Shown: positions 1 to 64,000 of the stretch, piece by piece | Layout: the number at the start of each line of letters is the position of its first letter | Position numbering within the stretch: position 1 is the stretch's first letter | Assembly: GCF_027158205.1 (NCBI RefSeq) | Contig: NZ_JAPVLU010000002.1 | Coordinates: 70,961 to 134,960, forward strand | Source of the DNA: Streptomyces sp. H39-S7 | GTDB taxonomy: Bacteria; Actinomycetota; Actinomycetes; Streptomycetales; Streptomycetaceae | DNA: 64,000 bases | Direction of reading: 5' to 3' | Program-made: the position numbers and the translations under genes | The notes under the pieces: model-generated | What the model was told of the DNA's origin: nothing | Databases searched by the model: none | Seen by the model: the letters and a program-made list of their open reading frames with translations, nothing else

Positions 1-251
1 AGACGGGGCGGCCGCGGCGCGTCCATGAGGCGGATCCGGTGCTGGGCGACGAGCAGGAAGGCGAGCCAGACCAGCGCGCCGAGCGCCACCCCCACGATCC
101 CCACGCCCGTCAGCCCCCGGTGCACCGCCTGCCGGCCCGCCAGCACCGCGGCGACCGCGCACGACAGGGTCGTCCGCCGCCACGCGAGCCGCGTCCGCTC
201 CGGCTGCAGACCGGGATCGCGGTCCCGCACTCCCGCCGGCCCTTCGGACAC
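1..251 (-). CDS. DUF202 family membrane protein (partial, C-terminus off the window)
   Basis: The visible 83 codons start at a GTG and carry the DUF202 signature RTRLAWRRTTL near the N-terminus, followed by hydrophobic segments. The reading frame is still open at the window edge, so the stop lies outside. It begins 3 nt after the stop of the upstream DUF202 gene, so the two are probably translated from one message. DUF202 proteins are small integral membrane proteins of unknown biochemical role; two-gene DUF202 pairs are common in actinobacteria. The family call rests on the motif; no function can be inferred. Confidence 0.8.
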   Translation of the reverse strand, partial: MSEGPAGVRDRDPGLQPERTRLAWRRTTLSCAVAAVLAGRQAVHRGLTGVGIVGVALGALVWLAFLLVAQHRIRLMDAPRPPR

Positions 252-254
252 GGC

Positions 255-680
255 CTAACCCGCCCGGCCGAGCAGCACGATCAGCACCATCAGCACGGCG
301 ATGCCCGCCACCAGCACCGCCAGCAGCGTCGGGAAGCGGGAGAGCGGCAGATCCTCGTTCCTGCGCATGGCGCGCTCGCAGCGCACCCAGTAGTTGACGG
401 CCCGCACCGCGCACGCCGCGCCGCCCGCCAGCAGGACCAGCGCGAGGACGACCCGGACGCTCCGCGGCAGGTCCGGCAGGAACTGGTCCACCGCGAAGCC
501 GCCGCCGATCAGCGCCAGCGCGGTCCTGATCCAAGCCAGGAACGTGCGCTCGTTGGCGAGCGAGAACCGGTAGTCGGGCGTCCTGCCCTCCGCCTGCACC
601 CGCGCCGGGGCGAACCACAGCCCGACGGCCGACACCCCGGCCCGCAGCCTGCCGGGCAGCGCCCGTACGAAGACGATCAC
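255..680 (-). CDS. YidH/DUF202 family inner-membrane protein
   Basis: This 141-aa protein starts at GTG and contains the diagnostic NERTFLAWIRTALALIGGG motif (about residues 43-61). Three hydrophobic segments are visible, at about residues 51-65, 77-95 and 117-137, which is the usual DUF202/YidH topology. It is the first gene of a two-gene unit with the partial DUF202 gene. Its upstream region holds a four-copy 23-bp tandem repeat (723-814), which may influence its promoter. The molecular function of the family is unknown. Confidence 0.85.
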   Translation of the reverse strand: MIVFVRALPGRLRAGVSAVGLWFAPARVQAEGRTPDYRFSLANERTFLAWIRTALALIGGGFAVDQFLPDLPRSVRVVLALVLLAGGAACAVRAVNYWVRCERAMRRNEDLPLSRFPTLLAVLVAGIAVLMVLIVLLGRAG

Positions 681-722
681 CAGGTCACTGTACGTCCGGA
701 CGGCCGTCGGCCCGGAACAGGC

Positions 723-814
723 TGACGGGCCGTCCCGGAAGTTGCTGACCGGCAGTCCCAGGACGTGGTGACCGGCAGTCCCGGGACACGGTGACCGGTC
801 GTCCCGGGACGTGG
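723..814. repeat. Four tandem 23-bp direct repeats upstream of the DUF202 pair
   Basis: Units lie at 723-745, 746-768, 769-791 and 792-814. All begin TGACSGG; units 3 and 4 each contain the perfect 10-bp palindrome GTCCCGGGAC, unit 2 has GTCCCAGGAC and unit 1 is the most diverged. The array sits between the terminator of the upstream gene and the GTG start of the DUF202 gene at 680. The length is not a multiple of three and no gene covers it. It could be an operator array or a replication-slippage repeat; the sequence alone does not decide. Confidence 0.85.
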
Positions 815-816
815 TG

Positions 817-843
817 ACGGGGCCGGAGCGGCTCCGGCCCCGT
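817..843 (-). terminator. Strong hairpin terminator after the DUF6345 gene
   Basis: A perfect 13-bp inverted repeat (817-829 with 831-843) lies 11 nt beyond the stop of the DUF6345 gene on the minus strand. It is GC-rich with almost no loop and lacks a long U-tract, as is common for Streptomyces terminators. Confidence 0.75.
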
Positions 844-854
844 CGGTCGCAGGG

Positions 855-2519
855 TCAGCGGGCGAGCGGCGCGATCACCCAGCGGCGGGTCACGAAGCCC
901 CCCTCCGGGCCGATCTCGATGAGCTTGCGGGCGGCCAGGTAGGCGTGGTTGCCCTCGATCTCGTAGCCGACCTGCGTCGTGCCGGGCACGTCACGGGCCT
1001 CGACGGGCTCTCCGGACTGCTGGGACCCGCTCCGGCTCCGCGCGCCGGTCATCGCCGCGTTCTCCGGGCCGGCCGCCGCGTGGGCCGCCAGCTCGGTGAG
1101 CAGGTGCCGCTGCGCCGTGGCCAGTGCGGTCAGCGGGTCGGCGGCCGACGGCGACGCGGCCTCGCGGACCGTACCGCGCGCACCGGGCCGCGGTTCGGAG
1201 ACCAGCGAGGTGAGCTGCCTGCTGCTGCCGGCCTGTCGGCGGGTGGAGATCAGGGCCTGGACGACGGTGCCGTCGTTGTCCACCGACACGCGCATCTCGC
1301 CCCGGCCGGGGGTGATGACGGGAACGTCGTGGAACATCTGGCGGAACACCACCATGGTCTCCACGGTGCGGGGTTCGCCGAGCTCCCCTTCCTTGCTGCC
1401 GTCGTTCTCCATCAGGTCGTGCACGCTGTCGACGACCAGCTCGGTGCCGTTCGCGTGCTGCTGCGCGAAGGCCTGGGCCGCCGCGATCGCGTGCTCGGTG
1501 GAGATCTGCTCGGTGTTGCGGCGGTTGGGCTCCGCGAGCTTGACCCACCGTACGGCGCCCGGCCCGGTGGAGATGTGCCGGTCACCGGACGTGGCGCTCA
1601 GCACGCCCTGCCGCTCCACCTGGATCTCGGCGAGCGCGGCCTCGGGGAACTGCGCGGCCCGGCCGACGGAGAGCAGCTCGCTGCTCGGCTCGCGCGGGGC
1701 GAGCAGGATCAGCCGCGGCTCACCCGGCAGCGTCATCAGCGGTTCGCGGATGGCGTCGCGGGCGTAGTACCAGCGCCAGGCGTACCAGTTGTCCGCGATG
1801 TGGTCGCGGGAGAAGGAACGTTCGGCGTCGAGGCGGTTGATCGCCTCGTCCTGGGTGGTGCCCGCGGCGGCCACGGACGGCGCCTGGTGGGTGGAGATCT
1901 CCCAGCTGGCGTTGAGCCAGGCGTCCGTGAAGGTCTGCCCGCCGCGCCAGTACTTCCAGAAGTTGGCGCCGTAGCCGGGGTGGTCGACGCTGGTCGACTC
2001 GAAGCCGAAGATCATGCGGAAGCCGGCGTTCGGCGTGGCCCACGTACGGACCGGGCTGTGCCCGTCCAGCACGCGCAGGGAGTTGCAGGTGGACCAGAAG
2101 ACGTAGTTCACCTTCTTGTTGCCCAGCCGCATGCTGGACGACAGGGCGTCACTGCGGTTGTCCCACGTGCCGCCCAGCGGCGCGATGAAGGTGCCGTCGT
2201 CGTACATGCCGCCGTGGCCCGAGTGGTAGACCGCGGCCACCGCGTCCATGCCGTAGCGGTCCTGCCAGTCGTCGTACGTCTCCTCGTAGGCCCACACCTT
2301 GACGCCGTCGTCCGCGAACCAGAAGTTGCGGTCGTAGAACTGCTGCAGGTAGTTCAGCCAGCCGGTCGCGTCCTCGTGCGTGTGGGTGAGGGTGACCTGG
2401 TTCACGAAGTGCTCGACGCTGAGCGCTCCCCACCAGCCGAACGTCGAGTCGCGTGGTGCCTCGCCCGGCTTTCCGAGGTCGAGTGGTGACGGACCGCGGT
2501 CGGAGTAGATCATGCGCAT
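855..2519 (-). CDS. DUF6345 domain protein with caspase-like His/Cys motifs
   Basis: This 554-aa protein is read from ATG 2519 because AGGGGAG lies 5 nt upstream; an in-frame extension upstream lacks this support. The N-terminal half matches DUF6345. It contains a YHSGHGG block (His99 and His102) and, 43 residues later, a hydrophobic strand ending in WSTCNSL (Cys145). This is the order and rough spacing of the catalytic dyad of clan CD peptidases (caspase, gingipain, clostripain). The second half, with segments such as TEHAIAAAQAF and a later VDNDGTV, loosely resembles peptidase propeptide (FTP/PepSY-like) modules. No signal peptide is visible, so it is probably cytosolic or exported by a non-Sec route. 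It is a single-gene unit with its own terminator. Protease activity is inference. Confidence 0.75.
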   Translation of the reverse strand: MRMIYSDRGPSPLDLGKPGEAPRDSTFGWWGALSVEHFVNQVTLTHTHEDATGWLNYLQQFYDRNFWFADDGVKVWAYEETYDDWQDRYGMDAVAAVYHSGHGGMYDDGTFIAPLGGTWDNRSDALSSSMRLGNKKVNYVFWSTCNSLRVLDGHSPVRTWATPNAGFRMIFGFESTSVDHPGYGANFWKYWRGGQTFTDAWLNASWEISTHQAPSVAAAGTTQDEAINRLDAERSFSRDHIADNWYAWRWYYARDAIREPLMTLPGEPRLILLAPREPSSELLSVGRAAQFPEAALAEIQVERQGVLSATSGDRHISTGPGAVRWVKLAEPNRRNTEQISTEHAIAAAQAFAQQHANGTELVVDSVHDLMENDGSKEGELGEPRTVETMVVFRQMFHDVPVITPGRGEMRVSVDNDGTVVQALISTRRQAGSSRQLTSLVSEPRPGARGTVREAASPSAADPLTALATAQRHLLTELAAHAAAGPENAAMTGARSRSGSQQSGEPVEARDVPGTTQVGYEIEGNHAYLAARKLIEIGPEGGFVTRRWVIAPLAR

Positions 2520-2601
2520 GGTGGCTCCCCTTTCCCATGGGCGAGGCCACAACGTGTCACCGCGCGGGGGTGTCCACCAGCACGTTTTTCAGCCAAGACG
2601 G

Positions 2602-3651
2602 CTATGCCCCAGGAGGTCGCCCACGCCACTCGCGCAGCCTGTGGAACGCGTCGAGGCCGTCCGGGACCCACTGCCATTCGGCCAGTCGCCGCTCCAGCTC
2701 ACCGTCGGTGAGGAAGGCGTGCCAGGCGACCTCCTCGACCTGCGGGGAGACGGGGAGTTCGCACCGCACCTCGTACACCTGGGACCACCAGGAGTGCCCG
2801 TCCCGCTCATAGAGGAACTTGAACAGCGGCCGGGGCCGGGGGAGCCCCGACACCCCCAGCTCCTCCTCGGCCTCCCGCAGCGCGGCCTCGTCGTACGTCT
2901 CGCCCGCCCCGACCACCCCGCCCACGAACATGTCGTACAGCGAGGGGAAGACCAGCTTCACCGCGGTGCGGCGGTGCACGAACGTCCGCCCCTCGCCGTC
3001 CTTCACCAGGACGAACGCGCAGCGGTGCCGCAGCCCGCGGGCGTACGCCTCGCCCCGCCGCTCCTGCCCGACGACCACGTCGTCCTCGTCGACGATGTCC
3101 AGCAGCTCGTCGGCGGAGCGGGGCTGGGGCTGCTGTTCCTGTTCCTGCTGTTGCCCCTGCTGCTGCCGCTGCCGCGCGGGTGCGCCGGTCGCCGGGTCGA
3201 GGCGTTCCACGACGCGGAAGCGCTGGGCGACGACCAGTGTCCGGTCGTCGACGGTGAAGTCCGGGTCGCCGACCGCCTCGCGCATCTCCGGGCTGTGCCA
3301 GAACCCCTCGTGGTTCGCCCGCCATTCGGCGATGCTGCGGTCGCCCTCGCCCTCGTGGACCACGTGCGCCAGGCCGACGTCGGCGAGCGGCAGCACCCGG
3401 ACCTCCGTGGTCTCCAGCACAGCCACCGGCCGGCCCGCCGAATCGACCACGGCGGACCGCAGCCCGACGACGGGCAGCGGGTCGCCGCAGTACGCGTAAT
3501 CCGCGACGAGACCGGTCGTCGATGTCTTCTCCCCGGACAGCACCGCGGCGACCAGCCGGTCGCGCAGCGGGCCGGGGAAGGCGAATTCGAACGGCGGAAG
3601 CGACGGAAGCGGCGGAAGATCGTCCGACGGAAGATCGTCGTAAGAGCTCAT
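2602..3651 (-). CDS. ASCH domain - Nudix hydrolase fusion protein
   Basis: The protein has 349 aa. Residues about 21-150 form an ASCH (YhfF-like) domain with the SGEKTSTTGL motif. A glutamine-rich linker follows at 160-178. Residues about 183-345 form a Nudix hydrolase with a complete Nudix box (G245-x5-E251 through REAEEELGV 259-267). ASCH domains bind RNA or modified nucleosides, and Nudix enzymes hydrolyse nucleoside diphosphate-linked substrates; the Nudix half looks closest to the isopentenyl-diphosphate isomerase-like/YfcD group. Substrate is unknown. The architecture suggests handling of a modified nucleotide or RNA end. The gene is monocistronic on the minus strand. Confidence 0.85.
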   Translation of the reverse strand: MSSYDDLPSDDLPPLPSLPPFEFAFPGPLRDRLVAAVLSGEKTSTTGLVADYAYCGDPLPVVGLRSAVVDSAGRPVAVLETTEVRVLPLADVGLAHVVHEGEGDRSIAEWRANHEGFWHSPEMREAVGDPDFTVDDRTLVVAQRFRVVERLDPATGAPARQRQQQGQQQEQEQQPQPRSADELLDIVDEDDVVVGQERRGEAYARGLRHRCAFVLVKDGEGRTFVHRRTAVKLVFPSLYDMFVGGVVGAGETYDEAALREAEEELGVSGLPRPRPLFKFLYERDGHSWWSQVYEVRCELPVSPQVEEVAWHAFLTDGELERRLAEWQWVPDGLDAFHRLREWRGRPPGA

Positions 3652-3736
3652 GGGCTCAGCCTAGGCGTGTCGGACACGGCCGACGAGGAGCGGGAACACC
3701 ACCGACCCCGTCCTGAACGCGACGGCGCCGGGGGCG

Positions 3737-4888
3737 TCAGAGCGCTGTGGCCGCTCCGCGGGGCGCCTCGGCCCCGCCGGGAACGGCCCCCGCCCGGCGG
3801 TCGCGGACCACGACGGTGACCATCGCGACGATGACACCGCCCAGCGCGTACGCGGCCAGCACCCACAGCGGGCCGGCCGTCGCGCTGCCGCCGAAGTACA
3901 CGGTGTTGCGGACCGCCGTCGTGCCCGCGCCCGGCGGCAGCGACTGCCCGATCGCGCTCCAGAACCGCGGCAGCAGCGACGCCGGATACACCCCGCCGGC
4001 GCTGGGGTTGCCCATCACGACGAAGAGCAGGATCGACAGCCCGATGCCGACGATCCCGAAGAGCGTCTGCAGGGCGGTGGTGACGGCGGCGGCCGCGAAG
4101 ACCACCAGCGCCCCGATTCCCCACAGCGCCAGGAAGTGGCCGGTCAGCGCCGAGAAGACCGGATCCACGATGATCGCCCCGCCGAGCCCGGAGACCACCG
4201 AGAAGAGCGCGAGGGTGCCGAGCCGGATCGCCGTACGGTGCCGGTTGACCGGCCGGGCGCCGCCCGCCACACCCAGGATCGAAGCGGTCAGGTAACCGCC
4301 CACCACCCAGCCGATGACCAGGTAGAACGAGCTCAGGCCGCGGCCGTCCTCCTTGTTGGGGGCCTTGATGTCGATGACCGCCACCTGCCGGTGCTGGGTC
4401 TTCTCGACGCTCTGCGCGATCTGCGTGGAGGTCTGCGACACCGAGGGGCCGCCCGCCGAGGCCACCAGCAGCGTGTCGGTCTTCCCCGCCGGGTTGATGA
4501 GGATCGCGGCGTCCACCGTACGGTTCATGATCTGCCGCCGCGCCTCGGCCTCGTCGGCCACCGCGACCGCCTTCACGGGGTCGCCGGGCAGCGCGTTGAG
4601 CTGCTCGACCACCGTGCCCGACACCTGCGCGGGCGCCACGACGGCGGCCGGGATCCGGTGCGGGGTGGGGGAATGGAACGCGCCCAGGTACGACACGATG
4701 AACGCCAGCTGGACCAGCAGACCCCCGACGACGAGCAGGAACGCGCGGAAACTGATCGCGTCCCGCAACTCGGCCGCGAAACCCCCCGACCCGTCGGCGA
4801 GTGCCGGAACGCCCCGCGGGTCGCCGGAATCCGACGTCGTGGAGGTTGGTTCGTCCGGCGGCGAAGGGGTCGTCCCAGCAGAGCTCAT
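3737..4888 (-). CDS. DUF3533 / ABC-2 type membrane protein
   Basis: This 383-aa protein has a disordered N-terminus, one membrane segment at about 48-70, an extracytoplasmic region of roughly 120 residues, and about five membrane segments in the C-terminal half. This is the layout of DUF3533/YhgE-Pip-like and ABC-2 permease-related proteins. No ATPase gene is adjacent. It is divergent from the AtuA-family gene across a gap of about 130 nt. Related proteins are tied to export or phage infection, but no substrate can be assigned here. Confidence 0.75.
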   Translation of the reverse strand: MSSAGTTPSPPDEPTSTTSDSGDPRGVPALADGSGGFAAELRDAISFRAFLLVVGGLLVQLAFIVSYLGAFHSPTPHRIPAAVVAPAQVSGTVVEQLNALPGDPVKAVAVADEAEARRQIMNRTVDAAILINPAGKTDTLLVASAGGPSVSQTSTQIAQSVEKTQHRQVAVIDIKAPNKEDGRGLSSFYLVIGWVVGGYLTASILGVAGGARPVNRHRTAIRLGTLALFSVVSGLGGAIIVDPVFSALTGHFLALWGIGALVVFAAAAVTTALQTLFGIVGIGLSILLFVVMGNPSAGGVYPASLLPRFWSAIGQSLPPGAGTTAVRNTVYFGGSATAGPLWVLAAYALGGVIVAMVTVVVRDRRAGAVPGGAEAPRGAATAL

Positions 4889-5020
4889 GCACGAACGTTA
4901 GGTGGCCTACGCTGCGCACGCGAGAGGGGGTGCTCCGTACGGGCCCCTTGCCGGGTGGCCGCTCCACGCGAAATGCTGCGCGCGGCCACCGCTGCCCAGC
5001 ACCGACCAGGAGTGACCGCC

Positions 5021-6778
5021 ATGCCGGCACCGTTCGACGTCCTGCGTATAGCCAACTGCTCGGGCTTCTACGGTGACCGGCTGTCCGCCGCCCGCGAGAT
5101 GGTCGAAGGCGGTCCGATCGACGTATTGACCGGCGACTACCTCGCCGAACTGACGATGCTGATCCTGTGGAAGGCGCGGCAGCGCGACCCCGACGCCGGC
5201 TACGCGGTCTCCTTCCTCGCCCAGATGCACGACGTGCTCGGCACCTGCCTGGAACGCGGCATCAAGGTCGTCGTCAACGCGGGCGGCCTCAACCCGGCCG
5301 GGCTCGCCGCCAAACTCGGCGAACTGGCCGCGCTCGGCGGCCTCCACCCCGTCATCGCCCACCTGGAGGGCGACGACCTCCTCGGCCGGCTCCCCGAGCT
5401 GCGCGAGAAGGGCCACGGGTTCGCGAACCTGTCCACCGGCCGGCTGCTCGCCGACAGCGGGATCGAGCCCGTCACCGCCAACGCCTACCTCGGCGGCTGG
5501 GGCATCGCCCGCGCGCTGCGCGCCGGCGCCGACGTGGTCATCTGCGGCCGGGTCACCGACGCCGCACTCGTCACCGGGCCGGCCGCCTGGGCCTTCGACT
5601 GGGCGCCCGACGACTGGGACCGGCTCGCTGGGGCGGTCGCCGCGGGCCACATCATCGAGTGCGGCGCCCAGGCCACCGGCGGCAACTTCTCCTTCTTCAC
5701 CGAGATCGAGTACCCGGTCCACCCCGGCTTCCCCATTGCCGAGATGCGCCCCGACGGCTCCTGCGTCATCACCAAGCACGCGGGAACCGGCGGCGCGGTC
5801 ACCGTCGACACCGTCACGGCGCAACTGCTGTACGAGATCGAGCGGCCCCAGTACCTGAACGCCGATGTCGTGGCCCGCTTCGACACCCTGCGGCTGGAAC
5901 AGGAGGGCCCCGACCGGGTCCTGGTCACCGGCACCCGAGGCGAGCCCGCGCCCGACACCCTCAAGGTCTGCCTCAACTACCTCGGCGGATTCCGCAACAG
6001 CGCCACCTTCGTGCTGACCGGGCTCGACATCGAGGCCAAGGCGCGGCTCGCCGAGGCGTCCCTGCTCGACGCGACGGGCGGCGCCGACCGCTTCGCCGAG
6101 TTCGACCTGCGGATGGAGCGGCCGGCGGCCGACACCGCCCGGCTGACCCTGACCGTCAAGGACCCCGACCGCGACAAGGTCGGCCGCGCCCTGTTCACCG
6201 CGGTCGCGGGCACGGCGCTGGCGAGCTACCCCGGCTTCTACCTGGAACAGGCGTCCCCCCGGCCCACCGAGTACGGGGTGTACTGGCCGGCGCTGGTCGC
6301 CGCCACGGAGGTGACGGCGGAGGTCGTGCTGGCCGACGGCACCCGGCTGGAGGTGCCGCGGCCGCCGACGGTGGCGCGCGGGCGCAGGGAGCGGCCGGCC
6401 CCCGTCACCCCGCCGCGACCGGCGGACGCGTCGGGCCCCACCGTCCGGGCGCCGCTCGGCCGGCTGGTGGGCGCCCGTTCCGGCGACAAGGGCGGCGACG
6501 CCAACATCGGCCTGTGGGCCCGCACCGACGAGGCGTACGCCTGGCTCCGCGCCCACCTCGGCGTCGACGAGCTCCGGCTGCTGCTGCCGGAGGCCGCGGA
6601 GCTGGAGGTCGTCCGCTACGAACTCCCGAACCTGCGCGCCCTCAACTTCGTCCTGCACGGCCTGCTCGGCGAGGGCGTTGCCGCGTCCACCCGCCCCGAC
6701 CCGCAGGCCAAGAGCCTGGGCGAGTACCTGCGGGCCCGCCCGGTGGACATCCCCATGGATCTTTTGCCTGGCGCATAG
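5021..6778 (+). CDS. Acyclic terpene utilisation AtuA family protein (DUF1446)
   Basis: This 585-aa protein starts at ATG 5021, where the sequence begins to match the family (RIANCSGFYGDR); the open frame upstream overlaps the divergent DUF3533 gene and is not coding. Residues 1 to about 450 are the DUF1446/AtuA domain, with NAGGLNPAGL and an ICGRVTDAALVTGP segment. The C-terminal about 100 residues form the AtuA-like ferredoxin-fold domain with the SGDKGGDANIG motif. AtuA is needed for citronellol/geraniol catabolism in Pseudomonas, but most actinobacterial homologues are uncharacterised and no acyl-CoA carboxylase genes are beside it. A role in acyl-CoA or terpenoid breakdown is a family-level guess. 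Confidence 0.85.
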   Translation: MPAPFDVLRIANCSGFYGDRLSAAREMVEGGPIDVLTGDYLAELTMLILWKARQRDPDAGYAVSFLAQMHDVLGTCLERGIKVVVNAGGLNPAGLAAKLGELAALGGLHPVIAHLEGDDLLGRLPELREKGHGFANLSTGRLLADSGIEPVTANAYLGGWGIARALRAGADVVICGRVTDAALVTGPAAWAFDWAPDDWDRLAGAVAAGHIIECGAQATGGNFSFFTEIEYPVHPGFPIAEMRPDGSCVITKHAGTGGAVTVDTVTAQLLYEIERPQYLNADVVARFDTLRLEQEGPDRVLVTGTRGEPAPDTLKVCLNYLGGFRNSATFVLTGLDIEAKARLAEASLLDATGGADRFAEFDLRMERPAADTARLTLTVKDPDRDKVGRALFTAVAGTALASYPGFYLEQASPRPTEYGVYWPALVAATEVTAEVVLADGTRLEVPRPPTVARGRRERPAPVTPPRPADASGPTVRAPLGRLVGARSGDKGGDANIGLWARTDEAYAWLRAHLGVDELRLLLPEAAELEVVRYELPNLRALNFVLHGLLGEGVAASTRPDPQAKSLGEYLRARPVDIPMDLLPGA

Positions 6779-6830
6779 ATGTCTTTGCCCGGTACGGAGA
6801 CCTCTTTGCCCCAGTGCTGACGGTCGGCTG

Positions 6831-6858
6831 CGTACCGTGGAAAACAGCCCACGGTACG
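6831..6858. promoter_or_regulatory. Perfect 10-bp inverted repeat with 8-nt spacer
   Basis: CGTACCGTGG (6831-6840) is repeated in inverted orientation at 6849-6858. It lies 52 nt after the AtuA-family stop and 31 nt before the start of the 57-aa gene. No U-tract follows, so it may be an operator or a 5'-UTR hairpin rather than a terminator. Confidence 0.6.
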
Positions 6859-6889
6859 AAGCGGGTGGGCAGTTCCGAGGGGGCTTCCG

Positions 6890-7063
6890 ATGGACCAGTC
6901 GATCCTGCGCAAGGCGATCTTCCTGCTGCGTGACTGCCACGAGTCCGAGCAGCAGGTGGTCGCCGGGCTCAAGGACTACTTCCCCGACCTCGACCTCAGC
7001 GTCCGGGAGCGCTACACCAGCGAGGCGATGGACCTGGTCCACGGAGTGCACCCGGCCATCTGA
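6890..7063 (+). CDS. Small hypothetical protein, 57 aa
   Basis: The gene starts at ATG with GAGGGGG 6 nt upstream and ends at TGA 7061. The product is mixed helical and acidic (MDQSILRKAIFLLRDCHESE at the N-terminus), has one cysteine (Cys16) and no membrane segment. Good codon periodicity, a strong ribosome binding site and the fit between two real genes support it. I do not recognise the family. It is 25 nt upstream of the pirin gene in the same orientation, so the two could be cotranscribed. Confidence 0.7.
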   Translation: MDQSILRKAIFLLRDCHESEQQVVAGLKDYFPDLDLSVRERYTSEAMDLVHGVHPAI

Positions 7064-7088
7064 GGCACACGTGCGGGATGATCGGCGC

Positions 7089-8057
7089 ATGAGCAACCTC
7101 GATGTGAAGCCGGCACCGACCGTGTGCGGCGGCCGCGACGACGTCTCGGCCCAGCCCGTCCACGAGCTCCTCACCGCGCGCACCGTCCAGCTCGGCAAGG
7201 GCACCGAAGTCCGGCGCCTCCTGCCGAACCTGGGCCGCCGGATGGTCGGCGCCTGGTGCTTCGTCGACCACTACGGGCCCGACGACATCGCGCGCGAGTC
7301 CGGCATGCAGGTCCCGCCGCACCCGCACATGGGGCTGCAGACGGTGAGCTGGCTGCACGACGGCGAGGTGCTGCACCGCGACAGCCTCGGCAGCCTGCAG
7401 ACCGTACGCCCCCGCGAGCTGGGACTGATGACCTCGGGCCGGGCCATCTCGCACTCCGAGGAATCCCCGCGCGACCACTCCCGGCTCCTGCACGGCGCCC
7501 AGCTCTGGGTCGCCCTGCCGGACGCCCACCGCACCACCGCCCCGGCCTTCGAGCACCACGCCGACCTGCCCGTCGTCACCGGGGGTGGCGGCCTGCGCGC
7601 CACGGTCATCCTGGGCGAACTGGACGGAGCCGTCTCACCCGGCACCATCCACACCCCACTGGTGGGCGCCGACCTCGCCCTGGCAGCGGGCACCGACACC
7701 CGCCTGCCGCTCCGCCCCGACTTCGAGTACGCCGCCCTGACGATGTCCGGCGAGACCGAGGTCGACGGCGTACGCCTCGCCCCCGGCTCAATGCTCTACC
7801 TCGGCTGCGGCCGCCACGAACTCCCCCTGCGCGCCGACACGGACAGCGCCCTGATGCTCCTGGGCGGCGAGCCCTTCGAAGAGAAGATCGTCATGTGGTG
7901 GAACTTCATCGGACGCTCCAACGAGGACATCGCCCAGGCCCGCACGGACTGGACGACCAGCTCCCGCTTCGGTGAGGTAAAGGGCTACGACGGCCCCCCG
8001 CTCCCCGCCCCGGAACTGCCTCCCGTACCCCTGAAACCGCGCGGCCGCACGCGCTGA
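7089..8057 (+). CDS. Pirin family protein
   Basis: The 322-aa product is a cupin-fold pirin. The N-terminal cupin has the HPHMGLQTVSWLHDGEVLHRDS signature split over about residues 78-99, giving the metal-binding histidines, followed by the MTSGRAISHSEESP segment. A C-terminal cupin-like half is present. Pirins are iron-binding proteins; some act as quercetinases and others as metabolic or redox regulators, and which applies here is not visible. ATG 7089 gives the expected length. The gene may be cotranscribed with the 57-aa gene. Confidence 0.9.
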   Translation: MSNLDVKPAPTVCGGRDDVSAQPVHELLTARTVQLGKGTEVRRLLPNLGRRMVGAWCFVDHYGPDDIARESGMQVPPHPHMGLQTVSWLHDGEVLHRDSLGSLQTVRPRELGLMTSGRAISHSEESPRDHSRLLHGAQLWVALPDAHRTTAPAFEHHADLPVVTGGGGLRATVILGELDGAVSPGTIHTPLVGADLALAAGTDTRLPLRPDFEYAALTMSGETEVDGVRLAPGSMLYLGCGRHELPLRADTDSALMLLGGEPFEEKIVMWWNFIGRSNEDIAQARTDWTTSSRFGEVKGYDGPPLPAPELPPVPLKPRGRTR

Positions 8058-8118
8058 ACCGGGCTTTCGATCTCTCCGCTCCGGGCCGCCCCATGACACA
8101 GCCGGGCAGGCGGTGCCC

Positions 8119-8742
8119 CTACAGGACTCCCCAGGGATTGGGGTGCGGAATGAGGGTGGGGTCCTCGGACCAGATCAGCCGGGCTTCGAGGTCGTCGCCG
8201 AGGAGCTCTTTGAGGCGGTCCACCGCCCAGCCGTTCCAGTAGACGGCGGTCGGGAACACAGGCAGTCGGAATGCCGGCAGGTCGGCGGGAAAGGCCTCCG
8301 GCCGGAAGACCGCTTTCTTGACCTCACCGCCCGCGCGCTTCGGCTTGGAAGAGCGCCGGGTGTCCAGGCAGTCGACGATGCTCCGCACCAGATAGAGGAC
8401 GTATTCACCGGCGTCCGGGATGCTGCCCGGGCCGTCGGCGATGTCCAGCGGCTCGAAGCTCCCGGCGCGGCACAGCTCGTCGCCCAGCAGGTCGGCGACC
8501 CGCCGGCTCAGCACCGGGGCACCCGGGTAGCCGGAGGGGAACTCGGCCGGGCGCACGCGCGGATCGCCGACGTCCGTCGCGGCCCATTCGCCACTGAGGC
8601 CGGTGGGCTTATTGCCTTCGGGAGAACCGGCGATCTGCCAGCGCACGAGGGTGAGGAGATTGCTGAGGTACAGCGTCCGGAACTCGCCCAGGCTGGGCAG
8701 CAGCCGGTACGCCCGCAGCGGTGCCCGGGTCGTGTCAGACAT
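8119..8742 (-). CDS. Imm11-like immunity protein (DUF1629 type)
   Basis: This 207-aa soluble protein resembles the Imm11/DUF1629 family: a central VLSRRVADLLGDELCRAG segment, then YVLYLVRSIVDCLD, then FRLPVFPTAVYWNGWAVDRL near the C-terminus. Imm11-type proteins protect against toxins of polymorphic secretion systems. Its ATG overlaps the stop of the upstream gene by one nucleotide (TGATG), indicating translational coupling to the type VII substrate-like protein. The position immediately downstream of a toxin head is the normal place for a cognate immunity gene. Family assignment is by pattern only; moderate certainty. Confidence 0.6.
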   Translation of the reverse strand: MSDTTRAPLRAYRLLPSLGEFRTLYLSNLLTLVRWQIAGSPEGNKPTGLSGEWAATDVGDPRVRPAEFPSGYPGAPVLSRRVADLLGDELCRAGSFEPLDIADGPGSIPDAGEYVLYLVRSIVDCLDTRRSSKPKRAGGEVKKAVFRPEAFPADLPAFRLPVFPTAVYWNGWAVDRLKELLGDDLEARLIWSEDPTLIPHPNPWGVL

Positions 8743-9209
8743 CACGGCCCCGTCCACACGGTGCCGGTGCTCGGAGTGCCGGTCGCGAGTTCCCGCTGGA
8801 CCGCGCTGCCCACCCAGTCGTTCGCGTTGCCCTGGGTGGTCTTCGCGGCGTCCAGGTCCTGACGCGCGGTACGGCCCTGCGCGAGCGCCCGGTCGGCGTC
8901 CGCCTGCGCCGTCTCCAACTTCGGCCAGTACGTCTCCAGCGACCCGGAAGCCAACCGGTAGGACTTCTCCAACTTGCCCAGCTCGTTCGGCAGATCGCCG
9001 AACTGCTCCCGGTACGCGTCACCCGACAGGCCCGCCCAGTCCTGGACGGCGGTGTCGCCGCTCAGACCCCGGACGGATCGCAGTGCCGACGAGACGTCGT
9101 CGGCGAAGTCGCCCAGCTTGCGGGCGAGTTCCTTCACCTCGAGCGGATCACCCGGCACCGGATCCCGGTCGAGATCCAGCACATGCCAGTCCGTCGGACG
9201 GTTCGTCAC
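8742..9209 (-). CDS. Truncated T7SS-secreted polymorphic toxin (N-terminal stub)
   Basis: The 155-aa product starts at GTG 9209, with GGGGG upstream. It has a helical WXG100/LXG-like region with DWAGLSGDAYREQF and a long coiled-coil (residues about 70-125). I recall this as the conserved N-terminal domain of large Streptomyces putative T7SS-secreted toxins, which normally continue for several hundred residues to a toxin domain. Here the conserved part ends near NANDWV and only about 22 residues follow before the stop, which overlaps the immunity gene. The likely explanation is an in-frame internal deletion of the toxin. Alternatively it is a short WXG100-like partner. Confidence 0.6.
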   Translation of the reverse strand: MTNRPTDWHVLDLDRDPVPGDPLEVKELARKLGDFADDVSSALRSVRGLSGDTAVQDWAGLSGDAYREQFGDLPNELGKLEKSYRLASGSLETYWPKLETAQADADRALAQGRTARQDLDAAKTTQGNANDWVGSAVQRELATGTPSTGTVWTGP

Positions 9210-9304
9210 CGTGCACCCCCGTGCCTCGCCCTGCTCCGCACGCGTGATCCTACCTACGGGTGTTAGCCAGAGGCAGGTGCGCATCAGTTGGCGTCGACGG
9301 CCTG

Positions 9305-9349
9305 ACACCCGCCCCCGCACCCGCCGGGCGTGGGCGCGGGGGCGGGTGT
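9305..9349 (-). terminator. GC-rich terminator hairpin after fumarylacetoacetase
   Basis: A perfect 14-bp inverted repeat (9305-9318 with 9336-9349) lies just beyond the fumarylacetoacetase stop on the minus strand, upstream of the type VII stub gene. Confidence 0.75.
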
Positions 9350-9352
9350 GCG

Positions 9353-10600
9353 TCAGGGGGTGGGACGGGGGGTGATCCGTCCGGCGACCTCGCCGAAGCC
9401 GAGGCGGGTTCCGTTCGGGCCCGGTGCGGTCGCGGTGATGACGACCTCGTCGCCGTCGTCGAGGAACGTGCGCTCGCTGCCGTCCGCCAGTTTCAGCGGC
9501 TCCTGGCCGTTCCACGTCAGCTCGATGAGCGCGCCGCGCGTCTCGCGCTCGGGCCCGCTGATGGTGCCGGAGGCGAAGAGGTCCCCGGTCCGCAGGGACG
9601 CGCCATTGGCGGTCAGGTGCGCGAGCATCTGCGCGTAGGTCCAGTACATGGCGGCGAACGGCGGCCGCGAGATGACATGGCCGTTGAGCCGGACCTCGAA
9701 GGCGATGTCGAAGCCGGACGGCTCGGCCGCCGCGTCCCGGTCGTCGAGGTACGGAAGCGGCTCGACGTCTCGCTCCGGCGGGGTGGTGCGGGCGTGCGCG
9801 AGGGCGTCCAGCGGGACGATCCAGGGCGAGACCGACGTGGCGAAGGACTTGCCGAGGAACGGGCCCAGCGGCACGTACTCCCACGCCTGGAGGTCGCGGG
9901 CGGACCAGTCGTTGACGAGGCAGACGCCGAAGACATGCTCGGCGGCGTCCGCGAGCGCCACCGGGCTGCCCAGCTCGGACGGCGTGCCGACGACGAAGCC
10001 CAGCTCCGCCTCGATGTCGAGGCGGCGGGACGGACCGAAGTCCGGGACCGCGTCGGCCGGCGCCTTGCGCTGCCCGGACGGGCGGATGATCGGGGTGCCG
10101 GAGGCGACGATCGTGCCGGAACGGCCGTGGTAGCCGATCGGCAGGTGCTTCCAGTTGGGCGTCAGCGGCTCGGAACCGGGCCGGAAGATCCGGCCGAGGT
10201 TCGTCGCGTGGTGCTCGGAGGCGTAGAAGTCGACATAGTCGGCCACCTCGAACGGCAGGTGGAGGGTGACGTCGGCGCGCGGCACCAGGCACGGCTCGAC
10301 GGTCGCGCGCAGCGACTCGTCCGTCAGCCAGCGCGTGATCGCCGTACGCACCGCGGTCCAGACCGGCCGGCCGGCGGCCAGCAGCGGATTCAGCGAGGGG
10401 GCGTCCAGCGTCGCGAAGCCGGGTTCGCCGAGCGCACCGAGCGCGCGGGCCGCCGCGGCCGCGTCGAGGACGTGGTCACCGATGGCGACGCCGATCCGGG
10501 GCTGCTCCGGCCGGTGGGCGGTGGTGAAGACGCCGTACGGCAGGTTGTGTACGCCGAACGGGGAGTCGTCCGGGACGGTGAGCGGGCTGCTGGCGCTCAA
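9353..10600 (-). CDS. fahA: Fumarylacetoacetase
   Basis: This 415-aa enzyme hydrolyses fumarylacetoacetate to fumarate and acetoacetate, the last step of tyrosine/homogentisate breakdown. It carries the family landmarks YVDFYASEHHATNLGRIF (catalytic His and metal-site Asp), GYHGRSGTIVASGTPI and the EAELGFVVG metal-binding strand. Length and domain order match bacterial fumarylacetoacetases. The start is TTG 10600, with GGAGG four bases upstream. No other homogentisate-pathway gene is adjacent, so it is a stand-alone unit closed by the terminator at 9305-9349. Confidence 0.95.
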   Translation of the reverse strand: MSASSPLTVPDDSPFGVHNLPYGVFTTAHRPEQPRIGVAIGDHVLDAAAAARALGALGEPGFATLDAPSLNPLLAAGRPVWTAVRTAITRWLTDESLRATVEPCLVPRADVTLHLPFEVADYVDFYASEHHATNLGRIFRPGSEPLTPNWKHLPIGYHGRSGTIVASGTPIIRPSGQRKAPADAVPDFGPSRRLDIEAELGFVVGTPSELGSPVALADAAEHVFGVCLVNDWSARDLQAWEYVPLGPFLGKSFATSVSPWIVPLDALAHARTTPPERDVEPLPYLDDRDAAAEPSGFDIAFEVRLNGHVISRPPFAAMYWTYAQMLAHLTANGASLRTGDLFASGTISGPERETRGALIELTWNGQEPLKLADGSERTFLDDGDEVVITATAPGPNGTRLGFGEVAGRITPRPTP

Positions 10601-10833
10601 CTGGCCTCCAGGGAGAGTACGAACGTGCCGAGACTATCCCCCGTCTCAAGGGCCGGACACGGGGGAGGTGGGCGCCGCCCGTGGCGACCGTCCGTGCGGG
10701 CCCGCGCACCGACCGTAGATGCGGGGGCGGCCTACGGGCTCGTATTTGGTGGTGCTACACGTGCGTACGTAGAGTTCCGCCTGACTCGGGTGGACTCGGG
10801 ACGGAACAGACGATCCAGTAAGGCAGCAACGGC

Positions 10834-12306
10834 ATGACAGCGAGTGAACAGACGGAAACCCGGCGTGATGATTCGACGGGCATCGACCCGGCGCGCCTGG
10901 AGCTCTGCCTGAGCGTGCTCGCGGAGCTCGACGAGCTGGACGTCGACCACCCGGACGCGATCGCCGTCCGGCGCGCCACCGCGGGCATCTACCGCACCGT
11001 GAAGCAGCGCCGCCGCCAGGAGCGGCGCGCCGCGAAGACGGCGAACGACAAGGCCGTCACCGAGGCCACGGCCACCGGCGCGGCCGACCGCATCGACGAC
11101 GAGACGCTGGGCAACATGCTCACGACGTCCACGACGACGGAGATCGCCGGCATCCTGGAGCGCCCCCGCTCCTGCTACATCTGCAAGACCCGCTACGTCG
11201 AGGTCGACGCGTTCTACCACCAGCTCTGCCCGCCCTGCGCGCGGGAGAACCGCAGCCGCCGCGACGCGCGCACGGACCTCACGGGACGCCGCGCCCTGCT
11301 CACCGGTGGCCGCGCGAAGATCGGCATGTACATCGCGCTGCGCCTGCTGCGCGACGGCGCGCACACCACTATCACCACCCGCTTCCCGAACGACGCGGTC
11401 CGCCGCTTCAAGGCGATGCCCGACAGCGCGGAGTGGCTGCACCGGCTGAAGATCGTCGGCATAGACCTGCGCGACCCCGCCCAGGTGATCGCCCTCGCCG
11501 ACGAGGTCGCCGCCGAGGGCCCGCTCGACATCCTGATCAACAACGCCGCGCAGACCGTCCGCCGCAGCCCCCGCGCCTACGCGGAGCTCGTCGCCGCGGA
11601 ACTCGCCCCGCTGCCGGCCGGCGAGCTGCCGTCCAGGACCGTGCTCGGCCACTTCGGCAGCGGCGCGCAGATCGCCCTGCCGGGCCCCTCCTCGTCCGGC
11701 CACGACGTGCTGACGCCCGAGTCGATCACGGCCCTGGCCCTGACCACCGGCTCCGCGACCCCGGCCCGCATCGAGGCCGGCACGGCCATCGACGCGGGCG
11801 GCCTCGTACCGGACCTGGACGCCAGCAACACGTGGATCCAGCGCGTCGAGGAGGTGGACCCGCTCGAACTCCTCGAAGTCCAGCTCTGCAACGTCACCGC
11901 GCCGTTCGTCCTCGTCAGCCGGCTGCGCCCGGCGATGGCGGCGGCCGCCGCGCGCCGCAAGTACGTCGTCAACGTCTCCGCGATGGAAGGCCAGTTCAGC
12001 CGCGGCTACAAGGGCCCGGGTCACCCCCACACCAACATGGCCAAGGCTTCCCTGAACATGCTGACCCGCACCAGCGCCCAGGAGATGCTGGAGACGGACG
12101 GCATCCTCATGACCGCCGTCGACACCGGCTGGATCACCGACGAGCGCCCCCACCCCGACAAGATGCGCCTCGCCGAGGAGGGCTTCCACGCCCCCCTCGA
12201 CCTCGTCGACGGCGCCGCCCGCGTCTACGACCCCATCGTCCGCGGCGAACTCGGCGAAGACCTCTACGGCTGCTTCCTCAAGGACTACGCCCCGGCGGCC
12301 TGGTAA
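10834..12306 (+). CDS. SDR-family oxidoreductase with N-terminal zinc-ribbon-like segment
   Basis: The protein has 490 aa, nearly twice a classical SDR. Residues about 1-140 are helical and include a C-x2-C ... C-x2-C pattern (CYICKTRY and CPPC, about residues 115-137), probably a zinc knuckle. From about 150 a Rossmann fold follows with TGGRAKIG, ILINNAAQ and NVSAMEG. The segment where YxxxK is expected reads HPHTNMAKAS, so Thr replaces the catalytic Tyr while Lys is kept. A roughly 70-residue insertion follows the NNAA motif. Substrate and activity are unknown; homologues with HTNM(A/S)K occur widely, as I recall, so this is a subfamily trait rather than a local mutation. AAGG upstream is a weak ribosome binding site. 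Confidence 0.8.
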   Translation: MTASEQTETRRDDSTGIDPARLELCLSVLAELDELDVDHPDAIAVRRATAGIYRTVKQRRRQERRAAKTANDKAVTEATATGAADRIDDETLGNMLTTSTTTEIAGILERPRSCYICKTRYVEVDAFYHQLCPPCARENRSRRDARTDLTGRRALLTGGRAKIGMYIALRLLRDGAHTTITTRFPNDAVRRFKAMPDSAEWLHRLKIVGIDLRDPAQVIALADEVAAEGPLDILINNAAQTVRRSPRAYAELVAAELAPLPAGELPSRTVLGHFGSGAQIALPGPSSSGHDVLTPESITALALTTGSATPARIEAGTAIDAGGLVPDLDASNTWIQRVEEVDPLELLEVQLCNVTAPFVLVSRLRPAMAAAAARRKYVVNVSAMEGQFSRGYKGPGHPHTNMAKASLNMLTRTSAQEMLETDGILMTAVDTGWITDERPHPDKMRLAEEGFHAPLDLVDGAARVYDPIVRGELGEDLYGCFLKDYAPAAW

Positions 12307-12361
12307 CCCACCCAGCTCACGTGCGAGCGGAGCCCCCCGGCGGGGCCCCGCCCACCTCGGC

Positions 12362-14410
12362 TCACACGGTCGCGGTGGCCCGGTCCTGCTGCGGGCGGCG
12401 GGCCGGCGGACGCTCCAGTTGGGTGACGACGGCGGAGTGGAAGCGGTCCACCGCGGCGTCGACACTGCGGATGAAACCCGACTCCGCGCTGCCCCGGGAG
12501 CTGCCCATGCTCTTGAAGAGGGAGAGGCGGAAACCGGTGATCCGGCCGCCGTCCTTGGGGAGGAGTTCACCCGGCTCCGGGCGGAGTTTCTCCAGCGTGC
12601 CGCGGGGGCCGCTGCCCCTGCCCTCGACCAGGGTCTCGATATGGAGGTCGGCCGGAGCCTCGGCGAGCTGGCGCACCAGACGCTTGGTCCAGGAGAGCGG
12701 GGTGCCCTGCTCGGAGCGCGGGATCTCCAGGGAACTGCGCAGCTTGCCGGTGCGCAGGTCGGCGGTGATCGCCAGGATGCCGACGCTGCCGTCGATGCGG
12801 ATCTCCGCGTGCAGCCTGCCGTCCTCGCAGAGCTGGTCGGCGAGGTCCGCGCGCCGCGACCGCGGATCGGATCCGCGCTTCGCGCGCTGGACCGGCAGGA
12901 CCTTCTGGCCGAGTTCACCGCCGAGCCGCAGGCAGACCTGCCGGATCAGCCGCTCCCAGCTCTCGACGACCTGAACCGCGCGCTGGTCCCCCTGGCAGAG
13001 GATCTCCTCGTCGATGCCGTTGCGCACCGGCACCCACGCGGGGCCCATGTTCTGGAAGCCGTGGCAGCCGGAGTTCTCGTGCTGGAGGTAGTGCAGGAAC
13101 TCCTCCAGGAGGGAGGCGTGCGCGGCGGTGCTGACGCCTTCGTGGCGGATCAGCATCTGTGCCTGCTGGGTGACCTCCGCCCAGGACAGGTGCCACAGGG
13201 CGACCTTGTGCTTGCGCCGCCCGTCGATCTTCACGTCCACGAGAGGGCTGCCTTCCAGCGCCACGTCGTTGGACACGGTGATCACGGCCTCGTAACCCCG
13301 GCGGGCGGCGATGTCCATGTAGTCCTGGACCTGTTCGCTCTTGAGTGGATTGCCGTTGGTCTTCGTCTCGACCAGGGCGGTCCACAGCCGGCCGGCGCGC
13401 TCCACCCGGATGACGCCGTCGGGGCGTTTCGGGGTCTCGCCGTGCGGCAGTGACACCTCGGTGAACGTCTCCATCCGTCCGGCGGGAGCCCCGAACGCGG
13501 CGGTGAGCCGTCGCCCGAACTCCGGGACCTGGGCCATCACCGACAGCAGGATGGAGGTCGCGCGCGTCTCCCGCTCGTGGTCGCTCTTGAGGGACGAGGC
13601 GGGGAAGAGCCGGGAGGGCCGCCAGGCGTCGTTCTCGGCGAGCGACTTCCTGGTGGCCTTCGGCAGCGTCACCTTCTTCTTGGCGGTACGCGGGCGCTTC
13701 GGCGGCGCCGGCGCCTCGACGCCGCTGGCGGTGGGCCCTCCGGCTGCGGGGGCCGGGACCTCAGGGGCCGGAACCTGTTCGAGCGCGGCCGCGGGCGCTT
13801 CCGGCGCGTCCGTGACGGCCGCCGCGGCTTCTCCGCCGGTCGGGTTCTCCTCATCCACCTCGTCGGCGTCATCGACGTCGATGCCGTAATCCGTGGCTAA
13901 CCCGGCGAGCCCGGTCTCGTATCCCTGTCCGACGGCCCGGAACTTCCATTCCTCGCCCCGCCGGTAGAGCTCACCGAAGATGAACGCGCTCTCGACGCCC
14001 GCGTCGGCGATGGGAAAGACGAGGAGGCTCTCGCCGGACCCGTCGGCCAGCGTCAGCTGGAGGTCGTCGAGGGTGCCGAACCGGGCGTCTCCGTAGCGGC
14101 TGGCCGCGATGATCACCTGCTGGACGTCCGCGGGCATCGCCGTCAGGTCGAGGCTGATCCGGTCCTCGCTGCCGTTGGCGGTAGGCGTCTTGCCCAGCAG
14201 TTGCACGCTGCCGTCCGCGGCAGCCGGCTGGTTGTAGAAGAAGAAGTCCGCGTCGCTGCGGGCCTTGCCGCCCGCGTCGAGCAGGAGCACGGAGACATCC
14301 GCGTCCCCGTCCCCGGCCGCACTGCTCCAGCCCAGGCTCACGATCACGGAGCCGGTGTCGTCGCTCAACGTCGCCAGGCTGACATTGGCACCCTTAGTCA
14401 TCTCTTGCAT
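12362..14410 (-). CDS. TerD domain fused to a PD-(D/E)XK nuclease-fold domain
   Basis: This 682-aa protein starts at ATG 14410, preceded by GAGGGGG. Residues 1 to about 170 are a TerD (tellurium/stress resistance) domain with the DADVSVLLLDAGGK and DFFFYNQP segments that form its calcium-binding fold. A proline/alanine/acid-rich linker runs to about 240. Residues about 275-400 show a restriction-endonuclease-like signature: Glu280 in a helix, Asp331 in RPDGVIRV, then Glu348-x-Lys350 in ALVETKTNG. The remaining C-terminal half is conserved-looking but unrecognised. TerD proteins act in phage, metal and membrane stress responses; a nuclease partner suggests a conflict or repair role. Neither DNA binding nor cleavage is shown. 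No ter cluster is nearby. Confidence 0.8.
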   Translation of the reverse strand: MQEMTKGANVSLATLSDDTGSVIVSLGWSSAAGDGDADVSVLLLDAGGKARSDADFFFYNQPAAADGSVQLLGKTPTANGSEDRISLDLTAMPADVQQVIIAASRYGDARFGTLDDLQLTLADGSGESLLVFPIADAGVESAFIFGELYRRGEEWKFRAVGQGYETGLAGLATDYGIDVDDADEVDEENPTGGEAAAAVTDAPEAPAAALEQVPAPEVPAPAAGGPTASGVEAPAPPKRPRTAKKKVTLPKATRKSLAENDAWRPSRLFPASSLKSDHERETRATSILLSVMAQVPEFGRRLTAAFGAPAGRMETFTEVSLPHGETPKRPDGVIRVERAGRLWTALVETKTNGNPLKSEQVQDYMDIAARRGYEAVITVSNDVALEGSPLVDVKIDGRRKHKVALWHLSWAEVTQQAQMLIRHEGVSTAAHASLLEEFLHYLQHENSGCHGFQNMGPAWVPVRNGIDEEILCQGDQRAVQVVESWERLIRQVCLRLGGELGQKVLPVQRAKRGSDPRSRRADLADQLCEDGRLHAEIRIDGSVGILAITADLRTGKLRSSLEIPRSEQGTPLSWTKRLVRQLAEAPADLHIETLVEGRGSGPRGTLEKLRPEPGELLPKDGGRITGFRLSLFKSMGSSRGSAESGFIRSVDAAVDRFHSAVVTQLERPPARRPQQDRATATV

Positions 14411-14550
14411 GAGGCCCCCCTCGGTGCATGGCCGCGAGGGCGAACCCGGGCAGCCGGTCACGCTGTCAACGCGGTTGGGGCGCGTCCCCAGTGCGCTGGC
14501 TGAACCCTAGCGCCCGAAGAGACACCTTTGCCCGGGGAAGTCGGGACATG

Positions 14551-14577
14551 AAAAAAGACCCTGTCGCCAGGGTCTTT
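14551..14577 (-). terminator. Intrinsic terminator after tRNA-Leu
   Basis: On the minus strand a 10-bp stem (AAAGACCCTG pairing with CAGGGTCTTT, loop GCGA) is followed by a run of T residues, 7 nt downstream of the tRNA 3' end. It is the clearest canonical rho-independent terminator in the window. Confidence 0.9.
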
Positions 14578-14583
14578 CACAAG

Positions 14584-14668
14584 TGTCCGAGGGGGGACTT
14601 GAACCCCCACGCCCGATAAAGGGCACTAGCACCTCAAGCTAGCGCGTCTGCCATTCCGCCACCCGGAC
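14584..14668 (-). tRNA. tRNA-Leu (anticodon GAG)
   Basis: Read on the minus strand, the 85-nt gene folds into a class II cloverleaf: acceptor GTCCGGG with CTCGGAC (one G-U pair), D arm with GGCAGAC, anticodon stem CTAGC/GCTAG around the loop TTGAGGT (anticodon GAG), a long variable arm TGCCC-TTTA-TCGGGC typical of leucine tRNAs, and the T arm GGGGG-TTCAAGT-CCCCC. CCA is not encoded. No integrase or att-like direct repeat is beside it. Confidence 0.95.
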
Positions 14669-14876
14669 CGGGTGTACCGCAGGCCTCTCGGCCGCGGCGA
14701 CGAGGTAAACCATAGCAAAGATCCCAGGGGCTCGATCACGGGTGCCGGTGTGAAGGGATCATGACGCGGGGTGGCCGGCTCTTGGGTGCCGGGGGTGGGC
14801 GGGGGAGTATGGGGAGTGGAATCCGCCGTGGTCGTGGATACGGGCGGCGGGAGTGCGTGAGGGACGAGGAGACAGC

Positions 14877-16214
14877 GTGAGCGAGTCGGTTTCGGGCGCG
14901 AGGAGCGACAGGAAGATCACCGGTGAGGACGAGGTCGTCGACCTGTGCCGGGATCTGATCCGGATCGACACCAGCAACTACGGGGACCACTCGGGGCCCG
15001 GCGAGCGCGCCGCGGCCGAGTACGTCGCCGAGAAGCTGGCCGAGGTCGGTCTCGAACCGCAGATCTTCGAGTCGCACAAGGGGCGGGCGTCCACCGTCGC
15101 CCGGATCACGGGGGAGGACCCCTCCCGCCCGGCGCTGCTGATCCACGGGCACACCGACGTGGTGCCGGCCAACGCTGACGACTGGACGCACCACCCGTTC
15201 TCCGGCGAGATCGCCGACGGATGTGTGTGGGGGCGCGGCGCCGTCGACATGAAGGACATGGACGCCATGACGCTGGCGGTGGTGCGCGACCGGCTGCGCA
15301 GCGGCCGCAAGCCCCCGCGCGACATCGTGCTGGCGTTCCTGGCGGACGAGGAGGCGGGCGGCGTCTACGGCGCGCGGCACCTCGTCAACAAGCACCCGGA
15401 CCTCTTCGAAGGGGTGTCGGAGGCGATCGGCGAGGTCGGCGGCTTCTCCTTCACCGTCAACGAGAACCTGCGGCTCTATCTGGTGGAGACGGCGCAGAAG
15501 GGCATGCACTGGATGCGGCTCACCGTCGACGGCACGGCCGGGCACGGTTCCATGACCAACAACGACAACGCGATCACTGAGCTCTGCGAGGCCGTCGGGC
15601 GGCTCGGCCGGCACAAGTTCCCGGTACGGATGACGAAGTCCGTCCGCGGTTTCCTCGACGAGCTGTCGGACGCGCTGGGCACCGAGCTCGACCCGGAGGA
15701 CATGGACGCGACGCTGGCGAAGCTCGGCGGCATCGCCAAGATGATCGGCACCACGCTGCGCAACACCGCCGCCCCGACGATGCTCGGCGCGGGCTACAAG
15801 GTGAACGTGATCCCCGGCCAGGCCACGGCCCACGTCGACGGGCGCTTCCTGCCGGGCTACGAGGAGGAGTTCCTCACCGACCTGGACCGGATCCTCGGCC
15901 CGCGCGTGAAGCGCGAGTCGGTGCACTCGGACAAGGCGCTGGAGACGGACTTCGACGGCGCGCTGGTCGACGCCATGCAGGCCGCGCTGAAGGCGGAGGA
16001 CCCGATCGCGCGGGCGGTGCCGTACTGCCTGTCGGGCGGGACGGACGCGAAGTCCTTCGACGACCTCGGAATCCGCTGCTTCGGATTCGCGCCGCTGAAG
16101 CTTCCGCCGGAGCTGGATTTCGCGGGCATGTTCCACGGGGTGGACGAGCGGGTTCCCGTGGACGGCCTGAAGTTCGGCGTTCGAGTGCTGGACCGTTTCA
16201 TCGAAAACTGCTGA
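14877..16214 (+). CDS. M20 family metallopeptidase / amidohydrolase
   Basis: This 445-aa cytosolic enzyme of the M20/M25/M40 family (ArgE/DapE/CPG2-like) has the zinc-ligand motifs HGHTDVVPA, VDMKDMDA and the catalytic LADEEAGG, with a lid/dimerisation domain in the middle (AGHGSM). Such enzymes hydrolyse peptide or acyl-amino-acid amide bonds; substrate is not evident. GTG 14877 is chosen because GAGGAG lies 5 nt upstream. It is transcribed toward the chaplin genes but separated from them by about 130 nt. Confidence 0.9.
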   Translation: MSESVSGARSDRKITGEDEVVDLCRDLIRIDTSNYGDHSGPGERAAAEYVAEKLAEVGLEPQIFESHKGRASTVARITGEDPSRPALLIHGHTDVVPANADDWTHHPFSGEIADGCVWGRGAVDMKDMDAMTLAVVRDRLRSGRKPPRDIVLAFLADEEAGGVYGARHLVNKHPDLFEGVSEAIGEVGGFSFTVNENLRLYLVETAQKGMHWMRLTVDGTAGHGSMTNNDNAITELCEAVGRLGRHKFPVRMTKSVRGFLDELSDALGTELDPEDMDATLAKLGGIAKMIGTTLRNTAAPTMLGAGYKVNVIPGQATAHVDGRFLPGYEEEFLTDLDRILGPRVKRESVHSDKALETDFDGALVDAMQAALKAEDPIARAVPYCLSGGTDAKSFDDLGIRCFGFAPLKLPPELDFAGMFHGVDERVPVDGLKFGVRVLDRFIENC

Positions 16215-16303
16215 CGATTCGACCATCTGTCGCAATCGAACTGAGACGGGTGAAAGGTCCCGCAGTTTCGTAGCTCGTTTCCTTCGGGGTCGTTACGACT
16301 TGT

Positions 16304-16325
16304 GCGGTCCGCGGTTGGGGACCGC
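16304..16325 (+). promoter_or_regulatory. Hairpin in the chpH leader
   Basis: A perfect 7-bp inverted repeat (GCGGTCC at 16304-16310, GGACCGC at 16319-16325) lies 21 nt upstream of the chpH start and 8 nt before its AGGAGG ribosome binding site. It may stabilise the leader of this highly expressed message. Confidence 0.4.
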
Positions 16326-16346
16326 GTTTCGAACTAGGAGGAAACC

Positions 16347-16580
16347 ATGATCAAGAAGATCGTCGCCGCTGTTGCCGTATCCGGTGGTCTCGTGCTCGCC
16401 GGTGCGGGTCTTGCCGTTGCCGACGCCGACGCGCACGGTGCCGCTGTCGGGTCCCCGGGTGTGCTCTCGGGCAACCTGATCCAGGTCCCCGTTCACGTCC
16501 CGGTCAACCTCTGTGGCAACACGGTTTCCGTGATCGGTCTGCTGAACCCCGCCTTCGGCAACGTCTGCGTCAACCAGTGA
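16347..16580 (+). CDS. chpH: Short chaplin (ChpH type)
   Basis: This 77-aa secreted protein has a signal peptide (positive start MIKK, hydrophobic core, cleavage near VADADA) and one chaplin domain with VNLCGNTVSVIGLLNPAFGN and two cysteines expected to form a disulphide. Short chaplins are amyloid-forming surfactants that coat aerial hyphae and spores. Sequence and position beside a long chaplin match S. coelicolor ChpH. The start is fixed by an ideal AGGAGG 6 nt upstream. In S. coelicolor the pair is controlled by the bld/SapB cascade; no specific binding site was identified here. Confidence 0.95.
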   Translation: MIKKIVAAVAVSGGLVLAGAGLAVADADAHGAAVGSPGVLSGNLIQVPVHVPVNLCGNTVSVIGLLNPAFGNVCVNQ

Positions 16581-16616
16581 CGTCATGTTCGGCCCTTTGA
16601 GGGTCTGAGCCGGGTC

Positions 16617-16650
16617 GGCCCCGGAGTGCTTATTACCGCGCTCCGGGGCC
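16617..16650 (+). terminator. Terminator hairpin between the two chaplin genes
   Basis: A perfect 10-bp GC-rich inverted repeat (16617-16626 with 16641-16650) with a 14-nt loop lies 37 nt after the chpH stop, so the two chaplin genes are probably separate transcripts or differently expressed. Confidence 0.75.
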
Positions 16651-16755
16651 CCTCGGTATTTACGGGGGAAATCGGACAAGGATTCCACAGCCGTCCGTTC
16701 CCTTCCCGGGGCCGCGACCCCGAGGACTCACTGAGAGCGAAAGCAGGGGAAGGCT

Positions 16756-17805
16756 ATGCGACAGGTCGCGAAAAAGGGCCTGATCACGGTGGTCGCGACG
16801 GGCGGCGTACTCGCCGCCGGCAGCGGCTTCGCGTTTGCGGACTCGGGTGCCGTCGGCACCACGTCCGACTCGCCGGGCGTCGGCTCCGGCAACAACGTCC
16901 AGGTGCCGGTGCACGTACCGGTGAACCTGTGCGGGAACACGGCGAGCGTCATCGGTCTGCTGAACCCGGCGATGGGCAACAGCTGCGCGAACACCTCGGT
17001 CCACGGGGGACGGGGCGGAGCGGGTTCCACCGGCGCTGTGGCGCACGGCGGTGCCTCGCACTCGCCGGGCGTCCTCTCCGGCAACTCGGCGCAGGTTCCG
17101 ATCGGCGTTCCGGTCAACGCGTGCGGCAACAGCGTCTCCGTGATCGGCGCGCTCAACCCCGCGATGGGCAACGGCTGCGCCAACGAGGAGTGGCACGCGC
17201 CGCACGACGACAGTGACGACTGCGTCGACCACCCCGGCGGTCAGCACGGGACCCCCGGCGGCCATCAGGGGACCCCCGGTCACCCGGGGCACCCGGGTCA
17301 GCCCGGTCACCCCGGAAATCCGGGCGCTCCGGGTCACCCCGGTCAGCCTGGCCACCCCGGAAACCCGGGTCACCCGGGTCAGCCTGGGAACCCCGGCAAC
17401 CCCGGTCATCCCGGCAACCCCGGTCACCCCGGAAACCCCGGCCACCCGGGCCACCCCGGTCAGCCCGGCAACCCCAACACCCCCGGCAACCCCAACACCC
17501 CCGGCAACCCGAACACCCCCGGCAACCCGAACACCCCCGGTAACCCCGGAACCCCGGGTACCGGTACCCCGGGTCACCCCGGTGCCGGGCACGGCCAGCC
17601 TGGCGCGCACGTTCAGCCCGCCGTTCACACCCACCCGGCCGGGCCGTCGGTCCACCACTACACGCCGGCTGCTCGCCACGCGGCTCCGACCGCTGAGCTG
17701 GCCGCTACCGGTGCCGGGTCGCTCGGGATGGCGTTGCCGACCAGTGCCGCGCTGCTGCTCGGTGGCGGGATGCTCTACCGCCGTAACCGCGCCGCCCGTC
17801 GCTGA
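16756..17805 (+). CDS. chpC: Long, sortase-anchored chaplin with collagen-like linker (ChpC type)
   Basis: The 349-aa product has a signal peptide (cleavage near AFADS, residue about 29), two chaplin domains (about 36-79 and 101-143, each with two cysteines and the NxCGN...SVIG core), and an extra cysteine at 156. A collagen-like stretch of Pro-Gly-X triplets fills about residues 164-271. The C-terminus has the sortase signal LAATG (315-319), a hydrophobic segment and an arginine tail. Class E sortases anchor such proteins to peptidoglycan, where they seed assembly of short chaplins. I recall S. coelicolor ChpC as about 260 aa, so the linker is expanded. The start is ATG 16756, with GGGGAAGG upstream. 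Confidence 0.95.
   Translation: MRQVAKKGLITVVATGGVLAAGSGFAFADSGAVGTTSDSPGVGSGNNVQVPVHVPVNLCGNTASVIGLLNPAMGNSCANTSVHGGRGGAGSTGAVAHGGASHSPGVLSGNSAQVPIGVPVNACGNSVSVIGALNPAMGNGCANEEWHAPHDDSDDCVDHPGGQHGTPGGHQGTPGHPGHPGQPGHPGNPGAPGHPGQPGHPGNPGHPGQPGNPGNPGHPGNPGHPGNPGHPGHPGQPGNPNTPGNPNTPGNPNTPGNPNTPGNPGTPGTGTPGHPGAGHGQPGAHVQPAVHTHPAGPSVHHYTPAARHAAPTAELAATGAGSLGMALPTSAALLLGGGMLYRRNRAARR
17266..17568 (+). repeat. Coding Pro-Gly-X repeat array in the long chaplin
   Basis: In-frame 9-nt units encode Pro-Gly-His/Gln/Asn, grouped into larger blocks, ending in four copies of an 18-nt unit encoding Gly-Asn-Pro-Asn-Thr-Pro (about 17467-17538). The near-identical DNA units suggest recent slippage and likely length variation between strains. 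Confidence 0.9.
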
Positions 17806-17864
17806 CGGAAAAGGGAGCCGCGAGGCAGCCGTACGGCAGCCGCGCGGCCCGGCGCACAGCTCGA

Positions 17865-17890
17865 TGGGACCCCGCGGTCGCGGGGTCCCA
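17865..17890 (+). terminator. Terminator after the long chaplin
   Basis: A perfect 12-bp inverted repeat (17865-17876 with 17879-17890) is followed by TTTAT, 60 nt after the chaplin stop and in front of the convergent DUF5703 gene. It can serve both strands. Confidence 0.85.
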
Positions 17891-17915
17891 TTTATGCGCT
17901 CTGGGGGATGTCAGC

Positions 17916-18104
17916 TCACCAGGTCGCCCTGACCTGGCGGATGATGCGGCGGCGCAGCCGCACCCGGCGGCTCCCGTCGGGGTAGAGGCGCAGACGGTCC
18001 AACTCCCAGTGGCCGTACTCCGCGTGGTCGGTCAGCAGTCGCGTCGCGTCCTTCCGGGAGACCCCCCGGGGGACGTACATCTCTGTGAATTCGTATTCCG
18101 GCAT
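17916..18104 (-). CDS. DUF5703 family protein
   Basis: This 62-aa basic protein (MPEYEFTEMYVPRGVS at the N-terminus, RVRLRRRIIRQVRATW at the C-terminus) matches the small, highly conserved actinobacterial family DUF5703. Family function is unknown; the basic C-terminus could bind nucleic acid or membrane. It is divergent from the 202-aa gene at 18152, and both genes must have promoters in the 47-nt gap. Confidence 0.9.
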   Translation of the reverse strand: MPEYEFTEMYVPRGVSRKDATRLLTDHAEYGHWELDRLRLYPDGSRRVRLRRRIIRQVRATW

Positions 18105-18151
18105 CGCATCTATTGTGCGGGCAACGCCCTGGTGCGGATAGCGTCTGCACC

Positions 18152-18760
18152 ATGTCTGATGACGTGCAGCCCACCGTTGCCGAGGTACGTGCCGCCGCTG
18201 AGGCGGTCAAAGCCGCGCTGGACCGCCACCTCGAGGCGATCGAGAACCGGACGGGGGAGGACGACCCCGCCGTCTACACCGCTTTCGACGACCTCGCCTC
18301 GGCCGCCGAGGCCTACGACGAGCTGCTTTACGACGCCTACGACGAGGTCACACCCTTCGAGGTCCCATCCGGCGACACGCTGCCCGAGTACGCGGGATCC
18401 GACGAACCAGCCGCCATCAGCGTGCTCATCCGCCGCGACTACAGCATCGTGGAGCCGCAGCGGCTGCTGCTGCAGGCACGGCGGGTCGCCGACGCCGATT
18501 CCGGACCGGACACCGGAGTGAACGCGGCGATCGGCATTCTCTTCGGTGAGTACGAGCCCGACGAGATCGCCCAGCGGCACAAGGAGTTCGGGCTCGAGGA
18601 GGGCGACTCGACCCTCTGGGTCTCCGCCGCGGAGCCCGTCGAGGCGGGGGACTGGCTGGCCGCCCCGTTCGACCAGGCCGACCCCCAGCTGATCATCTGC
18701 CGGTTCGACGTCAGCTCGGTCTTCGACGACGAGCTGAGTGCCCTCGACCCGGACAACTAG
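18152..18760 (+). CDS. Conserved hypothetical protein
   Basis: This 202-aa acidic protein starts at ATG 18152. The N-terminal third is helical and looks coiled-coil-like (VAEVRAAAEAVKAALDRHLE); the rest is mixed alpha/beta without membrane segments or cysteine clusters. I recognise it only as a conserved Streptomyces protein found near chaplin genes; no function is proposed. The GC-rich hairpin at 18768-18801 ends it. Confidence 0.8.
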   Translation: MSDDVQPTVAEVRAAAEAVKAALDRHLEAIENRTGEDDPAVYTAFDDLASAAEAYDELLYDAYDEVTPFEVPSGDTLPEYAGSDEPAAISVLIRRDYSIVEPQRLLLQARRVADADSGPDTGVNAAIGILFGEYEPDEIAQRHKEFGLEEGDSTLWVSAAEPVEAGDWLAAPFDQADPQLIICRFDVSSVFDDELSALDPDN

Positions 18761-18767
18761 GACCTGC

Positions 18768-18801
18768 GGCCGGGGCGGGCGGGGGTCCGTCCGCCCCGGC
18801 C
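18768..18801. terminator. Bidirectional terminator hairpin
   Basis: A perfect 11-bp inverted repeat (18768-18778 with 18791-18801) lies between two convergent genes, 7 nt after one stop and 4 nt before the other. Confidence 0.75.
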
Positions 18802-18805
18802 CGGT

Positions 18806-21169
18806 TCACTCGGCCGTCGCCTGCTCGCGCAGCACCGAACGCAGCCGGGTCGTACGGTCCTTCGCCGGAATCCCGGCCACCGCCTGGGCCAGGCCCTGGT
18901 CGACGCCCTGCACCACCGAAAGGTGGCGCTCGCCCCGGCCGAAGGCCGTGTAGACCCACGCACGGGTCAGCGCCTGCACCGCGTCGCCCGGCAGTACGAC
19001 GACCACGGCGGGCCAGCGGAGCCCGGCGGCCTGCTGTGCGGTCATCGCCCACCCGTGCCGCAGCGCCGCCACCTCGTCGCGCGGTACGAGGACCGGGGTG
19101 CCCGCGCAGTCCAGGTTCAGGCCTTCGGGGTCGGCCGACAACACCGTGCCGGGCAGCGTCAGACCCGGCTCCGGCGCGTACACCACGCGGTCGCCCGGAT
19201 CGAAGCCGCCGAACCGGCCGGGGCCCGGATTGAGCCGTTCCTTGAGCGCCGCGTTGAGCACCTGGGTGCCGACGCCGCCGCCGTGGCCCGGCGTGATGAC
19301 CTGGGTCTCCGCGGCGGCCACCCCGATGACGCGCGGCACCGAGTCGGCGACCAGCTGCACCGTGCGGTGCACCGCCTCGCGGGGGTCGCGGACGGGGACG
19401 ATGACGACCTCCTTGTCAGGAGCCTCCACCGCCGTCAGCTCCCCGATGCCGATCCCCGACACCAGCTCGCCGATGGGCCCGAAGTCCGGCGTACGGGACG
19501 CGACCTGCGGGCAGGTCTTCGCCGCCAGCAGATCCGCGAAGGCCCGGCCGGGCCCGACCGACCACAGCACCCCGGGGTCGCCGCTGAGGACCAGCCGCGC
19601 GCCGTCGGGGACGGCCTCGACGAGCGTCGCGGAGAGCTCCACGTCGAGCTGCGGGGCGTCCAGGACGGCCAGCACATCCAGCGCCAGGCTCCCGTCGGTC
19701 TCACGGCCCGGGCCCTCCTGTCCGGACAGCAGCCCGGCGACGGTGACCGCGGTGTCCTCGCCGAGGTGCGCGGCGAGCCGTCGCCGGCCCTCCGCGGTGT
19801 ACGCGGCCGCGTACGCGCGCAGCCCCAACTCGCGCGCCGCGGCGACCAGCGCGGCCGGCTCCGCGCGGGCCGCCTCGCCGCCTGTGTGGGCGACCAGCCC
19901 GCTGACGGCGGCGGCGCGGACCAGCGCGGCGGCGGACGGCGACGACGTGGCGGCGGCCGCCGACTCCCAGTCGAGGCCGTCCCCTTCGAAGGTCTTGAGC
20001 AGCCGGTCCAGGCCGTCCGCGAGGCTCTCCTCGGCGAGCGCGTACCGGTCGAGGCCGAGCAGCAGCCGGACGGGCGGCCCGTCCTCCTCGTCGGCGCCCG
20101 TGGCGGGCTTCGCCCCGGGGACGTCCTCGGTGTCCTGGAACACCAGCACCCGGCCCTCGGCGATGGCGGCGCTCAGGCCCTCCTCGGCGCCGGAGACCGA
20201 CTGCTTCTCCAGCGCGGCGCGCAGCACGGACGATTCGAGGGCCGTGTGCCCCTGCTCGGCGGCCCGCTCCAACAGCCACACGACCAGGGCCCGTACACGA
20301 CGCTCGTCGTCGGGCCCGCACTCGGCGCCGAGCAGCGCCCGCGCGAAGCCGTCCGCGTGCTCGACCCGCACACCGGCCAGTGACAGCACCTGCCACGGAT
20401 CCTCACGCAGCGCCTGCGCCGCCCGTTCACCGAGCGCCGCCACCGCGGGCTCGGCCAGCTCCGCCGGTGCCCCGCCCTCGGCCAGCACGCTCCGCACCGC
20501 CTCGACGGCGGCCGGGTCGTACACGACGGGCACCCGCGCGAGCCGGAGCGGCTCCCGCGCGGTCCGCTCCCGGGCGGGCCGATCGGCAGTGACCCCGGCA
20601 GCCGGTGACCTCACAGGTTCGGGTGCGCGGTCGACATCCGCAGGGACGTCCTCCGGCGCCGCCTCCGCGGGTCCGGAATCCGCTTCCGGTTCCGCCGCCG
20701 CGTCGGCCGCGTCCTCCGGGGCCTCCACGGCCGTCTCGGGGGCCGCGGCGCCGACCTCGTCGCTCCCCTCGGCCGCCTCCGCCGTCCCGGCCCCTTCCGC
20801 GGCCTCGGCCGCCGGCACCTGGACACCCTCCAGGGCCGCCGCTTCGGCGGCCTGGAGCTTCGCCGCCTCCGCGGCCATCGCGTCGCGGCGCTTGCGGCGG
20901 GCCTCCGCGGCGTCGCCCTTGGGCGCCGGGGCCGCGGGGTTGTCGCCGCGTTCGATGGAGCGCATGGCGGCGGCGAGGTCCGCCAGGTCGACCGCGGGCT
21001 TGGTCCGAGCACCGGCGCGGGCGGCCGGCGCGGGGACGAGCGGAGCGGCGGCATCGTCTATGACCCGCTTCTGGTCCCGCTCCGTCTCGGCGAGGCGGGC
21101 GGGTGCCGTGGGCGGTTGCCCGTCGGCGCCGGGCGTCGCGACGTCCTGGTCGGTGCGGTCCTCGGTCAC
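18806..21169 (-). CDS. RecD2-like helicase homologue with degenerate ATPase motifs
   Basis: The 787-aa protein has a disordered Ala/Glu/Pro-rich N-terminus (1 to about 205), then a helix-hairpin-helix region (about 215-282) and a C-terminal region that aligns by eye to the RecD2 helicase core. The position of Walker A (GGPGTGKT in RecD2) reads AHTGGEAARAEP (427-438), without the GKT. The Walker B position reads VLDAPQLD (502-509) instead of VDEAS. The motif III-like stretch LSGDPGVLWSVGPG (528-541) is preserved, and the C-terminal HKSQG motif is replaced by MTAQQAAGL. It is therefore probably an ATPase-dead DNA-binding relative of RecD2. It starts at ATG or GTG near 21169. It is upstream of, and co-directional with, the aldo/keto reductase-containing block only by proximity. 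Confidence 0.75.
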   Translation of the reverse strand: MTEDRTDQDVATPGADGQPPTAPARLAETERDQKRVIDDAAAPLVPAPAARAGARTKPAVDLADLAAAMRSIERGDNPAAPAPKGDAAEARRKRRDAMAAEAAKLQAAEAAALEGVQVPAAEAAEGAGTAEAAEGSDEVGAAAPETAVEAPEDAADAAAEPEADSGPAEAAPEDVPADVDRAPEPVRSPAAGVTADRPARERTAREPLRLARVPVVYDPAAVEAVRSVLAEGGAPAELAEPAVAALGERAAQALREDPWQVLSLAGVRVEHADGFARALLGAECGPDDERRVRALVVWLLERAAEQGHTALESSVLRAALEKQSVSGAEEGLSAAIAEGRVLVFQDTEDVPGAKPATGADEEDGPPVRLLLGLDRYALAEESLADGLDRLLKTFEGDGLDWESAAAATSSPSAAALVRAAAVSGLVAHTGGEAARAEPAALVAAARELGLRAYAAAYTAEGRRRLAAHLGEDTAVTVAGLLSGQEGPGRETDGSLALDVLAVLDAPQLDVELSATLVEAVPDGARLVLSGDPGVLWSVGPGRAFADLLAAKTCPQVASRTPDFGPIGELVSGIGIGELTAVEAPDKEVVIVPVRDPREAVHRTVQLVADSVPRVIGVAAAETQVITPGHGGGVGTQVLNAALKERLNPGPGRFGGFDPGDRVVYAPEPGLTLPGTVLSADPEGLNLDCAGTPVLVPRDEVAALRHGWAMTAQQAAGLRWPAVVVVLPGDAVQALTRAWVYTAFGRGERHLSVVQGVDQGLAQAVAGIPAKDRTTRLRSVLREQATAE

Positions 21170-21219
21170 GTGGGCCTCCGTGGTGCGGCGTGGTGCGGCG
21201 GATCCCCGGCCGGGCTCGC

Positions 21220-22200
21220 TCAGAGCGTGCTCCAGTCGTGATCCGGGTAGCGGTGCAGCGGCGCCGACACGTCGTCCAGCGCCTGGCAGATCTCACTCGG
21301 AAGACTAAGGGCCTCCACTGACAATGCCTGCGCCAGCTGCTGCGCGTTGCGCGCGCCGACGATGGGCGCGGTCACTCCCGGCCGGTCCCGGACCCAGGCC
21401 AGCGCGACATCTATCGGCCGGACCGCGAGCCCGTCGGCCGCGGTGCTGACGGCGTCGACGATGAGCCGGGCGGTGTCGTCGAGGTACGGGTCGACGAAGG
21501 CCGCCATCTCCTCCGAGCCGCCGCGCGACTCCACCGGAGTCCCCGTCCGGTACTTGCCGGTGAGCACGCCACGCCCGAGCGGTGAGGACGGCAGCAGCCC
21601 GATACCCAGGTCGAGGGCGGCGGGCAGCACCTCGCGCTCGATGCCGCGCTGCAGCAGCGAGTACTCCATCTGCGTGCTCGCCAGCGGGGTGCGGCCGGGC
21701 ACCGCGCGCTGCCAGGTCGCCGCCTTGGCCAGTTGCCAGCCGCAGTAGTTGGACACGCCGACGTACCGGGCCCGGCCGGACGTGACGGCGATGTCGAGGG
21801 CCTGCAGCGTCTCGTCGAGCGGGGTGGCCGGGTCGAAGGCGTGCACCTGCCACAGGTCGACGTAGTCGGTGCCGAGGCGCTGCAGGGAAGCGTCGAGGGC
21901 GGACAGGAGATGGCCGCGCGAGCAGTCGAAGCGCCGGTCCGGGTCGGGCACGCTGCCCGCCTTGGTGGCGATCACCAGGTCCGCGCGGGGGACGAGGTCG
22001 TCGAGGAGCCGGCCGAGCACGTACTCCGCGCCGCCGTCCGCGTAGACGTCGGCGGTGTCGACGAGGGTGCCGCCCGCCTCCCAGAACGTCTTGAGCTGGT
22101 CGGCCGCGTCCCGTTCCCCGGTGTACCGCCCCCACGTGAGCGTGCCCAGGCCGAGCCGCGACACGCGCAGGCCGGTGCGCCCGAGGTGCCTCTGTTCCAT
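21220..22200 (-). CDS. Aldo/keto reductase
   Basis: The 326-aa product has the AKR landmarks LGLGTLTWG, DTADVYADG (catalytic Asp-Tyr region), ATKAGS (Lys) and YVDLWQVHAFD (His). It is a cytosolic NADPH-dependent reductase of the Tas/YajO-like group; substrate is unknown. ATG 22200 is preferred because MEQRHLGRTGLRVS is the usual AKR N-terminus; upstream in-frame codons are not. It is divergent from the F420-type oxidoreductase across 137 nt. Confidence 0.92.
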   Translation of the reverse strand: MEQRHLGRTGLRVSRLGLGTLTWGRYTGERDAADQLKTFWEAGGTLVDTADVYADGGAEYVLGRLLDDLVPRADLVIATKAGSVPDPDRRFDCSRGHLLSALDASLQRLGTDYVDLWQVHAFDPATPLDETLQALDIAVTSGRARYVGVSNYCGWQLAKAATWQRAVPGRTPLASTQMEYSLLQRGIEREVLPAALDLGIGLLPSSPLGRGVLTGKYRTGTPVESRGGSEEMAAFVDPYLDDTARLIVDAVSTAADGLAVRPIDVALAWVRDRPGVTAPIVGARNAQQLAQALSVEALSLPSEICQALDDVSAPLHRYPDHDWSTL

Positions 22201-22337
22201 GACCGCTGAGATTACTGGTGAAGTGGCTGATTGGGCAGCCGTGACGGACCCGACAGGCGCGCGAGGCACGCCTTGGCGCTAAAGTCCGGAGTGACAGAGA
22301 CGTTACTCATCAGTAAGGCAGCAGTAAGGGGAGCGGC

Positions 22338-23387
22338 ATGCGGCTCGGAATCAACCTCGGCTACTGGGGCGCCGGGATGGACGGGGACAACCTGGCCGTC
22401 GCCCAGGAAGCGGACCGGCTCGGTTACTCGGTCTGCTGGGCCGCGGAGGCGTACGGTTCCGACGCCCCGACCGTGCTCTCCTGGGTGGCCGCGCAGACCG
22501 AGCGCATCGACATCGGCTCGGCGATCTTCCAGATCCCGGCCCGTACCCCCGCGATGACCGCGATGACGGCCGCCACCCTCGACTCACTCTCCGGCGGCCG
22601 CTTCCGGCTGGGCCTCGGCGTCTCGGGACCGCAGGTCTCCGAGGGCTGGTACGGCACGCGCTTCGACAAGCCGCTGTCCCGCACCCGGGAGTACGTCGAG
22701 ATCGTCCGCAAGGCGATGTCCCGCGAGCGGCTCTCCCACGAGGGCGAGCACTGGACGCTGCCGCTGCCCGACGGCCCCGGCAAGGCGCTCAAGCTCACCG
22801 TGCACCCGGTGCGCGAGCACATCCCGCTGTACATCGCCGCGATCGGGCCCAAGAACCTGGAGCAGACCGGCGAGATCGCGGACGGCGCGCTGACGCTCTT
22901 CTGCGCCGCCGAGAACATGGAGGAGACCTCGCTGGCCCCGCTGCGCGCGGGCCGCGCCAAGGTCGGCAAGACCCTCGAGGGCTTTGACGTCTGCCCGACC
23001 CTGCCGCTCGCGCTGGGCGACGACGTGGACACGCTCGCCGACACCTTCCGCCCCTACACCGCCCTGTACGTCGGCGGCATGGGCAGCAGGAAGCAGAACT
23101 TCTACAACCGGCTCGCGCAGCGCATGGGCTACGAGAAGGAAGCCGCCGAGATCCAGGACAAGTACCTGGCCGGCGACAAGGACGGCGCCGCCGCCGCCAT
23201 TCCGCGCGAGCTGATCGACCGGACGAGCCTGCTCGGCCCGGTCGAGCGGATCGCGGACCGGATGCAGGAGTACGCGGCCGCCGGCGTCACGACCCTGACC
23301 GTCACCCCGGCCGGCTGGACGCTCGACGAGCGGGTCGCCGCGCTGCGCGCGGGAGTCCAGGCCATGGAGCGCGCGGGCCTCGCGTAA
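22338..23387 (+). CDS. LLM-class F420-dependent oxidoreductase
   Basis: The 349-aa product is a luciferase-like TIM barrel. Features include the N-terminal MRLGINLGYWG, the EADRLGYSVCWAAEAYGSD strand-loop, and SGGRFRLGLGVSGPQVSEGW, which fits F420 rather than FMN members. Such enzymes use reduced F420 for hydride transfer; the substrate is unknown. GGGGAG upstream fixes ATG 22338. It is monocistronic and followed by a hairpin. Confidence 0.92.
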   Translation: MRLGINLGYWGAGMDGDNLAVAQEADRLGYSVCWAAEAYGSDAPTVLSWVAAQTERIDIGSAIFQIPARTPAMTAMTAATLDSLSGGRFRLGLGVSGPQVSEGWYGTRFDKPLSRTREYVEIVRKAMSRERLSHEGEHWTLPLPDGPGKALKLTVHPVREHIPLYIAAIGPKNLEQTGEIADGALTLFCAAENMEETSLAPLRAGRAKVGKTLEGFDVCPTLPLALGDDVDTLADTFRPYTALYVGGMGSRKQNFYNRLAQRMGYEKEAAEIQDKYLAGDKDGAAAAIPRELIDRTSLLGPVERIADRMQEYAAAGVTTLTVTPAGWTLDERVAALRAGVQAMERAGLA

Positions 23388-23407
23388 CGGCACTCGTCCC
23401 CCGAGGA

Positions 23408-23440
23408 CCGGCCCCGGCCCCGCGAGGGGTCAGGGGCCGG
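23408..23440. terminator. Nested hairpin between convergent genes
   Basis: CCGGCCCC (23408-23415) pairs with GGGGCCGG (23433-23440), with a further complementary segment inside. It lies between the F420-type oxidoreductase and the convergent hypothetical gene. Confidence 0.6.
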
Positions 23441-23461
23441 CTGCCGGGCGGACCAGCGCTC

Positions 23462-24067
23462 CTAACTCGGCACCAGCCGCCCCAGCAGCCGTCCGAAGGC
23501 GACGAGCCGCGCTATCTGCCCCGGCCCGCCGTCGTCGAGCGACTTGCTGAAGCGGAACGCCTCGGGACGGAACCGGGCGGCGGCCACCGGCGAGTCCGGA
23601 TCACCCTGCACCGCGCTCAACTCGTGCGGCATCGACGTCGCGAGCACCAGGTACACCCCCCGGTCGACCCGCGCCCCCTTCTCGTTCATGCCGACCAGCG
23701 TCCGCATCCCGACGTGGCCGATGGAGTTCAGCGGGAGCACCTGCACCGACGAGTCCAGGACCGTCCCGCCGGGCGCGCTCTCGTCGGCCAACTCCTCGCT
23801 GTGCCACAGGATCAGTCGCCGGCCGTCGCAGACCGCCGCCTCCTGCCAGACCGAGGTGCCGGCCTCCGTCAGATCCACCACCCGCTCCAGGGTGAAACCC
23901 AGGACCTTACGGCGCCCGAGCACGCCCCTGACCGCGTCCAACGCGACGTCCGCGTGCAGGAAGTAGGCGTCCGACGCGTCCTCGAGCCGCTCGTACGGCG
24001 ACCAGTCCGACCCCGCCGGACCCGACCGGCGCGTGGTCGGGCGGCTCCTCGTCGCCTTGCTGAACAT
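23462..24067 (-). CDS. Conserved hypothetical protein
   Basis: This 201-aa protein starts at ATG 24067 with AGGTGG upstream. The N-terminus is basic (RSRPTTRRSGPAG), and the body is soluble alpha/beta with no recognised catalytic motif. I do not recognise the family beyond its being conserved in streptomycetes. The 260 nt upstream of it hold no gene. Confidence 0.7.
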   Translation of the reverse strand: MFSKATRSRPTTRRSGPAGSDWSPYERLEDASDAYFLHADVALDAVRGVLGRRKVLGFTLERVVDLTEAGTSVWQEAAVCDGRRLILWHSEELADESAPGGTVLDSSVQVLPLNSIGHVGMRTLVGMNEKGARVDRGVYLVLATSMPHELSAVQGDPDSPVAAARFRPEAFRFSKSLDDGGPGQIARLVAFGRLLGRLVPS

Positions 24068-24181
24068 GTCCACCTGCTTCGTGATTCACGGTCTCGTCGG
24101 CCCCTCAGCCCCCGTTGAACCCTACCCAGGAGGCAGGACAGTGCGGGGGGAGGAGGCTCGACCGGAATCACTGGGATTCTG

Positions 24182-24222
24182 CGGCCGTGGTGGGGGCTCG
24201 GGGGTCTTCCCCGCCACGGCCG
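24182..24222 (-). terminator. Hairpin downstream of corA
   Basis: CGGCCGTGG (24182-24190) pairs with CCACGGCCG (24214-24222) in the 260-nt gap after corA. Nearer corA, a 15-bp direct repeat (GGCCCTCCGTCCCGC at 24266-24280 and 24289-24303) is present. No gene is visible in this gap. Confidence 0.5.
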
Positions 24223-24327
24223 TCAGCAAACACAACGCCTCAGCGGCCCGGGGGTTACGCCCTGCGGCCCTCCGTCCCGCCCGGCGAAGGCCCTCCGTCC
24301 CGCGCCCGCGGCCGCCAGCCCGCCCGG

Positions 24328-25341
24328 CTACAGCCACCCGCGCCGTTTGAAGAAGACGTACAGGAAGCCGACGATGCCCGCCATGACGGTCATGACCGCC
24401 GGATAGCCCCAGACCGCCTGGAGTTCCGGCATGTGCTCGAAGTTCATGCCGTAGATGCCGGCGACCATCGTCGGCACCACGGCCATCGCGGCCCACGCCG
24501 AGATCTTGCGCATGTCGTCGTTCTGCCGCACTCCCACCTGCGTCAGGTGCGCGGCGAGGATGTCGGACAGCAGCCGGTCCAGGCTGTCGCCCTGCTCGTT
24601 CGCGCGGGTCAGGTGGTCGGCGACGTCGCGGAAGAACGGCCGGATGGACGCGGGGACGAAGGACGTCCCGCCGCCCGCGAGCCGGGTCATCGGGTCCATC
24701 AGCGGACCGGTGGCGCGGCGGAACTCCAGCGCCTGGCGTTTGAAGGTGTAGATCGTGCTCGCGGTGTTCGCCGAGTCCGTGACGTTCGGGCTGAAGACGG
24801 CCGACTCCAACTCCTCCAGATCCACCTGCAGTTCGGAGGCGATGTCGATGTAGTGGTCGACCACTGTGTCGCTGATCACATACAGGACCGAGGACGGCCC
24901 CTGCTTGAGCAGTTCGGGGTCCTTCTCCAGCCGGCTCCGCACCTCGGCCAGCGCGCTGCCCTCGCCGTGCCGGACCGTCACCACGAAGGCGTCGCCGACG
25001 AACACCATCAGCTCGCCCGCGGTCACCGTCGCCGCCGCGTCGTCGTACTCCAGCGGCTTGAGGACCACGAAGAGCGAGTCGTCGTAGAACTCCAGCTTGG
25101 GGCGCTGGTGCGCGTGCAGGGCGTCCTCGACGGCCAGCGGGTGCAGACCGAACTCCGAGGTCACCCGATCGAACTCCTCCTCCGTCGGCTCGTGCAGCCC
25201 GATCCAGAGGAAGGCGCCGGATGCCCGCGCCTGGTCCAGGGCATCGGACAGGTCGTCGGGCCCGTCCGTACGGTGCCCGTCCTTGTAGATGGCGCAGTCC
25301 ACGATCACGCTGGCTATTCTTCCGCGATCCGGCGAAGTCAC
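24328..25341 (-). CDS. corA: CorA-type magnesium/cobalt transporter
   Basis: The 337-aa product has the CorA layout: a long cytosolic N-terminal domain and two C-terminal membrane helices, with the signature YGMNFEHMPEL after the first helix. CorA pentamers form a gated Mg2+ channel. Start uncertainty: GTG 25341 is taken, but GTG 25308 (VIVDCAIYKDG) would also fit. It is divergent from the phosphomutase-like gene at 25365, so both promoters lie within or beside a very short gap. Confidence 0.93.
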   Translation of the reverse strand: MTSPDRGRIASVIVDCAIYKDGHRTDGPDDLSDALDQARASGAFLWIGLHEPTEEEFDRVTSEFGLHPLAVEDALHAHQRPKLEFYDDSLFVVLKPLEYDDAAATVTAGELMVFVGDAFVVTVRHGEGSALAEVRSRLEKDPELLKQGPSSVLYVISDTVVDHYIDIASELQVDLEELESAVFSPNVTDSANTASTIYTFKRQALEFRRATGPLMDPMTRLAGGGTSFVPASIRPFFRDVADHLTRANEQGDSLDRLLSDILAAHLTQVGVRQNDDMRKISAWAAMAVVPTMVAGIYGMNFEHMPELQAVWGYPAVMTVMAGIVGFLYVFFKRRGWL

Positions 25342-25364
25342 ACCACCGACGTAGGCTGGCCGGC

Positions 25365-26102
25365 ATGCCCACCGTGATCCTTGTCCGCCACGGGCGGTCC
25401 ACCGCCAACGCCGACGGAGTGCTGGCCGGCTGGAGCCAGGGCGTCGCCCTGGACGACAGCGGCCGCGCCCAGGCCACCGAGCTCGCCGCCCGGCTGGCCG
25501 TGGTGCCGCTGGCCGCCGTCGTCACCAGCCCGCTGCAGCGCTGCCGGGAGACCGTCCAGCCGATGCTGGACACCCGCCCCGAGCTGCCCGTCCACACCGA
25601 GGACCGGATCGGCGAGTGCCGGTACGGGGACTGGACGGGCCGCAAGCTCTCCGAGCTGGCCCAGGAACCCCTGTGGGCCACCGTCCAGCGCCACCCGTCC
25701 GCCGCCGTCTTCCCCGGCCCCGACGGCGAGTCGCTGCGGTCGATGCAGGCGCGCGCGGTCGAAGCGGTCCGGGACTGGAACGCGAGGATCGAGGAGAGCC
25801 ACGGCCCCGACGCGGTCTACGCCATCTGCTCGCACGGGGACATCATCAAGGCCATCGCCGCCGACGCCCTGGGCATGCACCTCGACCTCTTCCAGCGGAT
25901 CGCCGTCGACCCCTGCTCGGTGACCGCGATCCGCTATACCGCCTACCGGCCGTTCCTGCTGCGGCTCGGCGACACCGGAGACCTCACCGGGCTGGCGCCC
26001 GCACCGTCCGCCGCGGCCACCGAGGCGTCGGAAACGGCCGGCAGCGCCGCCGGGGACACGGCGGGGGACGCGGTGGTCGGCGGAGGCACGGGCGCACCGT
26101 GA
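25365..26102 (+). CDS. Histidine phosphatase / phosphomutase-like protein (MSMEG_4193 type)
   Basis: The 245-aa product has the catalytic RHG motif (LVRHGRSTANADG), the second catalytic His in ICSHGD, and the core Arg in SPLQRCRET. It belongs to the branch of the phosphoglycerate mutase superfamily that sits beside DUF3090 and mshC in actinobacteria. The substrate is unknown; a link to mycothiol biosynthesis is by context only. The last about 35 residues are a low-complexity Ala/Gly tail. ATG 25365 starts directly with the family N-terminus. Confidence 0.9.
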   Translation: MPTVILVRHGRSTANADGVLAGWSQGVALDDSGRAQATELAARLAVVPLAAVVTSPLQRCRETVQPMLDTRPELPVHTEDRIGECRYGDWTGRKLSELAQEPLWATVQRHPSAAVFPGPDGESLRSMQARAVEAVRDWNARIEESHGPDAVYAICSHGDIIKAIAADALGMHLDLFQRIAVDPCSVTAIRYTAYRPFLLRLGDTGDLTGLAPAPSAAATEASETAGSAAGDTAGDAVVGGGTGAP

Positions 26103-26189
26103 TCGGCTTCCGCAGTAGGGTGGTGGACCGGCAGCGTTCCGCCGCCCCGGACCGGTGTCCGGCGGTACGGAACAGCCGCTTCCACCCAG

Positions 26190-26269
26190 AGCCGAGCACA
26201 TCCGCAACTGAGCACCGCCACAGCTGAGCAGTCCCACAGTCGAGCAGACGCACAGTCGAGCAAACGGAG
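26190..26269. repeat. Five tandem 16-bp repeats upstream of the DUF3090 gene
   Basis: Units at 26190, 26206, 26222, 26238 and 26254 each contain the invariant core GAGCA at the same position, with consensus ARYYGAGCANNCNCAC. The array ends 6 nt before the GTG start, and its last unit supplies part of the ribosome binding site. Since 16 is not a multiple of three and the 173-nt gap has no gene, the conservation is not coding. Function is unknown. Confidence 0.85.
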
Positions 26270-26275
26270 CAGGAC

Positions 26276-26866
26276 GTGCCCCGTCAGGTCTTCTTCTACG
26301 AACAGCCGGATCGGTTCGTCGCCGGGACGGTCGGCGAGCCGGGCCAGCGCATCTTCTTCCTGCAGGCCACCGGCGCAGGCCGCACCACCAGCGTCGCCCT
26401 GGAGAAGACGCAGGTCGCGGCGTTGGCAGAACGCATCGACGAGCTGCTGGACGAGGTCGTTCGGCGGACCGGCGGCAGTACTGTCGTGCCCGCGGTCGCG
26501 CCGGGCGACCTGGCCGACACCGCGCCGCTCGACAGCCCCGTCGAGGAGGAGTTCCGGGTCGGCACGATGGCGCTGGCCTGGGACAGCACCCAGGAGCGCA
26601 TGGTCCTGGAGGCCCAGGCGCTCGTCGAGGTCGAACCCGACGCCGACGACGCCACGCTCGAAGCGGCCGAGGAGCTCCGGGAGGACGACGAGAACGGCCC
26701 GCCGCTGCTGCGGGTCCACCTGACCGGCGCGCAGGCCCGGTCCTTCGCCAAGCGGGCCCTGGACGTGGTCTCGGCGGGCCGCCCGCCGTGCCCGCTGTGC
26801 AGCCTGCCACTGGACCCGGAAGGACACGTATGCCCGCGCCAGAACGGGTACCGGCGGGGAGCCTGA
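26276..26866 (+). CDS. DUF3090 family protein
   Basis: This 196-aa protein starts at GTG with MPRQVFFYEQPDRFVAGTVG, the typical DUF3090 N-terminus. It ends with a likely zinc-binding motif ([15 protein letters not shown], Cys-x2-Cys ... Cys). It is always near the SCO1664-type gene and often mshC in actinobacteria. Its 3' end overlaps the next gene by 37 nt, indicating coupled translation. Biochemical function is unknown. Confidence 0.93.
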   Translation: MPRQVFFYEQPDRFVAGTVGEPGQRIFFLQATGAGRTTSVALEKTQVAALAERIDELLDEVVRRTGGSTVVPAVAPGDLADTAPLDSPVEEEFRVGTMALAWDSTQERMVLEAQALVEVEPDADDATLEAAEELREDDENGPPLLRVHLTGAQARSFAKRALDVVSAGRPPCPLCSLPLDPEGHVCPRQNGYRRGA

Positions 26867-27738
26867 GCGGCGACGCCGCCGAAACGCCGGACGCCACGCC
26901 CGGCGGCGCGCCGGTCGGATCGCCGGGCGGTTCGCCGGTCGGGGGAACGCCGACCGGGGACGCCATGGAGCTGCTCACCCGCGGTGAACTGACCGTGCGC
27001 GGCCAGTTGCGCGACGCCTCCAACGCCGTCCTGTACTGCGAGGTCGCCCTCGACGGCCGGACCGCGGAGTGCGTGTACAAGCCCGTCGCGGGGGAGCGCC
27101 CGCTGTGGGACTTCCCGGACGGCACCCTCGCCGAGCGCGAGGTCGCCGCGTACCTGGTCTCGGAGGCCACCGGCTGGGGACTGGTCCCGCCGACGGTGCT
27201 GCGGGACGGCCCGTACGGCGAGGGCATGTGCCAGTTGTGGATCGACGAGGCCGAGCAGGAGCAGGAGCTGCTGGCGCTGGTCGAGGATGACGAGCCGGGC
27301 GAGGGCTGGAAGGCCGTCGTGCGGGCCGAGGTGGGCGACGGCCGCACCGCGCTGCTGGTGCACGCCGACGACGCGCGGCTGCGCCGGATCGCCCTGCTGG
27401 ACGCCGTGATCAACAACGCCGACCGCAAGGGCGGCCACCTGCTGCCGGCGCCGGACGGCCGGCTCTACGGCATCGACCACGGCGTCGCGTTCCACACCGA
27501 GGACAAGCTGCGCACCCTCCTGTGGGGCTGGGCGGACGAGCCGCTGCCCGACGAGGCCGTCGCCGTGCTCGGACGTCTCACCGCCGCCCTGGAGGGCGAG
27601 CTCGGCGGCCGGCTGGCCGCCCTGCTGACCGGCGCCGAGGTGGCGGCGGTCGGAACCCGGGTGGCGGAGCTGCTGCACACCGGTCGCTACCCGCGCCCGG
27701 GCGGCCAGTGGCCGGCGATTCCGTGGCCGCCCGTGTAG
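26830..27738 (+). CDS. SCO1664 family protein (PI3/4-kinase-like fold)
   Basis: The 302-aa product has a low-complexity Gly/Pro/Ser N-terminus (about 1-45), then a kinase-like domain with [16 protein letters not shown] (phosphate-loop-side lysine), [12 protein letters not shown] (catalytic Asp region) and YGIDHGVAF (metal-binding Asp). These are the hallmarks of the PI3/4-kinase/HipA-like fold. Substrate and activity are not known. ATG 26830 lies inside the end of the DUF3090 gene. The pair and mshC form a conserved neighbourhood. Confidence 0.9.
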
Positions 27739-27904
27739 AAGTCCCCGGCGCCCGGCCCTGCGGGCAGTGCGGTCCGGCCGGGATCCGGGGGCGGGTGCCC
27801 CGGACGGGAGCGTGCGGGGAAGTCAAGACCGCGAATCCGGCCCATCCGCGTTCGTGCCCGCCTCCGGTTCGTTTCCGGAACCCACGTCCGGTTACGCTCA
27901 TGAC

Positions 27905-29134
27905 ATGTATGCCTGGCCCGCTTCCGACGTCCCTGCCCTTCCCGGCAGTGGCCGCGACCTCCGCCTCCACGACACCGCGACCGGTGGCCCGGTAACCCTG
28001 GACCCCGGTCCGGTCGCCCGCATCTATGTCTGCGGGATCACCCCCTACGACGCCACCCACATGGGGCACGCGGCCACCTACAACGCGTTCGACCTCGTGC
28101 AGCGCGTGTGGCTCGATACGAAGCGCCAGGTGCAGTACGTCCAGAACGTCACCGACGTCGACGATCCGCTCCTGGAGCGGGCCATCGCCAACGGAGACGA
28201 CTGGACCGCGCTCGCCGAGCGTGAGACCGCCCTGTTCCGCGAGGACATGACCGCGCTGCGGATGCTCCCCCCGGACCACTACATCGGCGCCGTCGAGGCC
28301 ATACCCGGGATCGTCCCGCTGGTCGAACGGCTCCTGGAACTGGGCGCGGCCTACGAGCTGGGCGGCGACACCTACTTCTCCGTCGACTCCGACCCGCACT
28401 TCGGGCAGGTCTCCCGGCTGGACGCGACCGCGATGCGGATCCTGTCCGCGGAACGCGGCGGCGACCCGGACCGTCCCGGCAAGAAGAACCCGCTGGACCC
28501 GATGCTCTGGATGGCCGCCCGCGAGGGCGAGCCGAGCTGGGACGGCGCCTCCCTGGGCCGCGGCCGGCCCGGCTGGCACATCGAGTGCGTGGCCATCGCG
28601 CTGGACCACCTCGGCATGGGCTTCGACGTCCAGGGCGGCGGCTCCGACCTCGCCTTCCCGCACCACGAGATGGGCGCCTCGCACGCCCAGGTGCTCACCG
28701 GTGAGTTCCCGATGGCCAAGGCGTACGTGCACGCCGGCATGGTCGCCCTCAACGGCGAGAAGATGTCGAAGTCCAAGGGGAACCTGGTCTTCGTCTCCCA
28801 GCTGCGCCGTGACGGGGTCGACCCGGCCGCGATCCGGCTCTCGCTGCTCGCCCACCACTACCGTGCCGACTGGGAGTGGACCGACGGCGTGCTCGCCGAC
28901 GCCGTGGAGCGCCTCGCCCGCTGGCGCGCGGCGGTGTCCCGTCCCGACGGGCCGCCGGCCGAGGCGCTCGTCGAGGAGATCCGCGCGGCGCTCGCCGACG
29001 ACCTGGACGCACCGGCCGCGCTCGCCGCGGTGGACCGCTGGGCTGTCTCGCAGGCCGTGTCCGGTGGCACGGACGAGGGCGCCCCCGGTGTGGTCTCCCG
29101 CGCGGTGGACGCACTGCTGGGCGTCGCTCTGTAA
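27905..29134 (+). CDS. mshC: L-cysteine:1D-myo-inosityl 2-amino-2-deoxy-alpha-D-glucopyranoside ligase
   Basis: This 409-aa enzyme performs the ATP-dependent ligation of cysteine to GlcN-inositol in mycothiol synthesis. It is a class I cysteinyl-tRNA synthetase relative, with the zinc-ligand CGITPYD, the HIGH-type motif THMGHAA, the zinc-site WHIECVA and HHE segments, and the KMSKS loop. It lacks the CysRS anticodon-binding tail, which separates MshC from CysS. It lies about 170 nt after the SCO1664-type gene and is closed by the hairpin at 29159-29186. Confidence 0.97.
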
Positions 29135-29158
29135 CGTCACCCACCTCTCGACAGGAAT

Positions 29159-29186
29159 GGCCCCGGCGGGATCATCCGCCGGGGCC
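29159..29186 (+). terminator. Terminator after mshC
   Basis: A perfect 11-bp inverted repeat (29159-29169 with 29176-29186) with a 6-nt loop, extendable through AGGAA/TTCCT on the flanks, lies 24 nt after the mshC stop. Confidence 0.88.
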
Positions 29187-29203
29187 GTTCCTGTCATGCC
29201 CTC

Positions 29204-29233
29204 TGGTCATGAGCACAACATCTGCGCTATACA
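29204..29233 (+). promoter_or_regulatory. Candidate promoter of the GH31 gene
   Basis: TGGTCA (29204-29209) and TATACA (29228-29233), spaced 18 nt apart, resemble a HrdB-type -35/-10 pair, 61 nt before the GH31 ATG. Inverted repeats at 29250-29263 and 29262-29275 follow and could be operators. Confidence 0.5.
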
Positions 29234-29249
29234 CGCTCACAGTTGCTCA

Positions 29250-29275
29250 TTCGATGCTTCGAACTGCGCGCAGTT
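29250..29275. promoter_or_regulatory. Two overlapping inverted repeats, candidate operator
   Basis: TTCGA-N4-TCGAA (29250-29263) overlaps the perfect 14-bp palindrome AACTGCGCGCAGTT (29262-29275), immediately upstream of the GH31 ribosome binding site (GAGAGG). A repressor bound here would block transcription from the promoter at 29204-29233. Confidence 0.5.
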
Positions 29276-29293
29276 GCAGCCAGAGAGGTGTTC

Positions 29294-32200
29294 ATGCACA
29301 GGGATGCTCAAGAACATGGCAGAACCCATGCGATACCGCTGCTCGTGCTGCTGGGTCTGATGATGGCCCTGCTGACCCCGGTCACCGGCACGGCGCACGC
29401 CGCGCCCGCCGAGAGCGCCGGCACCACCGTCGGGAACGTGACCGGCTTCTCCGCCGAGGGGCCCGTGTACCACCTGACGGCCGGCAAGGCCGAGGCCCGG
29501 GTCACCTTCGTGACCGGCCAGACGTTCCGGGTGGAACTCGCGCCCGACGGGAAGTTCACCGACCCCACCGGCAGCGACATCGTGCTGCCGCAGGGCGCCG
29601 CACCGGCCACCCACTGGCGGGACGCCGGTGACCGGTACGAGCTGAGTACCTCCCAGGTCACCCTGCGCGCCTGGAAGTCCCCGCTGCGCTTCGCCCTGTA
29701 CCGCGCCGACGGAACCAAGGTCTGGGCCGAGTCCAAGGGCCTGACCTGGAACGGCGCACAGACCACGCAGACCCTGGAGCGCGGCGCCACCGAGCAGTTC
29801 TACGGCGCCGGGATGCAGAACGGCCGCGGCAACACCTCGCACCGCGGCCAGACCGTCGAGGTCGGCGTGGACGACAACTGGAACGACGGCGGCCACCCCA
29901 ACTCCGTGCCGTTCTACCTGTCCACGGCCGGCTACGGCGCCTTCCGCAACACCTACGCGCCCGGCACGTACGCCTTCACCGATCCGGTGGCGACGACCGA
30001 GCAGGAGAACCGCTTCGACGCGTACTACTTCGCCGGACCGTCGGCCAAGGATGTCATCGGCCAGTACACGAAGCTGACCGGCCGCCCCTTCCTGCCCCCC
30101 GTGTACGGGCTGGAGGTCGGCGACTCCGACTGCTACCTGCACAACGCCAACCGGGGCGAGCGCCACACCCTGGACTCCCTCGCGGTCGCCGACGACTACG
30201 TCAAGAACGACATGCCGAACGGCTGGATGCTCGTCAACGACGGCTACGGCTGCGGCTACGAGAACCTCCCGCAGACGTCCGCCGGCCTCCAGGACCGCAG
30301 GATGGCGACGGGCCTGTGGACCGAGGACGGCATCGACAAGCTCGCCGACCAGGTCAAGGCCGGCCAGCGGATCGCCAAGCTCGACGTGGCCTGGGTCGGC
30401 GGCGGTTACAAGTTCGCCCTCGACGGCTGCAAGGACGCCTACCGGGGCATCGAGGACAACAGCGACGCCCGCGGCTTCACCTGGGCCCCCGAGAGCTGGT
30501 CGGGCGCGCAGCGCTGCGGTGTGCAGTGGTCGGGTGACCAGTCGGGCAGCTGGGAGTACATCCGCTGGCAGATCCCGACGTACGCGGGCGCCACGATGTC
30601 CGGCCTCGCCTACACCTCGGGTGACATCGACGGCATCTTCGGCGGCAGCGCCAAGACCTACACCCGCGACCTGGAGTGGAAGTCCTTCCTGCCGGCCGTG
30701 ATGACGATGGACGGCTGGGCCGCGAACGACAAGCAGCCCTACCAGTACGGGGAGCCGTACACGTCCATCAACCGCCAGTACCTCAAGCTCAAGGAGTCGC
30801 TGCTGCCGTACACGTACTCCTACGCGGCCGAGGCGAACCGCACCGGCGTCGGCCAGGTCAGGCCGCTCGCGCTGGAGTACCCGAACGACCCGAAGGCGGC
30901 CTCCGACGCCGCCAAGTACGAGTTCCTGTCCGGCGAGGACTTCCTCGTGGCGCCGGTCTACCAGGACACCGCGGTGCGCGACGGCATCTACCTGCCGAAG
31001 GGCACCTGGACCGACTACTGGACCGGCCGGATCTACCAGGGCCCCACCACGGTCAACGGCTACAGCGCACCGCTGGGCACCCTGCCGCTGTTCGTCAAGG
31101 CCGGCGCCGCCGTGCCGATGTGGCCCGGCATCAGGTCCTACCAGGACCGCACGCCCACCTCACCGGTCGCCTGGGACGTCTACCCGCAGGGCACGTCCTC
31201 CTTCACGCTGTACGAGGACGACGGCGTCACCCGGCAGAGCCGGGCCGGGAAGTACGCGGAGCAGAAGGTCACCGTCCAGGCCCCGGCCTCCGGCGCGGGC
31301 GACGTGACCGTCGACGTCGGAGCGAGCGTCGGCACCTTCCAGGGCAAGCAGACCACCCGCCCGTACCGGTTCACCGTGCACACCGGTGACGCGCCGTCCC
31401 AGCTGCTGCTGGACGGGGCCGCGCTGCCGAGGTACACCTCCCGCGCCGCCTTCGACGCGGCCTCGCGCGGCTGGTGGTACGACGCCGCCGACCGGGGCGG
31501 TGTGGTGCAGGTGAAGACCACGTCGCTGACCACCGCGAAGCCGTTCACCCTGCGGCTGCTGGGCGCGAGCGCGCTCGGCGGCAAGGCGCCGGGCAGCGCC
31601 GCCGTCGTGTCGTCGCCGCCGGCGCAGGAGGTCGGCGCGGGCGTGCCGGCGACCGTCCCGGTCGATGTGGCGGCGGGCAGCAAGGACGCCACCGGTGTCC
31701 AGGTGACGCTGACGGCGCCGGCCGGCTGGTCGGTGACGGCCCCCGCGCCGGTGGACCGCATCCCCGCCGGCACGACCCGGCGGGTCCAGGTCACCGTCAC
31801 CCCGGCGCCGGACGCGGCACCCGGGGAAGCGGTGCTGAAGGCCTCCGCCGCCTACCGGACGGCCGGGCAGGCCCGTGTGACGGCGCAGTCCTTCGCGGTG
31901 TCCGCGATGCCGCGGCCGCCGGTGGCCGACACCTGGGCGAGCGACATGGTGTGGCTGAGTGAGGGGAACGGCTACGGGCCGCCGGAACGCGACCGCAGCA
32001 ACGGGGAGTCGGGCGCCGCGGACGGTCATCCGATCACTCTGGCGGGCACCGTCTACCCCAAGGGGATCGGCGCCCACGCCGACTCCGGCATCGAGCTCTA
32101 CACCGGCGGCCGCTGCACCCGGTTCACCGCGGACGCCGGGATCGACGACGAGATCAACGGCTACGGGGAGGTGGCCTTCTCGGTCGAGGCGGACGGCAAG

Positions 32201-32362
32201 GTGCTGTGGACCTCGCCCAAGGTGACGGGCGCCTCCGCGACCGTCCCGGTGGACGTCCCGCTCGGCGGGGCGCGGCACGTCCGGCTGAAGATCACCGACA
32301 CCAACGGTTCCAAGAGCGGTGACCACGGGGACTGGGCCGCGGCGAAGTTCAGCTGCGCCTGA
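29294..32362 (+). CDS. Secreted glycoside hydrolase family 31 enzyme with NEW3 and NPCBM domains
   Basis: The 1022-aa product has a long Sec signal peptide (cleavage near AHA-APAES, about 37). A GH31 N-terminal beta-sandwich and a TIM barrel follow. Asp364 in AKLDVAWVGGGY is the likely nucleophile, and Asp415 in WSGDQSGSW the likely acid/base. A C-terminal beta domain follows. Then come an alpha-galactosidase-associated NEW3 domain (about 775-860) and an NPCBM carbohydrate-binding domain (about 880-1022). GH31 includes alpha-glucosidases, xylosidases and alpha-N-acetylgalactosaminidases; the DCYLHNANRGER and NDGYGCGYENL segments recall the last group, but this is uncertain. ATG 29294 follows GAGAGG. 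It stands between core genes as a likely accessory insertion. Confidence 0.92.
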   Translation: MHRDAQEHGRTHAIPLLVLLGLMMALLTPVTGTAHAAPAESAGTTVGNVTGFSAEGPVYHLTAGKAEARVTFVTGQTFRVELAPDGKFTDPTGSDIVLPQGAAPATHWRDAGDRYELSTSQVTLRAWKSPLRFALYRADGTKVWAESKGLTWNGAQTTQTLERGATEQFYGAGMQNGRGNTSHRGQTVEVGVDDNWNDGGHPNSVPFYLSTAGYGAFRNTYAPGTYAFTDPVATTEQENRFDAYYFAGPSAKDVIGQYTKLTGRPFLPPVYGLEVGDSDCYLHNANRGERHTLDSLAVADDYVKNDMPNGWMLVNDGYGCGYENLPQTSAGLQDRRMATGLWTEDGIDKLADQVKAGQRIAKLDVAWVGGGYKFALDGCKDAYRGIEDNSDARGFTWAPESWSGAQRCGVQWSGDQSGSWEYIRWQIPTYAGATMSGLAYTSGDIDGIFGGSAKTYTRDLEWKSFLPAVMTMDGWAANDKQPYQYGEPYTSINRQYLKLKESLLPYTYSYAAEANRTGVGQVRPLALEYPNDPKAASDAAKYEFLSGEDFLVAPVYQDTAVRDGIYLPKGTWTDYWTGRIYQGPTTVNGYSAPLGTLPLFVKAGAAVPMWPGIRSYQDRTPTSPVAWDVYPQGTSSFTLYEDDGVTRQSRAGKYAEQKVTVQAPASGAGDVTVDVGASVGTFQGKQTTRPYRFTVHTGDAPSQLLLDGAALPRYTSRAAFDAASRGWWYDAADRGGVVQVKTTSLTTAKPFTLRLLGASALGGKAPGSAAVVSSPPAQEVGAGVPATVPVDVAAGSKDATGVQVTLTAPAGWSVTAPAPVDRIPAGTTRRVQVTVTPAPDAAPGEAVLKASAAYRTAGQARVTAQSFAVSAMPRPPVADTWASDMVWLSEGNGYGPPERDRSNGESGAADGHPITLAGTVYPKGIGAHADSGIELYTGGRCTRFTADAGIDDEINGYGEVAFSVEADGKVLWTSPKVTGASATVPVDVPLGGARHVRLKITDTNGSKSGDHGDWAAAKFSCA

Positions 32363-32383
32363 CCCCTCGGGACGCCGTACGAC

Positions 32384-32428
32384 ACGGCCGCCGGCCGGGT
32401 GCAGATGTCGCACCCGGCCGGCGGCCGT
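32384..32428. terminator. Bidirectional terminator, 19-bp perfect stem
   Basis: Positions 32384-32402 pair perfectly with 32410-32428 around a 7-nt loop, with a further ACGAC/GTCGT pairing outside. It lies between the convergent GH31 and PAC2 genes. Confidence 0.9.
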
Positions 32429-32444
32429 TCGTCGTGCCGAGGAG

Positions 32445-33389
32445 CTACTCGTCCTCGGAGTCGTCCGGTTCGGGCTCCTCCTTGGCGGCGCCCCGGGCGG
32501 GATGCGGCCCGGAGGTGTCCCGGAGGTAGGGATGCGCCTCGCCGGTGTCGGGATCGCGGCGCCGCAGGTAGCGTTCGAACTCCTTGGCGATGGCCTCGCC
32601 CGACGCCTCCGGCAGTTCGACGGTGTCGCGGGCCTCCTCCAACGTCTGCACGTACTCGGCGACTTCGCTGTCCTCGGCCGCCAGCTGGTCCACCCCGACC
32701 TGCCAGGCGCGCGCGTCCTCCGGCAGTTCGCCGAGCGGGATCCGCACGTCGAGCAGGTCCTCCAGGCGGTTGAGGAGGGCGAGCGTCGCCTTGGGGTTCG
32801 GCGGCTGCGACACGTAGTGCGGTACGGCGGCCCACAGGCTGACCGCCGGGATGCCGGCGTGCGTGCACGCCTCCTGGAGGATGCCGACGATGCCGGTCGG
32901 ACCCTCGTAGCGGGACTCCTCCAGGTTCAGCGCGACGGCCAGGTCCGCGTCGGAGGTCACCCCGGTGACGGGGACCGGACGGGTGTGCGGGGTGTCGCCC
33001 AGCAGGGCGCCGAGCACGACGACCATCTCCACGCCGAGCTCGTGGGCGAAACCCAGGATCTCGTTGCAGAACGAGCGCCAGCGCATGCTCGGCTCGATGC
33101 CGCGGACCAGGACGAGGTCGCGGGGCCGGGGGTTCTGGACGCGGACCACCGACAGCCGGGTGGTCGGCCAGGTGATCTTGCGTACCCCGGCGTCCAGCCA
33201 GACCGTCGGCCGGTTGACCTGGAAGTCGTAGTAGTCCTCGGCGTCCAGTGCCGCGAAGACCTCGCCCTTGAACTCCCGGTCCATGTGGCCGACCGCGGTG
33301 GAGGCTGCGTCGCCGGCGTCGTTCCAGCCCTCGAACGCGGCCACCATGACCGGGTCGATCAGCTCGGGTACTCCCTCGAGCTCGATCAC
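32445..33389 (-). CDS. PAC2 family protein
   Basis: The 314-aa product matches the PAC2 (proteasome assembly chaperone 2-like) family: MVAAFEGWNDAGDAAS at the N-terminus, VLVRGIEPSMRW and a glycine-rich GPTGIVGILQEAC segment. The C-terminus is a charged acidic tail. In actinobacteria this family occurs near mshC and in proteasome-containing genomes, but its role is not established. The start is GTG 33389 (VIELEGVPELIDP). Confidence 0.93.
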   Translation of the reverse strand: MIELEGVPELIDPVMVAAFEGWNDAGDAASTAVGHMDREFKGEVFAALDAEDYYDFQVNRPTVWLDAGVRKITWPTTRLSVVRVQNPRPRDLVLVRGIEPSMRWRSFCNEILGFAHELGVEMVVVLGALLGDTPHTRPVPVTGVTSDADLAVALNLEESRYEGPTGIVGILQEACTHAGIPAVSLWAAVPHYVSQPPNPKATLALLNRLEDLLDVRIPLGELPEDARAWQVGVDQLAAEDSEVAEYVQTLEEARDTVELPEASGEAIAKEFERYLRRRDPDTGEAHPYLRDTSGPHPARGAAKEEPEPDDSEDE

Positions 33390-33560
33390 CCAGCGCCTCC
33401 TTCCGGCCGGAGGGGGCGGGCCCGTCCCCTGTCGGCTGCTGTTCGTGTCAGTGCGGGACCAGCCTACGGCTTACGGAGGCCCCCTTCGCAGCCCTCGTAC
33501 CAGGATGATCCCCACGGTCATCGCACGTACGCGTCCCGTCACCATCCGCTCGCGCGGACC

Positions 33561-34583
33561 TCAGCGAGTGCCCCATCCGGACCGGTAGGCGGCCCAGTCG
33601 CCGGGGGTCGCGGCGAAGTCCACGTAGAGCGCCATGCCGAAGGTCTCGCGGTCCCTTCCGTGCCTGGCCAGACCCAGCCGCGCGCCGCGCACGGCGGCGG
33701 TGACGGTCTCGGCGGAGGGATGGTGCCCGCTGGTGCTGGTGTGGTAGCCGGGCAGCCCCATGATGAGGTCGGTGCCGGCCGGGGTGACCTCCAGGGCGAG
33801 GGCGGTCTGCTGGGCGAGATAACCGCCGAACAGGCTTTCCAGCGGCATCGCCGAGTCGTACGCCATCACCGCGACCTGGTCGACGCGGCGGGCGACCTCG
33901 GCGAAGTACTTCTGCGACCACCACTTGGGGTGGTCGAACACGGAGAGCGCGACGGTGTGCAGCCCCGGCAGCGGGTCGATCTGGTGGGTCGCCACGGACA
34001 GCGCGGCGCCGTGCGCCGAGGTCGTGGCGCGCAGCCGGTCCAGAATGTCCAGGAAGTCCGCGTCGCCGGAGTAGTTGGGCTCCAGGTCGAGGTGGACGCC
34101 GTCGAACCCGGCGGCCAGGACCTGTTGGGCGCTGCCCTGGATGCGGGCGCGGGTGGCCTCGTCGGCCAGGTGCAGCGCGTCGTCCTCGCCGTGGTGCGCG
34201 ATGACGTTGCCGAGCCAGGCCTGCACCCGGACGCCCGGCAGGACCCGGTGGACCTCCTTGAGCAGCCACGCCGAGTTCGGGTAGAGCTTCGGATCGAGAC
34301 CGCCGTTCTGCTCCAGCGGTCCGGTGTGCACGTAGAGGTCCCGGATCCCCGTCCCCTGGACCTTCACCCGCAGGGCTTCCAGCTCGGCCGCACCGTTCCG
34401 GCCGTCGACCCAGGCGTGCCCGAGCCAGACCGCGTCATGGCCCCGGGTGCGGCCCGCCGGGCCGGGATCCCCGGCGTACTCGAGCCGCAGCGCGATGGCC
34501 ACCGCCAGCACGGGCACCAGGACCACCAGTGCGGTCACGAGTGCCCCACGCCGCAGCCATTTCAGGAGTCTCTCGCGAGACAT
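33561..34583 (-). CDS. Membrane-anchored GH18-like TIM-barrel protein
   Basis: The 340-aa product has a basic N-terminus followed by a membrane segment (about 12-33) without a clear cleavage site, so it is probably anchored outside the membrane. The rest is a TIM barrel with [15 protein letters not shown], close to the GH18 DxxDxDxE motif but ending LDLEP, plus [11 protein letters not shown], a GH18-like strand. Activity is unknown; it may be a sugar-binding or hydrolytic surface protein. ATG 34583 is preferred; a TTG six codons upstream is possible. It is divergent from the fucose-type operon. Confidence 0.75.
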
Positions 34584-34617
34584 CCGATCTGTCTTCCACA
34601 AAGTTGGCTCTACCCCC

Positions 34618-34647
34618 TGGACTTCGCGAGGTTTTCGGCGCTATACA
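34618..34647 (+). promoter_or_regulatory. Candidate promoter of the fucose-type operon
   Basis: TGGACT (34618-34623) and TATACA (34642-34647), 18 nt apart, fit a HrdB-type promoter 46 nt before the fuconate dehydratase start. The -10 box overlaps the left arm of the CCGATGT inverted repeat. Confidence 0.55.
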
Positions 34648-34674
34648 TCGGTTGTTCGAAAAAAGATCCGATGT
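34645..34674. promoter_or_regulatory. Candidate GntR operator: ACATCGG-N16-CCGATGT
   Basis: ACATCGG (34645-34651) and CCGATGT (34668-34674) form an inverted repeat overlapping and following the -10 box. The same heptamer occurs at 42231-42237, upstream of the gntR gene at the other end of the cluster. This makes it the best candidate for the operator of that regulator. Confidence 0.55.
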
Positions 34675-34692
34675 CTAACGACGGGGGTGTAC

Positions 34693-36039
34693 ATGAGTCC
34701 GACCATTACCGAGGTCGACGTCTACGACATACGCTTCCCGACCTCGGAGCAGCTCGACGGCTCGGACGCCATGAACCCCGACCCCGACTACTCCGCCGCC
34801 TACGTAGTTCTGCGCACCGATGACCCCGACGGCCTGGAGGGGCACGGCTTCTGCTTCACGATCGGCCGCGGCAACGATGTCACCGCCGCCGCGATCCGCT
34901 CCCTGCGACCCTACGTACTGGGACGCGGCGTGGACAGTATTACCGGTGATCTTGGCGGACTCCACCGGGAGCTGACCCACGACTCCCAGCTGCGCTGGCT
35001 GGGCCCGGAGAAGGGCGTCATGCATATGGCGGCCGGCGCCGTCGTCAACGCCGCCTGGGACCTGGCGGCCAAGCGGGCCGGGCAGCCGGTCTGGGAGTTC
35101 CTGGCCTCCATGAGCCCCGAACAGATCGTGGACATGGTCGACTTCCGCTATCTGACCGACGCGCTCACCCGCGAGGAGGCGCTGGACATCCTGCGCGCCG
35201 CCGAACCGGGCCGGGCCGCGCGGACCGCGCTGCTGCGCGAACGCGGCTACCCCGCGTACACCACCTCACCGGGGTGGCTCGGCTACTCCGACGAGAAGCT
35301 CGCCCGGCTGTCGAAGGAAGCGGTCGCCGACGGCTTCCACCAGATCAAGCTCAAGGTCGGCGCCGACCTCGGCGACGACCTGCGCCGGATGCGCATCGCC
35401 CGCGAGGCCGTCGGCCCGGACATCCGGATCGCCGTCGACGCCAACCAGCGCTGGGACGTGTCCACCGCGCTGGAGTGGATGAAGGCCCTGGCCGCCTACG
35501 ACCCGTACTGGATCGAGGAGCCCACCAGCCCGGACGACATCCTCGCCCACGCCGCGGTGCGCGCCGGGCAGCCCGTCAAGGTCGCCACCGGGGAACACGC
35601 CGCCAACCGCGTCATGTTCAAGCAGCTGCTGCAGGCCGGAGCCGTGGACTTCGTCCAGATCGACGCGGCCCGCGTCGCCGGGGTCAACGAGAACATCGCG
35701 ATCCTGCTGCTCGCCGCCAAGTTCGGGGTCCCGGTCTGCCCGCACGCGGGCGGCGTCGGCCTGTGCGAGCTGGTGCAGCACCTGGCGATGTTCGACTACG
35801 TCGCCGTCTCCGGGAGCTGGGACGACCGGGTCATCGAGTACGTGGACCACCTCCACGAGCACTTCGAGGACCCCGTCGTCATCGACCACGGCCGCTACCG
35901 GGCCCCCGCCCGACCCGGGTTCTCCGCCCGGATGAAACCCCGATCCATCGCCGACCACCGCTACCCGGAAGGGCCGGTCTGGCAGGCCCGACAGGAGGGC
36001 TGCCCGGTCTCGCAGACCCGGCAGGAGGGATCCGCATGA
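34693..36039 (+). CDS. L-fuconate dehydratase (enolase superfamily)
   Basis: The 448-aa product dehydrates L-fuconate to 2-keto-3-deoxy-L-fuconate. By eye it is very close to the FucD/ENOSF1 family: [10 protein letters not shown], the catalytic [14 protein letters not shown] lysines, the metal ligands in [20 protein letters not shown] and ATGEHAANR, and [20 protein letters not shown] with the catalytic His. ATG 34693 follows GGGGGTGT. The last about 20 residues contain a tandem duplication ([20 protein letters not shown]) beyond the family end. Its stop overlaps the next start (ATGA). Confidence 0.92.
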
Positions 36040-36818
36040 ACAGCAGCCAAGACCGTGATCTCCAGGGGCTCACCGCCCTCGTGACCGGCGGCGCCTCCGG
36101 CATCGGCGCCGCCACCGCCGCCCTGCTCACCGCGCGCGGCGCGCGCGTCGCCGTTCTGGACCGCGACCCGGCGGGGGCGCCGCCCGGCACCCTGGCCGTC
36201 ACGGCGGACGTCGGCGACGGCCCCGCGGTACGGGCCGCGGTCGCCGAGGCCGTCGAACTCCTCGGCGGCCTGCACATCCTCGTCAACAACGCGGGGATCG
36301 GCGCCATCGGCACCGTCGAGGAGAACGACGACGACGAATGGCACCGCGTCCTCGACATCAACGTCCTCGGAATGGTGCGCACCGCGCGGGCCGCGCTGCC
36401 GCACCTGCGGGCCGCCGCCGCGGACCGCCCCGGGTGCGTGTCCATCACCAACACCTGCTCCATCGCGGCGACCGCGGGACTTCCGCAGCGCGCCCTCTAC
36501 AGCGCCAGCAAGGGCGCGGTGCTCTCGCTGACGCTCGCGATGGCCGCCGACCACGTCCGCGACGGCATACGCGTCAACTGCGTGAACCCCGGCACCGCCG
36601 ACACCCCCTGGATCGGCCGGCTGCTCGACCGGTCGGACGACCCGGCCGCCGAGCGTGCCGCACTGAACGCCCGCCAACCGCTGGGCCGCCTCGTCGCCGC
36701 CGACGAGGTCGCCGCGGCCATCGCCTACCTGGCGAGCCCCGCCGCGGCGAGCGTCACCGGGACGGCGCTGGCCGTCGACGGCGGCATGCAAGGACTGAGA
36801 CTCCGCCCCACCCCCTGA
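36036..36818 (+). CDS. SDR dehydrogenase, probably acting on a fucose-pathway intermediate
   Basis: The 260-aa classical SDR has VTGGASGIG for NAD(P) binding, LVNNAGIG and the catalytic Ser and YSASK. Position directly after fuconate dehydratase with a 4-nt overlap points to 2-keto-3-deoxy-L-fuconate dehydrogenase, or L-fucose dehydrogenase; the sequence does not separate these. The ribosome binding site AGGAGGG lies within the duplicated 3' end of the previous gene. Confidence 0.85.
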
Positions 36819-36851
36819 GCCGCCACACACCAAGAAGGGCAGGACTCGACG

Positions 36852-37904
36852 ATGAGACTGCGGCAGCGTTCCCTCACGAGCACCATGGTCACGGCCTGCG
36901 CGGCACTCCTCGCGGTCACCGCCGTCGCCGGCTGCAACCGCGGCAGCGACGACAAGGCCGGCACCTCCGGCAAGGTCGGTATCGACCTGCCGCGCGCGGA
37001 CAGCGATTTCTGGAACTCCTACCAGCAGTACATCGAGAAGGGCGTGAAGGACGGGGTCGTCTCCGCACTGCCGCGCAGCAACTCGCAGAACGACATCACC
37101 AAGCTCGTGGCGAACGCCCAGACCTTCACCGACCAGGGTGCCAAGGCGGTGGTGATGGCCCCGCAGGACACCGGCGCCATCGCCTCCACCCTGGAGCGCC
37201 TGGCGAGCAGGAAGATCCCGGTCATCAGCGTGGACACCCGCCCCGACAAGGGCGACGTCTACATGGTGGTGCGCGCGGACAACAAGGCGTACGGGCAGAA
37301 GGCGTGCGAATACCTCGGGCAGCAGCTCTCCGGCAAGGGCAAGGTCGTCGAGTTCCAGGGCGCCCTCGACTCCATCAACGGGCGGGACCGCTCCGAGGCG
37401 TTCGCGTCCTGCATGAAGGAGAAGTTCCCCAACATCAAGGTCATCGAGCTGGCCACCGACTGGAAGGGCGACGTCGCCTCCTCCAAGCTGCAGGCCACCC
37501 TCGCCGCCGACCCGGACGTCAACGGCATCTACATGCAGGCCGGCGGCGTCTTCCTGCAGCCCACCCTCGCCCTGCTGGAGCAGAAGCACCTGCTCAAGCC
37601 GCCCGGCACCGCGGGCCACATCACCATCATCTCCAACGACGGGATCCCCGAGGAGCTGAAGGCGATCCGCGAGGGCAAGATCGACGCGACGGTCTCGCAG
37701 CCCGCCGACCTCTACGCCAAGTACGCGCTGTTCTACGCGAAGGCCGCGCTGGACGGGAAGACGTTCCAGCCGGGTCCCACCGACCACGGATCCACCATCA
37801 TCAAGATCCCGAACGGTCTCGAGGACCAGCTGCCGGCCCCGCTCGTCATCAAGACCAACGTGGACGACGCCGCGCTGTGGGCCAACCAGCTCGGAAAGAG
37901 CTGA
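36852..37904 (+). CDS. Sugar ABC importer, substrate-binding lipoprotein
   Basis: The 350-aa product has a lipoprotein signal with lipobox AVAGC and a ribose-type periplasmic-binding fold (peripla_BP_4): IDLPRADSDFWNSYQQ, DQGAKAVVMAP, ISNDGIPEEL. It delivers the sugar to the ATPase and permease that follow. The operon suggests L-fucose or a related sugar or sugar acid. It is 33 nt after the SDR. Confidence 0.92.
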   Translation: MRLRQRSLTSTMVTACAALLAVTAVAGCNRGSDDKAGTSGKVGIDLPRADSDFWNSYQQYIEKGVKDGVVSALPRSNSQNDITKLVANAQTFTDQGAKAVVMAPQDTGAIASTLERLASRKIPVISVDTRPDKGDVYMVVRADNKAYGQKACEYLGQQLSGKGKVVEFQGALDSINGRDRSEAFASCMKEKFPNIKVIELATDWKGDVASSKLQATLAADPDVNGIYMQAGGVFLQPTLALLEQKHLLKPPGTAGHITIISNDGIPEELKAIREGKIDATVSQPADLYAKYALFYAKAALDGKTFQPGPTDHGSTIIKIPNGLEDQLPAPLVIKTNVDDAALWANQLGKS

Positions 37905-37906
37905 CC

Positions 37907-39481
37907 ATGTCCCAGGCACCAGCCAACGAAGCCCCCGGCCGGGAGCCGGCGGCCGGACCGCCGCCGGCCGTGCACGCCGAGGGCGTCGTCAAGCGCTTCG
38001 GCCCGACTGTCGCGCTCGACCGGGTGCGGCTGACCGTGCGGGCCGGCGAGTCCCACGCCCTCGTCGGCCGCAACGGCGCCGGCAAGTCCACCCTCGTCTC
38101 CGTACTGACCGGGCTGCACGCCCCGGACGCGGGCTCCGTCGCCTTCCAGGGCGAGGCGGCGCCCGCGTTCGGGGACACCACTGCCTGGCAGTCGAAGGTC
38201 GCCTGCGTCTACCAGAAGTCCATGGTCGTCCCGGATCTGACCGTCGCGGAGAACCTCTTCCTCAACCGCTTCGGGGAGGGACGGATCCGCTGGCCGAAGC
38301 TGCGCGAGCGGGCCCGCGGCCTGCTCGCGGAGTACGGCGTCGACGTCGATCCGGCGGCGCGCGCCAAGGATCTGACCGTCGAGCAGCGGCAGTTCGTGGA
38401 GATTGCCAGAGCACTCTCCTTCGGTGCCCGCTTCATCATCCTCGACGAGCCAACCGCGCAGCTCGACGCGGCCGGCATCGAGCGGCTCTTCGCGAAGCTG
38501 CGCGAACTGCAGCGGCAGGGCGTCGCCTTCCTGTTCATCTCCCACCACCTCCAGGAGGTGTACGACCTGTGCACCACCGTCACCGTCTACCGTGACGCCC
38601 GGCACGTCCTCACCGCGCCCGTCGCGGAGTTGGACAAGGCCGACCTGGTGCAGGCGATGACCGGGGACGCGGCGCACTCCGCCCTGGCCTGGCAGGCGGG
38701 CGCCGCGGTGCCCGCCGAGGCCGAACCCGTACTGCGCGCCGAGGGGCTCGCTCTCGACGGCGCCTACCGGGCCATCGACTTCACCGTGCGCCCCGGCGAA
38801 GTGCTCGGCCTGGCCGGGGCGACCGCCAGCGGCAACACCGCCCTGGGGGAGACCCTGGTGGGGCTGCGCAAGCCCACGTCCGGCCGGACCGTCGTGGCGG
38901 GCCGGACCGTACGGCCGGGCAGCGTGCCGCACGCGCTCGGCGCGGGGATCGGCTACGTGCCGGAGGACCGGCACCGGCAGGGCCTGGTGCTGGGCCGCAG
39001 CGTCGCGGAGAACGCGACGCTCACCGTCACCGACCAGCTCGGCCCGTACGGCACCGTGCTGCCCTCCCGCACCAGGGCGTTCGCGCAGTCGATGATCGAC
39101 TCGCTGGACATCAAGACCTCGGGCCCCGGCCAGCCGGTCTCCGACCTGTCCGGCGGCAACCAGCAGAAGGTCGTCATCGCGCGGGCGCTGGCCCGCAAAC
39201 CGCGGGTGCTGGTGGCGATCCGGCCGACCGCGGGCGTCGACGTCAAGTCCAAGGACGCGCTGCTCGGCGTGGTGCGGGAGGTGGCCGACGGCGGGAACGC
39301 CGCGGTCATCGTCTCCGACGAGCTGGACGACCTGCGGGTCTGCGACCGTGTCCTGGCCCTGTTCCACGGCCGGGTGATCGCCGAGTTCGACAGCGGATGG
39401 ACCGACAGGGACCTGGTCTCCGCGATGGAAGGACTGCCCGTGACTCCGGGCGGCCGTAAGGGAGACGACCAGGATGACTGA
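37907..39481 (+). CDS. Sugar ABC importer, double ATP-binding protein (RbsA type)
   Basis: The 524-aa product has two fused ATPase domains. The first has a good Walker A (GRNGAGKST) and Walker B (FIILDEPT) but a weak signature (LTVEQRQ). The second has a good signature (LSGGNQQK) but a dead Walker A (GATASGNTA, Lys to Asn) and Walker B (VLVAIRPT, without Asp-Glu). Together they would form one functional composite site and one dead one, as is normal for RbsA-type proteins. It overlaps the permease start by 8 nt. Confidence 0.93.
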   Translation: MSQAPANEAPGREPAAGPPPAVHAEGVVKRFGPTVALDRVRLTVRAGESHALVGRNGAGKSTLVSVLTGLHAPDAGSVAFQGEAAPAFGDTTAWQSKVACVYQKSMVVPDLTVAENLFLNRFGEGRIRWPKLRERARGLLAEYGVDVDPAARAKDLTVEQRQFVEIARALSFGARFIILDEPTAQLDAAGIERLFAKLRELQRQGVAFLFISHHLQEVYDLCTTVTVYRDARHVLTAPVAELDKADLVQAMTGDAAHSALAWQAGAAVPAEAEPVLRAEGLALDGAYRAIDFTVRPGEVLGLAGATASGNTALGETLVGLRKPTSGRTVVAGRTVRPGSVPHALGAGIGYVPEDRHRQGLVLGRSVAENATLTVTDQLGPYGTVLPSRTRAFAQSMIDSLDIKTSGPGQPVSDLSGGNQQKVVIARALARKPRVLVAIRPTAGVDVKSKDALLGVVREVADGGNAAVIVSDELDDLRVCDRVLALFHGRVIAEFDSGWTDRDLVSAMEGLPVTPGGRKGDDQDD

Positions 39482-40523
39482 GACCACCGACGCCACCCAG
39501 CTGACCGCGGAGCCGCTCACCCCGCAGAAGGAGCGCCGGCCGGGAGGTCTGAGCTTCCGGCTGGCCCGCTACCGGGACCTGTCGCTGATCCCGGTGCTGC
39601 TGGTGCTGTGCGTGATCGGCTTCATCGTCTCGCCGGCGTTCCTGACCTCCGACAACCTGATCGGTGTCGCCCAGCAGTCCACCGAACTGAGCCTGCTGGT
39701 GCTGGCCGAGGCACTCATCCTCATCAGCGGGCGCATGGACCTGTCGCTGGAGTCCACCATCGGCGTGGCCCCGGTCATCGCCATGTGGCTGGTGCTGCCC
39801 TCGTCGGGACCCGCCACGTTCCACGGGCTGGGCGTCCTGCCGTCCTGGTCCGCGATACCGCTCTGCCTGGCGGTCGGCGTGGTGATCGGCGGCATCAACG
39901 GCTTCCTCATCCTGAAACTGCGCGTCAACGGCTTCATCGCCACGCTCGGGATGCTCACCATGCTGCGCGGCCTCCAGATCGGGGTGGCCGAGGGCAAGTC
40001 GATCGTCAACGTGCCGGAGTCGTTCGCCTACCTCGGCAAGGCCTCCTGGTTCGGCGCGCCCGCCGCGATCTGGATCTGCCTGGTGCTCTTCGCCGTCGGC
40101 GGCCTCGCGCTGGGCTACCTGCGGCACGGCCGCGCGCTCTACGCGATCGGCGGCAACACCGAGGCGGCGCGCGCCGCCGGCATCCGCGTGGACCGCATCA
40201 CCTGGATCGTGCTCGGCCTCGGCGGGCTGCTCGCCGCGTTCGCCGGGATCCTGTACACCGGCCACTACGGCTCGGTCTCGGCGGGCCAGGGCAACGGCTG
40301 GATCTTCCAGGTGTTCGCCGCCACCGTCATCGGCGGCGTCAGCCTCAACGGCGGTCGCGGCACCCTCTTCGGGGCGCTGACCGGGGTGCTCACCCTGCAG
40401 CTGGTCGTCAACGTGATGACACTGGGCGGCGTGCCCCCGCTGTGGAACCAGTTCCTCAACGGCGCGATCATCATCGTGGCACTGATCATCTCCCGCTTCG
40501 CGAGCGGCGAGAAGCAGGACTGA
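39474..40523 (+). CDS. Sugar ABC importer, permease
   Basis: The 349-aa integral membrane protein is of the RbsC/BPD_transp_2 family, with about nine hydrophobic segments. Motifs include LILISGRMDLSLES, LRVNGFIATLGM and the cytoplasmic EAARAAGIRVDRI coupling loop. It is translated from within the end of the ATPase gene and is followed 27 nt later by the aldo/keto reductase. Confidence 0.93.
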   Translation: MTETTDATQLTAEPLTPQKERRPGGLSFRLARYRDLSLIPVLLVLCVIGFIVSPAFLTSDNLIGVAQQSTELSLLVLAEALILISGRMDLSLESTIGVAPVIAMWLVLPSSGPATFHGLGVLPSWSAIPLCLAVGVVIGGINGFLILKLRVNGFIATLGMLTMLRGLQIGVAEGKSIVNVPESFAYLGKASWFGAPAAIWICLVLFAVGGLALGYLRHGRALYAIGGNTEAARAAGIRVDRITWIVLGLGGLLAAFAGILYTGHYGSVSAGQGNGWIFQVFAATVIGGVSLNGGRGTLFGALTGVLTLQLVVNVMTLGGVPPLWNQFLNGAIIIVALIISRFASGEKQD

Positions 40524-40550
40524 GTGACACCGCGACGGAAGGAACCGGCG

Positions 40551-41510
40551 ATGCCCGTACCGGAACTGCCCCGCCTGGGCCTCGGCTGCGCGCCGCTGGG
40601 CAATCTGTACCGGGCCATGCCGGATGAGACCGCGGCCGCCGTCACGGCGGCCGCCCTCGACCTCGGCTGCGGCTACCTCGACACCGCCCCGCACTACGGC
40701 CTCGGCCTGTCCGAGGAACGCCTCGGCCGGGCGCTCGCCGGACGCCCGCGCTCCTCGTACGTGCTGTCCACCAAGGTCGGCCGGCGGCTGCGGCCGCTGG
40801 CCGCGGGGGAGCGGACCGACGGCCAGGGCTTCGTCGACACCCCCGCCCGCGCCCGCGAGTGGGACTTCACCGCCGACGGGATCCGGGCCACGCTGGAGGG
40901 CTCCCTCACCCGGCTCGGCACTGACCGCGCCGACATCGTCTACCTGCACGACGTCGAGGACCACCTGCCGGCGGTCTACGCGACCGGGTTCCCCGCGCTC
41001 GCGAAGCTGCGCGACGAGGGGCTGGTCGGAGCCATCGGCTTCGGGATGAACGACAGCGGGGTGCTCGCGCGGCTCGTCGCCGACCTCGACGTCGACGTGG
41101 TGCTGTGCGCCGGCCGCTGGACGCTGCTGGAGCGCACCGCCTACGACGACCTGCTGCCGGTGTGCGCCGAGCGCTCCACCGCCGTGGTCGTCGGCGGCGT
41201 CTACAACTCCGGGCTGCTCGCCGACCCGCGGCCCGGCGCCCCGTACAACTACGCCGCGGCCCCGCCCGGGCTGGTGCGGCGGGCCCTGGACATCGCGGAC
41301 GTGTGCGCGGAGTTCGGCGTCCCGCTGCGGGCGGCCGCGCTGCGGTTCCCGTTCGGCCACCCGTCGGTGGTCTCCGCCGTCGTCGGCGCGGCCACCCCGG
41401 AGGAGGTCCGGGACAACGCGGCGCTCTTTTCGTACGACATCCCCGCCCCGATGTGGACGGCCCTCGTCGAGCGCGGACTGCTCGACGAGGACATCCCGCT
41501 GCCGGCGTAA
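40551..41510 (+). CDS. Aldo/keto reductase, probable L-fucose (aldose) 1-dehydrogenase
   Basis: The 319-aa product is an AKR with YLDTAPHYGLGLSEERLG, LSTKVGR and DIVYLHDVED. It resembles D-threo-aldose/L-fucose dehydrogenases, which oxidise the sugar to the lactone. As last gene of the operon it would catalyse the first step of L-fucose oxidation. GGAAGGAA precedes ATG 40551. The convergent gntR gene ends 4 nt later. Confidence 0.88.
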   Translation: MPVPELPRLGLGCAPLGNLYRAMPDETAAAVTAAALDLGCGYLDTAPHYGLGLSEERLGRALAGRPRSSYVLSTKVGRRLRPLAAGERTDGQGFVDTPARAREWDFTADGIRATLEGSLTRLGTDRADIVYLHDVEDHLPAVYATGFPALAKLRDEGLVGAIGFGMNDSGVLARLVADLDVDVVLCAGRWTLLERTAYDDLLPVCAERSTAVVVGGVYNSGLLADPRPGAPYNYAAAPPGLVRRALDIADVCAEFGVPLRAAALRFPFGHPSVVSAVVGAATPEEVRDNAALFSYDIPAPMWTALVERGLLDEDIPLPA

Positions 41511-41514
41511 GGCT

Positions 41515-42186
41515 CTACAGCGTGGAGCGCAGCCACTGCTCGACGCTCGCGATGTGGACCGTCGCCCACGAGCGGGCCGCCTCCGCGTCACGGTCGCGCA
41601 GTGCGGACAGGATCGCCTGGTGCTCGTGCAGGGTGCGGCTCACCGCGTCCTGCTGGGTCAGCCCGCGCCAGACACGGGCCCGGGTGGTGGGCCCGGACAG
41701 CCCGTCGAGCAGCGAGCAGAGCACCGAGTTCCCCGACGCCTGCACGATGCCGCGGTGGAACTCCAGGTCGGAGGCGACCAGTTCCTCGACGGAGGGCTCG
41801 GGGCCCAGCGCGTCCAGCTTTCCCTGGAGCATGTCGAGTTCGGTCTCGGGGATGCGCAGCGCCGCCATCGCGGTCGCGGCCGGCTCCAGGATCCGCCGGA
41901 CGGCGAGGAACTCCAGCACGGTGTCGTCGCGGTGGAAGTCCACCACGAAGCTCATCGCCTCCAGCAGCAGCTGCGGGTCCAGGCTCGTCACATAGGTGCC
42001 GTCGCCCTGCCGTACGTCCAGGATCCGGATCAGCGACAGTGCCCGCACCGCCTCGCGCAGCGAATTGCGCGAGAGCCCCAGCTCCGCCGCGAGTTCGCTC
42101 TCCTTCGGCAGCCGGTCGCCGGGCCGCAGTGCCCCTGAGACGATCATTTCCTTGATCTTCTCGATCGCCTCGTCGGTGACCGCCAT
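41515..42186 (-). CDS. GntR regulator, FadR/FCD type
   Basis: The 223-aa product has an N-terminal winged helix (RLPKESELAAELGLSRNSLREAVRAL) and a C-terminal FCD ligand-binding domain with metal-binding residues (EFHRGIVQASGN). FCD regulators usually sense sugar acids or their intermediates and repress the adjacent catabolic operon. It is convergent with the fucose-type operon. Its own upstream region and the operon promoter share CCGATGT, so autoregulation and operon control are likely. Confidence 0.92.
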   Translation of the reverse strand: MAVTDEAIEKIKEMIVSGALRPGDRLPKESELAAELGLSRNSLREAVRALSLIRILDVRQGDGTYVTSLDPQLLLEAMSFVVDFHRDDTVLEFLAVRRILEPAATAMAALRIPETELDMLQGKLDALGPEPSVEELVASDLEFHRGIVQASGNSVLCSLLDGLSGPTTRARVWRGLTQQDAVSRTLHEHQAILSALRDRDAEAARSWATVHIASVEQWLRSTL

Positions 42187-42230
42187 CGCGACCTCCCCCT
42201 GTCCTGGTCCCGCTACCCGCCGCCAGACCT

Positions 42231-42239
42231 CCGATGTAT
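42231..42239. promoter_or_regulatory. CCGATGTAT motif upstream of gntR
   Basis: CCGATGTAT lies 45 nt upstream of the gntR start and shares nine bases with the left arm at 34643-34651 (read on the opposite strand). It is a candidate autoregulatory half-site. Confidence 0.5.
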
Positions 42240-42304
42240 CCGGCCATTATGCCCCTGGCCGGGCCCGTGCGGGGACCTCTCGGGCCGTCGGGTCCCGCTC
42301 GGGC

Positions 42305-43108
42305 CTACTCGCCCGCGTAGCGGGCGGGGGAGGCGCCCACCGTGGCGGTGAAGTCCCGGGTGAGGTGGGCCTGGTCGCTGTAGCCGAGGTCGGCGGCGAG
42401 AGCCGCCCAGTCGATGCCGACGCCCTCGTCGGCGCGGGCGGCCGCCTCGTGCAGCCGGGCCCGGCGCAGCACCCACTTGGGGCCGACGCCGACGTGTTCG
42501 GCGAAGAGCCGCTGGAGCCGGCGGACGGAGGTTCCGAGGCCGTCCGCGAGCTGGTCGACGCGGAACAGGGACGGGGAGGCGGTGATGCGCTCCACCATGG
42601 CGGCGACCTCCGCCGTGACCGGGTCCACCGCCGTGCCCGGGCCGGGGAGCAGGCTCAGCAGCAGCGATTCGGCGGCGGCGGTCATGGCGGATACGTCGGA
42701 CGCCCCGAGGACCGTCCGCTCCGCGACCGTGACGGCGGGCCCGAACAGCTCCGCGGCGGGCACCGACCGGTCGGTGAGGTCCGAGACCGACGAGCCCAGC
42801 AGCGGACGGAAGCCGCCGGGCCGGAACTTGACGCCCAGCACCTGGCCGCGGTCCCGCAGCACCCGGGTGAACACCCCGCGCTGCACCCCGTAGACCGCGG
42901 TCCCGGGTTCCTCGAAGACCAGATGCACATTGGGGTGCGAGAGGACCTTCTGCTCATGTGGCGGCCGGCCGCGCAGGTCCCAGCGCACGATCCAGTAGAA
43001 CTCCACGTACGGGGCCAGCGCCTCGGCCGGCTCCTCCCGCAGCAGCTCGAACCGGGTCGCCGCGAGGGCGGGACGCAGCACTCCCCGCCCCATCTCGGGG
43101 GTCGTCAT
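42305..43108 (-). CDS. AraC family transcriptional regulator
   Basis: The 267-aa product has an N-terminal sensor region (DUF6597-like, with LSHPNVHLVFEEPG) and a C-terminal AraC domain with two helix-turn-helices (LADGLGTSVRRLQRLFAEHV and AALAADLGYSDQAHLTRDF). It is divergent from the TIGR03086 gene across 74 nt and may control it. The effector is unknown. Confidence 0.92.
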   Translation of the reverse strand: MTTPEMGRGVLRPALAATRFELLREEPAEALAPYVEFYWIVRWDLRGRPPHEQKVLSHPNVHLVFEEPGTAVYGVQRGVFTRVLRDRGQVLGVKFRPGGFRPLLGSSVSDLTDRSVPAAELFGPAVTVAERTVLGASDVSAMTAAAESLLLSLLPGPGTAVDPVTAEVAAMVERITASPSLFRVDQLADGLGTSVRRLQRLFAEHVGVGPKWVLRRARLHEAAARADEGVGIDWAALAADLGYSDQAHLTRDFTATVGASPARYAGE

Positions 43109-43182
43109 CCCGCCACCCTAGGTGGTGTGAGCTGTCGTGTTTGTTCAATACGGGTCCCCGTCGCGGATCTAGCGTGGGATCC

Positions 43183-43758
43183 ATGAACCTTCATCCGCAG
43201 CTGGTCCGCGGCGCCGCAGAAGCCGCCCGTATCGCCCGCACCATCACGCCGGAACAGCTCACCGCGCCGACCCCGTGCCCCGAGTTCGACGCCCGCACCC
43301 TGATCAACCACTGGGTGCTGTACACCTCCCACGGCCTGGAGCACCGCGCCCTGCGCACGACCCTGCCCGAGGAGCTCACCGAGCACGACTTCACCGCGGA
43401 CCCGCGGTGGGCCGAGGCGTACGCGGCGCAGCTCGACCGCGCGCTCGCCGCCTGGGAGCGGCCCGAGGCGTGGGAGGGCGGCATCGACATGGGCGGCGCC
43501 GAGATGCCCGCCGCCGACATCGCCGCGATGCTGCTGCTGGAGCTGGTCCTGCACGGCTGGGACGTCGCGAAGACCGTCGGCCAGGAGTTCCGCGTCGACG
43601 AGGAGACCGCTGCGGTGGTGCTGGCCGCCGTCGAGCAGCAGGCCGAGATGTTCCGCCAGTACAAGGGCTTCGCCGACCCCGTGGAGATCACCGGCCCGGC
43701 CACCGACTACGACCGCGCGCTCGCGCTCTCCGGCCGCGACCCGCGCTGGAGCGCGTGA
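43183..43758 (+). CDS. TIGR03086 family metal-binding (DinB-like) protein
   Basis: The 191-aa product matches the TIGR03086/mycothiol maleylpyruvate isomerase-like group: TPCPEFDARTLINHW, with a metal-ligand His in LINHW, and LLLELVLHGWDVAKT with another. These small enzymes may use mycothiol as thiol cofactor; the reaction is unknown. It is divergent from the AraC regulator and ends at a very strong hairpin. Confidence 0.9.
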   Translation: MNLHPQLVRGAAEAARIARTITPEQLTAPTPCPEFDARTLINHWVLYTSHGLEHRALRTTLPEELTEHDFTADPRWAEAYAAQLDRALAAWERPEAWEGGIDMGGAEMPAADIAAMLLLELVLHGWDVAKTVGQEFRVDEETAAVVLAAVEQQAEMFRQYKGFADPVEITGPATDYDRALALSGRDPRWSA

Positions 43759-43782
43759 CCCGCGGGACCGGACCCGGAACGC

Positions 43783-43826
43783 GAACGGCCGGGTGGGCGG
43801 GGAAACCCCCGCCCACCCGGCCGTTC
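43783..43826. terminator. Bidirectional terminator, 20-bp perfect stem
   Basis: Positions 43783-43802 pair perfectly with 43807-43826 around an AAAC tetraloop, between the convergent TIGR03086 and glpD genes. This is the strongest hairpin in the window. Confidence 0.93.
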
Positions 43827-43845
43827 CGTCACCTGCCGGACCGTG

Positions 43846-45456
43846 TCAGACCCTGCGGGCCAGCATGTCCTCGACCCGGGCCCTGACAGCCTCGGTGTCC
43901 AGACCGCGCACCGTCAGCGTGGTGCGGCGGCGCAGCACGTCGTCGGCCGTCTGCGCCCACTCGTGATCGCGGGCGTACACGACCTGCGCCCAGATCTCCG
44001 GGCCGTCCTCGTGGATCCGCTCACCGAGCGACGGGTCCTCGTTGACGAGCCGGGCGATGTCGAAGGAGAGCGACCCGTAGTGGCTCGCGAGGTGCCGCGC
44101 GGTCAGCGGGTCCATCCGGGTGCCCGGGTCGCGGTCCACCAGCAGCCGGTGGGCGACCGCGTTCGGGTTGGCGAGGCCCGGCAGCGGCATCCGCCGGGGC
44201 AGCAGCTTCTGCGGCTCCATGTCCTCGCCGAGCGGCCCGTTGGGCAGCTTCGCGAGCTTGTTCATCACCGTGCGGCCGATGTGCCGGTACGTGGTCCACT
44301 TGCCGCCCGCCACCGACAGCATCCCGCCGCGGCCCTCGGAGACGACCGTCTCGCGCTTGGCGGACTCGACACCGCCGGGCCCGCCCGGCAGCACCCGCAG
44401 GCCGGCGAAGGCGTACGTGATGAGGTCGCGGTCCAGGTGCTCGTCCTTCACGGAGAACGCGGCCTCGTCCAGGATCTGCTGGATGTCGGCCTCGGTCGCC
44501 CGGACGTCCGCCGGGTCGCCGGTGTACTCCTCGTCCGTGGTGCCCAGCAGCAGCTGGTCCTCCCACGGCAGCGCGAAGGTGATGCGGTACTTGTCGATCG
44601 GGGTGGCCATGGCGGCCTTCCACGGCACCTTGCGCTTCATCACCACGTGGGCGCCCTTGGACAGCCGGATGCTGGGCCGGGAGCCCTTGTCCTCCATCGA
44701 CCGCAGGTGGTCGACCCACGGGCCGGTGGCGTTGAGCACCAGCCGGGCGCTGACCCCGAACTCCGTGCCGTCCAGCTTGTCGCGCAGCTCCGCGCCGGTG
44801 ACCTTGCCGTGCGTGAAGCGCAGCCCCGTCACCTCGGCGTGGTTCAGCACCACGGCGCCGGACTCCACGGCCGCGCGGACCGTCATGACGGCCATCCGCG
44901 AGTCGTTCATCTGGTGGTCGTGGTAGACCGCGACGGCCTTGAGGTTCTCCGTACGCAGGCCCGGGTTGTCGGCCACGGCCTTCGCCGGGGAGATGACCCG
45001 GCCGACGCCGTCACCGAAGGCGGAGAGCGCCGAGTACGCGAAGACGCCCGCGCCGAGCTTGGCGGCGCCGTGCGGGCCGCCCTTGTACACCGGCAGGTAG
45101 AACGTGAGCGGGTTGACCAGGTGCGGCGCCACGTCCTTGGCGAGCACCCGCCGCTCGTGGTGGTTCTCGGCGACCAGCTTGACCGAACCGGTCTGCAGGT
45201 AGCGCAGCCCGCCGTGGACGAGCTTGGAGGATGCCGACGAGGTGGCGCCGGCGAAGTCGCCGGCGTCCACCATCGCGACCCGCAGCCCGGATTGCGCGGC
45301 GTGCCAGGCGACCGAGGTGCCGAGGATGCCGCCGCCGATCACCAGTAGGTCGTACGTGGCGTGGCTGAGCTGCTCCCTGGTCTCGGATCGGCTGGGGTCG
45401 GTGCCGGCGGTCGGGTGCGTCCCGAGGGTGGGGACGCTCTGCAGGGTGGAAGACAT
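43846..45456 (-). CDS. glpD: Glycerol-3-phosphate dehydrogenase
   Basis: The 536-aa flavoenzyme oxidises sn-glycerol-3-phosphate to dihydroxyacetone phosphate at the membrane. It has the FAD-binding LLVIGGGILGTSVAWHAA and the SSKLVHGGLRYLQ signature, and a C-terminal DAO_C domain. ATG 45456 is chosen because GAGGAGAA lies upstream and the longer frame runs into glpK. It is last in glpF-glpK-glpD, 5 nt after glpK. Confidence 0.96.
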   Translation of the reverse strand: MSSTLQSVPTLGTHPTAGTDPSRSETREQLSHATYDLLVIGGGILGTSVAWHAAQSGLRVAMVDAGDFAGATSSASSKLVHGGLRYLQTGSVKLVAENHHERRVLAKDVAPHLVNPLTFYLPVYKGGPHGAAKLGAGVFAYSALSAFGDGVGRVISPAKAVADNPGLRTENLKAVAVYHDHQMNDSRMAVMTVRAAVESGAVVLNHAEVTGLRFTHGKVTGAELRDKLDGTEFGVSARLVLNATGPWVDHLRSMEDKGSRPSIRLSKGAHVVMKRKVPWKAAMATPIDKYRITFALPWEDQLLLGTTDEEYTGDPADVRATEADIQQILDEAAFSVKDEHLDRDLITYAFAGLRVLPGGPGGVESAKRETVVSEGRGGMLSVAGGKWTTYRHIGRTVMNKLAKLPNGPLGEDMEPQKLLPRRMPLPGLANPNAVAHRLLVDRDPGTRMDPLTARHLASHYGSLSFDIARLVNEDPSLGERIHEDGPEIWAQVVYARDHEWAQTADDVLRRRTTLTVRGLDTEAVRARVEDMLARRV

Positions 45457-45461
45457 TCTGA

Positions 45462-46988
45462 TCAGTTCTCCTCTTCGATCCAGCCCATGGTCCGCTCGAC
45501 GGCCTTGAGCCAGTTCTTGTACTCGCGGTCGCGCTTGTCCGCGTCCATCCGGGGGGTCCATTCGGCGGCCCGGCGCCAGTTGGCGCGCAGTGCGTCGGTG
45601 TCGGGCCAGAAGCCGACGGCGAGACCGGCCGCGTAGGCGGCGCCCAGGCAGGTGGTCTCGGCGACCATCGGACGGACGACGGGGGCGTCCACGAAGTCCG
45701 CGATGGTCTGCATCAGCAGGTTGTTGGAGGTCATACCGCCGTCGACCTTGACGGCGGCCAGCTCGACGCCGGAGTCCTTGCTCATCGCGTCGACGATCTC
45801 GCGGGTCTGCCAGGCGGTGGCCTCGAGCACCGCGCGGGCCAGGTGCGCCTTGGTGACGTAGCGGGTGAGGCCGGCGATCACACCGCGGGCGTCATCGCGC
45901 CAGTACGGGGCGAACAGGCCGGAGAAGGCGGGCACGAAGTACGCGCCGCCGTTGTCGTCGACGGAGCTCGCCAGGGTCTCGATCTCGGCGGCGCTCTTGA
46001 TGATGCCCATCTGGTCACGCATCCACTGCACCAGCGAACCGGTGACGGCGATGGAGCCTTCGAGGGCGTACACGGCCTTCTGGTCGCCGATGCGGTAACC
46101 GACGGTGGTGAGCAGGCCGTTGTAGGAGTTGACGGCCTTCTCGCCGGTGTTCATCAGCAGGAAGGTGCCGGTGCCGTAGGTCGACTTGGCCTCGCCCTCG
46201 GCGAAGCAGGTCTGGCCGAACAGCGCGGCCTGCTGGTCACCGAGCGCGGAGGCGACCGGCACGCCGGCCAGCGCGCCGACGGTGGCGGTGCCGTAGACCT
46301 CGGAGGAGGAGCGGATCTCCGGGAGCATCGACATCGGGACGCCGATGGACTCGCAGATCTTCTCGTCCCACTCCAGGGTGTGCAGGTTCATCAGCATGGT
46401 GCGCGACGCGTTGGTGACATCCGTGACGTGCACGCCGCCGTCCGGGCCGCCGGTCAGGTTCCAGATGACCCAGCTGTCCATGGTGCCGAAGAGGATGTCG
46501 CCGCGGTCGGCGCGCTCGCGCAGACCCTCGACGTTGTCGAGCAGCCAGCGGGCCTTCGGGCCGGCGAAGTAGCTCGCCAGCGGCAGGCCGGTCTCGCGGC
46601 GGAAGCGGTCCTGGCCGACGTTGCGGCCCAGTTCGCGACAGAGCGCGTCGGTGCGGGTGTCCTGCCAGACGAGCGCGTTGTGGACCGGCTCGCCGGTGTT
46701 CTTGTCCCACAGCAGCGTGGTCTCGCGCTGGTTGGTGATGCCGATCGCCTTGACGTCGTCGGCGGTGATCCCGGCCTTCTCGACGGCACTGGCGACGACT
46801 TCCTGGACGTTGGTCCAGATCTCCGTGGCGTCGTGCTCGACCCAGCTGGGCTTCGGGAAGATCTGCTCGTGCTCCTTCTGGTCGACGGCGACGATGCGGC
46901 CGTCCCGGTCGAAGACGATGCAGCGGCTGGACGTGGTGCCCTGGTCGATCGCGGCGATGAACGGGCCGGCGGTGTGTGCGTCGGTCAC
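45462..46988 (-). CDS. glpK: Glycerol kinase
   Basis: The 508-aa FGGY kinase phosphorylates glycerol. It has [14 protein letters not shown] at the N-terminus, [13 protein letters not shown] and the C-terminal [13 protein letters not shown] signature. It matches the usual length (about 500). It lies 42 nt after glpF in the glycerol operon. Confidence 0.97.
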
Positions 46989-47030
46989 GGTGTACTCCTC
47001 AGGGGGTCTGCGTCGGGTCGGACAGGAGGG

Positions 47031-47792
47031 TTACGCGAAGGCCAGCCGGTAGAGGCCGCCCGCCAGAACGGCACCGGCGAGCGGGCCGACGACGGGGATC
47101 CAGGCGTAGCGCCAGTCGGAGCCGCCCTTGTTGCGCAGCGGCAGAAGGCTGTGCACGATACGCGGGCCGAGGTCGCGGGCCGGGTTGATCGCGTAGCCGG
47201 TGGGCCCTCCGAGTGACAGACCGATGCTGACGACCACCAGAGCGGTGATCAGGCCGCCGGTTCCGGAGACGCCGAGGGCCGGCGTCAGACCCTGGGTGAG
47301 GACCGCCAGGACGAGGACGGCGGTGCCGATGATCTCGGTGGCGAGGTTCTGCCAGGTGTTGCGGATCTCGGGTCCGGTGGCGAAGACGCCGAGGACCGGT
47401 CCACCGGGAGGGCTGTCGGGCCCCAGCGGCGGCACCAGCTCCGGGTCGTCCATGTGGTCCTGGAACTGTCCGTAGTAGGCCACCCAGACCAACGCCGCGC
47501 CGATCATCGCGCCGAGTATCTGGCCGGCGATGTAGAGCGGCACGTCGCCCCATTCGCCCGTCTTGACGGCGATGCCGACGGTGACGGCCGGGTTGAGGTG
47601 CGCCCCCGAGAGGCTGGAGGAGATGTAGACCGCGGTCAGTACCGCGAATCCCCAACCGAAGGTGATGGCAAGCCAACCCGCGTTGCGGGCCTTGGAGCTC
47701 TTGAGCGTGACGGCGGCGCAGACGCCACCGCCCAGCAGGATGAGGATGGCGGTACCGATGGTCTCGCCGAAGAAGATATGGCTGTTGGACAC
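47031..47792 (-). CDS. glpF: Glycerol uptake facilitator (aquaglyceroporin)
   Basis: The 253-aa MIP-family channel has the two NPA boxes, LNPAVT and [10 protein letters not shown]. The Asp after the second NPA box is the mark of glycerol-conducting members. It is the first gene of the operon, starting at GTG 47792. A GylR-type palindrome lies 51 nt upstream. Confidence 0.95.
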
Positions 47793-47842
47793 CGCGACTC
47801 CCTTGTCATACGTCCAATCAGGCGGACCGGGTCCCGTCCGGT

Positions 47843-47858
47843 GTTCGACAATGTCGAC
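47843..47858. promoter_or_regulatory. GylR operator candidate upstream of glpF
   Basis: GTTCGACAATGTCGAC is a 7-1-7 inverted repeat (one end mismatch) that matches the palindrome upstream of gylR except at the central base and the outer base. IclR-type repressors bind such sites; in S. coelicolor GylR represses the glycerol operon and itself. Confidence 0.75.
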
Positions 47859-47950
47859 CGCCGAACGGCAGTTTTCTCCTCTCTGTCTGTCCCGTCAATA
47901 GCTTGTGGCGGAGGACTCCAGATCGTGACCAGGGGCCCCGATCCGGGTCC

Positions 47951-48718
47951 CTAGAACCTTCCGGCGCCCAGGTCGCGGGAGACCGCGCGGGCGCAGTCGC
48001 GCACCGCCGCCACCAGTCGCGCCTGGATCTCGCCGTCCTCCTGGCAGACCCGTTCCACGGCCCCGGTGATGGCCACGGCGCCGACCGGCATCCGCCGCCG
48101 GTCCAGGATGGGCGCGGCGACCGAGGCCACGCCCTCCCACGTCTCCTCCAGGTCTGAGGCCCAGCCCCGGGTCCTGGCGAGTTCCAGCACGTCCTCGAAG
48201 CCGGCGGTGTCGGTGATCGTGCGCGGGGTCAGCGCGAGCCGCTCGTTCTCGGTGGCCTCGCTGTGCGCCACCGGGTCGTAGGCGGCGATCACCTTGCCCA
48301 GGGCCGAGCTGTGCAGCGGCTGCATGGCACCGACCTCCAGCACCTGGCGGCTGTCGTCCGGGCGGAAGACGTGGTGCACGATCAGCACCCCCGACTGGTG
48401 GAGAACGCCCAGGTAGACGGCTTCGCCGCTGGACCTGGCCAGATCGTCGGTCCACACCAGGGCGCGGGCCCGCAGCTCGTGCACGTCCAGATAGCTGTTC
48501 CCCAGCCGCAGCAGTTCCGCGCCCAGCTGGTACTTGCCCGACGCGGAGTCCTGCTCGACGAAGCCCTCCTGCTGGAGGGTGCGCAGGATGCCGTGCGCGG
48601 TCCCCTTGGCCAGGCCCAGTGAGGAGGAGATGTCGGAGAGGCCCAGCCGGCGCTCACCACCGGCCAGCAACCGTAGGATCGCGGCCGCCCTCGCCAGCGA
48701 CTGAATCGGTCCGGGCAT
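47951..48718 (-). CDS. gylR: IclR-family glycerol operon regulator
   Basis: The 255-aa product has an N-terminal winged helix (LSDISSSLGLAKGTAHGILR) and a C-terminal IclR effector domain (LHSSALGKVIAAY, GWASDLEETWEGVASVAAPI). Position upstream of glpF on the same strand and the shared palindromes identify it as GylR, the glycerol-responsive repressor. It is divergent from metH. Confidence 0.95.
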   Translation of the reverse strand: MPGPIQSLARAAAILRLLAGGERRLGLSDISSSLGLAKGTAHGILRTLQQEGFVEQDSASGKYQLGAELLRLGNSYLDVHELRARALVWTDDLARSSGEAVYLGVLHQSGVLIVHHVFRPDDSRQVLEVGAMQPLHSSALGKVIAAYDPVAHSEATENERLALTPRTITDTAGFEDVLELARTRGWASDLEETWEGVASVAAPILDRRRMPVGAVAITGAVERVCQEDGEIQARLVAAVRDCARAVSRDLGAGRF

Positions 48719-48737
48719 CCGCCAACCTCCGCAAGCT

Positions 48738-48754
48738 GTTCGACATTGTCGAAC
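48738..48754. promoter_or_regulatory. GylR operator candidate upstream of gylR
   Basis: GTTCGACATTGTCGAAC is a perfect inverted repeat with one central base, 20 nt upstream of the gylR start. It matches the glpF-upstream site, suggesting autoregulation. Confidence 0.8.
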
Positions 48755-48884
48755 TCCATAGTCTCAGAGACGATTCTGACACCTTCGTCCACCCCTCGGA
48801 ACTCTTTCGAGGCCCGCGCACCGCGCCCGCTACCCTGGCCGGGCACGTAAAGCCGACAGCCGTCGCACTCCTGGGAGTACATCC

Positions 48885-51800
48885 ATGGCCCCGCAGTCCT
48901 CCTCCACCCTCGCCAGCCAAGCCCGAGCCGACGCTCTGCGTCAGGCGTTCGCCACCAGGGTGGTGGTGGCCGACGGCGCGATGGGCACCATGCTCCAGGC
49001 CCAGGACCCCACCCTCGAGGACTTCCAGGACCTGGAGGGCTGCAACGAGATCCTGAACATCACCCGGCCCGACATCGTCCGGTCGGTGCACGAGGAGTAC
49101 TTCGCGGCGGGTGTGGACTGCGTCGAGACGAACACCTTCGGCACCAACCTCGCGGCGCTGGGTGAGTACGACATCCCCGAGCGCATCTTCGAGCTCGCCG
49201 AAGCCGGCGCCCGGCTGGCCCGTGAGGTCGCCGACGGCTTCGCCACGCCCGACCGGCCGCGCTGGGTACTCGGCTCCGTCGGCCCCGGCACCAAGCTGCC
49301 GACCCTCGGCCACGCCCCCTACGCCGCCCTGCGCGACGCGTACGAGGAGAACGTGGCCGGCCTGATCGCCGGCGGCGCGGACGCGATCCTGGTGGAGACC
49401 ACCCAGGACCTGCTGCAGACCAAGGCCTCGGTCGTCGGTGCCCGCCGCGCCCTCAAGGCGGCCGGCATCAGCCTGCCGCTGATCTGCTCCGTGACCGTCG
49501 AGACGACGGGCACGATGCTGCTGGGGTCCGAGATCGGTGCCGCGCTGACGGCGTTGGAGCCGCTGGGCATCGACATGATCGGCCTGAACTGCGCGACGGG
49601 TCCGGCCGAGATGAGCGAGCACCTGCGCTACCTCGCCCGGCACGCCCGCACCCAGGTCTCCTGCATGCCCAACGCAGGCCTGCCGGTGCTGGGCAAGGAC
49701 GGGGCGCACTACCCGTTGTCGCCGGAGGAGCTGGCGGACGCGCACGAGACGTTCGTGCGCGAATACGGTCTGTCACTCGTCGGCGGCTGCTGCGGCACCA
49801 CCCCCGAGCACCTGCGGCAGGTCGTGGAGCGGGTGCGGGGCCTGGACCTCGTGCCGCGCAGCCCGCGCCCGGAGCCGGGCGCCGCGTCGCTCTACCAGAC
49901 CGTCCCGTTCCGGCAGGACACCTCCTACCTCGCGATCGGGGAGCGGACCAACGCCAACGGGTCGAGGAAGTTCCGTGAGGCGATGCTGGAGGGCCGCTGG
50001 GACGACTGCGTCGAGATGGCCCGCGACCAGATCCGCGAAGGCGCGCACCTGCTCGACCTGTGCGTCGACTACGTCGGCCGGGACGGCGCCGCGGACATGG
50101 CCGAGGTCGCGGGCCGCTTCGCGACCGCCTCCACCCTCCCCATCGTGCTGGACTCCACCGAAGTCCCGGTGTTGCGGGCTGGGTTGGAGAAGTTGGGTGG
50201 CCGGGCGGTCATCAACTCCGTCAACTACGAGGACGGTGACGGTCCGGAGTCCCGGTTCGCGCAGATCACGGCGTTGGCCGCGGAGCACGGCGCCGCGCTG
50301 ATCGCGCTGACGATCGACGAGGAGGGCCAGGCCCGCACCCCCGAGCACAAGGTCGCCATCGCCGAGCGGCTGATCGAGGACCTGACCACCAACTGGGGCA
50401 TCCTCGAATCCGACATCCTCGTCGACTGCCTGACGTTCACCATCGCGACCGGCCAGGAGGAGTCCCGCAAGGACGGCCTCGCCACCATCGAGGCGATCCG
50501 CGAGCTCAAGCGCCGCCACCCGCTGGTGCAGACGACCCTCGGCCTGTCGAACATCTCCTTCGGCCTCAACCCGGCCGCCCGCGTGACGCTGAACTCGGTG
50601 TTCCTCAACGAGTGCGTCGAAGCCGGCCTGGACTCCGCCATCGTGCACGCCAGCAAGATCCTCCCCATCGCGCGGCTCTCCGAGGAGCAGCGCGACGTGG
50701 CCCTGGACCTGATCTACGACCGGCGCAGCGAGGGGTACGACCCGCTGCAGAAGTACCTCGAGCTGTTCGAGGGCGTCGACATGAAGTCCGTCAAGGCGGG
50801 CCGCGCCGAGGAGCTGGCCGCGCTGCCGCTCGATGAGCGGCTGCAGCGGCGGATCATCGACGGCGAGAAGAACGGCCTGGACCGGGACCTGGACGAGGCC
50901 CTGCAAACCCGCCCCGCGCTGGCGATCGTCAACGACACCCTGCTGGAAGGCATGAAGGTCGTCGGGGAGCTGTTCGGATCGGGTCAGATGCAGCTGCCCT
51001 TCGTGCTGCAGTCCGCCGAGGTCATGAAGACGGCGGTCGCCTACCTCGAACCGCACATGGAGAAGTCCGACGCCGACGGCAAGGGCACCATCGTGCTCGC
51101 CACCGTGCGCGGCGACGTCCATGACATCGGCAAGAACCTCGTCGACATCATCCTGTCCAACAACGGCTACAACGTCGTGAACCTGGGCATCAAGCAGCCG
51201 GTCTCGGCGATCCTGGACGCGGCCACCGAGCACAAGGCCGACGTCATCGGCATGTCCGGGCTGCTGGTGAAGTCCACGGTGATCATGAAGGAGAACCTGC
51301 AGGAGCTCAACCAGCGCAAGATGGCCGCGGACTACCCCGTCATCCTGGGCGGTGCGGCGCTGACCCGCGCTTACGTGGAGCAGGACCTGCACGAGATCTA
51401 CGAGGGCGAGGTCCGCTACGCCCGGGACGCGTTCGAGGGCCTGCGGCTGATGGACGCCCTGATCGCCGTCAAGCGCGGTGTCCCCGGGGCGGTCCTGCCG
51501 GAGCTCAAGCAGCGCCGGGTGGCCAAGCGCGAGAACGTCGCGGAGGAGGAGCCCGAGATCAACCTCGGGCAGATCCGCTCGGACGTGTCCGTGGACAACC
51601 CGATCCCGACGCCGCCGTTCTGGGGCAGCCGCGTGATCAAGGGGATCCCGCTCAAGGACTACGCGTCCTGGGTCGACGAGGGCGCGCTCTTCAAGGGCCA
51701 GTGGGGCCTGAAGGAGGCCCGCGCGGGCGGCGCGACCTACGAGGAGCTGGTGGAGACCGAGGGCCGGCCCCGGCTGCGCGGCCTGCTGGACCGGCTGCAG

Positions 51801-52394
51801 ACCGACGGCCTGCTGGAGGCGGCCGTGGTCTACGGCTACTACCCGTGCGTCTCCAAGGGCGACGACCTGATCCTCCTCAACGACGACGGCAGCGAGCGCA
51901 CCCGCTTCACCTTCCCGCGCCAGCGCCGCGGCCGCCGGCTGTGCCTGGCGGACTTCTTCCGCCCGGAGGACTCCGGCGAGATCGACGTCGTGGGTCTCCA
52001 GGTCGTGACGGTCGGCAACCGGATCGGCGAGGCCACGGCCGAGCTGTTCGCCCGCAACGCCTACCGCGAGTACATGGAGCTGCACGGACTGTCCGTCCAG
52101 CTCGCCGAGGCCATGGCCGAGTACTGGCACGCGCGGGTCCGCAGCGAGCTGGGCTTCGCCGGGGAGGACCCGAACGAGGTCGAGGACATGTTCGCCCTGA
52201 AGTACCGGGGCGCGCGCTTCTCGCTCGGCTACGGGGCGTGCCCGGACCTGGAGGACCGGGCGAAGATCGCGGAGCTGCTGGAGCCGGAGCGGATCGGCGT
52301 GAAGCTGTCGGAGGAGTTCCAGCTGCACCCGGAGCAGTCCACGGACGCGATCGTCATCCACCACCCCGAGGCGAAGTACTTCAACGCCCGTTAG
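48885..52394 (+). CDS. metH: Cobalamin-dependent methionine synthase
   Basis: The 1169-aa product transfers a methyl group from methyltetrahydrofolate to homocysteine. Domain order is complete: homocysteine-binding (zinc cysteines in GGCCGTTPEH, about 1-310), pterin-binding (about 330-600), cobalamin cap and cobalamin-binding (GDVHDIGKNLVD with the cobalt-ligand His), and the C-terminal SAM activation domain (about 860-1169, AEYWHARVRSELG). I see no cobalamin riboswitch in the 166-nt gap to gylR. A large nested hairpin follows the stop. Confidence 0.97.
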   Translation: MAPQSSSTLASQARADALRQAFATRVVVADGAMGTMLQAQDPTLEDFQDLEGCNEILNITRPDIVRSVHEEYFAAGVDCVETNTFGTNLAALGEYDIPERIFELAEAGARLAREVADGFATPDRPRWVLGSVGPGTKLPTLGHAPYAALRDAYEENVAGLIAGGADAILVETTQDLLQTKASVVGARRALKAAGISLPLICSVTVETTGTMLLGSEIGAALTALEPLGIDMIGLNCATGPAEMSEHLRYLARHARTQVSCMPNAGLPVLGKDGAHYPLSPEELADAHETFVREYGLSLVGGCCGTTPEHLRQVVERVRGLDLVPRSPRPEPGAASLYQTVPFRQDTSYLAIGERTNANGSRKFREAMLEGRWDDCVEMARDQIREGAHLLDLCVDYVGRDGAADMAEVAGRFATASTLPIVLDSTEVPVLRAGLEKLGGRAVINSVNYEDGDGPESRFAQITALAAEHGAALIALTIDEEGQARTPEHKVAIAERLIEDLTTNWGILESDILVDCLTFTIATGQEESRKDGLATIEAIRELKRRHPLVQTTLGLSNISFGLNPAARVTLNSVFLNECVEAGLDSAIVHASKILPIARLSEEQRDVALDLIYDRRSEGYDPLQKYLELFEGVDMKSVKAGRAEELAALPLDERLQRRIIDGEKNGLDRDLDEALQTRPALAIVNDTLLEGMKVVGELFGSGQMQLPFVLQSAEVMKTAVAYLEPHMEKSDADGKGTIVLATVRGDVHDIGKNLVDIILSNNGYNVVNLGIKQPVSAILDAATEHKADVIGMSGLLVKSTVIMKENLQELNQRKMAADYPVILGGAALTRAYVEQDLHEIYEGEVRYARDAFEGLRLMDALIAVKRGVPGAVLPELKQRRVAKRENVAEEEPEINLGQIRSDVSVDNPIPTPPFWGSRVIKGIPLKDYASWVDEGALFKGQWGLKEARAGGATYEELVETEGRPRLRGLLDRLQTDGLLEAAVVYGYYPCVSKGDDLILLNDDGSERTRFTFPRQRRGRRLCLADFFRPEDSGEIDVVGLQVVTVGNRIGEATAELFARNAYREYMELHGLSVQLAEAMAEYWHARVRSELGFAGEDPNEVEDMFALKYRGARFSLGYGACPDLEDRAKIAELLEPERIGVKLSEEFQLHPEQSTDAIVIHHPEAKYFNAR

Positions 52395-52453
52395 GCGCCC
52401 GTTGGGCTCCTGTCAAGCGTGTGTCGGCGACGAGCCGTACACTGGACGGTCCG

Positions 52454-52508
52454 GCACAGGCCGGTCGCCGCACTCCGATCGGAGAGTGCCGTGACCGGCC
52501 TTTGTGCC
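52454..52508 (+). terminator. Large nested hairpin after metH
   Basis: GGCACA-GGCCGGTC pairs with GACCGGCC-TT-TGTGCC, and an inner CACTCC-GATC-GGAGAGTG stem forms in the loop. It begins 60 nt after the metH stop and ends 28 nt before the next start, so it separates metH from the HAD gene. Confidence 0.75.
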
Positions 52509-52536
52509 CCTCTGGACCAGCTGAGGAGTGGTGCGC

Positions 52537-53238
52537 ATGACCAGTAGCATTCCCGCCGTCGACACCCGTCCGGCCCAAGGCCGCGGGCTGCAGGCCGTGC
52601 TCCTCGACATGGACGGCACCCTCGTCGACACCGAGGACATCTGGTGGGCCGCCGAGGTGGAGGTCTTCGCGTCCCTGGGCCACGTCCTGGCGCCCGAGCA
52701 CCGCGCGGTGGTGGTCGGCGGGCCCATGGCCCGCAGTCTGGGCCACCTGATCGCCGTCACGGGCGCCGACGCCACGCTGCTGGAACTGTCCGCCGCGATC
52801 AACGCGCGCTTCGTCCAGCTGATCGCCCGGGGCGTGCCGCTGATGCCCGGCGCCCGGCGGCTGCTGACGGAGCTGGCGGCGCACGAGGTGCCGACCGCGC
52901 TGGTGTCCGCCTCGCACCGGCACATCATCGACTCGGTGCTGCACTCGCTCGGCGCGGACCACTTCGCGTTCACCCTCGCCGGCGACGAGATCGCCCGCAC
53001 GAAGCCGTTCCCCGACCCGTACCTGCTCGCCGCCGCGCGCCTCGGCGCCGAGCCGGGCCGCTGCGTGGTCGTGGAGGACACGCCGACCGGTGTGGCCTCC
53101 GCCGAGGCGGCGGGCTGCCACGTCGTCGCGGTGCCCTCGATCGTCCCGATCGAGGCGGCTCCCCGCCGCACGGTGGTGGGCTCGCTGGAGGAGCTGAGCG
53201 TGCCTTTTCTGCGCTCTCTGAATGCGACTGTTCACTGA
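52537..53238 (+). CDS. HAD-superfamily phosphatase (beta-phosphoglucomutase-like)
   Basis: The 233-aa product has all four HAD motifs: LLDMDGTLVDTE, LVSASHR, the Lys in ARTKPFPDPYL and VVEDTPTGVASAEAAG. It is a cytosolic phosphatase or mutase of the beta-PGM/phosphatase-like group; substrate is unknown. ATG 52537 has GAGGAG at suitable distance; the GTG nine bases upstream does not. Confidence 0.93.
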   Translation: MTSSIPAVDTRPAQGRGLQAVLLDMDGTLVDTEDIWWAAEVEVFASLGHVLAPEHRAVVVGGPMARSLGHLIAVTGADATLLELSAAINARFVQLIARGVPLMPGARRLLTELAAHEVPTALVSASHRHIIDSVLHSLGADHFAFTLAGDEIARTKPFPDPYLLAAARLGAEPGRCVVVEDTPTGVASAEAAGCHVVAVPSIVPIEAAPRRTVVGSLEELSVPFLRSLNATVH

Positions 53239-53611
53239 GCGTATGCCGTTGAATAGCTTGGAAACTCTGGGCGCCCGGCCGCTCATTCCGCGTTACGAAT
53301 GCGTTGCCTGAATTGCGTGCTGCCCCGAATTTTCGCCACGTGATTTTTGTCACCCCGGGATTGGTCGACAGGTACGCATGCGCATGATCCGTTCGGGGAA
53401 AACGGGGCAGCAAACGCGACGTTGTGTCCGGGTTACGACGCAGAGGGGCGGATCGTTCCATCGTCCGCATATCGGTACTTGCAGTGCCGTTATCGGGATG
53501 TGATTTTGCCTCAACTTCTCCGTGTTCTGGCGGAGGAGAGCGTTCCCACTAGTGTCCTGACTGGTCAATGCCGAATCGAGTGATCGGCATTTGAGCAAGG
53601 GGAATCACTAG
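53239..53611 (+). other. 373-nt leader/promoter region of the peptide importer operon
   Basis: No convincing gene lies here. Its base composition is visibly less GC-rich than that of flanking genes, as expected for regulatory DNA. It contains the palindrome CATGCGCATG (53377-53386) and a hairpin AATGCCG...CGGCATT (53567-53591) about 20 nt before the start of the binding-protein gene. Open frames on either strand lack ribosome binding sites and codon bias. Confidence 0.6.
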
Positions 53612-55171
53612 ATGTCACGTACTAAGCGTGTCGTCGCCGCAGCTGCCGTGGCCTTCCTGGCCGTCGGTGTGACCGCGTGCGGTGGCAACAAGGACAATTC
53701 GGCGTCCGGCAGCAAGGGCGCCGTGATCGTCGGGACCATCGACTCCGTGTCGTCACTCGACCCCGCGGGAGCGTACGACTACGGCTCCTGGGAGGTCATC
53801 GACAGCGTTTACCAGAAGGTGATGCGCTTCCCGACGGGCGGCACCACGCCGGAGCCCGACGCGGCCAAGTCGTGTGCTTTCACCGACCCGAAGACCTACA
53901 CCTGCACCCTGCAGTCCGGTCTTCAGTTCTCCAACGGTGACAAGCTGACCGCGGCCAGCGTCAAGTTCTCGTTCGACCGCATGCTGAAGATCGCGGACCC
54001 GAACGGTCCCTCGAGCCTCTTCGGCACGCTGGAGTCGACCGAGGCCAAGGGCGCCGACCAGGTGGTCTTCCACCTGAAGAGCCCCGACTCCACCTTCCCG
54101 TCGGTGCTCGCCACCGACGCCGGTGCGATCGTCGACGAGAAGACCTTCCCGGCCGACAAGCTCCTCGCGGGCAGCAAGGTGATCGGCTCCGGTCCGTACA
54201 CCCTGGACAAGTACACCGCGAAGCAGCAGGCCTCCTTCAAGGTCAACGCGAAGTACAGCGGCCCGGTCAAGGCGCAGAACGACCAGTTCGTCCTGCAGTA
54301 CTTCGCCGAGCCGTCCGGGCTGAAGGCTGCCGTCAAGAACGGCACCGTCAACGCGGCCTTCCGCACCCTGTCGCCGACCGACACCGCCGACCTGAAGAAG
54401 ACCCAGGGCGTCAAGGTCGTCGAGGGCACGGGCACCGAGAAGCGCTACTTCGTCTTCCACGCGAAGGTGAAGCCGTCCGACCAGAAGGCGGTCCGTCAGG
54501 CCGTCGCTCAGGTCATCGACCGCGAGGGCATCGCGAAGGACGCCTACAACGGCACCGTCGCCCCGCTCTACTCGATGGTCGGTAACGGCATCGACGGCCA
54601 CACCGAGGCGTTCAAGGACAAGTACGGCGCTCCGTCCAAGGAGAAGGCCGCCGACATCCTGAAGGCCGCCGGCATCACGACCCCGGTCGCGCTGTCCTAC
54701 ACCTGGACGCCGAGCCACTACGGTGCCGCGGCTGCCGACGAGGCCACCGCGATCAAGCGTCAGCTGGACGCCTCCGGCCTGTTCAACATCAAGTTGGGCT
54801 CGACCGAGTGGCAGCAGTACCAGAAGGACGAGAAGGCGGGCAGCTACGCCTCCTACATGATCGGCTGGTTCCCCGACCTGCCGGACGCCGACAACGACGT
54901 GTCGCCGTTCCTCAGCAAGTCGCCGTTCCTGGGCACGGGCTACGACAACCCGCAGATCCAGCAGCTGCTGGTCAAGGAGCAGGGCTCCGCCGACCCCAAG
55001 GTGCGCAACGAGGCCTTCGCCGAGATCCAGAAGATCGTCGCCGAGGACGCCCCGATCATCCCGATCTGGCAGGGCAAGCAGACCGCTGTCGTGCGTGACG
55101 GTGTGACCGGCGTGGAAAAGGCGCTGGACCCGACGATGTTCCGCTTCTACGAACTCTCGACGGGCAAGTGA
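53612..55171 (+). CDS. Peptide ABC importer, substrate-binding lipoprotein 1
   Basis: The 519-aa product is an SBP family 5 (OppA/DppA-type) lipoprotein, with lipobox GVTAC and a core family signature RMLKIADPNGPSSLF; the C-terminus has IPIWQGKQTAVV. It binds oligopeptides or similar solutes outside the membrane. GCAAGGGG upstream supports the start. A 19-bp hairpin separates it from the permease genes, a common way to keep binding-protein mRNA more abundant. Confidence 0.95.
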   Translation: MSRTKRVVAAAAVAFLAVGVTACGGNKDNSASGSKGAVIVGTIDSVSSLDPAGAYDYGSWEVIDSVYQKVMRFPTGGTTPEPDAAKSCAFTDPKTYTCTLQSGLQFSNGDKLTAASVKFSFDRMLKIADPNGPSSLFGTLESTEAKGADQVVFHLKSPDSTFPSVLATDAGAIVDEKTFPADKLLAGSKVIGSGPYTLDKYTAKQQASFKVNAKYSGPVKAQNDQFVLQYFAEPSGLKAAVKNGTVNAAFRTLSPTDTADLKKTQGVKVVEGTGTEKRYFVFHAKVKPSDQKAVRQAVAQVIDREGIAKDAYNGTVAPLYSMVGNGIDGHTEAFKDKYGAPSKEKAADILKAAGITTPVALSYTWTPSHYGAAAADEATAIKRQLDASGLFNIKLGSTEWQQYQKDEKAGSYASYMIGWFPDLPDADNDVSPFLSKSPFLGTGYDNPQIQQLLVKEQGSADPKVRNEAFAEIQKIVAEDAPIIPIWQGKQTAVVRDGVTGVEKALDPTMFRFYELSTGK

Positions 55172-55175
55172 CGGC

Positions 55176-55216
55176 CGGCCGGCCCGCGGGGGAGTTGCTC
55201 CCCCGCGGGCCGGCCG
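55176..55216 (+). terminator. Intra-operon hairpin after binding protein 1
   Basis: A perfect 19-bp GC-rich stem (55176-55194 with 55198-55216) with the 3-nt loop TTG lies between the binding-protein and permease genes. It probably attenuates transcription or protects the upstream mRNA 3' end. Confidence 0.85.
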
Positions 55217-55244
55217 CCACTCCGGCTAAGAAAGACACCCCTCC

Positions 55245-56255
55245 ATGAGCAAGCAGTCCGGGTCACTGCGCCGCTACATCCTCATCAGGATCGCGCTCGC
55301 AATCCCCATGGTCCTCATCCTGCTGGTGATGGTCTTCGTCCTGATGCGGGTGGCCCCCGGTGATCCCATCTCGGCCTCCCAGGGCGGCAAGCTCAACGCG
55401 GCGGAACTCGCCGCGAGAAAGCATGCCGCGGGCTTCGACGCCCCGCTGTACCAGCAGTTCTGGGACTACCTGAAGTCCGTCATCACCCTGAACTTCGGCA
55501 CCACGTTCTCCGACCGTCGCAGCGTGCGCGACATCATCATCGAGAACGGCGGCGCCACGCTCACCCTGACCTTCGGCGCACTGCTCTTCGCGACCCTCAT
55601 CGGCATCCCGGTGGGCCTGCTCGCGGGCCGGCTGCGGGACAGCGCGATCGACATCGGCGGCCGGCTCTTCGGCATCCTCAGCTACGCCGTCCCGGTCATC
55701 GTCGCGGCTCCCCTGCTGAAGCTCGCCTTCGGTGAGACCTCCGGCCAGGCCTCGCCGCTGGTGCAGCTGAACGTGCCGACCCAGACCCACATCCTCATCG
55801 TGGACGCCGCGATCGTGGGCGACTGGGACGCGGTCAGCGACATCGTCAACCACATGGTGCTGCCCTCGATCGCGCTGGGCCTGCTGATCGTCGGTGTCTT
55901 CATCCGCATGATCCGCATCAACCTGATCCAGTCGCTGCAGGGCGACTACATCGAGGCGGCCCGCGCCCGCGGTGTGAAGGAGGGCGCCGTCGTCGCACGG
56001 CACGCCTTCCGCAACGCCATGGTCCCGGTGATCACGGTCCTCGGTCTCCAGGTCGCGATGCTGCTCAGCGGTGCGGTCCTCACCGAGAAGATCTTCAACT
56101 GGCCCGGTATCGGCCGCCAGCTCATCGACTACATCACCCAGCGCGACTACGTCGCCGTCCAGGGCATCGTCACCGTCTTCGCCCTCGCCGTCGTCGTGAT
56201 CAGCATGCTGATCGACTTCATCAACGCGCTGATCGACCCGAGGGTGCGGTACTGA
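55245..56255 (+). CDS. Peptide ABC importer, permease 1 (DppB type)
   Basis: The 336-aa permease has six membrane segments and the EAARARGVKEGAVVARHAFRN coupling motif (split at about residues 237-257). GDPISASQGG in the first extracytoplasmic loop is typical of DppB. ATG 55245 is preceded by AAGAAAG. Its stop overlaps the next start (TGATGG). Confidence 0.95.
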   Translation: MSKQSGSLRRYILIRIALAIPMVLILLVMVFVLMRVAPGDPISASQGGKLNAAELAARKHAAGFDAPLYQQFWDYLKSVITLNFGTTFSDRRSVRDIIIENGGATLTLTFGALLFATLIGIPVGLLAGRLRDSAIDIGGRLFGILSYAVPVIVAAPLLKLAFGETSGQASPLVQLNVPTQTHILIVDAAIVGDWDAVSDIVNHMVLPSIALGLLIVGVFIRMIRINLIQSLQGDYIEAARARGVKEGAVVARHAFRNAMVPVITVLGLQVAMLLSGAVLTEKIFNWPGIGRQLIDYITQRDYVAVQGIVTVFALAVVVISMLIDFINALIDPRVRY

Positions 56256-57394
56256 TGGCCCAGACAACACTTCCCGTTCCGCTCGACCCGGAGATCACCC
56301 CCAAGGCTCCGGTCCCCGGAAAGTCCGTCCGCTTCGGCGGTCTGCGACGCATCGTGATCGCCATCCGGCAGGCCCACGGCGTGCCCAAGTTCATGCTGTG
56401 GACCGGTGTGGTCCTCACGGCGCTCTTCGTGATCACCGCGATCTTCGCCCCGCTGATCGCCCCGTACGACTTCGACACGTACCAGTCCGGCGGCAAGAAC
56501 TTCCCGAAGCAGGGCGCCCCGGACGGCGACCACTGGTTCGGCACCACCGTGCAGAGCCTGGACGTCGTCTCCCGGACCGTCTACGGCGCCCGTACGGCCC
56601 TCGAGGTGATGATTCTCGCCGTCGTCTTCTCGCTCATCCTGGGGGTCCTCCTGGGCCTCCTGGCGGGCTACTTCGGTGGCTGGCTCGACCGCATCCTGGT
56701 GCTGGTGATGGACGCGCTCTTCGCGTTCCCGTACCTGCTGCTCGCCATCGTGACGGGCTTCGTCTTCTCCGGCATCACCGGCGGAGGCGTGGTGACGGCC
56801 GCGCTGTCGATCACCGTGGTCTACATCCCGCAGTACTTCCGGGTGGTCCGCGCCTCGGCGCTCTCCGCCCGTGAGGCCACCTTCGTGGAGGCGGCCCGCG
56901 CGATGGGCGCCAAGCCGTCCGTGGTGATCCGCAAGTACCTGTTCGGCAACGTCATCCAGTCGGTGCCCGTCATCGGCACGATGAACGCCGCCGACGCCAT
57001 CGGCACGCTGGCCGGCCTGGGCTTCCTGGGCCTCGGCATCCAGCCCACCGACGCCGCCGAGTGGGGCTACGACCTCGACCGCGCGATCGACGACGTCAAC
57101 GCCGGCATGTGGTGGACCACGGTCTACCCGGGTGCAGCCATGGTCATCGCGATCCTCGGCTTCACGCTGCTCGGTGAGGGCCTCAACGACGTCCTCAACC
57201 CGACCATGCGCCGCCGCCGCATCACCAAGGTGCTGCTGCCGGCGTTCAACCGCCGCCGCGTCGTGACCGCCGGGAGCGCACAGCTCACGGCCACCGCCGG
57301 GACCGCCGGGACCGCACAACTCGCAGCAACCGCGGCGACTGCGAACACCGCACCGACCGCAGCAACCGCAGAAGAAGGGGAGGCCGCGAAATGA
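56255..57394 (+). CDS. Peptide ABC importer, permease 2 (DppC type)
   Basis: The 379-aa permease has the N-terminal OppC-type segment and a coupling loop, FVEAARAMGAKPSVVIRKYLF. It ends with a low-complexity Ala/Thr tail of about 40 residues (AGTAGTAQLAATAATANTAP) not usual in the family. The tail DNA is repetitive (57281-57380). It overlaps the ATPase gene by 4 nt. Confidence 0.95.
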   Translation: MAQTTLPVPLDPEITPKAPVPGKSVRFGGLRRIVIAIRQAHGVPKFMLWTGVVLTALFVITAIFAPLIAPYDFDTYQSGGKNFPKQGAPDGDHWFGTTVQSLDVVSRTVYGARTALEVMILAVVFSLILGVLLGLLAGYFGGWLDRILVLVMDALFAFPYLLLAIVTGFVFSGITGGGVVTAALSITVVYIPQYFRVVRASALSAREATFVEAARAMGAKPSVVIRKYLFGNVIQSVPVIGTMNAADAIGTLAGLGFLGLGIQPTDAAEWGYDLDRAIDDVNAGMWWTTVYPGAAMVIAILGFTLLGEGLNDVLNPTMRRRRITKVLLPAFNRRRVVTAGSAQLTATAGTAGTAQLAATAATANTAPTAATAEEGEAAK

Positions 57395-58452
57395 CCGAAC
57401 CTGTCCTTTCCGTACGCGACCTGCGCGTCTGGTACGGCACCGAGCGCGGACCCGTCCGCGCCGTCGACGGCGTCAGCTTCGACGTCCGCCCCGGCGAGAC
57501 CCTCGGCCTGGTCGGCGAGTCCGGCTGCGGCAAGTCCACCCTCGGCCGCGGCGTGCTGGGCCTGGCGCCCACCGTCGCCTCCGTCGACGGTGAAGTGATC
57601 CTGAACAGCAAGGGCGGCAGGGGCCGCAACCTGGTCGGCCTGCCGGCCAAGGAGCTGCAGAAGCTGCGCGGCCCGGACCTCGGGCTGATCTTCCAGGAGC
57701 CGATGACGCGGCTCAACCCGCTGATGCGGGTCTCCCAGCACTTCGAGGAGGCCCTGCACACGCACCACAAGGACCTCTCGAAGAAGGAGCTGCGCGAGCG
57801 AGCCGTCGAGGCGCTGCGCGGCATGGGCATACCCGAGAGCCGGTACGAGAGCTACCCCCACGAGTTCTCGGGCGGTATGCGCCAGCGCATCATGATCGCG
57901 CTCGCCCTCGTGCTGCGCCCGGCGTTCATCGTCGCGGACGAGCCCACCACCGCCCTCGACGTCCTCGTCGAGGCACAGATCATCAAAATCCTGGCCGATC
58001 TGCGCAAGAACTTCGACACATCCCTTGTGCTGATCACCCACAACCTCGGTATCGTCGCCGAAGCGTGTGACCGGGTCGCGGTGATGTACGCGGGCCACAT
58101 CGTCGAACAGGGCGATGCCCGCGAAGTGTTCGCGAACCCGCAGCACCCGTACACCAAGGAGCTGCTCCGCTCCACGATCTCGCTCTCCACCACCGGACTG
58201 CACTTCATCCCGGGAAGCCCCCCGGACCTGGTGCACCCGCCGGAGGGTTGCCGGTTCAGCCCGCGCTGCCCGGTGGCGATGCAGGGATGCGCGAAGGTGG
58301 AGCCGCCCGAGGTGGTCCTGCCGTCCGGCGTGCACAGCGTCTGCTGGCAGCAGGCGATCGAGGTCGACCCCTCGATGGCCGACGAGTTGGGAACGGGTGG
58401 GCGCGAGCCGCTCGCCGCCGTGAAGGAGATCAGCGTTGCTGACGAAGCCTGA
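57391..58452 (+). CDS. Peptide ABC importer, ATPase 1 (DppD type)
   Basis: The 353-aa ATPase has Walker A GESGCGKST, signature FSGGMRQR, Walker B FIVADEPTTAL and the C-terminal oligo_HPY domain with GCRFSPRCPVAMQGC, a likely iron-sulfur or metal cluster motif. It pairs with the DppF-type ATPase. Start ATG overlaps the permease end (ATGA). Confidence 0.96.
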   Translation: MTEPVLSVRDLRVWYGTERGPVRAVDGVSFDVRPGETLGLVGESGCGKSTLGRGVLGLAPTVASVDGEVILNSKGGRGRNLVGLPAKELQKLRGPDLGLIFQEPMTRLNPLMRVSQHFEEALHTHHKDLSKKELRERAVEALRGMGIPESRYESYPHEFSGGMRQRIMIALALVLRPAFIVADEPTTALDVLVEAQIIKILADLRKNFDTSLVLITHNLGIVAEACDRVAVMYAGHIVEQGDAREVFANPQHPYTKELLRSTISLSTTGLHFIPGSPPDLVHPPEGCRFSPRCPVAMQGCAKVEPPEVVLPSGVHSVCWQQAIEVDPSMADELGTGGREPLAAVKEISVADEA

Positions 58453-59776
58453 TACAGAAGCGAGCGGTGTCGTAGCTCTCGACGACCGCGAGACGCTGGT
58501 CGAGATGGAGGACCTCGAGGTCCACTTCGGCATGCGGGGCAACGTCTTCGGCCGGCTCGCCGGCAAGGCGGCGGGTGCGGTGAAGGCCGTCGACGGCGTG
58601 AACCTGAAGCTGCGCAAGGGCGAGGTGCTCGGCCTGGTCGGCGAGTCCGGCTCCGGCAAGACCACCCTCGGCCGGACCCTGCTCGGCATGAACCGTGCCA
58701 CCGGTGGCACCATCCGCTACCGCGGCGAGGACATCACCGAGTTCGGCGAGCGCAAGATGCGGCCGCTGCGCCGCAAGCTGCAGATGGTCTTCCAGGACCC
58801 GCACGCCTCGCTCAACCCGGCGATGGACATCCGCACCGCCGTCGGCCACCCGCTGCGCATCCACAACCTGGTGAGCAGCGACGAGGAGTACGACGCCAAG
58901 GTCACCCACGCCCTGGAGCGGGTCGGCCTGACCCCTCCCGAGCGGTACCTGACGAAGTTCCCCGGCGACCTGTCCGGCGGCCAGAAGCAGCGGGCCGTGC
59001 TGGCCCGCGCGATCATCGCCGAGCCGGAGCTCCTCGTCGCCGACGAGCCGATCTCCATGCTCGACATGAGCGTCCGCGCCAAGATCCTGCAGCTGATGCT
59101 GGACCTCAAGCGGGACCTGGACCTGACGTACGTCTACGTGACGCACGACCTGGCCAGCGCGAAGTTCTTCTGCGACACCATCGCGATCATGTACCTCGGC
59201 CGGATCGTGGAGTACGGGCCCACCGCGGAGGTCTTCGCCGACCCCAAGCACCCGTACACCAAGGCGCTGCTGGCGGCGATCCCCGAGCCCGACCCGACCC
59301 TCGCCGTCGAGCGCGAACTGCTGCGCGGCGAGATTCCGGACGCGGCCAGGCCGCCGCTGGGCTGCTCCTTCCACCCCCGCTGCCCGGTCGCGCTGGCCGG
59401 CTGCGGCTGGGAGGCCCGCGACCTGCGTGGCCTGCTGGAACGCCGGTGGCTCGAACTGCCGCCGGCTGAGGCGGGCAAGGAAAGAGCGCTCTTCGGCGAT
59501 CTTGACGCGCTCTCCGAATCAGGGGTCACTTCTGCCGCAGTCACCCCCGGCAGGGGGCACAGCGCGGAAGATGTGCTGGAATACCTCCGCCGACTCCGTG
59601 AGGAGGCCTCGGCGGCCGAGCCGCGCGAGCCCTTCTGGCGGGGCGTGATCACGATGCACGCCGAAGGCGGCCGGGCCGTGGTGGAGTTCTCGCCATCACA
59701 GGACCCGCGGCTCAACCTGCTGCCGGAAACGGACGTCCAAGTGGCCTGCCACCTGTACCCCGGATCCGGCGGATAA
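58436..59776 (+). CDS. Peptide ABC importer, ATPase 2 (DppF type) with C-terminal extension
   Basis: The 446-aa ATPase has Walker A GESGSGKTT, signature LSGGQKQR, Walker B LLVADEPISML and the HPRCPVALAGC motif. The family normally ends near residue 335; here about 110 extra residues follow, with a helical part (AEDVLEYLRRLREEA) and an alpha/beta end. The start is TTG 58436, with GAAGGAG 7 nt upstream, overlapping the previous gene by 17 nt. Confidence 0.93.
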   Translation: MLTKPDTEASGVVALDDRETLVEMEDLEVHFGMRGNVFGRLAGKAAGAVKAVDGVNLKLRKGEVLGLVGESGSGKTTLGRTLLGMNRATGGTIRYRGEDITEFGERKMRPLRRKLQMVFQDPHASLNPAMDIRTAVGHPLRIHNLVSSDEEYDAKVTHALERVGLTPPERYLTKFPGDLSGGQKQRAVLARAIIAEPELLVADEPISMLDMSVRAKILQLMLDLKRDLDLTYVYVTHDLASAKFFCDTIAIMYLGRIVEYGPTAEVFADPKHPYTKALLAAIPEPDPTLAVERELLRGEIPDAARPPLGCSFHPRCPVALAGCGWEARDLRGLLERRWLELPPAEAGKERALFGDLDALSESGVTSAAVTPGRGHSAEDVLEYLRRLREEASAAEPREPFWRGVITMHAEGGRAVVEFSPSQDPRLNLLPETDVQVACHLYPGSGG

Positions 59777-59797
59777 CCGCATCATCACCCACACGGT

Positions 59798-59828
59798 GGC
59801 GGGCGGCGCAGGCGTCGCGTCGCCCGCC
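59798..59828 (+). terminator. Hairpin before binding protein 2
   Basis: An 8-bp stem (GGCGGGCG at 59798-59805, CGCCCGCC at 59821-59828) lies in the 107-nt gap between the DppF-type ATPase and binding protein 2. It may attenuate read-through. Confidence 0.5.
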
Positions 59829-59883
59829 CGGGAACGGTAAGGATCTACTGAGGCACTGAAGGACCCGAGGGGAAACGACGAGG

Positions 59884-61485
59884 ATGAACCGTAAGCTACT
59901 GGTGCCGGCGATGCTTCTCGGCGCCGTCGCACCCGCCCTCGCCGGTTGTGGCGGTTCGGGCAGTGGCGGTGACAGCAGCGGTAAGCCCATCGTCGTCGGG
60001 ACCACGGACAGCATCAAGCTGACCAAGGAGAACCCGTCCCCTCTGGATCCGGCGACGTCGTACGACAGCGCCACGTGGAACGTCTTCTACAACACCTTCC
60101 AGATGCTGCTGCGCTACCCGCGCAGCGGTACCACCCCGGAACCCGACGCCGCGGAGCAGTGCGGCTTCAGTGACCAGGCCGGGCAGGTGTACCGGTGCAC
60201 GCTCCGCAAGGGGCTCAGTTTCTCCAACGGTCACGCGCTGACGGCCGAGGACGTCAAGTTCTCGGTCGACCGCATGCTGAAGATCAACAGTGACAACGGG
60301 CCGGCGTCGCTGATCTCCGGCGTCGCCACCGTGCAGGCGCCCGACGACCGCACGGTGGTCTTCCGCCTCAAGGCGCCGGACACCACCTTCCCGCTCAAAC
60401 TGGCCACGCCCGCCGCGGCGATCGTGGACAGCGACGTGTACCCCGCGGACAAGCCGTACGACGGCTTCAAGATCACCGGGTCCGGTCCCTACGCGCTCGA
60501 CGACTTCCAGCAGGACAACAAGGCCGTCTTCTCCAGGAACACGAACTACAAAGGCTCCCTGAAGCTGAACAACAGCAAGGTGGAGCTGCGGATGTTCACA
60601 TCCGCCGACACGATGGAGGCGGAGCTCAAGAAGGGCGCCGTCGACGTCGCCACCCGCACCATGCGCCCCGACCAGATCAACCGGCTGCTCAAGGCCGGCG
60701 ACGGCCAGAACGTCAAGCTCACCGAAGCGGCCGGCACCGAGGCCCGCTACCTGTTCTTCGACACCACGGACCCCGCGGTCCGGCCCAAGGCCGTACGGCA
60801 GGCCATCGCCCAGGTCCTGGACCGCCAGGCGCTGACCCGCGATGTCTTCCAGCGGACCGCCGAGCCGCTGTACTCGCCGGTCCCGGTGGGCATCACCAGC
60901 CACGCCAACTCCTTCTTCAAGGCCTACGGCGACCCCAGCGCGACCAAGGCCAAGGCGCTGCTCCAGGCGGCCGGGATCGACGACAAGGTCGCCTTCGACT
61001 ACTGGTACCGCAAGGACCTCGCCGGTTCCAGCAACAAGGAGGAGGCCGAGGCGATCAAGGCGCAGCTCGACGCGAGCGGCCTGTTCGACGTCACGCTCAA
61101 GAGCGAGGAGTGGAGCGTCTTCCTCTCCCAGGCCAAGCAGCACAAGTACGCCGCCTACGCTCTGAGCTGGCTGCCCGACTTCCCGGACCCGGACAACTAC
61201 ATCGCGCCGTTCTTCGACAAGGGCAACTTCCTCAAGCTGCCCTACCAGAGCGAGATCATCCAGCGCCAGGTGATCCCGCAGACCCGCCAGCAGTCCCAGC
61301 GCAGCGCCACCATCACTGATTTCGAGACCGCTCAGAAGATCATCGCCCAGGACGTACCGATGCTGCCGCTGTGGCAGGGCAAGCAGTACATCGCTGCCCG
61401 CAGTGACATCACCGGTGTGGAATGGGCGCTCAACTCCTCCACCACCACCCAGTTCTGGGAACTGGGGCGGGGCGTGACGGGTTGA
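59884..61485 (+). CDS. Peptide ABC importer, substrate-binding lipoprotein 2
   Basis: The 533-aa product is an SBP family 5 lipoprotein (lipobox LAGC). It is much closer to binding protein 3 than to protein 1: both begin MNRKLL and end TTQFWELGRGVTG, and share RYPRSGT. It follows the complete transporter operon, so it probably uses the same permease with another ligand. ATG 59884 follows CGACGAGG. Confidence 0.95.
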   Translation: MNRKLLVPAMLLGAVAPALAGCGGSGSGGDSSGKPIVVGTTDSIKLTKENPSPLDPATSYDSATWNVFYNTFQMLLRYPRSGTTPEPDAAEQCGFSDQAGQVYRCTLRKGLSFSNGHALTAEDVKFSVDRMLKINSDNGPASLISGVATVQAPDDRTVVFRLKAPDTTFPLKLATPAAAIVDSDVYPADKPYDGFKITGSGPYALDDFQQDNKAVFSRNTNYKGSLKLNNSKVELRMFTSADTMEAELKKGAVDVATRTMRPDQINRLLKAGDGQNVKLTEAAGTEARYLFFDTTDPAVRPKAVRQAIAQVLDRQALTRDVFQRTAEPLYSPVPVGITSHANSFFKAYGDPSATKAKALLQAAGIDDKVAFDYWYRKDLAGSSNKEEAEAIKAQLDASGLFDVTLKSEEWSVFLSQAKQHKYAAYALSWLPDFPDPDNYIAPFFDKGNFLKLPYQSEIIQRQVIPQTRQQSQRSATITDFETAQKIIAQDVPMLPLWQGKQYIAARSDITGVEWALNSSTTTQFWELGRGVTG

Positions 61486-61514
61486 TCAGCACATACATAG
61501 GGAGAACGTCGAGG

Positions 61515-63113
61515 ATGAATCGCAAGCTGCTTGCGCTGCCGATAGTCGTGGGTCTGATGATGCCCGTGCTCGCCGGTTGTGGATCCGGCAGTGGCAGTGG
61601 GGACGACGGCAAGGCGATCGTCTTCGGCACCACCGACGAGTTTCACCTGACGCCGCAGTCCCCGGCTCCGCTGGACCCCGTCACGGGCTACGACATCCAG
61701 TCCTGGAACGTCTTCTACAACACGTTCCAGACGCTGCTGCGCTACCCCCGCAGCGGTACGGACCCGGAACCCGAAGCCGCCAAGGAATGCCACTTCGCCG
61801 ACGGGCTCGGCGAGCAGTACCGCTGCACCCTGCGGGACGGTCTCGAGTTCTCCAACGGTCACTCGCTCACGTCCAAGGACGTGAAGTTCTCCATCGACCG
61901 GCTGCTCACGATCAAGGACGAGAACGGCCCGTACAGCCTTCTGACCAACGTCGACAAGGTCGAGACGCCGGACGACGCCACGGTCGTCTTCCACCTCAAG
62001 GACCCCGACGCCACCTTCCCGTACAAGCTGGCCACGCCCGCCGCGGCCATCGTGGACAGCGAGGTGTACGACGCGAAGAAGCAGCACGCGGGCTACGACA
62101 TCATGGGCTCCGGGCCGTACCAGCTGGCCTCCTTCAAGGAGGGTGAGTCGGCGGTCTTCACGAAGAACCCGCACTACAAGGGCACGATCAAGCTGAACAA
62201 CAGCAAGATCGAGCTCAAGTTCTTCAAGAACTCCACGGAGATGGAGAAGGCCCTCGAGGCCGGCGACATCGACGTGATGAACCGGTCGATGACGCCCGAC
62301 CAGCTCAACCGGCTCAACATCAGCACCAGCGGCAACGTCAAGCTGACCGAGACGGCCGGCACCGAGATCCGCTACCTCGTCTTCAACACGGCCGACCCGG
62401 TCGCGAAGCAGACGGGGGTCCGCGAGGCCATCGCCCAGCTCGTGGACCGGCAGGCCATCACGCGCGACGTGTACAAGCGCACCGCCGAACCGCTCTACTC
62501 CATGATCCCGGCGGGCATCACCGCGCACGCCACCTCGTTCTACAATGCCTACGGCGACCCGAGCGTGGCGAAGGCCCGCAAGAAGCTGAAGGACGCCAAC
62601 ATCACCACGCCGGTCGAGCTGACGCTCACGTACACGACCGAGCACTACGGCGAGGCCACCAAGCAGGAGTTCGAGCTGCTCAAGAAGCAGCTGGACGCCA
62701 GCGGGCTGTTCAAGATCAAGCTGCAGCCGGTGGCCGACTGGCACACGTACACCGACGGCGGGCGCAAGCACCAGTACCAGGCGTACGGGATGGGCTGGTT
62801 CCCCGACTTCCCGGACCCGGACAACTACGTCGCACCGTTCTTCGGCAAGGACAACTTCCTCGAGCTGGCGTACGCGAACCCGGCCATCCAGAACCAGCTG
62901 ATCAAGGCCACCCGGCAGAAGACGCAGCGGAGCGCCACCTTCTCCGACTTCACCCAGATGCAGAAGCTCATCGCCAGTGACGTGCCGATCCTGCCCCTGT
63001 GGCAGGGCAAGCAGTACCTCGCCGCCCGCAGTGACATCACGGGCACCGAATGGACGCTCAACGCGTCCTCCACGACCCAGTTCTGGGAGCTGGGACGAGG
63101 TGTGACGGGCTGA
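61515..63113 (+). CDS. Peptide ABC importer, substrate-binding lipoprotein 3
   Basis: The 532-aa product is the tandem duplicate of binding protein 2 (lipobox LAGC, shared TTQFWELGRGVTG end). Even the upstream sequence is similar (GTCGAGGATGAATCG versus GACGAGGATGAACCG). The distinct ligand loops suggest subfunctionalisation. It is 29 nt after binding protein 2 and closed by the hairpin at 63123-63162. Confidence 0.95.
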   Translation: MNRKLLALPIVVGLMMPVLAGCGSGSGSGDDGKAIVFGTTDEFHLTPQSPAPLDPVTGYDIQSWNVFYNTFQTLLRYPRSGTDPEPEAAKECHFADGLGEQYRCTLRDGLEFSNGHSLTSKDVKFSIDRLLTIKDENGPYSLLTNVDKVETPDDATVVFHLKDPDATFPYKLATPAAAIVDSEVYDAKKQHAGYDIMGSGPYQLASFKEGESAVFTKNPHYKGTIKLNNSKIELKFFKNSTEMEKALEAGDIDVMNRSMTPDQLNRLNISTSGNVKLTETAGTEIRYLVFNTADPVAKQTGVREAIAQLVDRQAITRDVYKRTAEPLYSMIPAGITAHATSFYNAYGDPSVAKARKKLKDANITTPVELTLTYTTEHYGEATKQEFELLKKQLDASGLFKIKLQPVADWHTYTDGGRKHQYQAYGMGWFPDFPDPDNYVAPFFGKDNFLELAYANPAIQNQLIKATRQKTQRSATFSDFTQMQKLIASDVPILPLWQGKQYLAARSDITGTEWTLNASSTTQFWELGRGVTG

Positions 63114-63122
63114 TCAGGACAC

Positions 63123-63162
63123 GGGAGAGGGCCCGGACGACACGGTCGTCCGGCCCCTCTCC
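63123..63162 (+). terminator. Terminator of the peptide importer operon
   Basis: A long stem (GGGAGAGG and GGACGAC arms pairing with GTCGTCC and CCTCTCC, with a small bulge) lies 10 nt after the stop of binding protein 3. The roughly 230 nt that follow hold no convincing gene. Confidence 0.85.
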
Positions 63163-63394
63163 CGTACCCCCGGTCAGCAGGGGTCGACCTTGCCCCTGGG
63201 GCAGACCGCGGCATCGGGGCAGCCGGGCCGCGGGAGCAACCAGGACGCGGCCCACGCCGCCGACCGGCTCCAGGCCGCCGGCGGCCTCCTCGACGCCTTC
63301 GAGAACGCCGTACCGGGCCGCCGGAGGCCGTGGGCGATGAGTTCCGGGCCGCCGGCGGGTCTGTCGTGAGAGGAGCCACGACAGGAGGCCAGCG

Positions 63395-63730
63395 GTGAGC
63401 GCAGTCGACGAGGTGCCGGAACCGTCGGAACGGCGGCCGGGCCAGGACCCGGACGCGGCCGTCTGGGTCCTGGCCGGCCCGCTCACCCGAGCCGGCGTCC
63501 CCGAGCTGTGCGCGCGCCTGCGCGACCGGCTGCACGGCGGCGAGCCCGGCTGGGTGACCTGCGACGTGGCCGCGCTCACCGACCCGGACGCGACCACCGT
63601 CGAAGCACTGGCCCGGCTGCAGCTGACCGCCCGGCGGCTCGGCAGCCGCATACGGCTGCGGAACGCCTGCGGCCGGCTGCTCGGCCTGCTGACCCTGGCG
63701 GGCCTGCGGGACGTGCTGCCCCTGGAGTAG
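63395..63730 (+). CDS. STAS domain protein (anti-sigma factor antagonist-like)
   Basis: The 111-aa product has a STAS-like fold: VWVLAGPLTRAGV, VTCDVAALTDPDATTVEALARL and the C-terminal LGLLTLAGLRDVLPLE. The phosphorylatable Ser of SpoIIAA-type antagonists is not clear; the segment reads ALTDPDATTVEAL, where a Thr could serve. It starts at GTG 63395, with CAGGAGG upstream. It is convergent with the ECF sigma gene, but no anti-sigma factor gene is in view. Confidence 0.75.
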   Translation: MSAVDEVPEPSERRPGQDPDAAVWVLAGPLTRAGVPELCARLRDRLHGGEPGWVTCDVAALTDPDATTVEALARLQLTARRLGSRIRLRNACGRLLGLLTLAGLRDVLPLE

Positions 63731-63762
63731 CCCCGGAGGCAGCTCCCACCACCGGCAGGGGG

Positions 63763-64000
63763 CTACGGCTCCAGCCGCGGGGGCAGACCGAACAGCGGAA
63801 ACAGGTGCGCGGTGTCGAGGAACGCGTTGATGCCGGTGATCCGGTCTCCCGCGATCTCGATGACCTGCAGCGCCCACGGCACGTGACCGCCGTCGGAGCC
63901 GGGCCGGTACTGGCCGAAGGCCGGTGAGCCGTTCGCCGTCACGGGCACCAGCCGCGAGCCCGCGCAGCCTATGCCGGTCCCGAGCATCCAGCCGCGAATG
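63763..64000 (-). CDS. ECF sigma factor with SnoaL-like C-terminal domain (partial)
   Basis: Only the last about 78 residues are in the window; the 5' end is off the edge. NGSPAFGQYRP, PWALQVIEIAGDRITGINAFLD and LFPLFGLPPRL match the SnoaL-like C-terminal domain of SigJ/ECF41-56-type sigma factors, in which this domain replaces an anti-sigma factor. The sigma2/sigma4 domains are expected beyond the window. Confidence 0.8.
   Translation of the reverse strand, partial: IRGWMLGTGIGCAGSRLVPVTANGSPAFGQYRPGSDGGHVPWALQVIEIAGDRITGINAFLDTAHLFPLFGLPPRLEP

Follow-up and report, generated by a model that had tools for sequence, protein, structure and literature searches.

The window, the whole stretch of DNA that was analysed (64,000 nucleotides from Streptomyces sp. 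H39-S7), carries a gene for a long, wall-anchored chaplin of the ChpC type, with a gene for a short, ChpH-like chaplin directly upstream. The features of the two genes, in window positions, are as follows.

16347..16580, + strand: short chaplin, ChpH-like, 77 amino acids, the upstream partner (open reading frame; PF03777, E 3.6e-29)
16756..17805, + strand: long wall-anchored chaplin, ChpC-type, 349 amino acids (open reading frame; two PF03777 stretches; LAATG read directly)
16756..16842, + strand: predicted Sec signal peptide, about residues 1–29 (MRQVAKKG, a hydrophobic core and AFA read directly)
16825..17187, + strand: chaplin head of two chaplin domains, about residues 24–144, two Cys in each (PF03777)
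17188..17697, + strand: linker of 170 amino acids (residues 145–314) from the second chaplin domain to the sorting signal (P 25%, G 24%, H 14%)
17269..17475, + strand: 23 uninterrupted Gly-X-Pro triplets, residues 172–240 (X is His in 10, Asn in 7, Gln in 4, Thr in 1 and Ala in 1)
17467..17538, + strand: four GNPNTP hexads encoded by 18-base units in two forms one base apart (read from the sequence)
17698..17802, + strand: LAATG sorting signal (residues 315–319), hydrophobic segment and basic tail RRNRAARR (read directly)

The signal peptide was assigned by eye, and its cleavage site is a predicted one. PF03777 matches the 349-residue protein with an E-value of 9.9e-48 and 160 bits (cut-off 21) in two stretches, the stronger of which covers residues 24–79; the two chaplin domains and the LAATG signal of the preliminary description are thus confirmed. 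In an alignment of 11 chaplin sequences, C59, C77, C123 and C141 are among the invariant columns, and L315, A316, T318 and G319 of the sorting signal show no variation. A ChpH-like gene directly upstream is the ChpC-type gene order, which we take to be that of S. coelicolor. Of 124 anchored-chaplin rows, 96 have a short chaplin upstream within a set distance, as do 89 of the 116 distinct linkers; some genomes stand twice among the rows. With the domains, a LAXTG-type signal and the upstream ChpH-like gene all present, the protein is a long chaplin (ChpA–C) by each feature that can be tested from sequence. Like ChpA–C of S. coelicolor, as far as these are covered by the accessible published descriptions, it has two chaplin domains and a C-terminal LAXTG signal, with a class E sortase as the expected anchoring enzyme; unlike them, it is 349 rather than about 225 residues long (PMC5618241) and has a Gly-X-Pro linker. 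Its own genome (G000) has 18 sortase-domain matches, classes pooled, and 16 chaplin-domain matches. The two other two-domain anchored chaplins read in this genome have proline-rich linkers that lack runs of Gly-X-Pro (GXP).

The GXP run reaches 24 triplets if the GHQ just before it is included. The first GNPNTP hexad shares residues with the last GXP triplet; after the fourth comes a short, mixed and ragged tail. The hexads keep Pro at each third residue and Gly only at each sixth, so that Gly is missing in alternate triplets; overall, 32 consecutive prolines stand at period 3. In total, the linker contains 33 PG dipeptides and, with all registers counted, 32 G-X-P; no X residue of the GXP block is charged. 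In 20,000 shuffles of the 170 residues, the longest G-X-P run was at most six, compared with the 23 observed. The preliminary description had counted about 35 Pro-Gly-X triplets. The collagen-like run is real, and the number is too high for it: 23 consecutive GXP triplets give way to GNPNTP hexads, and 35 sits near the total of PG dipeptides, not the length of the unbroken run. The near-identical DNA units also described there are found only in the four 18-base GNPNTP units. In the main block, the 23 nine-base units comprise 15 distinct sequences with a mean pairwise identity of 73%. The array lies in a draft assembly of 146 contigs, which could have mis-sized it.

The codons of the block point to selection at the protein level. 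Among the Gly and Pro codons of the 23 triplets, the third base departs from the commonest one in 22 of 46 cases, as against none of 92 first and second bases (Fisher p 4e-13). Because the third bases have diverged and the first and second bases are unchanged, the GXP block is no fresh duplication. In this gene, purifying selection maintains the glycines and the prolines of the 23 triplets alike, and Gly is therefore not free here.

Pfam Collagen scores 41.9 bits (cut-off 27.2) at 17314–17487 of the window (G000:C69:88274-88447) when the genome contigs are scanned. In the whole-protein scan, it scores 40 bits without any single stretch passing by itself, and the highest stretch named is residues 84–100, between the chaplin domains. 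Descent from collagens of solved structure was considered and rejected: the top PDB match, 8zxl (E 8e-86), is a fibril of GAPGSQGAPGLQ repeats whose best domains score 33–38 bits, and we read it as a match of composition. A literature search listed nothing on 8zxl. An AlphaFold2 model of the single chain has a mean pLDDT of 41 and a pTM of 0.18. Its best-scored residues are inside the GXP block (blocks of 73–79 at residues 191–220), one chain being uninformative on trimers.

The preliminary description had gone further and proposed a trimeric rod that changes chaplin display. In a true collagen, three chains would join through their GXP blocks in a triple helix, and the resulting trimeric rods would hold six chaplin domains at a constant distance from the wall. 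The 23 uninterrupted triplets, the Pfam Collagen score above its cut-off and the purifying selection on both Gly and Pro codons all speak for such a structure. According to the accessible text of PMC4066190, eight of the eight bacterial collagens expressed by 2014 form triple helices, with Tm values of about 35–39 °C and without hydroxyproline; GXP blocks of 20–30 triplets could for this reason trimerise at soil temperatures. Against it, no trimerisation domain was recognised: Pfam finds only ChpA-C and Collagen, and three NCBIfam matches fall below their cut-offs (a trimeriser of a new kind would escape such a scan), whereas Scl2 is described as having a globular one in the part of the source available. 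The X residues are nearly all Thr, Asn, His or Gln, whereas the accessible part of PMC3707005 calls the collagen domain of Scl1/Scl2 highly charged. Each chain would also be expected to be anchored separately.

To place the linker among its relatives, the 146-residue head was searched in genome contigs and the best 80 of 263 relatives were retained, a choice that biases this wide set toward heads like that of the window protein. Four rows (L032, L035, L088 and L090) were left out as they have no sorting motif at the expected place, L088 also lacking part of the head; the wide set has 77 linkers including that of the window, and seven of its rows also belong to the genus sample described below. 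The median linker of these 77 anchored long chaplins is 90 residues, as compared to 170 in the window protein. The longest are those of L055 (172 once trimmed to the part after its last domain; its uncut 232 residues, and probably the linker of L060, include a third chaplin domain), the window protein (170) and L053 and L013 (both about 161). Proline makes up 12–38% and glycine 0–33% over all 77. At least eight consecutive GXP triplets are found in 15 of the 77, 10 of them outside the genus sample; examples come from S. griseoluteus, S. exfoliatus, S. zaomyceticus, S. tropicalis, S. calidiresistens and S. longispororuber. Relative L089 has up to 34 consecutive triplets, a length that again favours a true collagen. 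A further 16 linkers have at least eight prolines at period 3 without eight consecutive GXP triplets, and the remaining 46 are of other designs, such as PPxEPP. The statement of the preliminary description that ordinary linkers are shorter is borne out by the median; that they are not collagen-like holds for most and fails for 15 of the 77.

The GXP linker is usual within the GTDB genus of this genome and scattered elsewhere. A chaplin head match is present in 35 of 35 genomes searched in the genus, and 30 of 34 yield an anchored chaplin directly preceded by a short one (G043 was left out; G031, G032, G036 and G037 yielded none). Of these 30 genomes, 19 have at least eight consecutive GXP triplets, in a count that takes the best linker per genome and includes 12 extra regions picked by hand, mostly for their ChpH neighbours. 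Among the ChpH-adjacent anchored chaplins of the wide set, the GXP type accounts for 14 of 55, or 10 of 48 once the seven genus members are removed. The preliminary description took a linker shared by most ChpC orthologues as evidence against its own proposal. Within the genus the majority do share the linker type, and outside it the majority do not. In another family of the same order, 10 anchored chaplins have GXP runs of at most one triplet and linkers of 38–84 residues, and nine of the 10 have a short chaplin upstream; the order relative G022 (L128) yielded no anchored open reading frame, and G019 no locus. Six chaplins of that family (L112, L113, L115, L116, L118 and L119) have four chaplin domains and linkers of about 40 residues. 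Within the GTDB genus itself, the ChpH-adjacent L123 and L124 have Gly/His-rich linkers with 6–7% Pro and LARTG signals.

Collagen tolerates no change at its glycine position (PMC3707005, accessible text). We therefore compared losses of Gly and Pro in each GXP linker over the longest in-register stretch bounded by full GXP triplets, a rule that is symmetric for the two residues. Over 751 interior triplets of 29 distinct GXP linkers, Gly is lost 42 times and Pro five times. Linker by linker, 19 lose more Gly, three lose more Pro and seven tie, six of the ties being fully intact. Without bounding, and with the ends included, the 15 wide-set GXP linkers have 48 Pro-only, 25 Gly-only and 329 full triplets; the direction is the same and the effect weaker. 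The counts of Gly loss are inflated by tandem copying (the four NTP of the window linker belong to one array), and the rows share ancestry. For comparison, a sample of human collagen α2(I), made of two stretches that overlap by 11 residues, has Gly in all of its 53 triplets, of which only 20 have Pro at Y. Across the relatives, the Pro register is kept better than the Gly register, the reverse of the constraint in collagen, and the 42 Gly losses against five of Pro count against a true collagen. A triple helix can tolerate interruptions. The window linker has the long uninterrupted Gly-X-Y run of a bacterial collagen. No trimerisation domain is recognised in the protein, and Gly is not fixed at every third residue across its relatives, where six of 29 linkers are intact. 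It is collagen-like in sequence and fails two tested features of bacterial collagens.

Two further readings of the linker concern the X position. In the 29 GXP linkers, Thr, Asn, His and Gln make up 676 of 734 X residues, and Thr is the commonest (293 of 734). O-mannose on the Thr of GTP triplets could make the linker a glycosylated, mucin-like stalk that forms a stiff layer of the coat, and a Streptomyces coelicolor glycoproteome has been described (PMC6593405, as far as its accessible text goes). Yet in the window block Thr is only one of 23 X residues, and the word chaplin is absent from the main text of the glycoproteome paper (PMC6593405); we regard glycosylation as an extremely unlikely explanation. 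Histidine offers the second. GHP triplets are on average on the head side and GTP/GNP triplets on the wall side in the window block (17269–17475) and in L013, L014, L062, L073, L101–L103, L114, L129, L132, L143 and L144. A GHP block near the head might bind metal ions or sense pH, with the repeat pattern serving only to space the histidines. The window linker is 14% His, GHP is on average nearer the chaplin head in 13 of 13 GXP linkers with at least three GHP and at least three GTP/GNP, and some non-collagen linkers of relatives are also rich in His (up to 0.30 in L030). These 13 rows, however, share ancestry, and the GXP linkers of L054, L056, L066 and L089 have only 1–2% His, so that a functional His-rich stalk seems to us highly unlikely.

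Linker types have been exchanged on related heads. A tree was built from the heads alone (77 rows, 144 columns, linker excluded); with so few columns, many forks are open and the exact number of changes is soft. On this tree, the presence of at least eight GXP triplets requires six changes (6–7 in bootstraps, with at least four forced by starred branches), and all three linker classes together require 14. The GXP labels are clearly clustered, with none of 500 shuffles as low, and linker type is thus inherited between changes. The heads of L042 (Streptomyces sp. ST2-7A), L049 (S. alkaliphilus) and L051 (S. calidiresistens) are 98–99% identical in amino acids and 95–96% in DNA, and their C-terminal flanks are near-identical. 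Their linkers are of the VDPPVNPP/DTPDT, PENPEKPEN and GEPGTPGNP types, respectively; the three form a natural linker-swap series, with unrelated designs on near-identical heads. Length evolves fast as well, since in the sister species represented by L129 and L130 the head DNA is 98.4% identical and the linkers are 165 and 134 residues. The swap of an entire linker between near-identical heads in L042, L049 and L051 is a further point against a true collagen. With linker types exchanged, Gly lost 42 times to five for Pro and no trimerisation domain recognised, the trimeric rod of the preliminary description is not upheld, and we judge a triple helix in the window protein unlikely. Much the same doubt applies to the broader proposal that chaplin spacers of streptomycetes with Pro at period 3 repeatedly became true collagen, the cleanest and longest GXP blocks trimerising as stalks; collagen would then have been born de novo several times as Gly replaced the residue after Pro. 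If this improbable course were true, L049 and L051 would be the before and after of a collagen birth.

We instead consider it probable that the linker is an extended, proline-ruled wall spacer, whose collagen-like look is recurrent, mostly incidental and not the basis of a trimeric rod. The exchangeability of the linkers and the proline rule lead to this reading; the window linker is proline-rich, has Pro in period 3 and is located between a folded part and a sorting signal. According to the accessible parts of the sources, class E sortases cut LAXTG and attach ChpC to the wall (PMC5148588), and co-assembly of long with short chaplins is the proposed way in which the amyloid layer is tethered (PMC5618241, PMC7766987). 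After export of the long chaplin, a class E sortase would cut it at LAATG and link it to the peptidoglycan; its two chaplin domains would then co-assemble with short chaplins, tethering the amyloid coat. The linker would be a single-stranded, polyproline-II-like chain by which the head crosses the wall. Chemically it may be only loosely constrained, being extended, hydrophilic and often having Pro at every third residue. Slippage and point changes could turn P-x-x spacers into P-G-x and back, and because loose constraint would let the two interconvert, the collagen-like look would recur and be mostly incidental. An extended chain measures about 0.31 nm per residue. By this general geometry, the 170-residue linker would span some 50 nm, about 21 nm of it in the GXP block. 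Against a spacer stand the conservation of both Gly and Pro in the window gene and the six intact linkers among the 29. Nor is the proline rule absolute, as the linkers of L123 and L124 have only 6–7% Pro.

Known wall-anchored proteins resemble the window protein in part. Scl1/Scl2, in the accessible descriptions, are likewise surface proteins in which a Gly-X-Y stretch joins a globular head to a wall anchor of the Gram-positive kind. The window protein differs from them in having no recognised trimerisation domain and no charged X in its block; in addition, its chaplin relatives keep Pro better than Gly, and a triple helix of its block is hypothetical. The pilin FctB has, like the window linker, Pro at every third residue before the sorting motif; its polyproline-II tail, PXPPXXPXXPXXPXXP, has been proposed to be a wall spacer (PMC3707005, accessible text). 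Unlike the FctB tail, the window linker has Gly after nearly every Pro and is about 10 times longer (170 against 15 residues). The linkers of other streptomycete long chaplins, with PPxEPP, PExPEx or PPVTV repeats, occupy the same place next to a related head and a LAXTG-type signal, sometimes in sister species (L042, L049 and L051), and differ in having no Gly at every third residue. Among the matches listed by a literature search that most subscription papers lie outside, we found no description of chaplin linkers as collagen-like.

According to the accessible literature, aerial hyphae can stand because of their hydrophobic coat, and long chaplins are proposed to tether this coat covalently. 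As the kind of linker differs between near-identical proteins, a linker-swap experiment has already been done by nature. The comparison of L042, L049 and L051 bears both on what a wall spacer needs and on when a Gly-X-Pro repeat becomes collagen. A Pfam Collagen match in a sortase substrate need not imply a triple helix.

The Pfam Collagen matches in the genome of the window number six in total. L093 and L096 are the window linker itself, and L094, which has five stops, is the antisense of this linker. The frames suggest that L095 is an out-of-frame reading, and L097 and L098 are under the cut-off. From reading its sequence, we assign L097 (about 1501–1590; G000:C64:128471-128560) to an HtrA-like serine protease with eight PGQ repeats before a membrane segment; Pro-Gly-X spacers thus also occur in a non-chaplin protein of the same genome.
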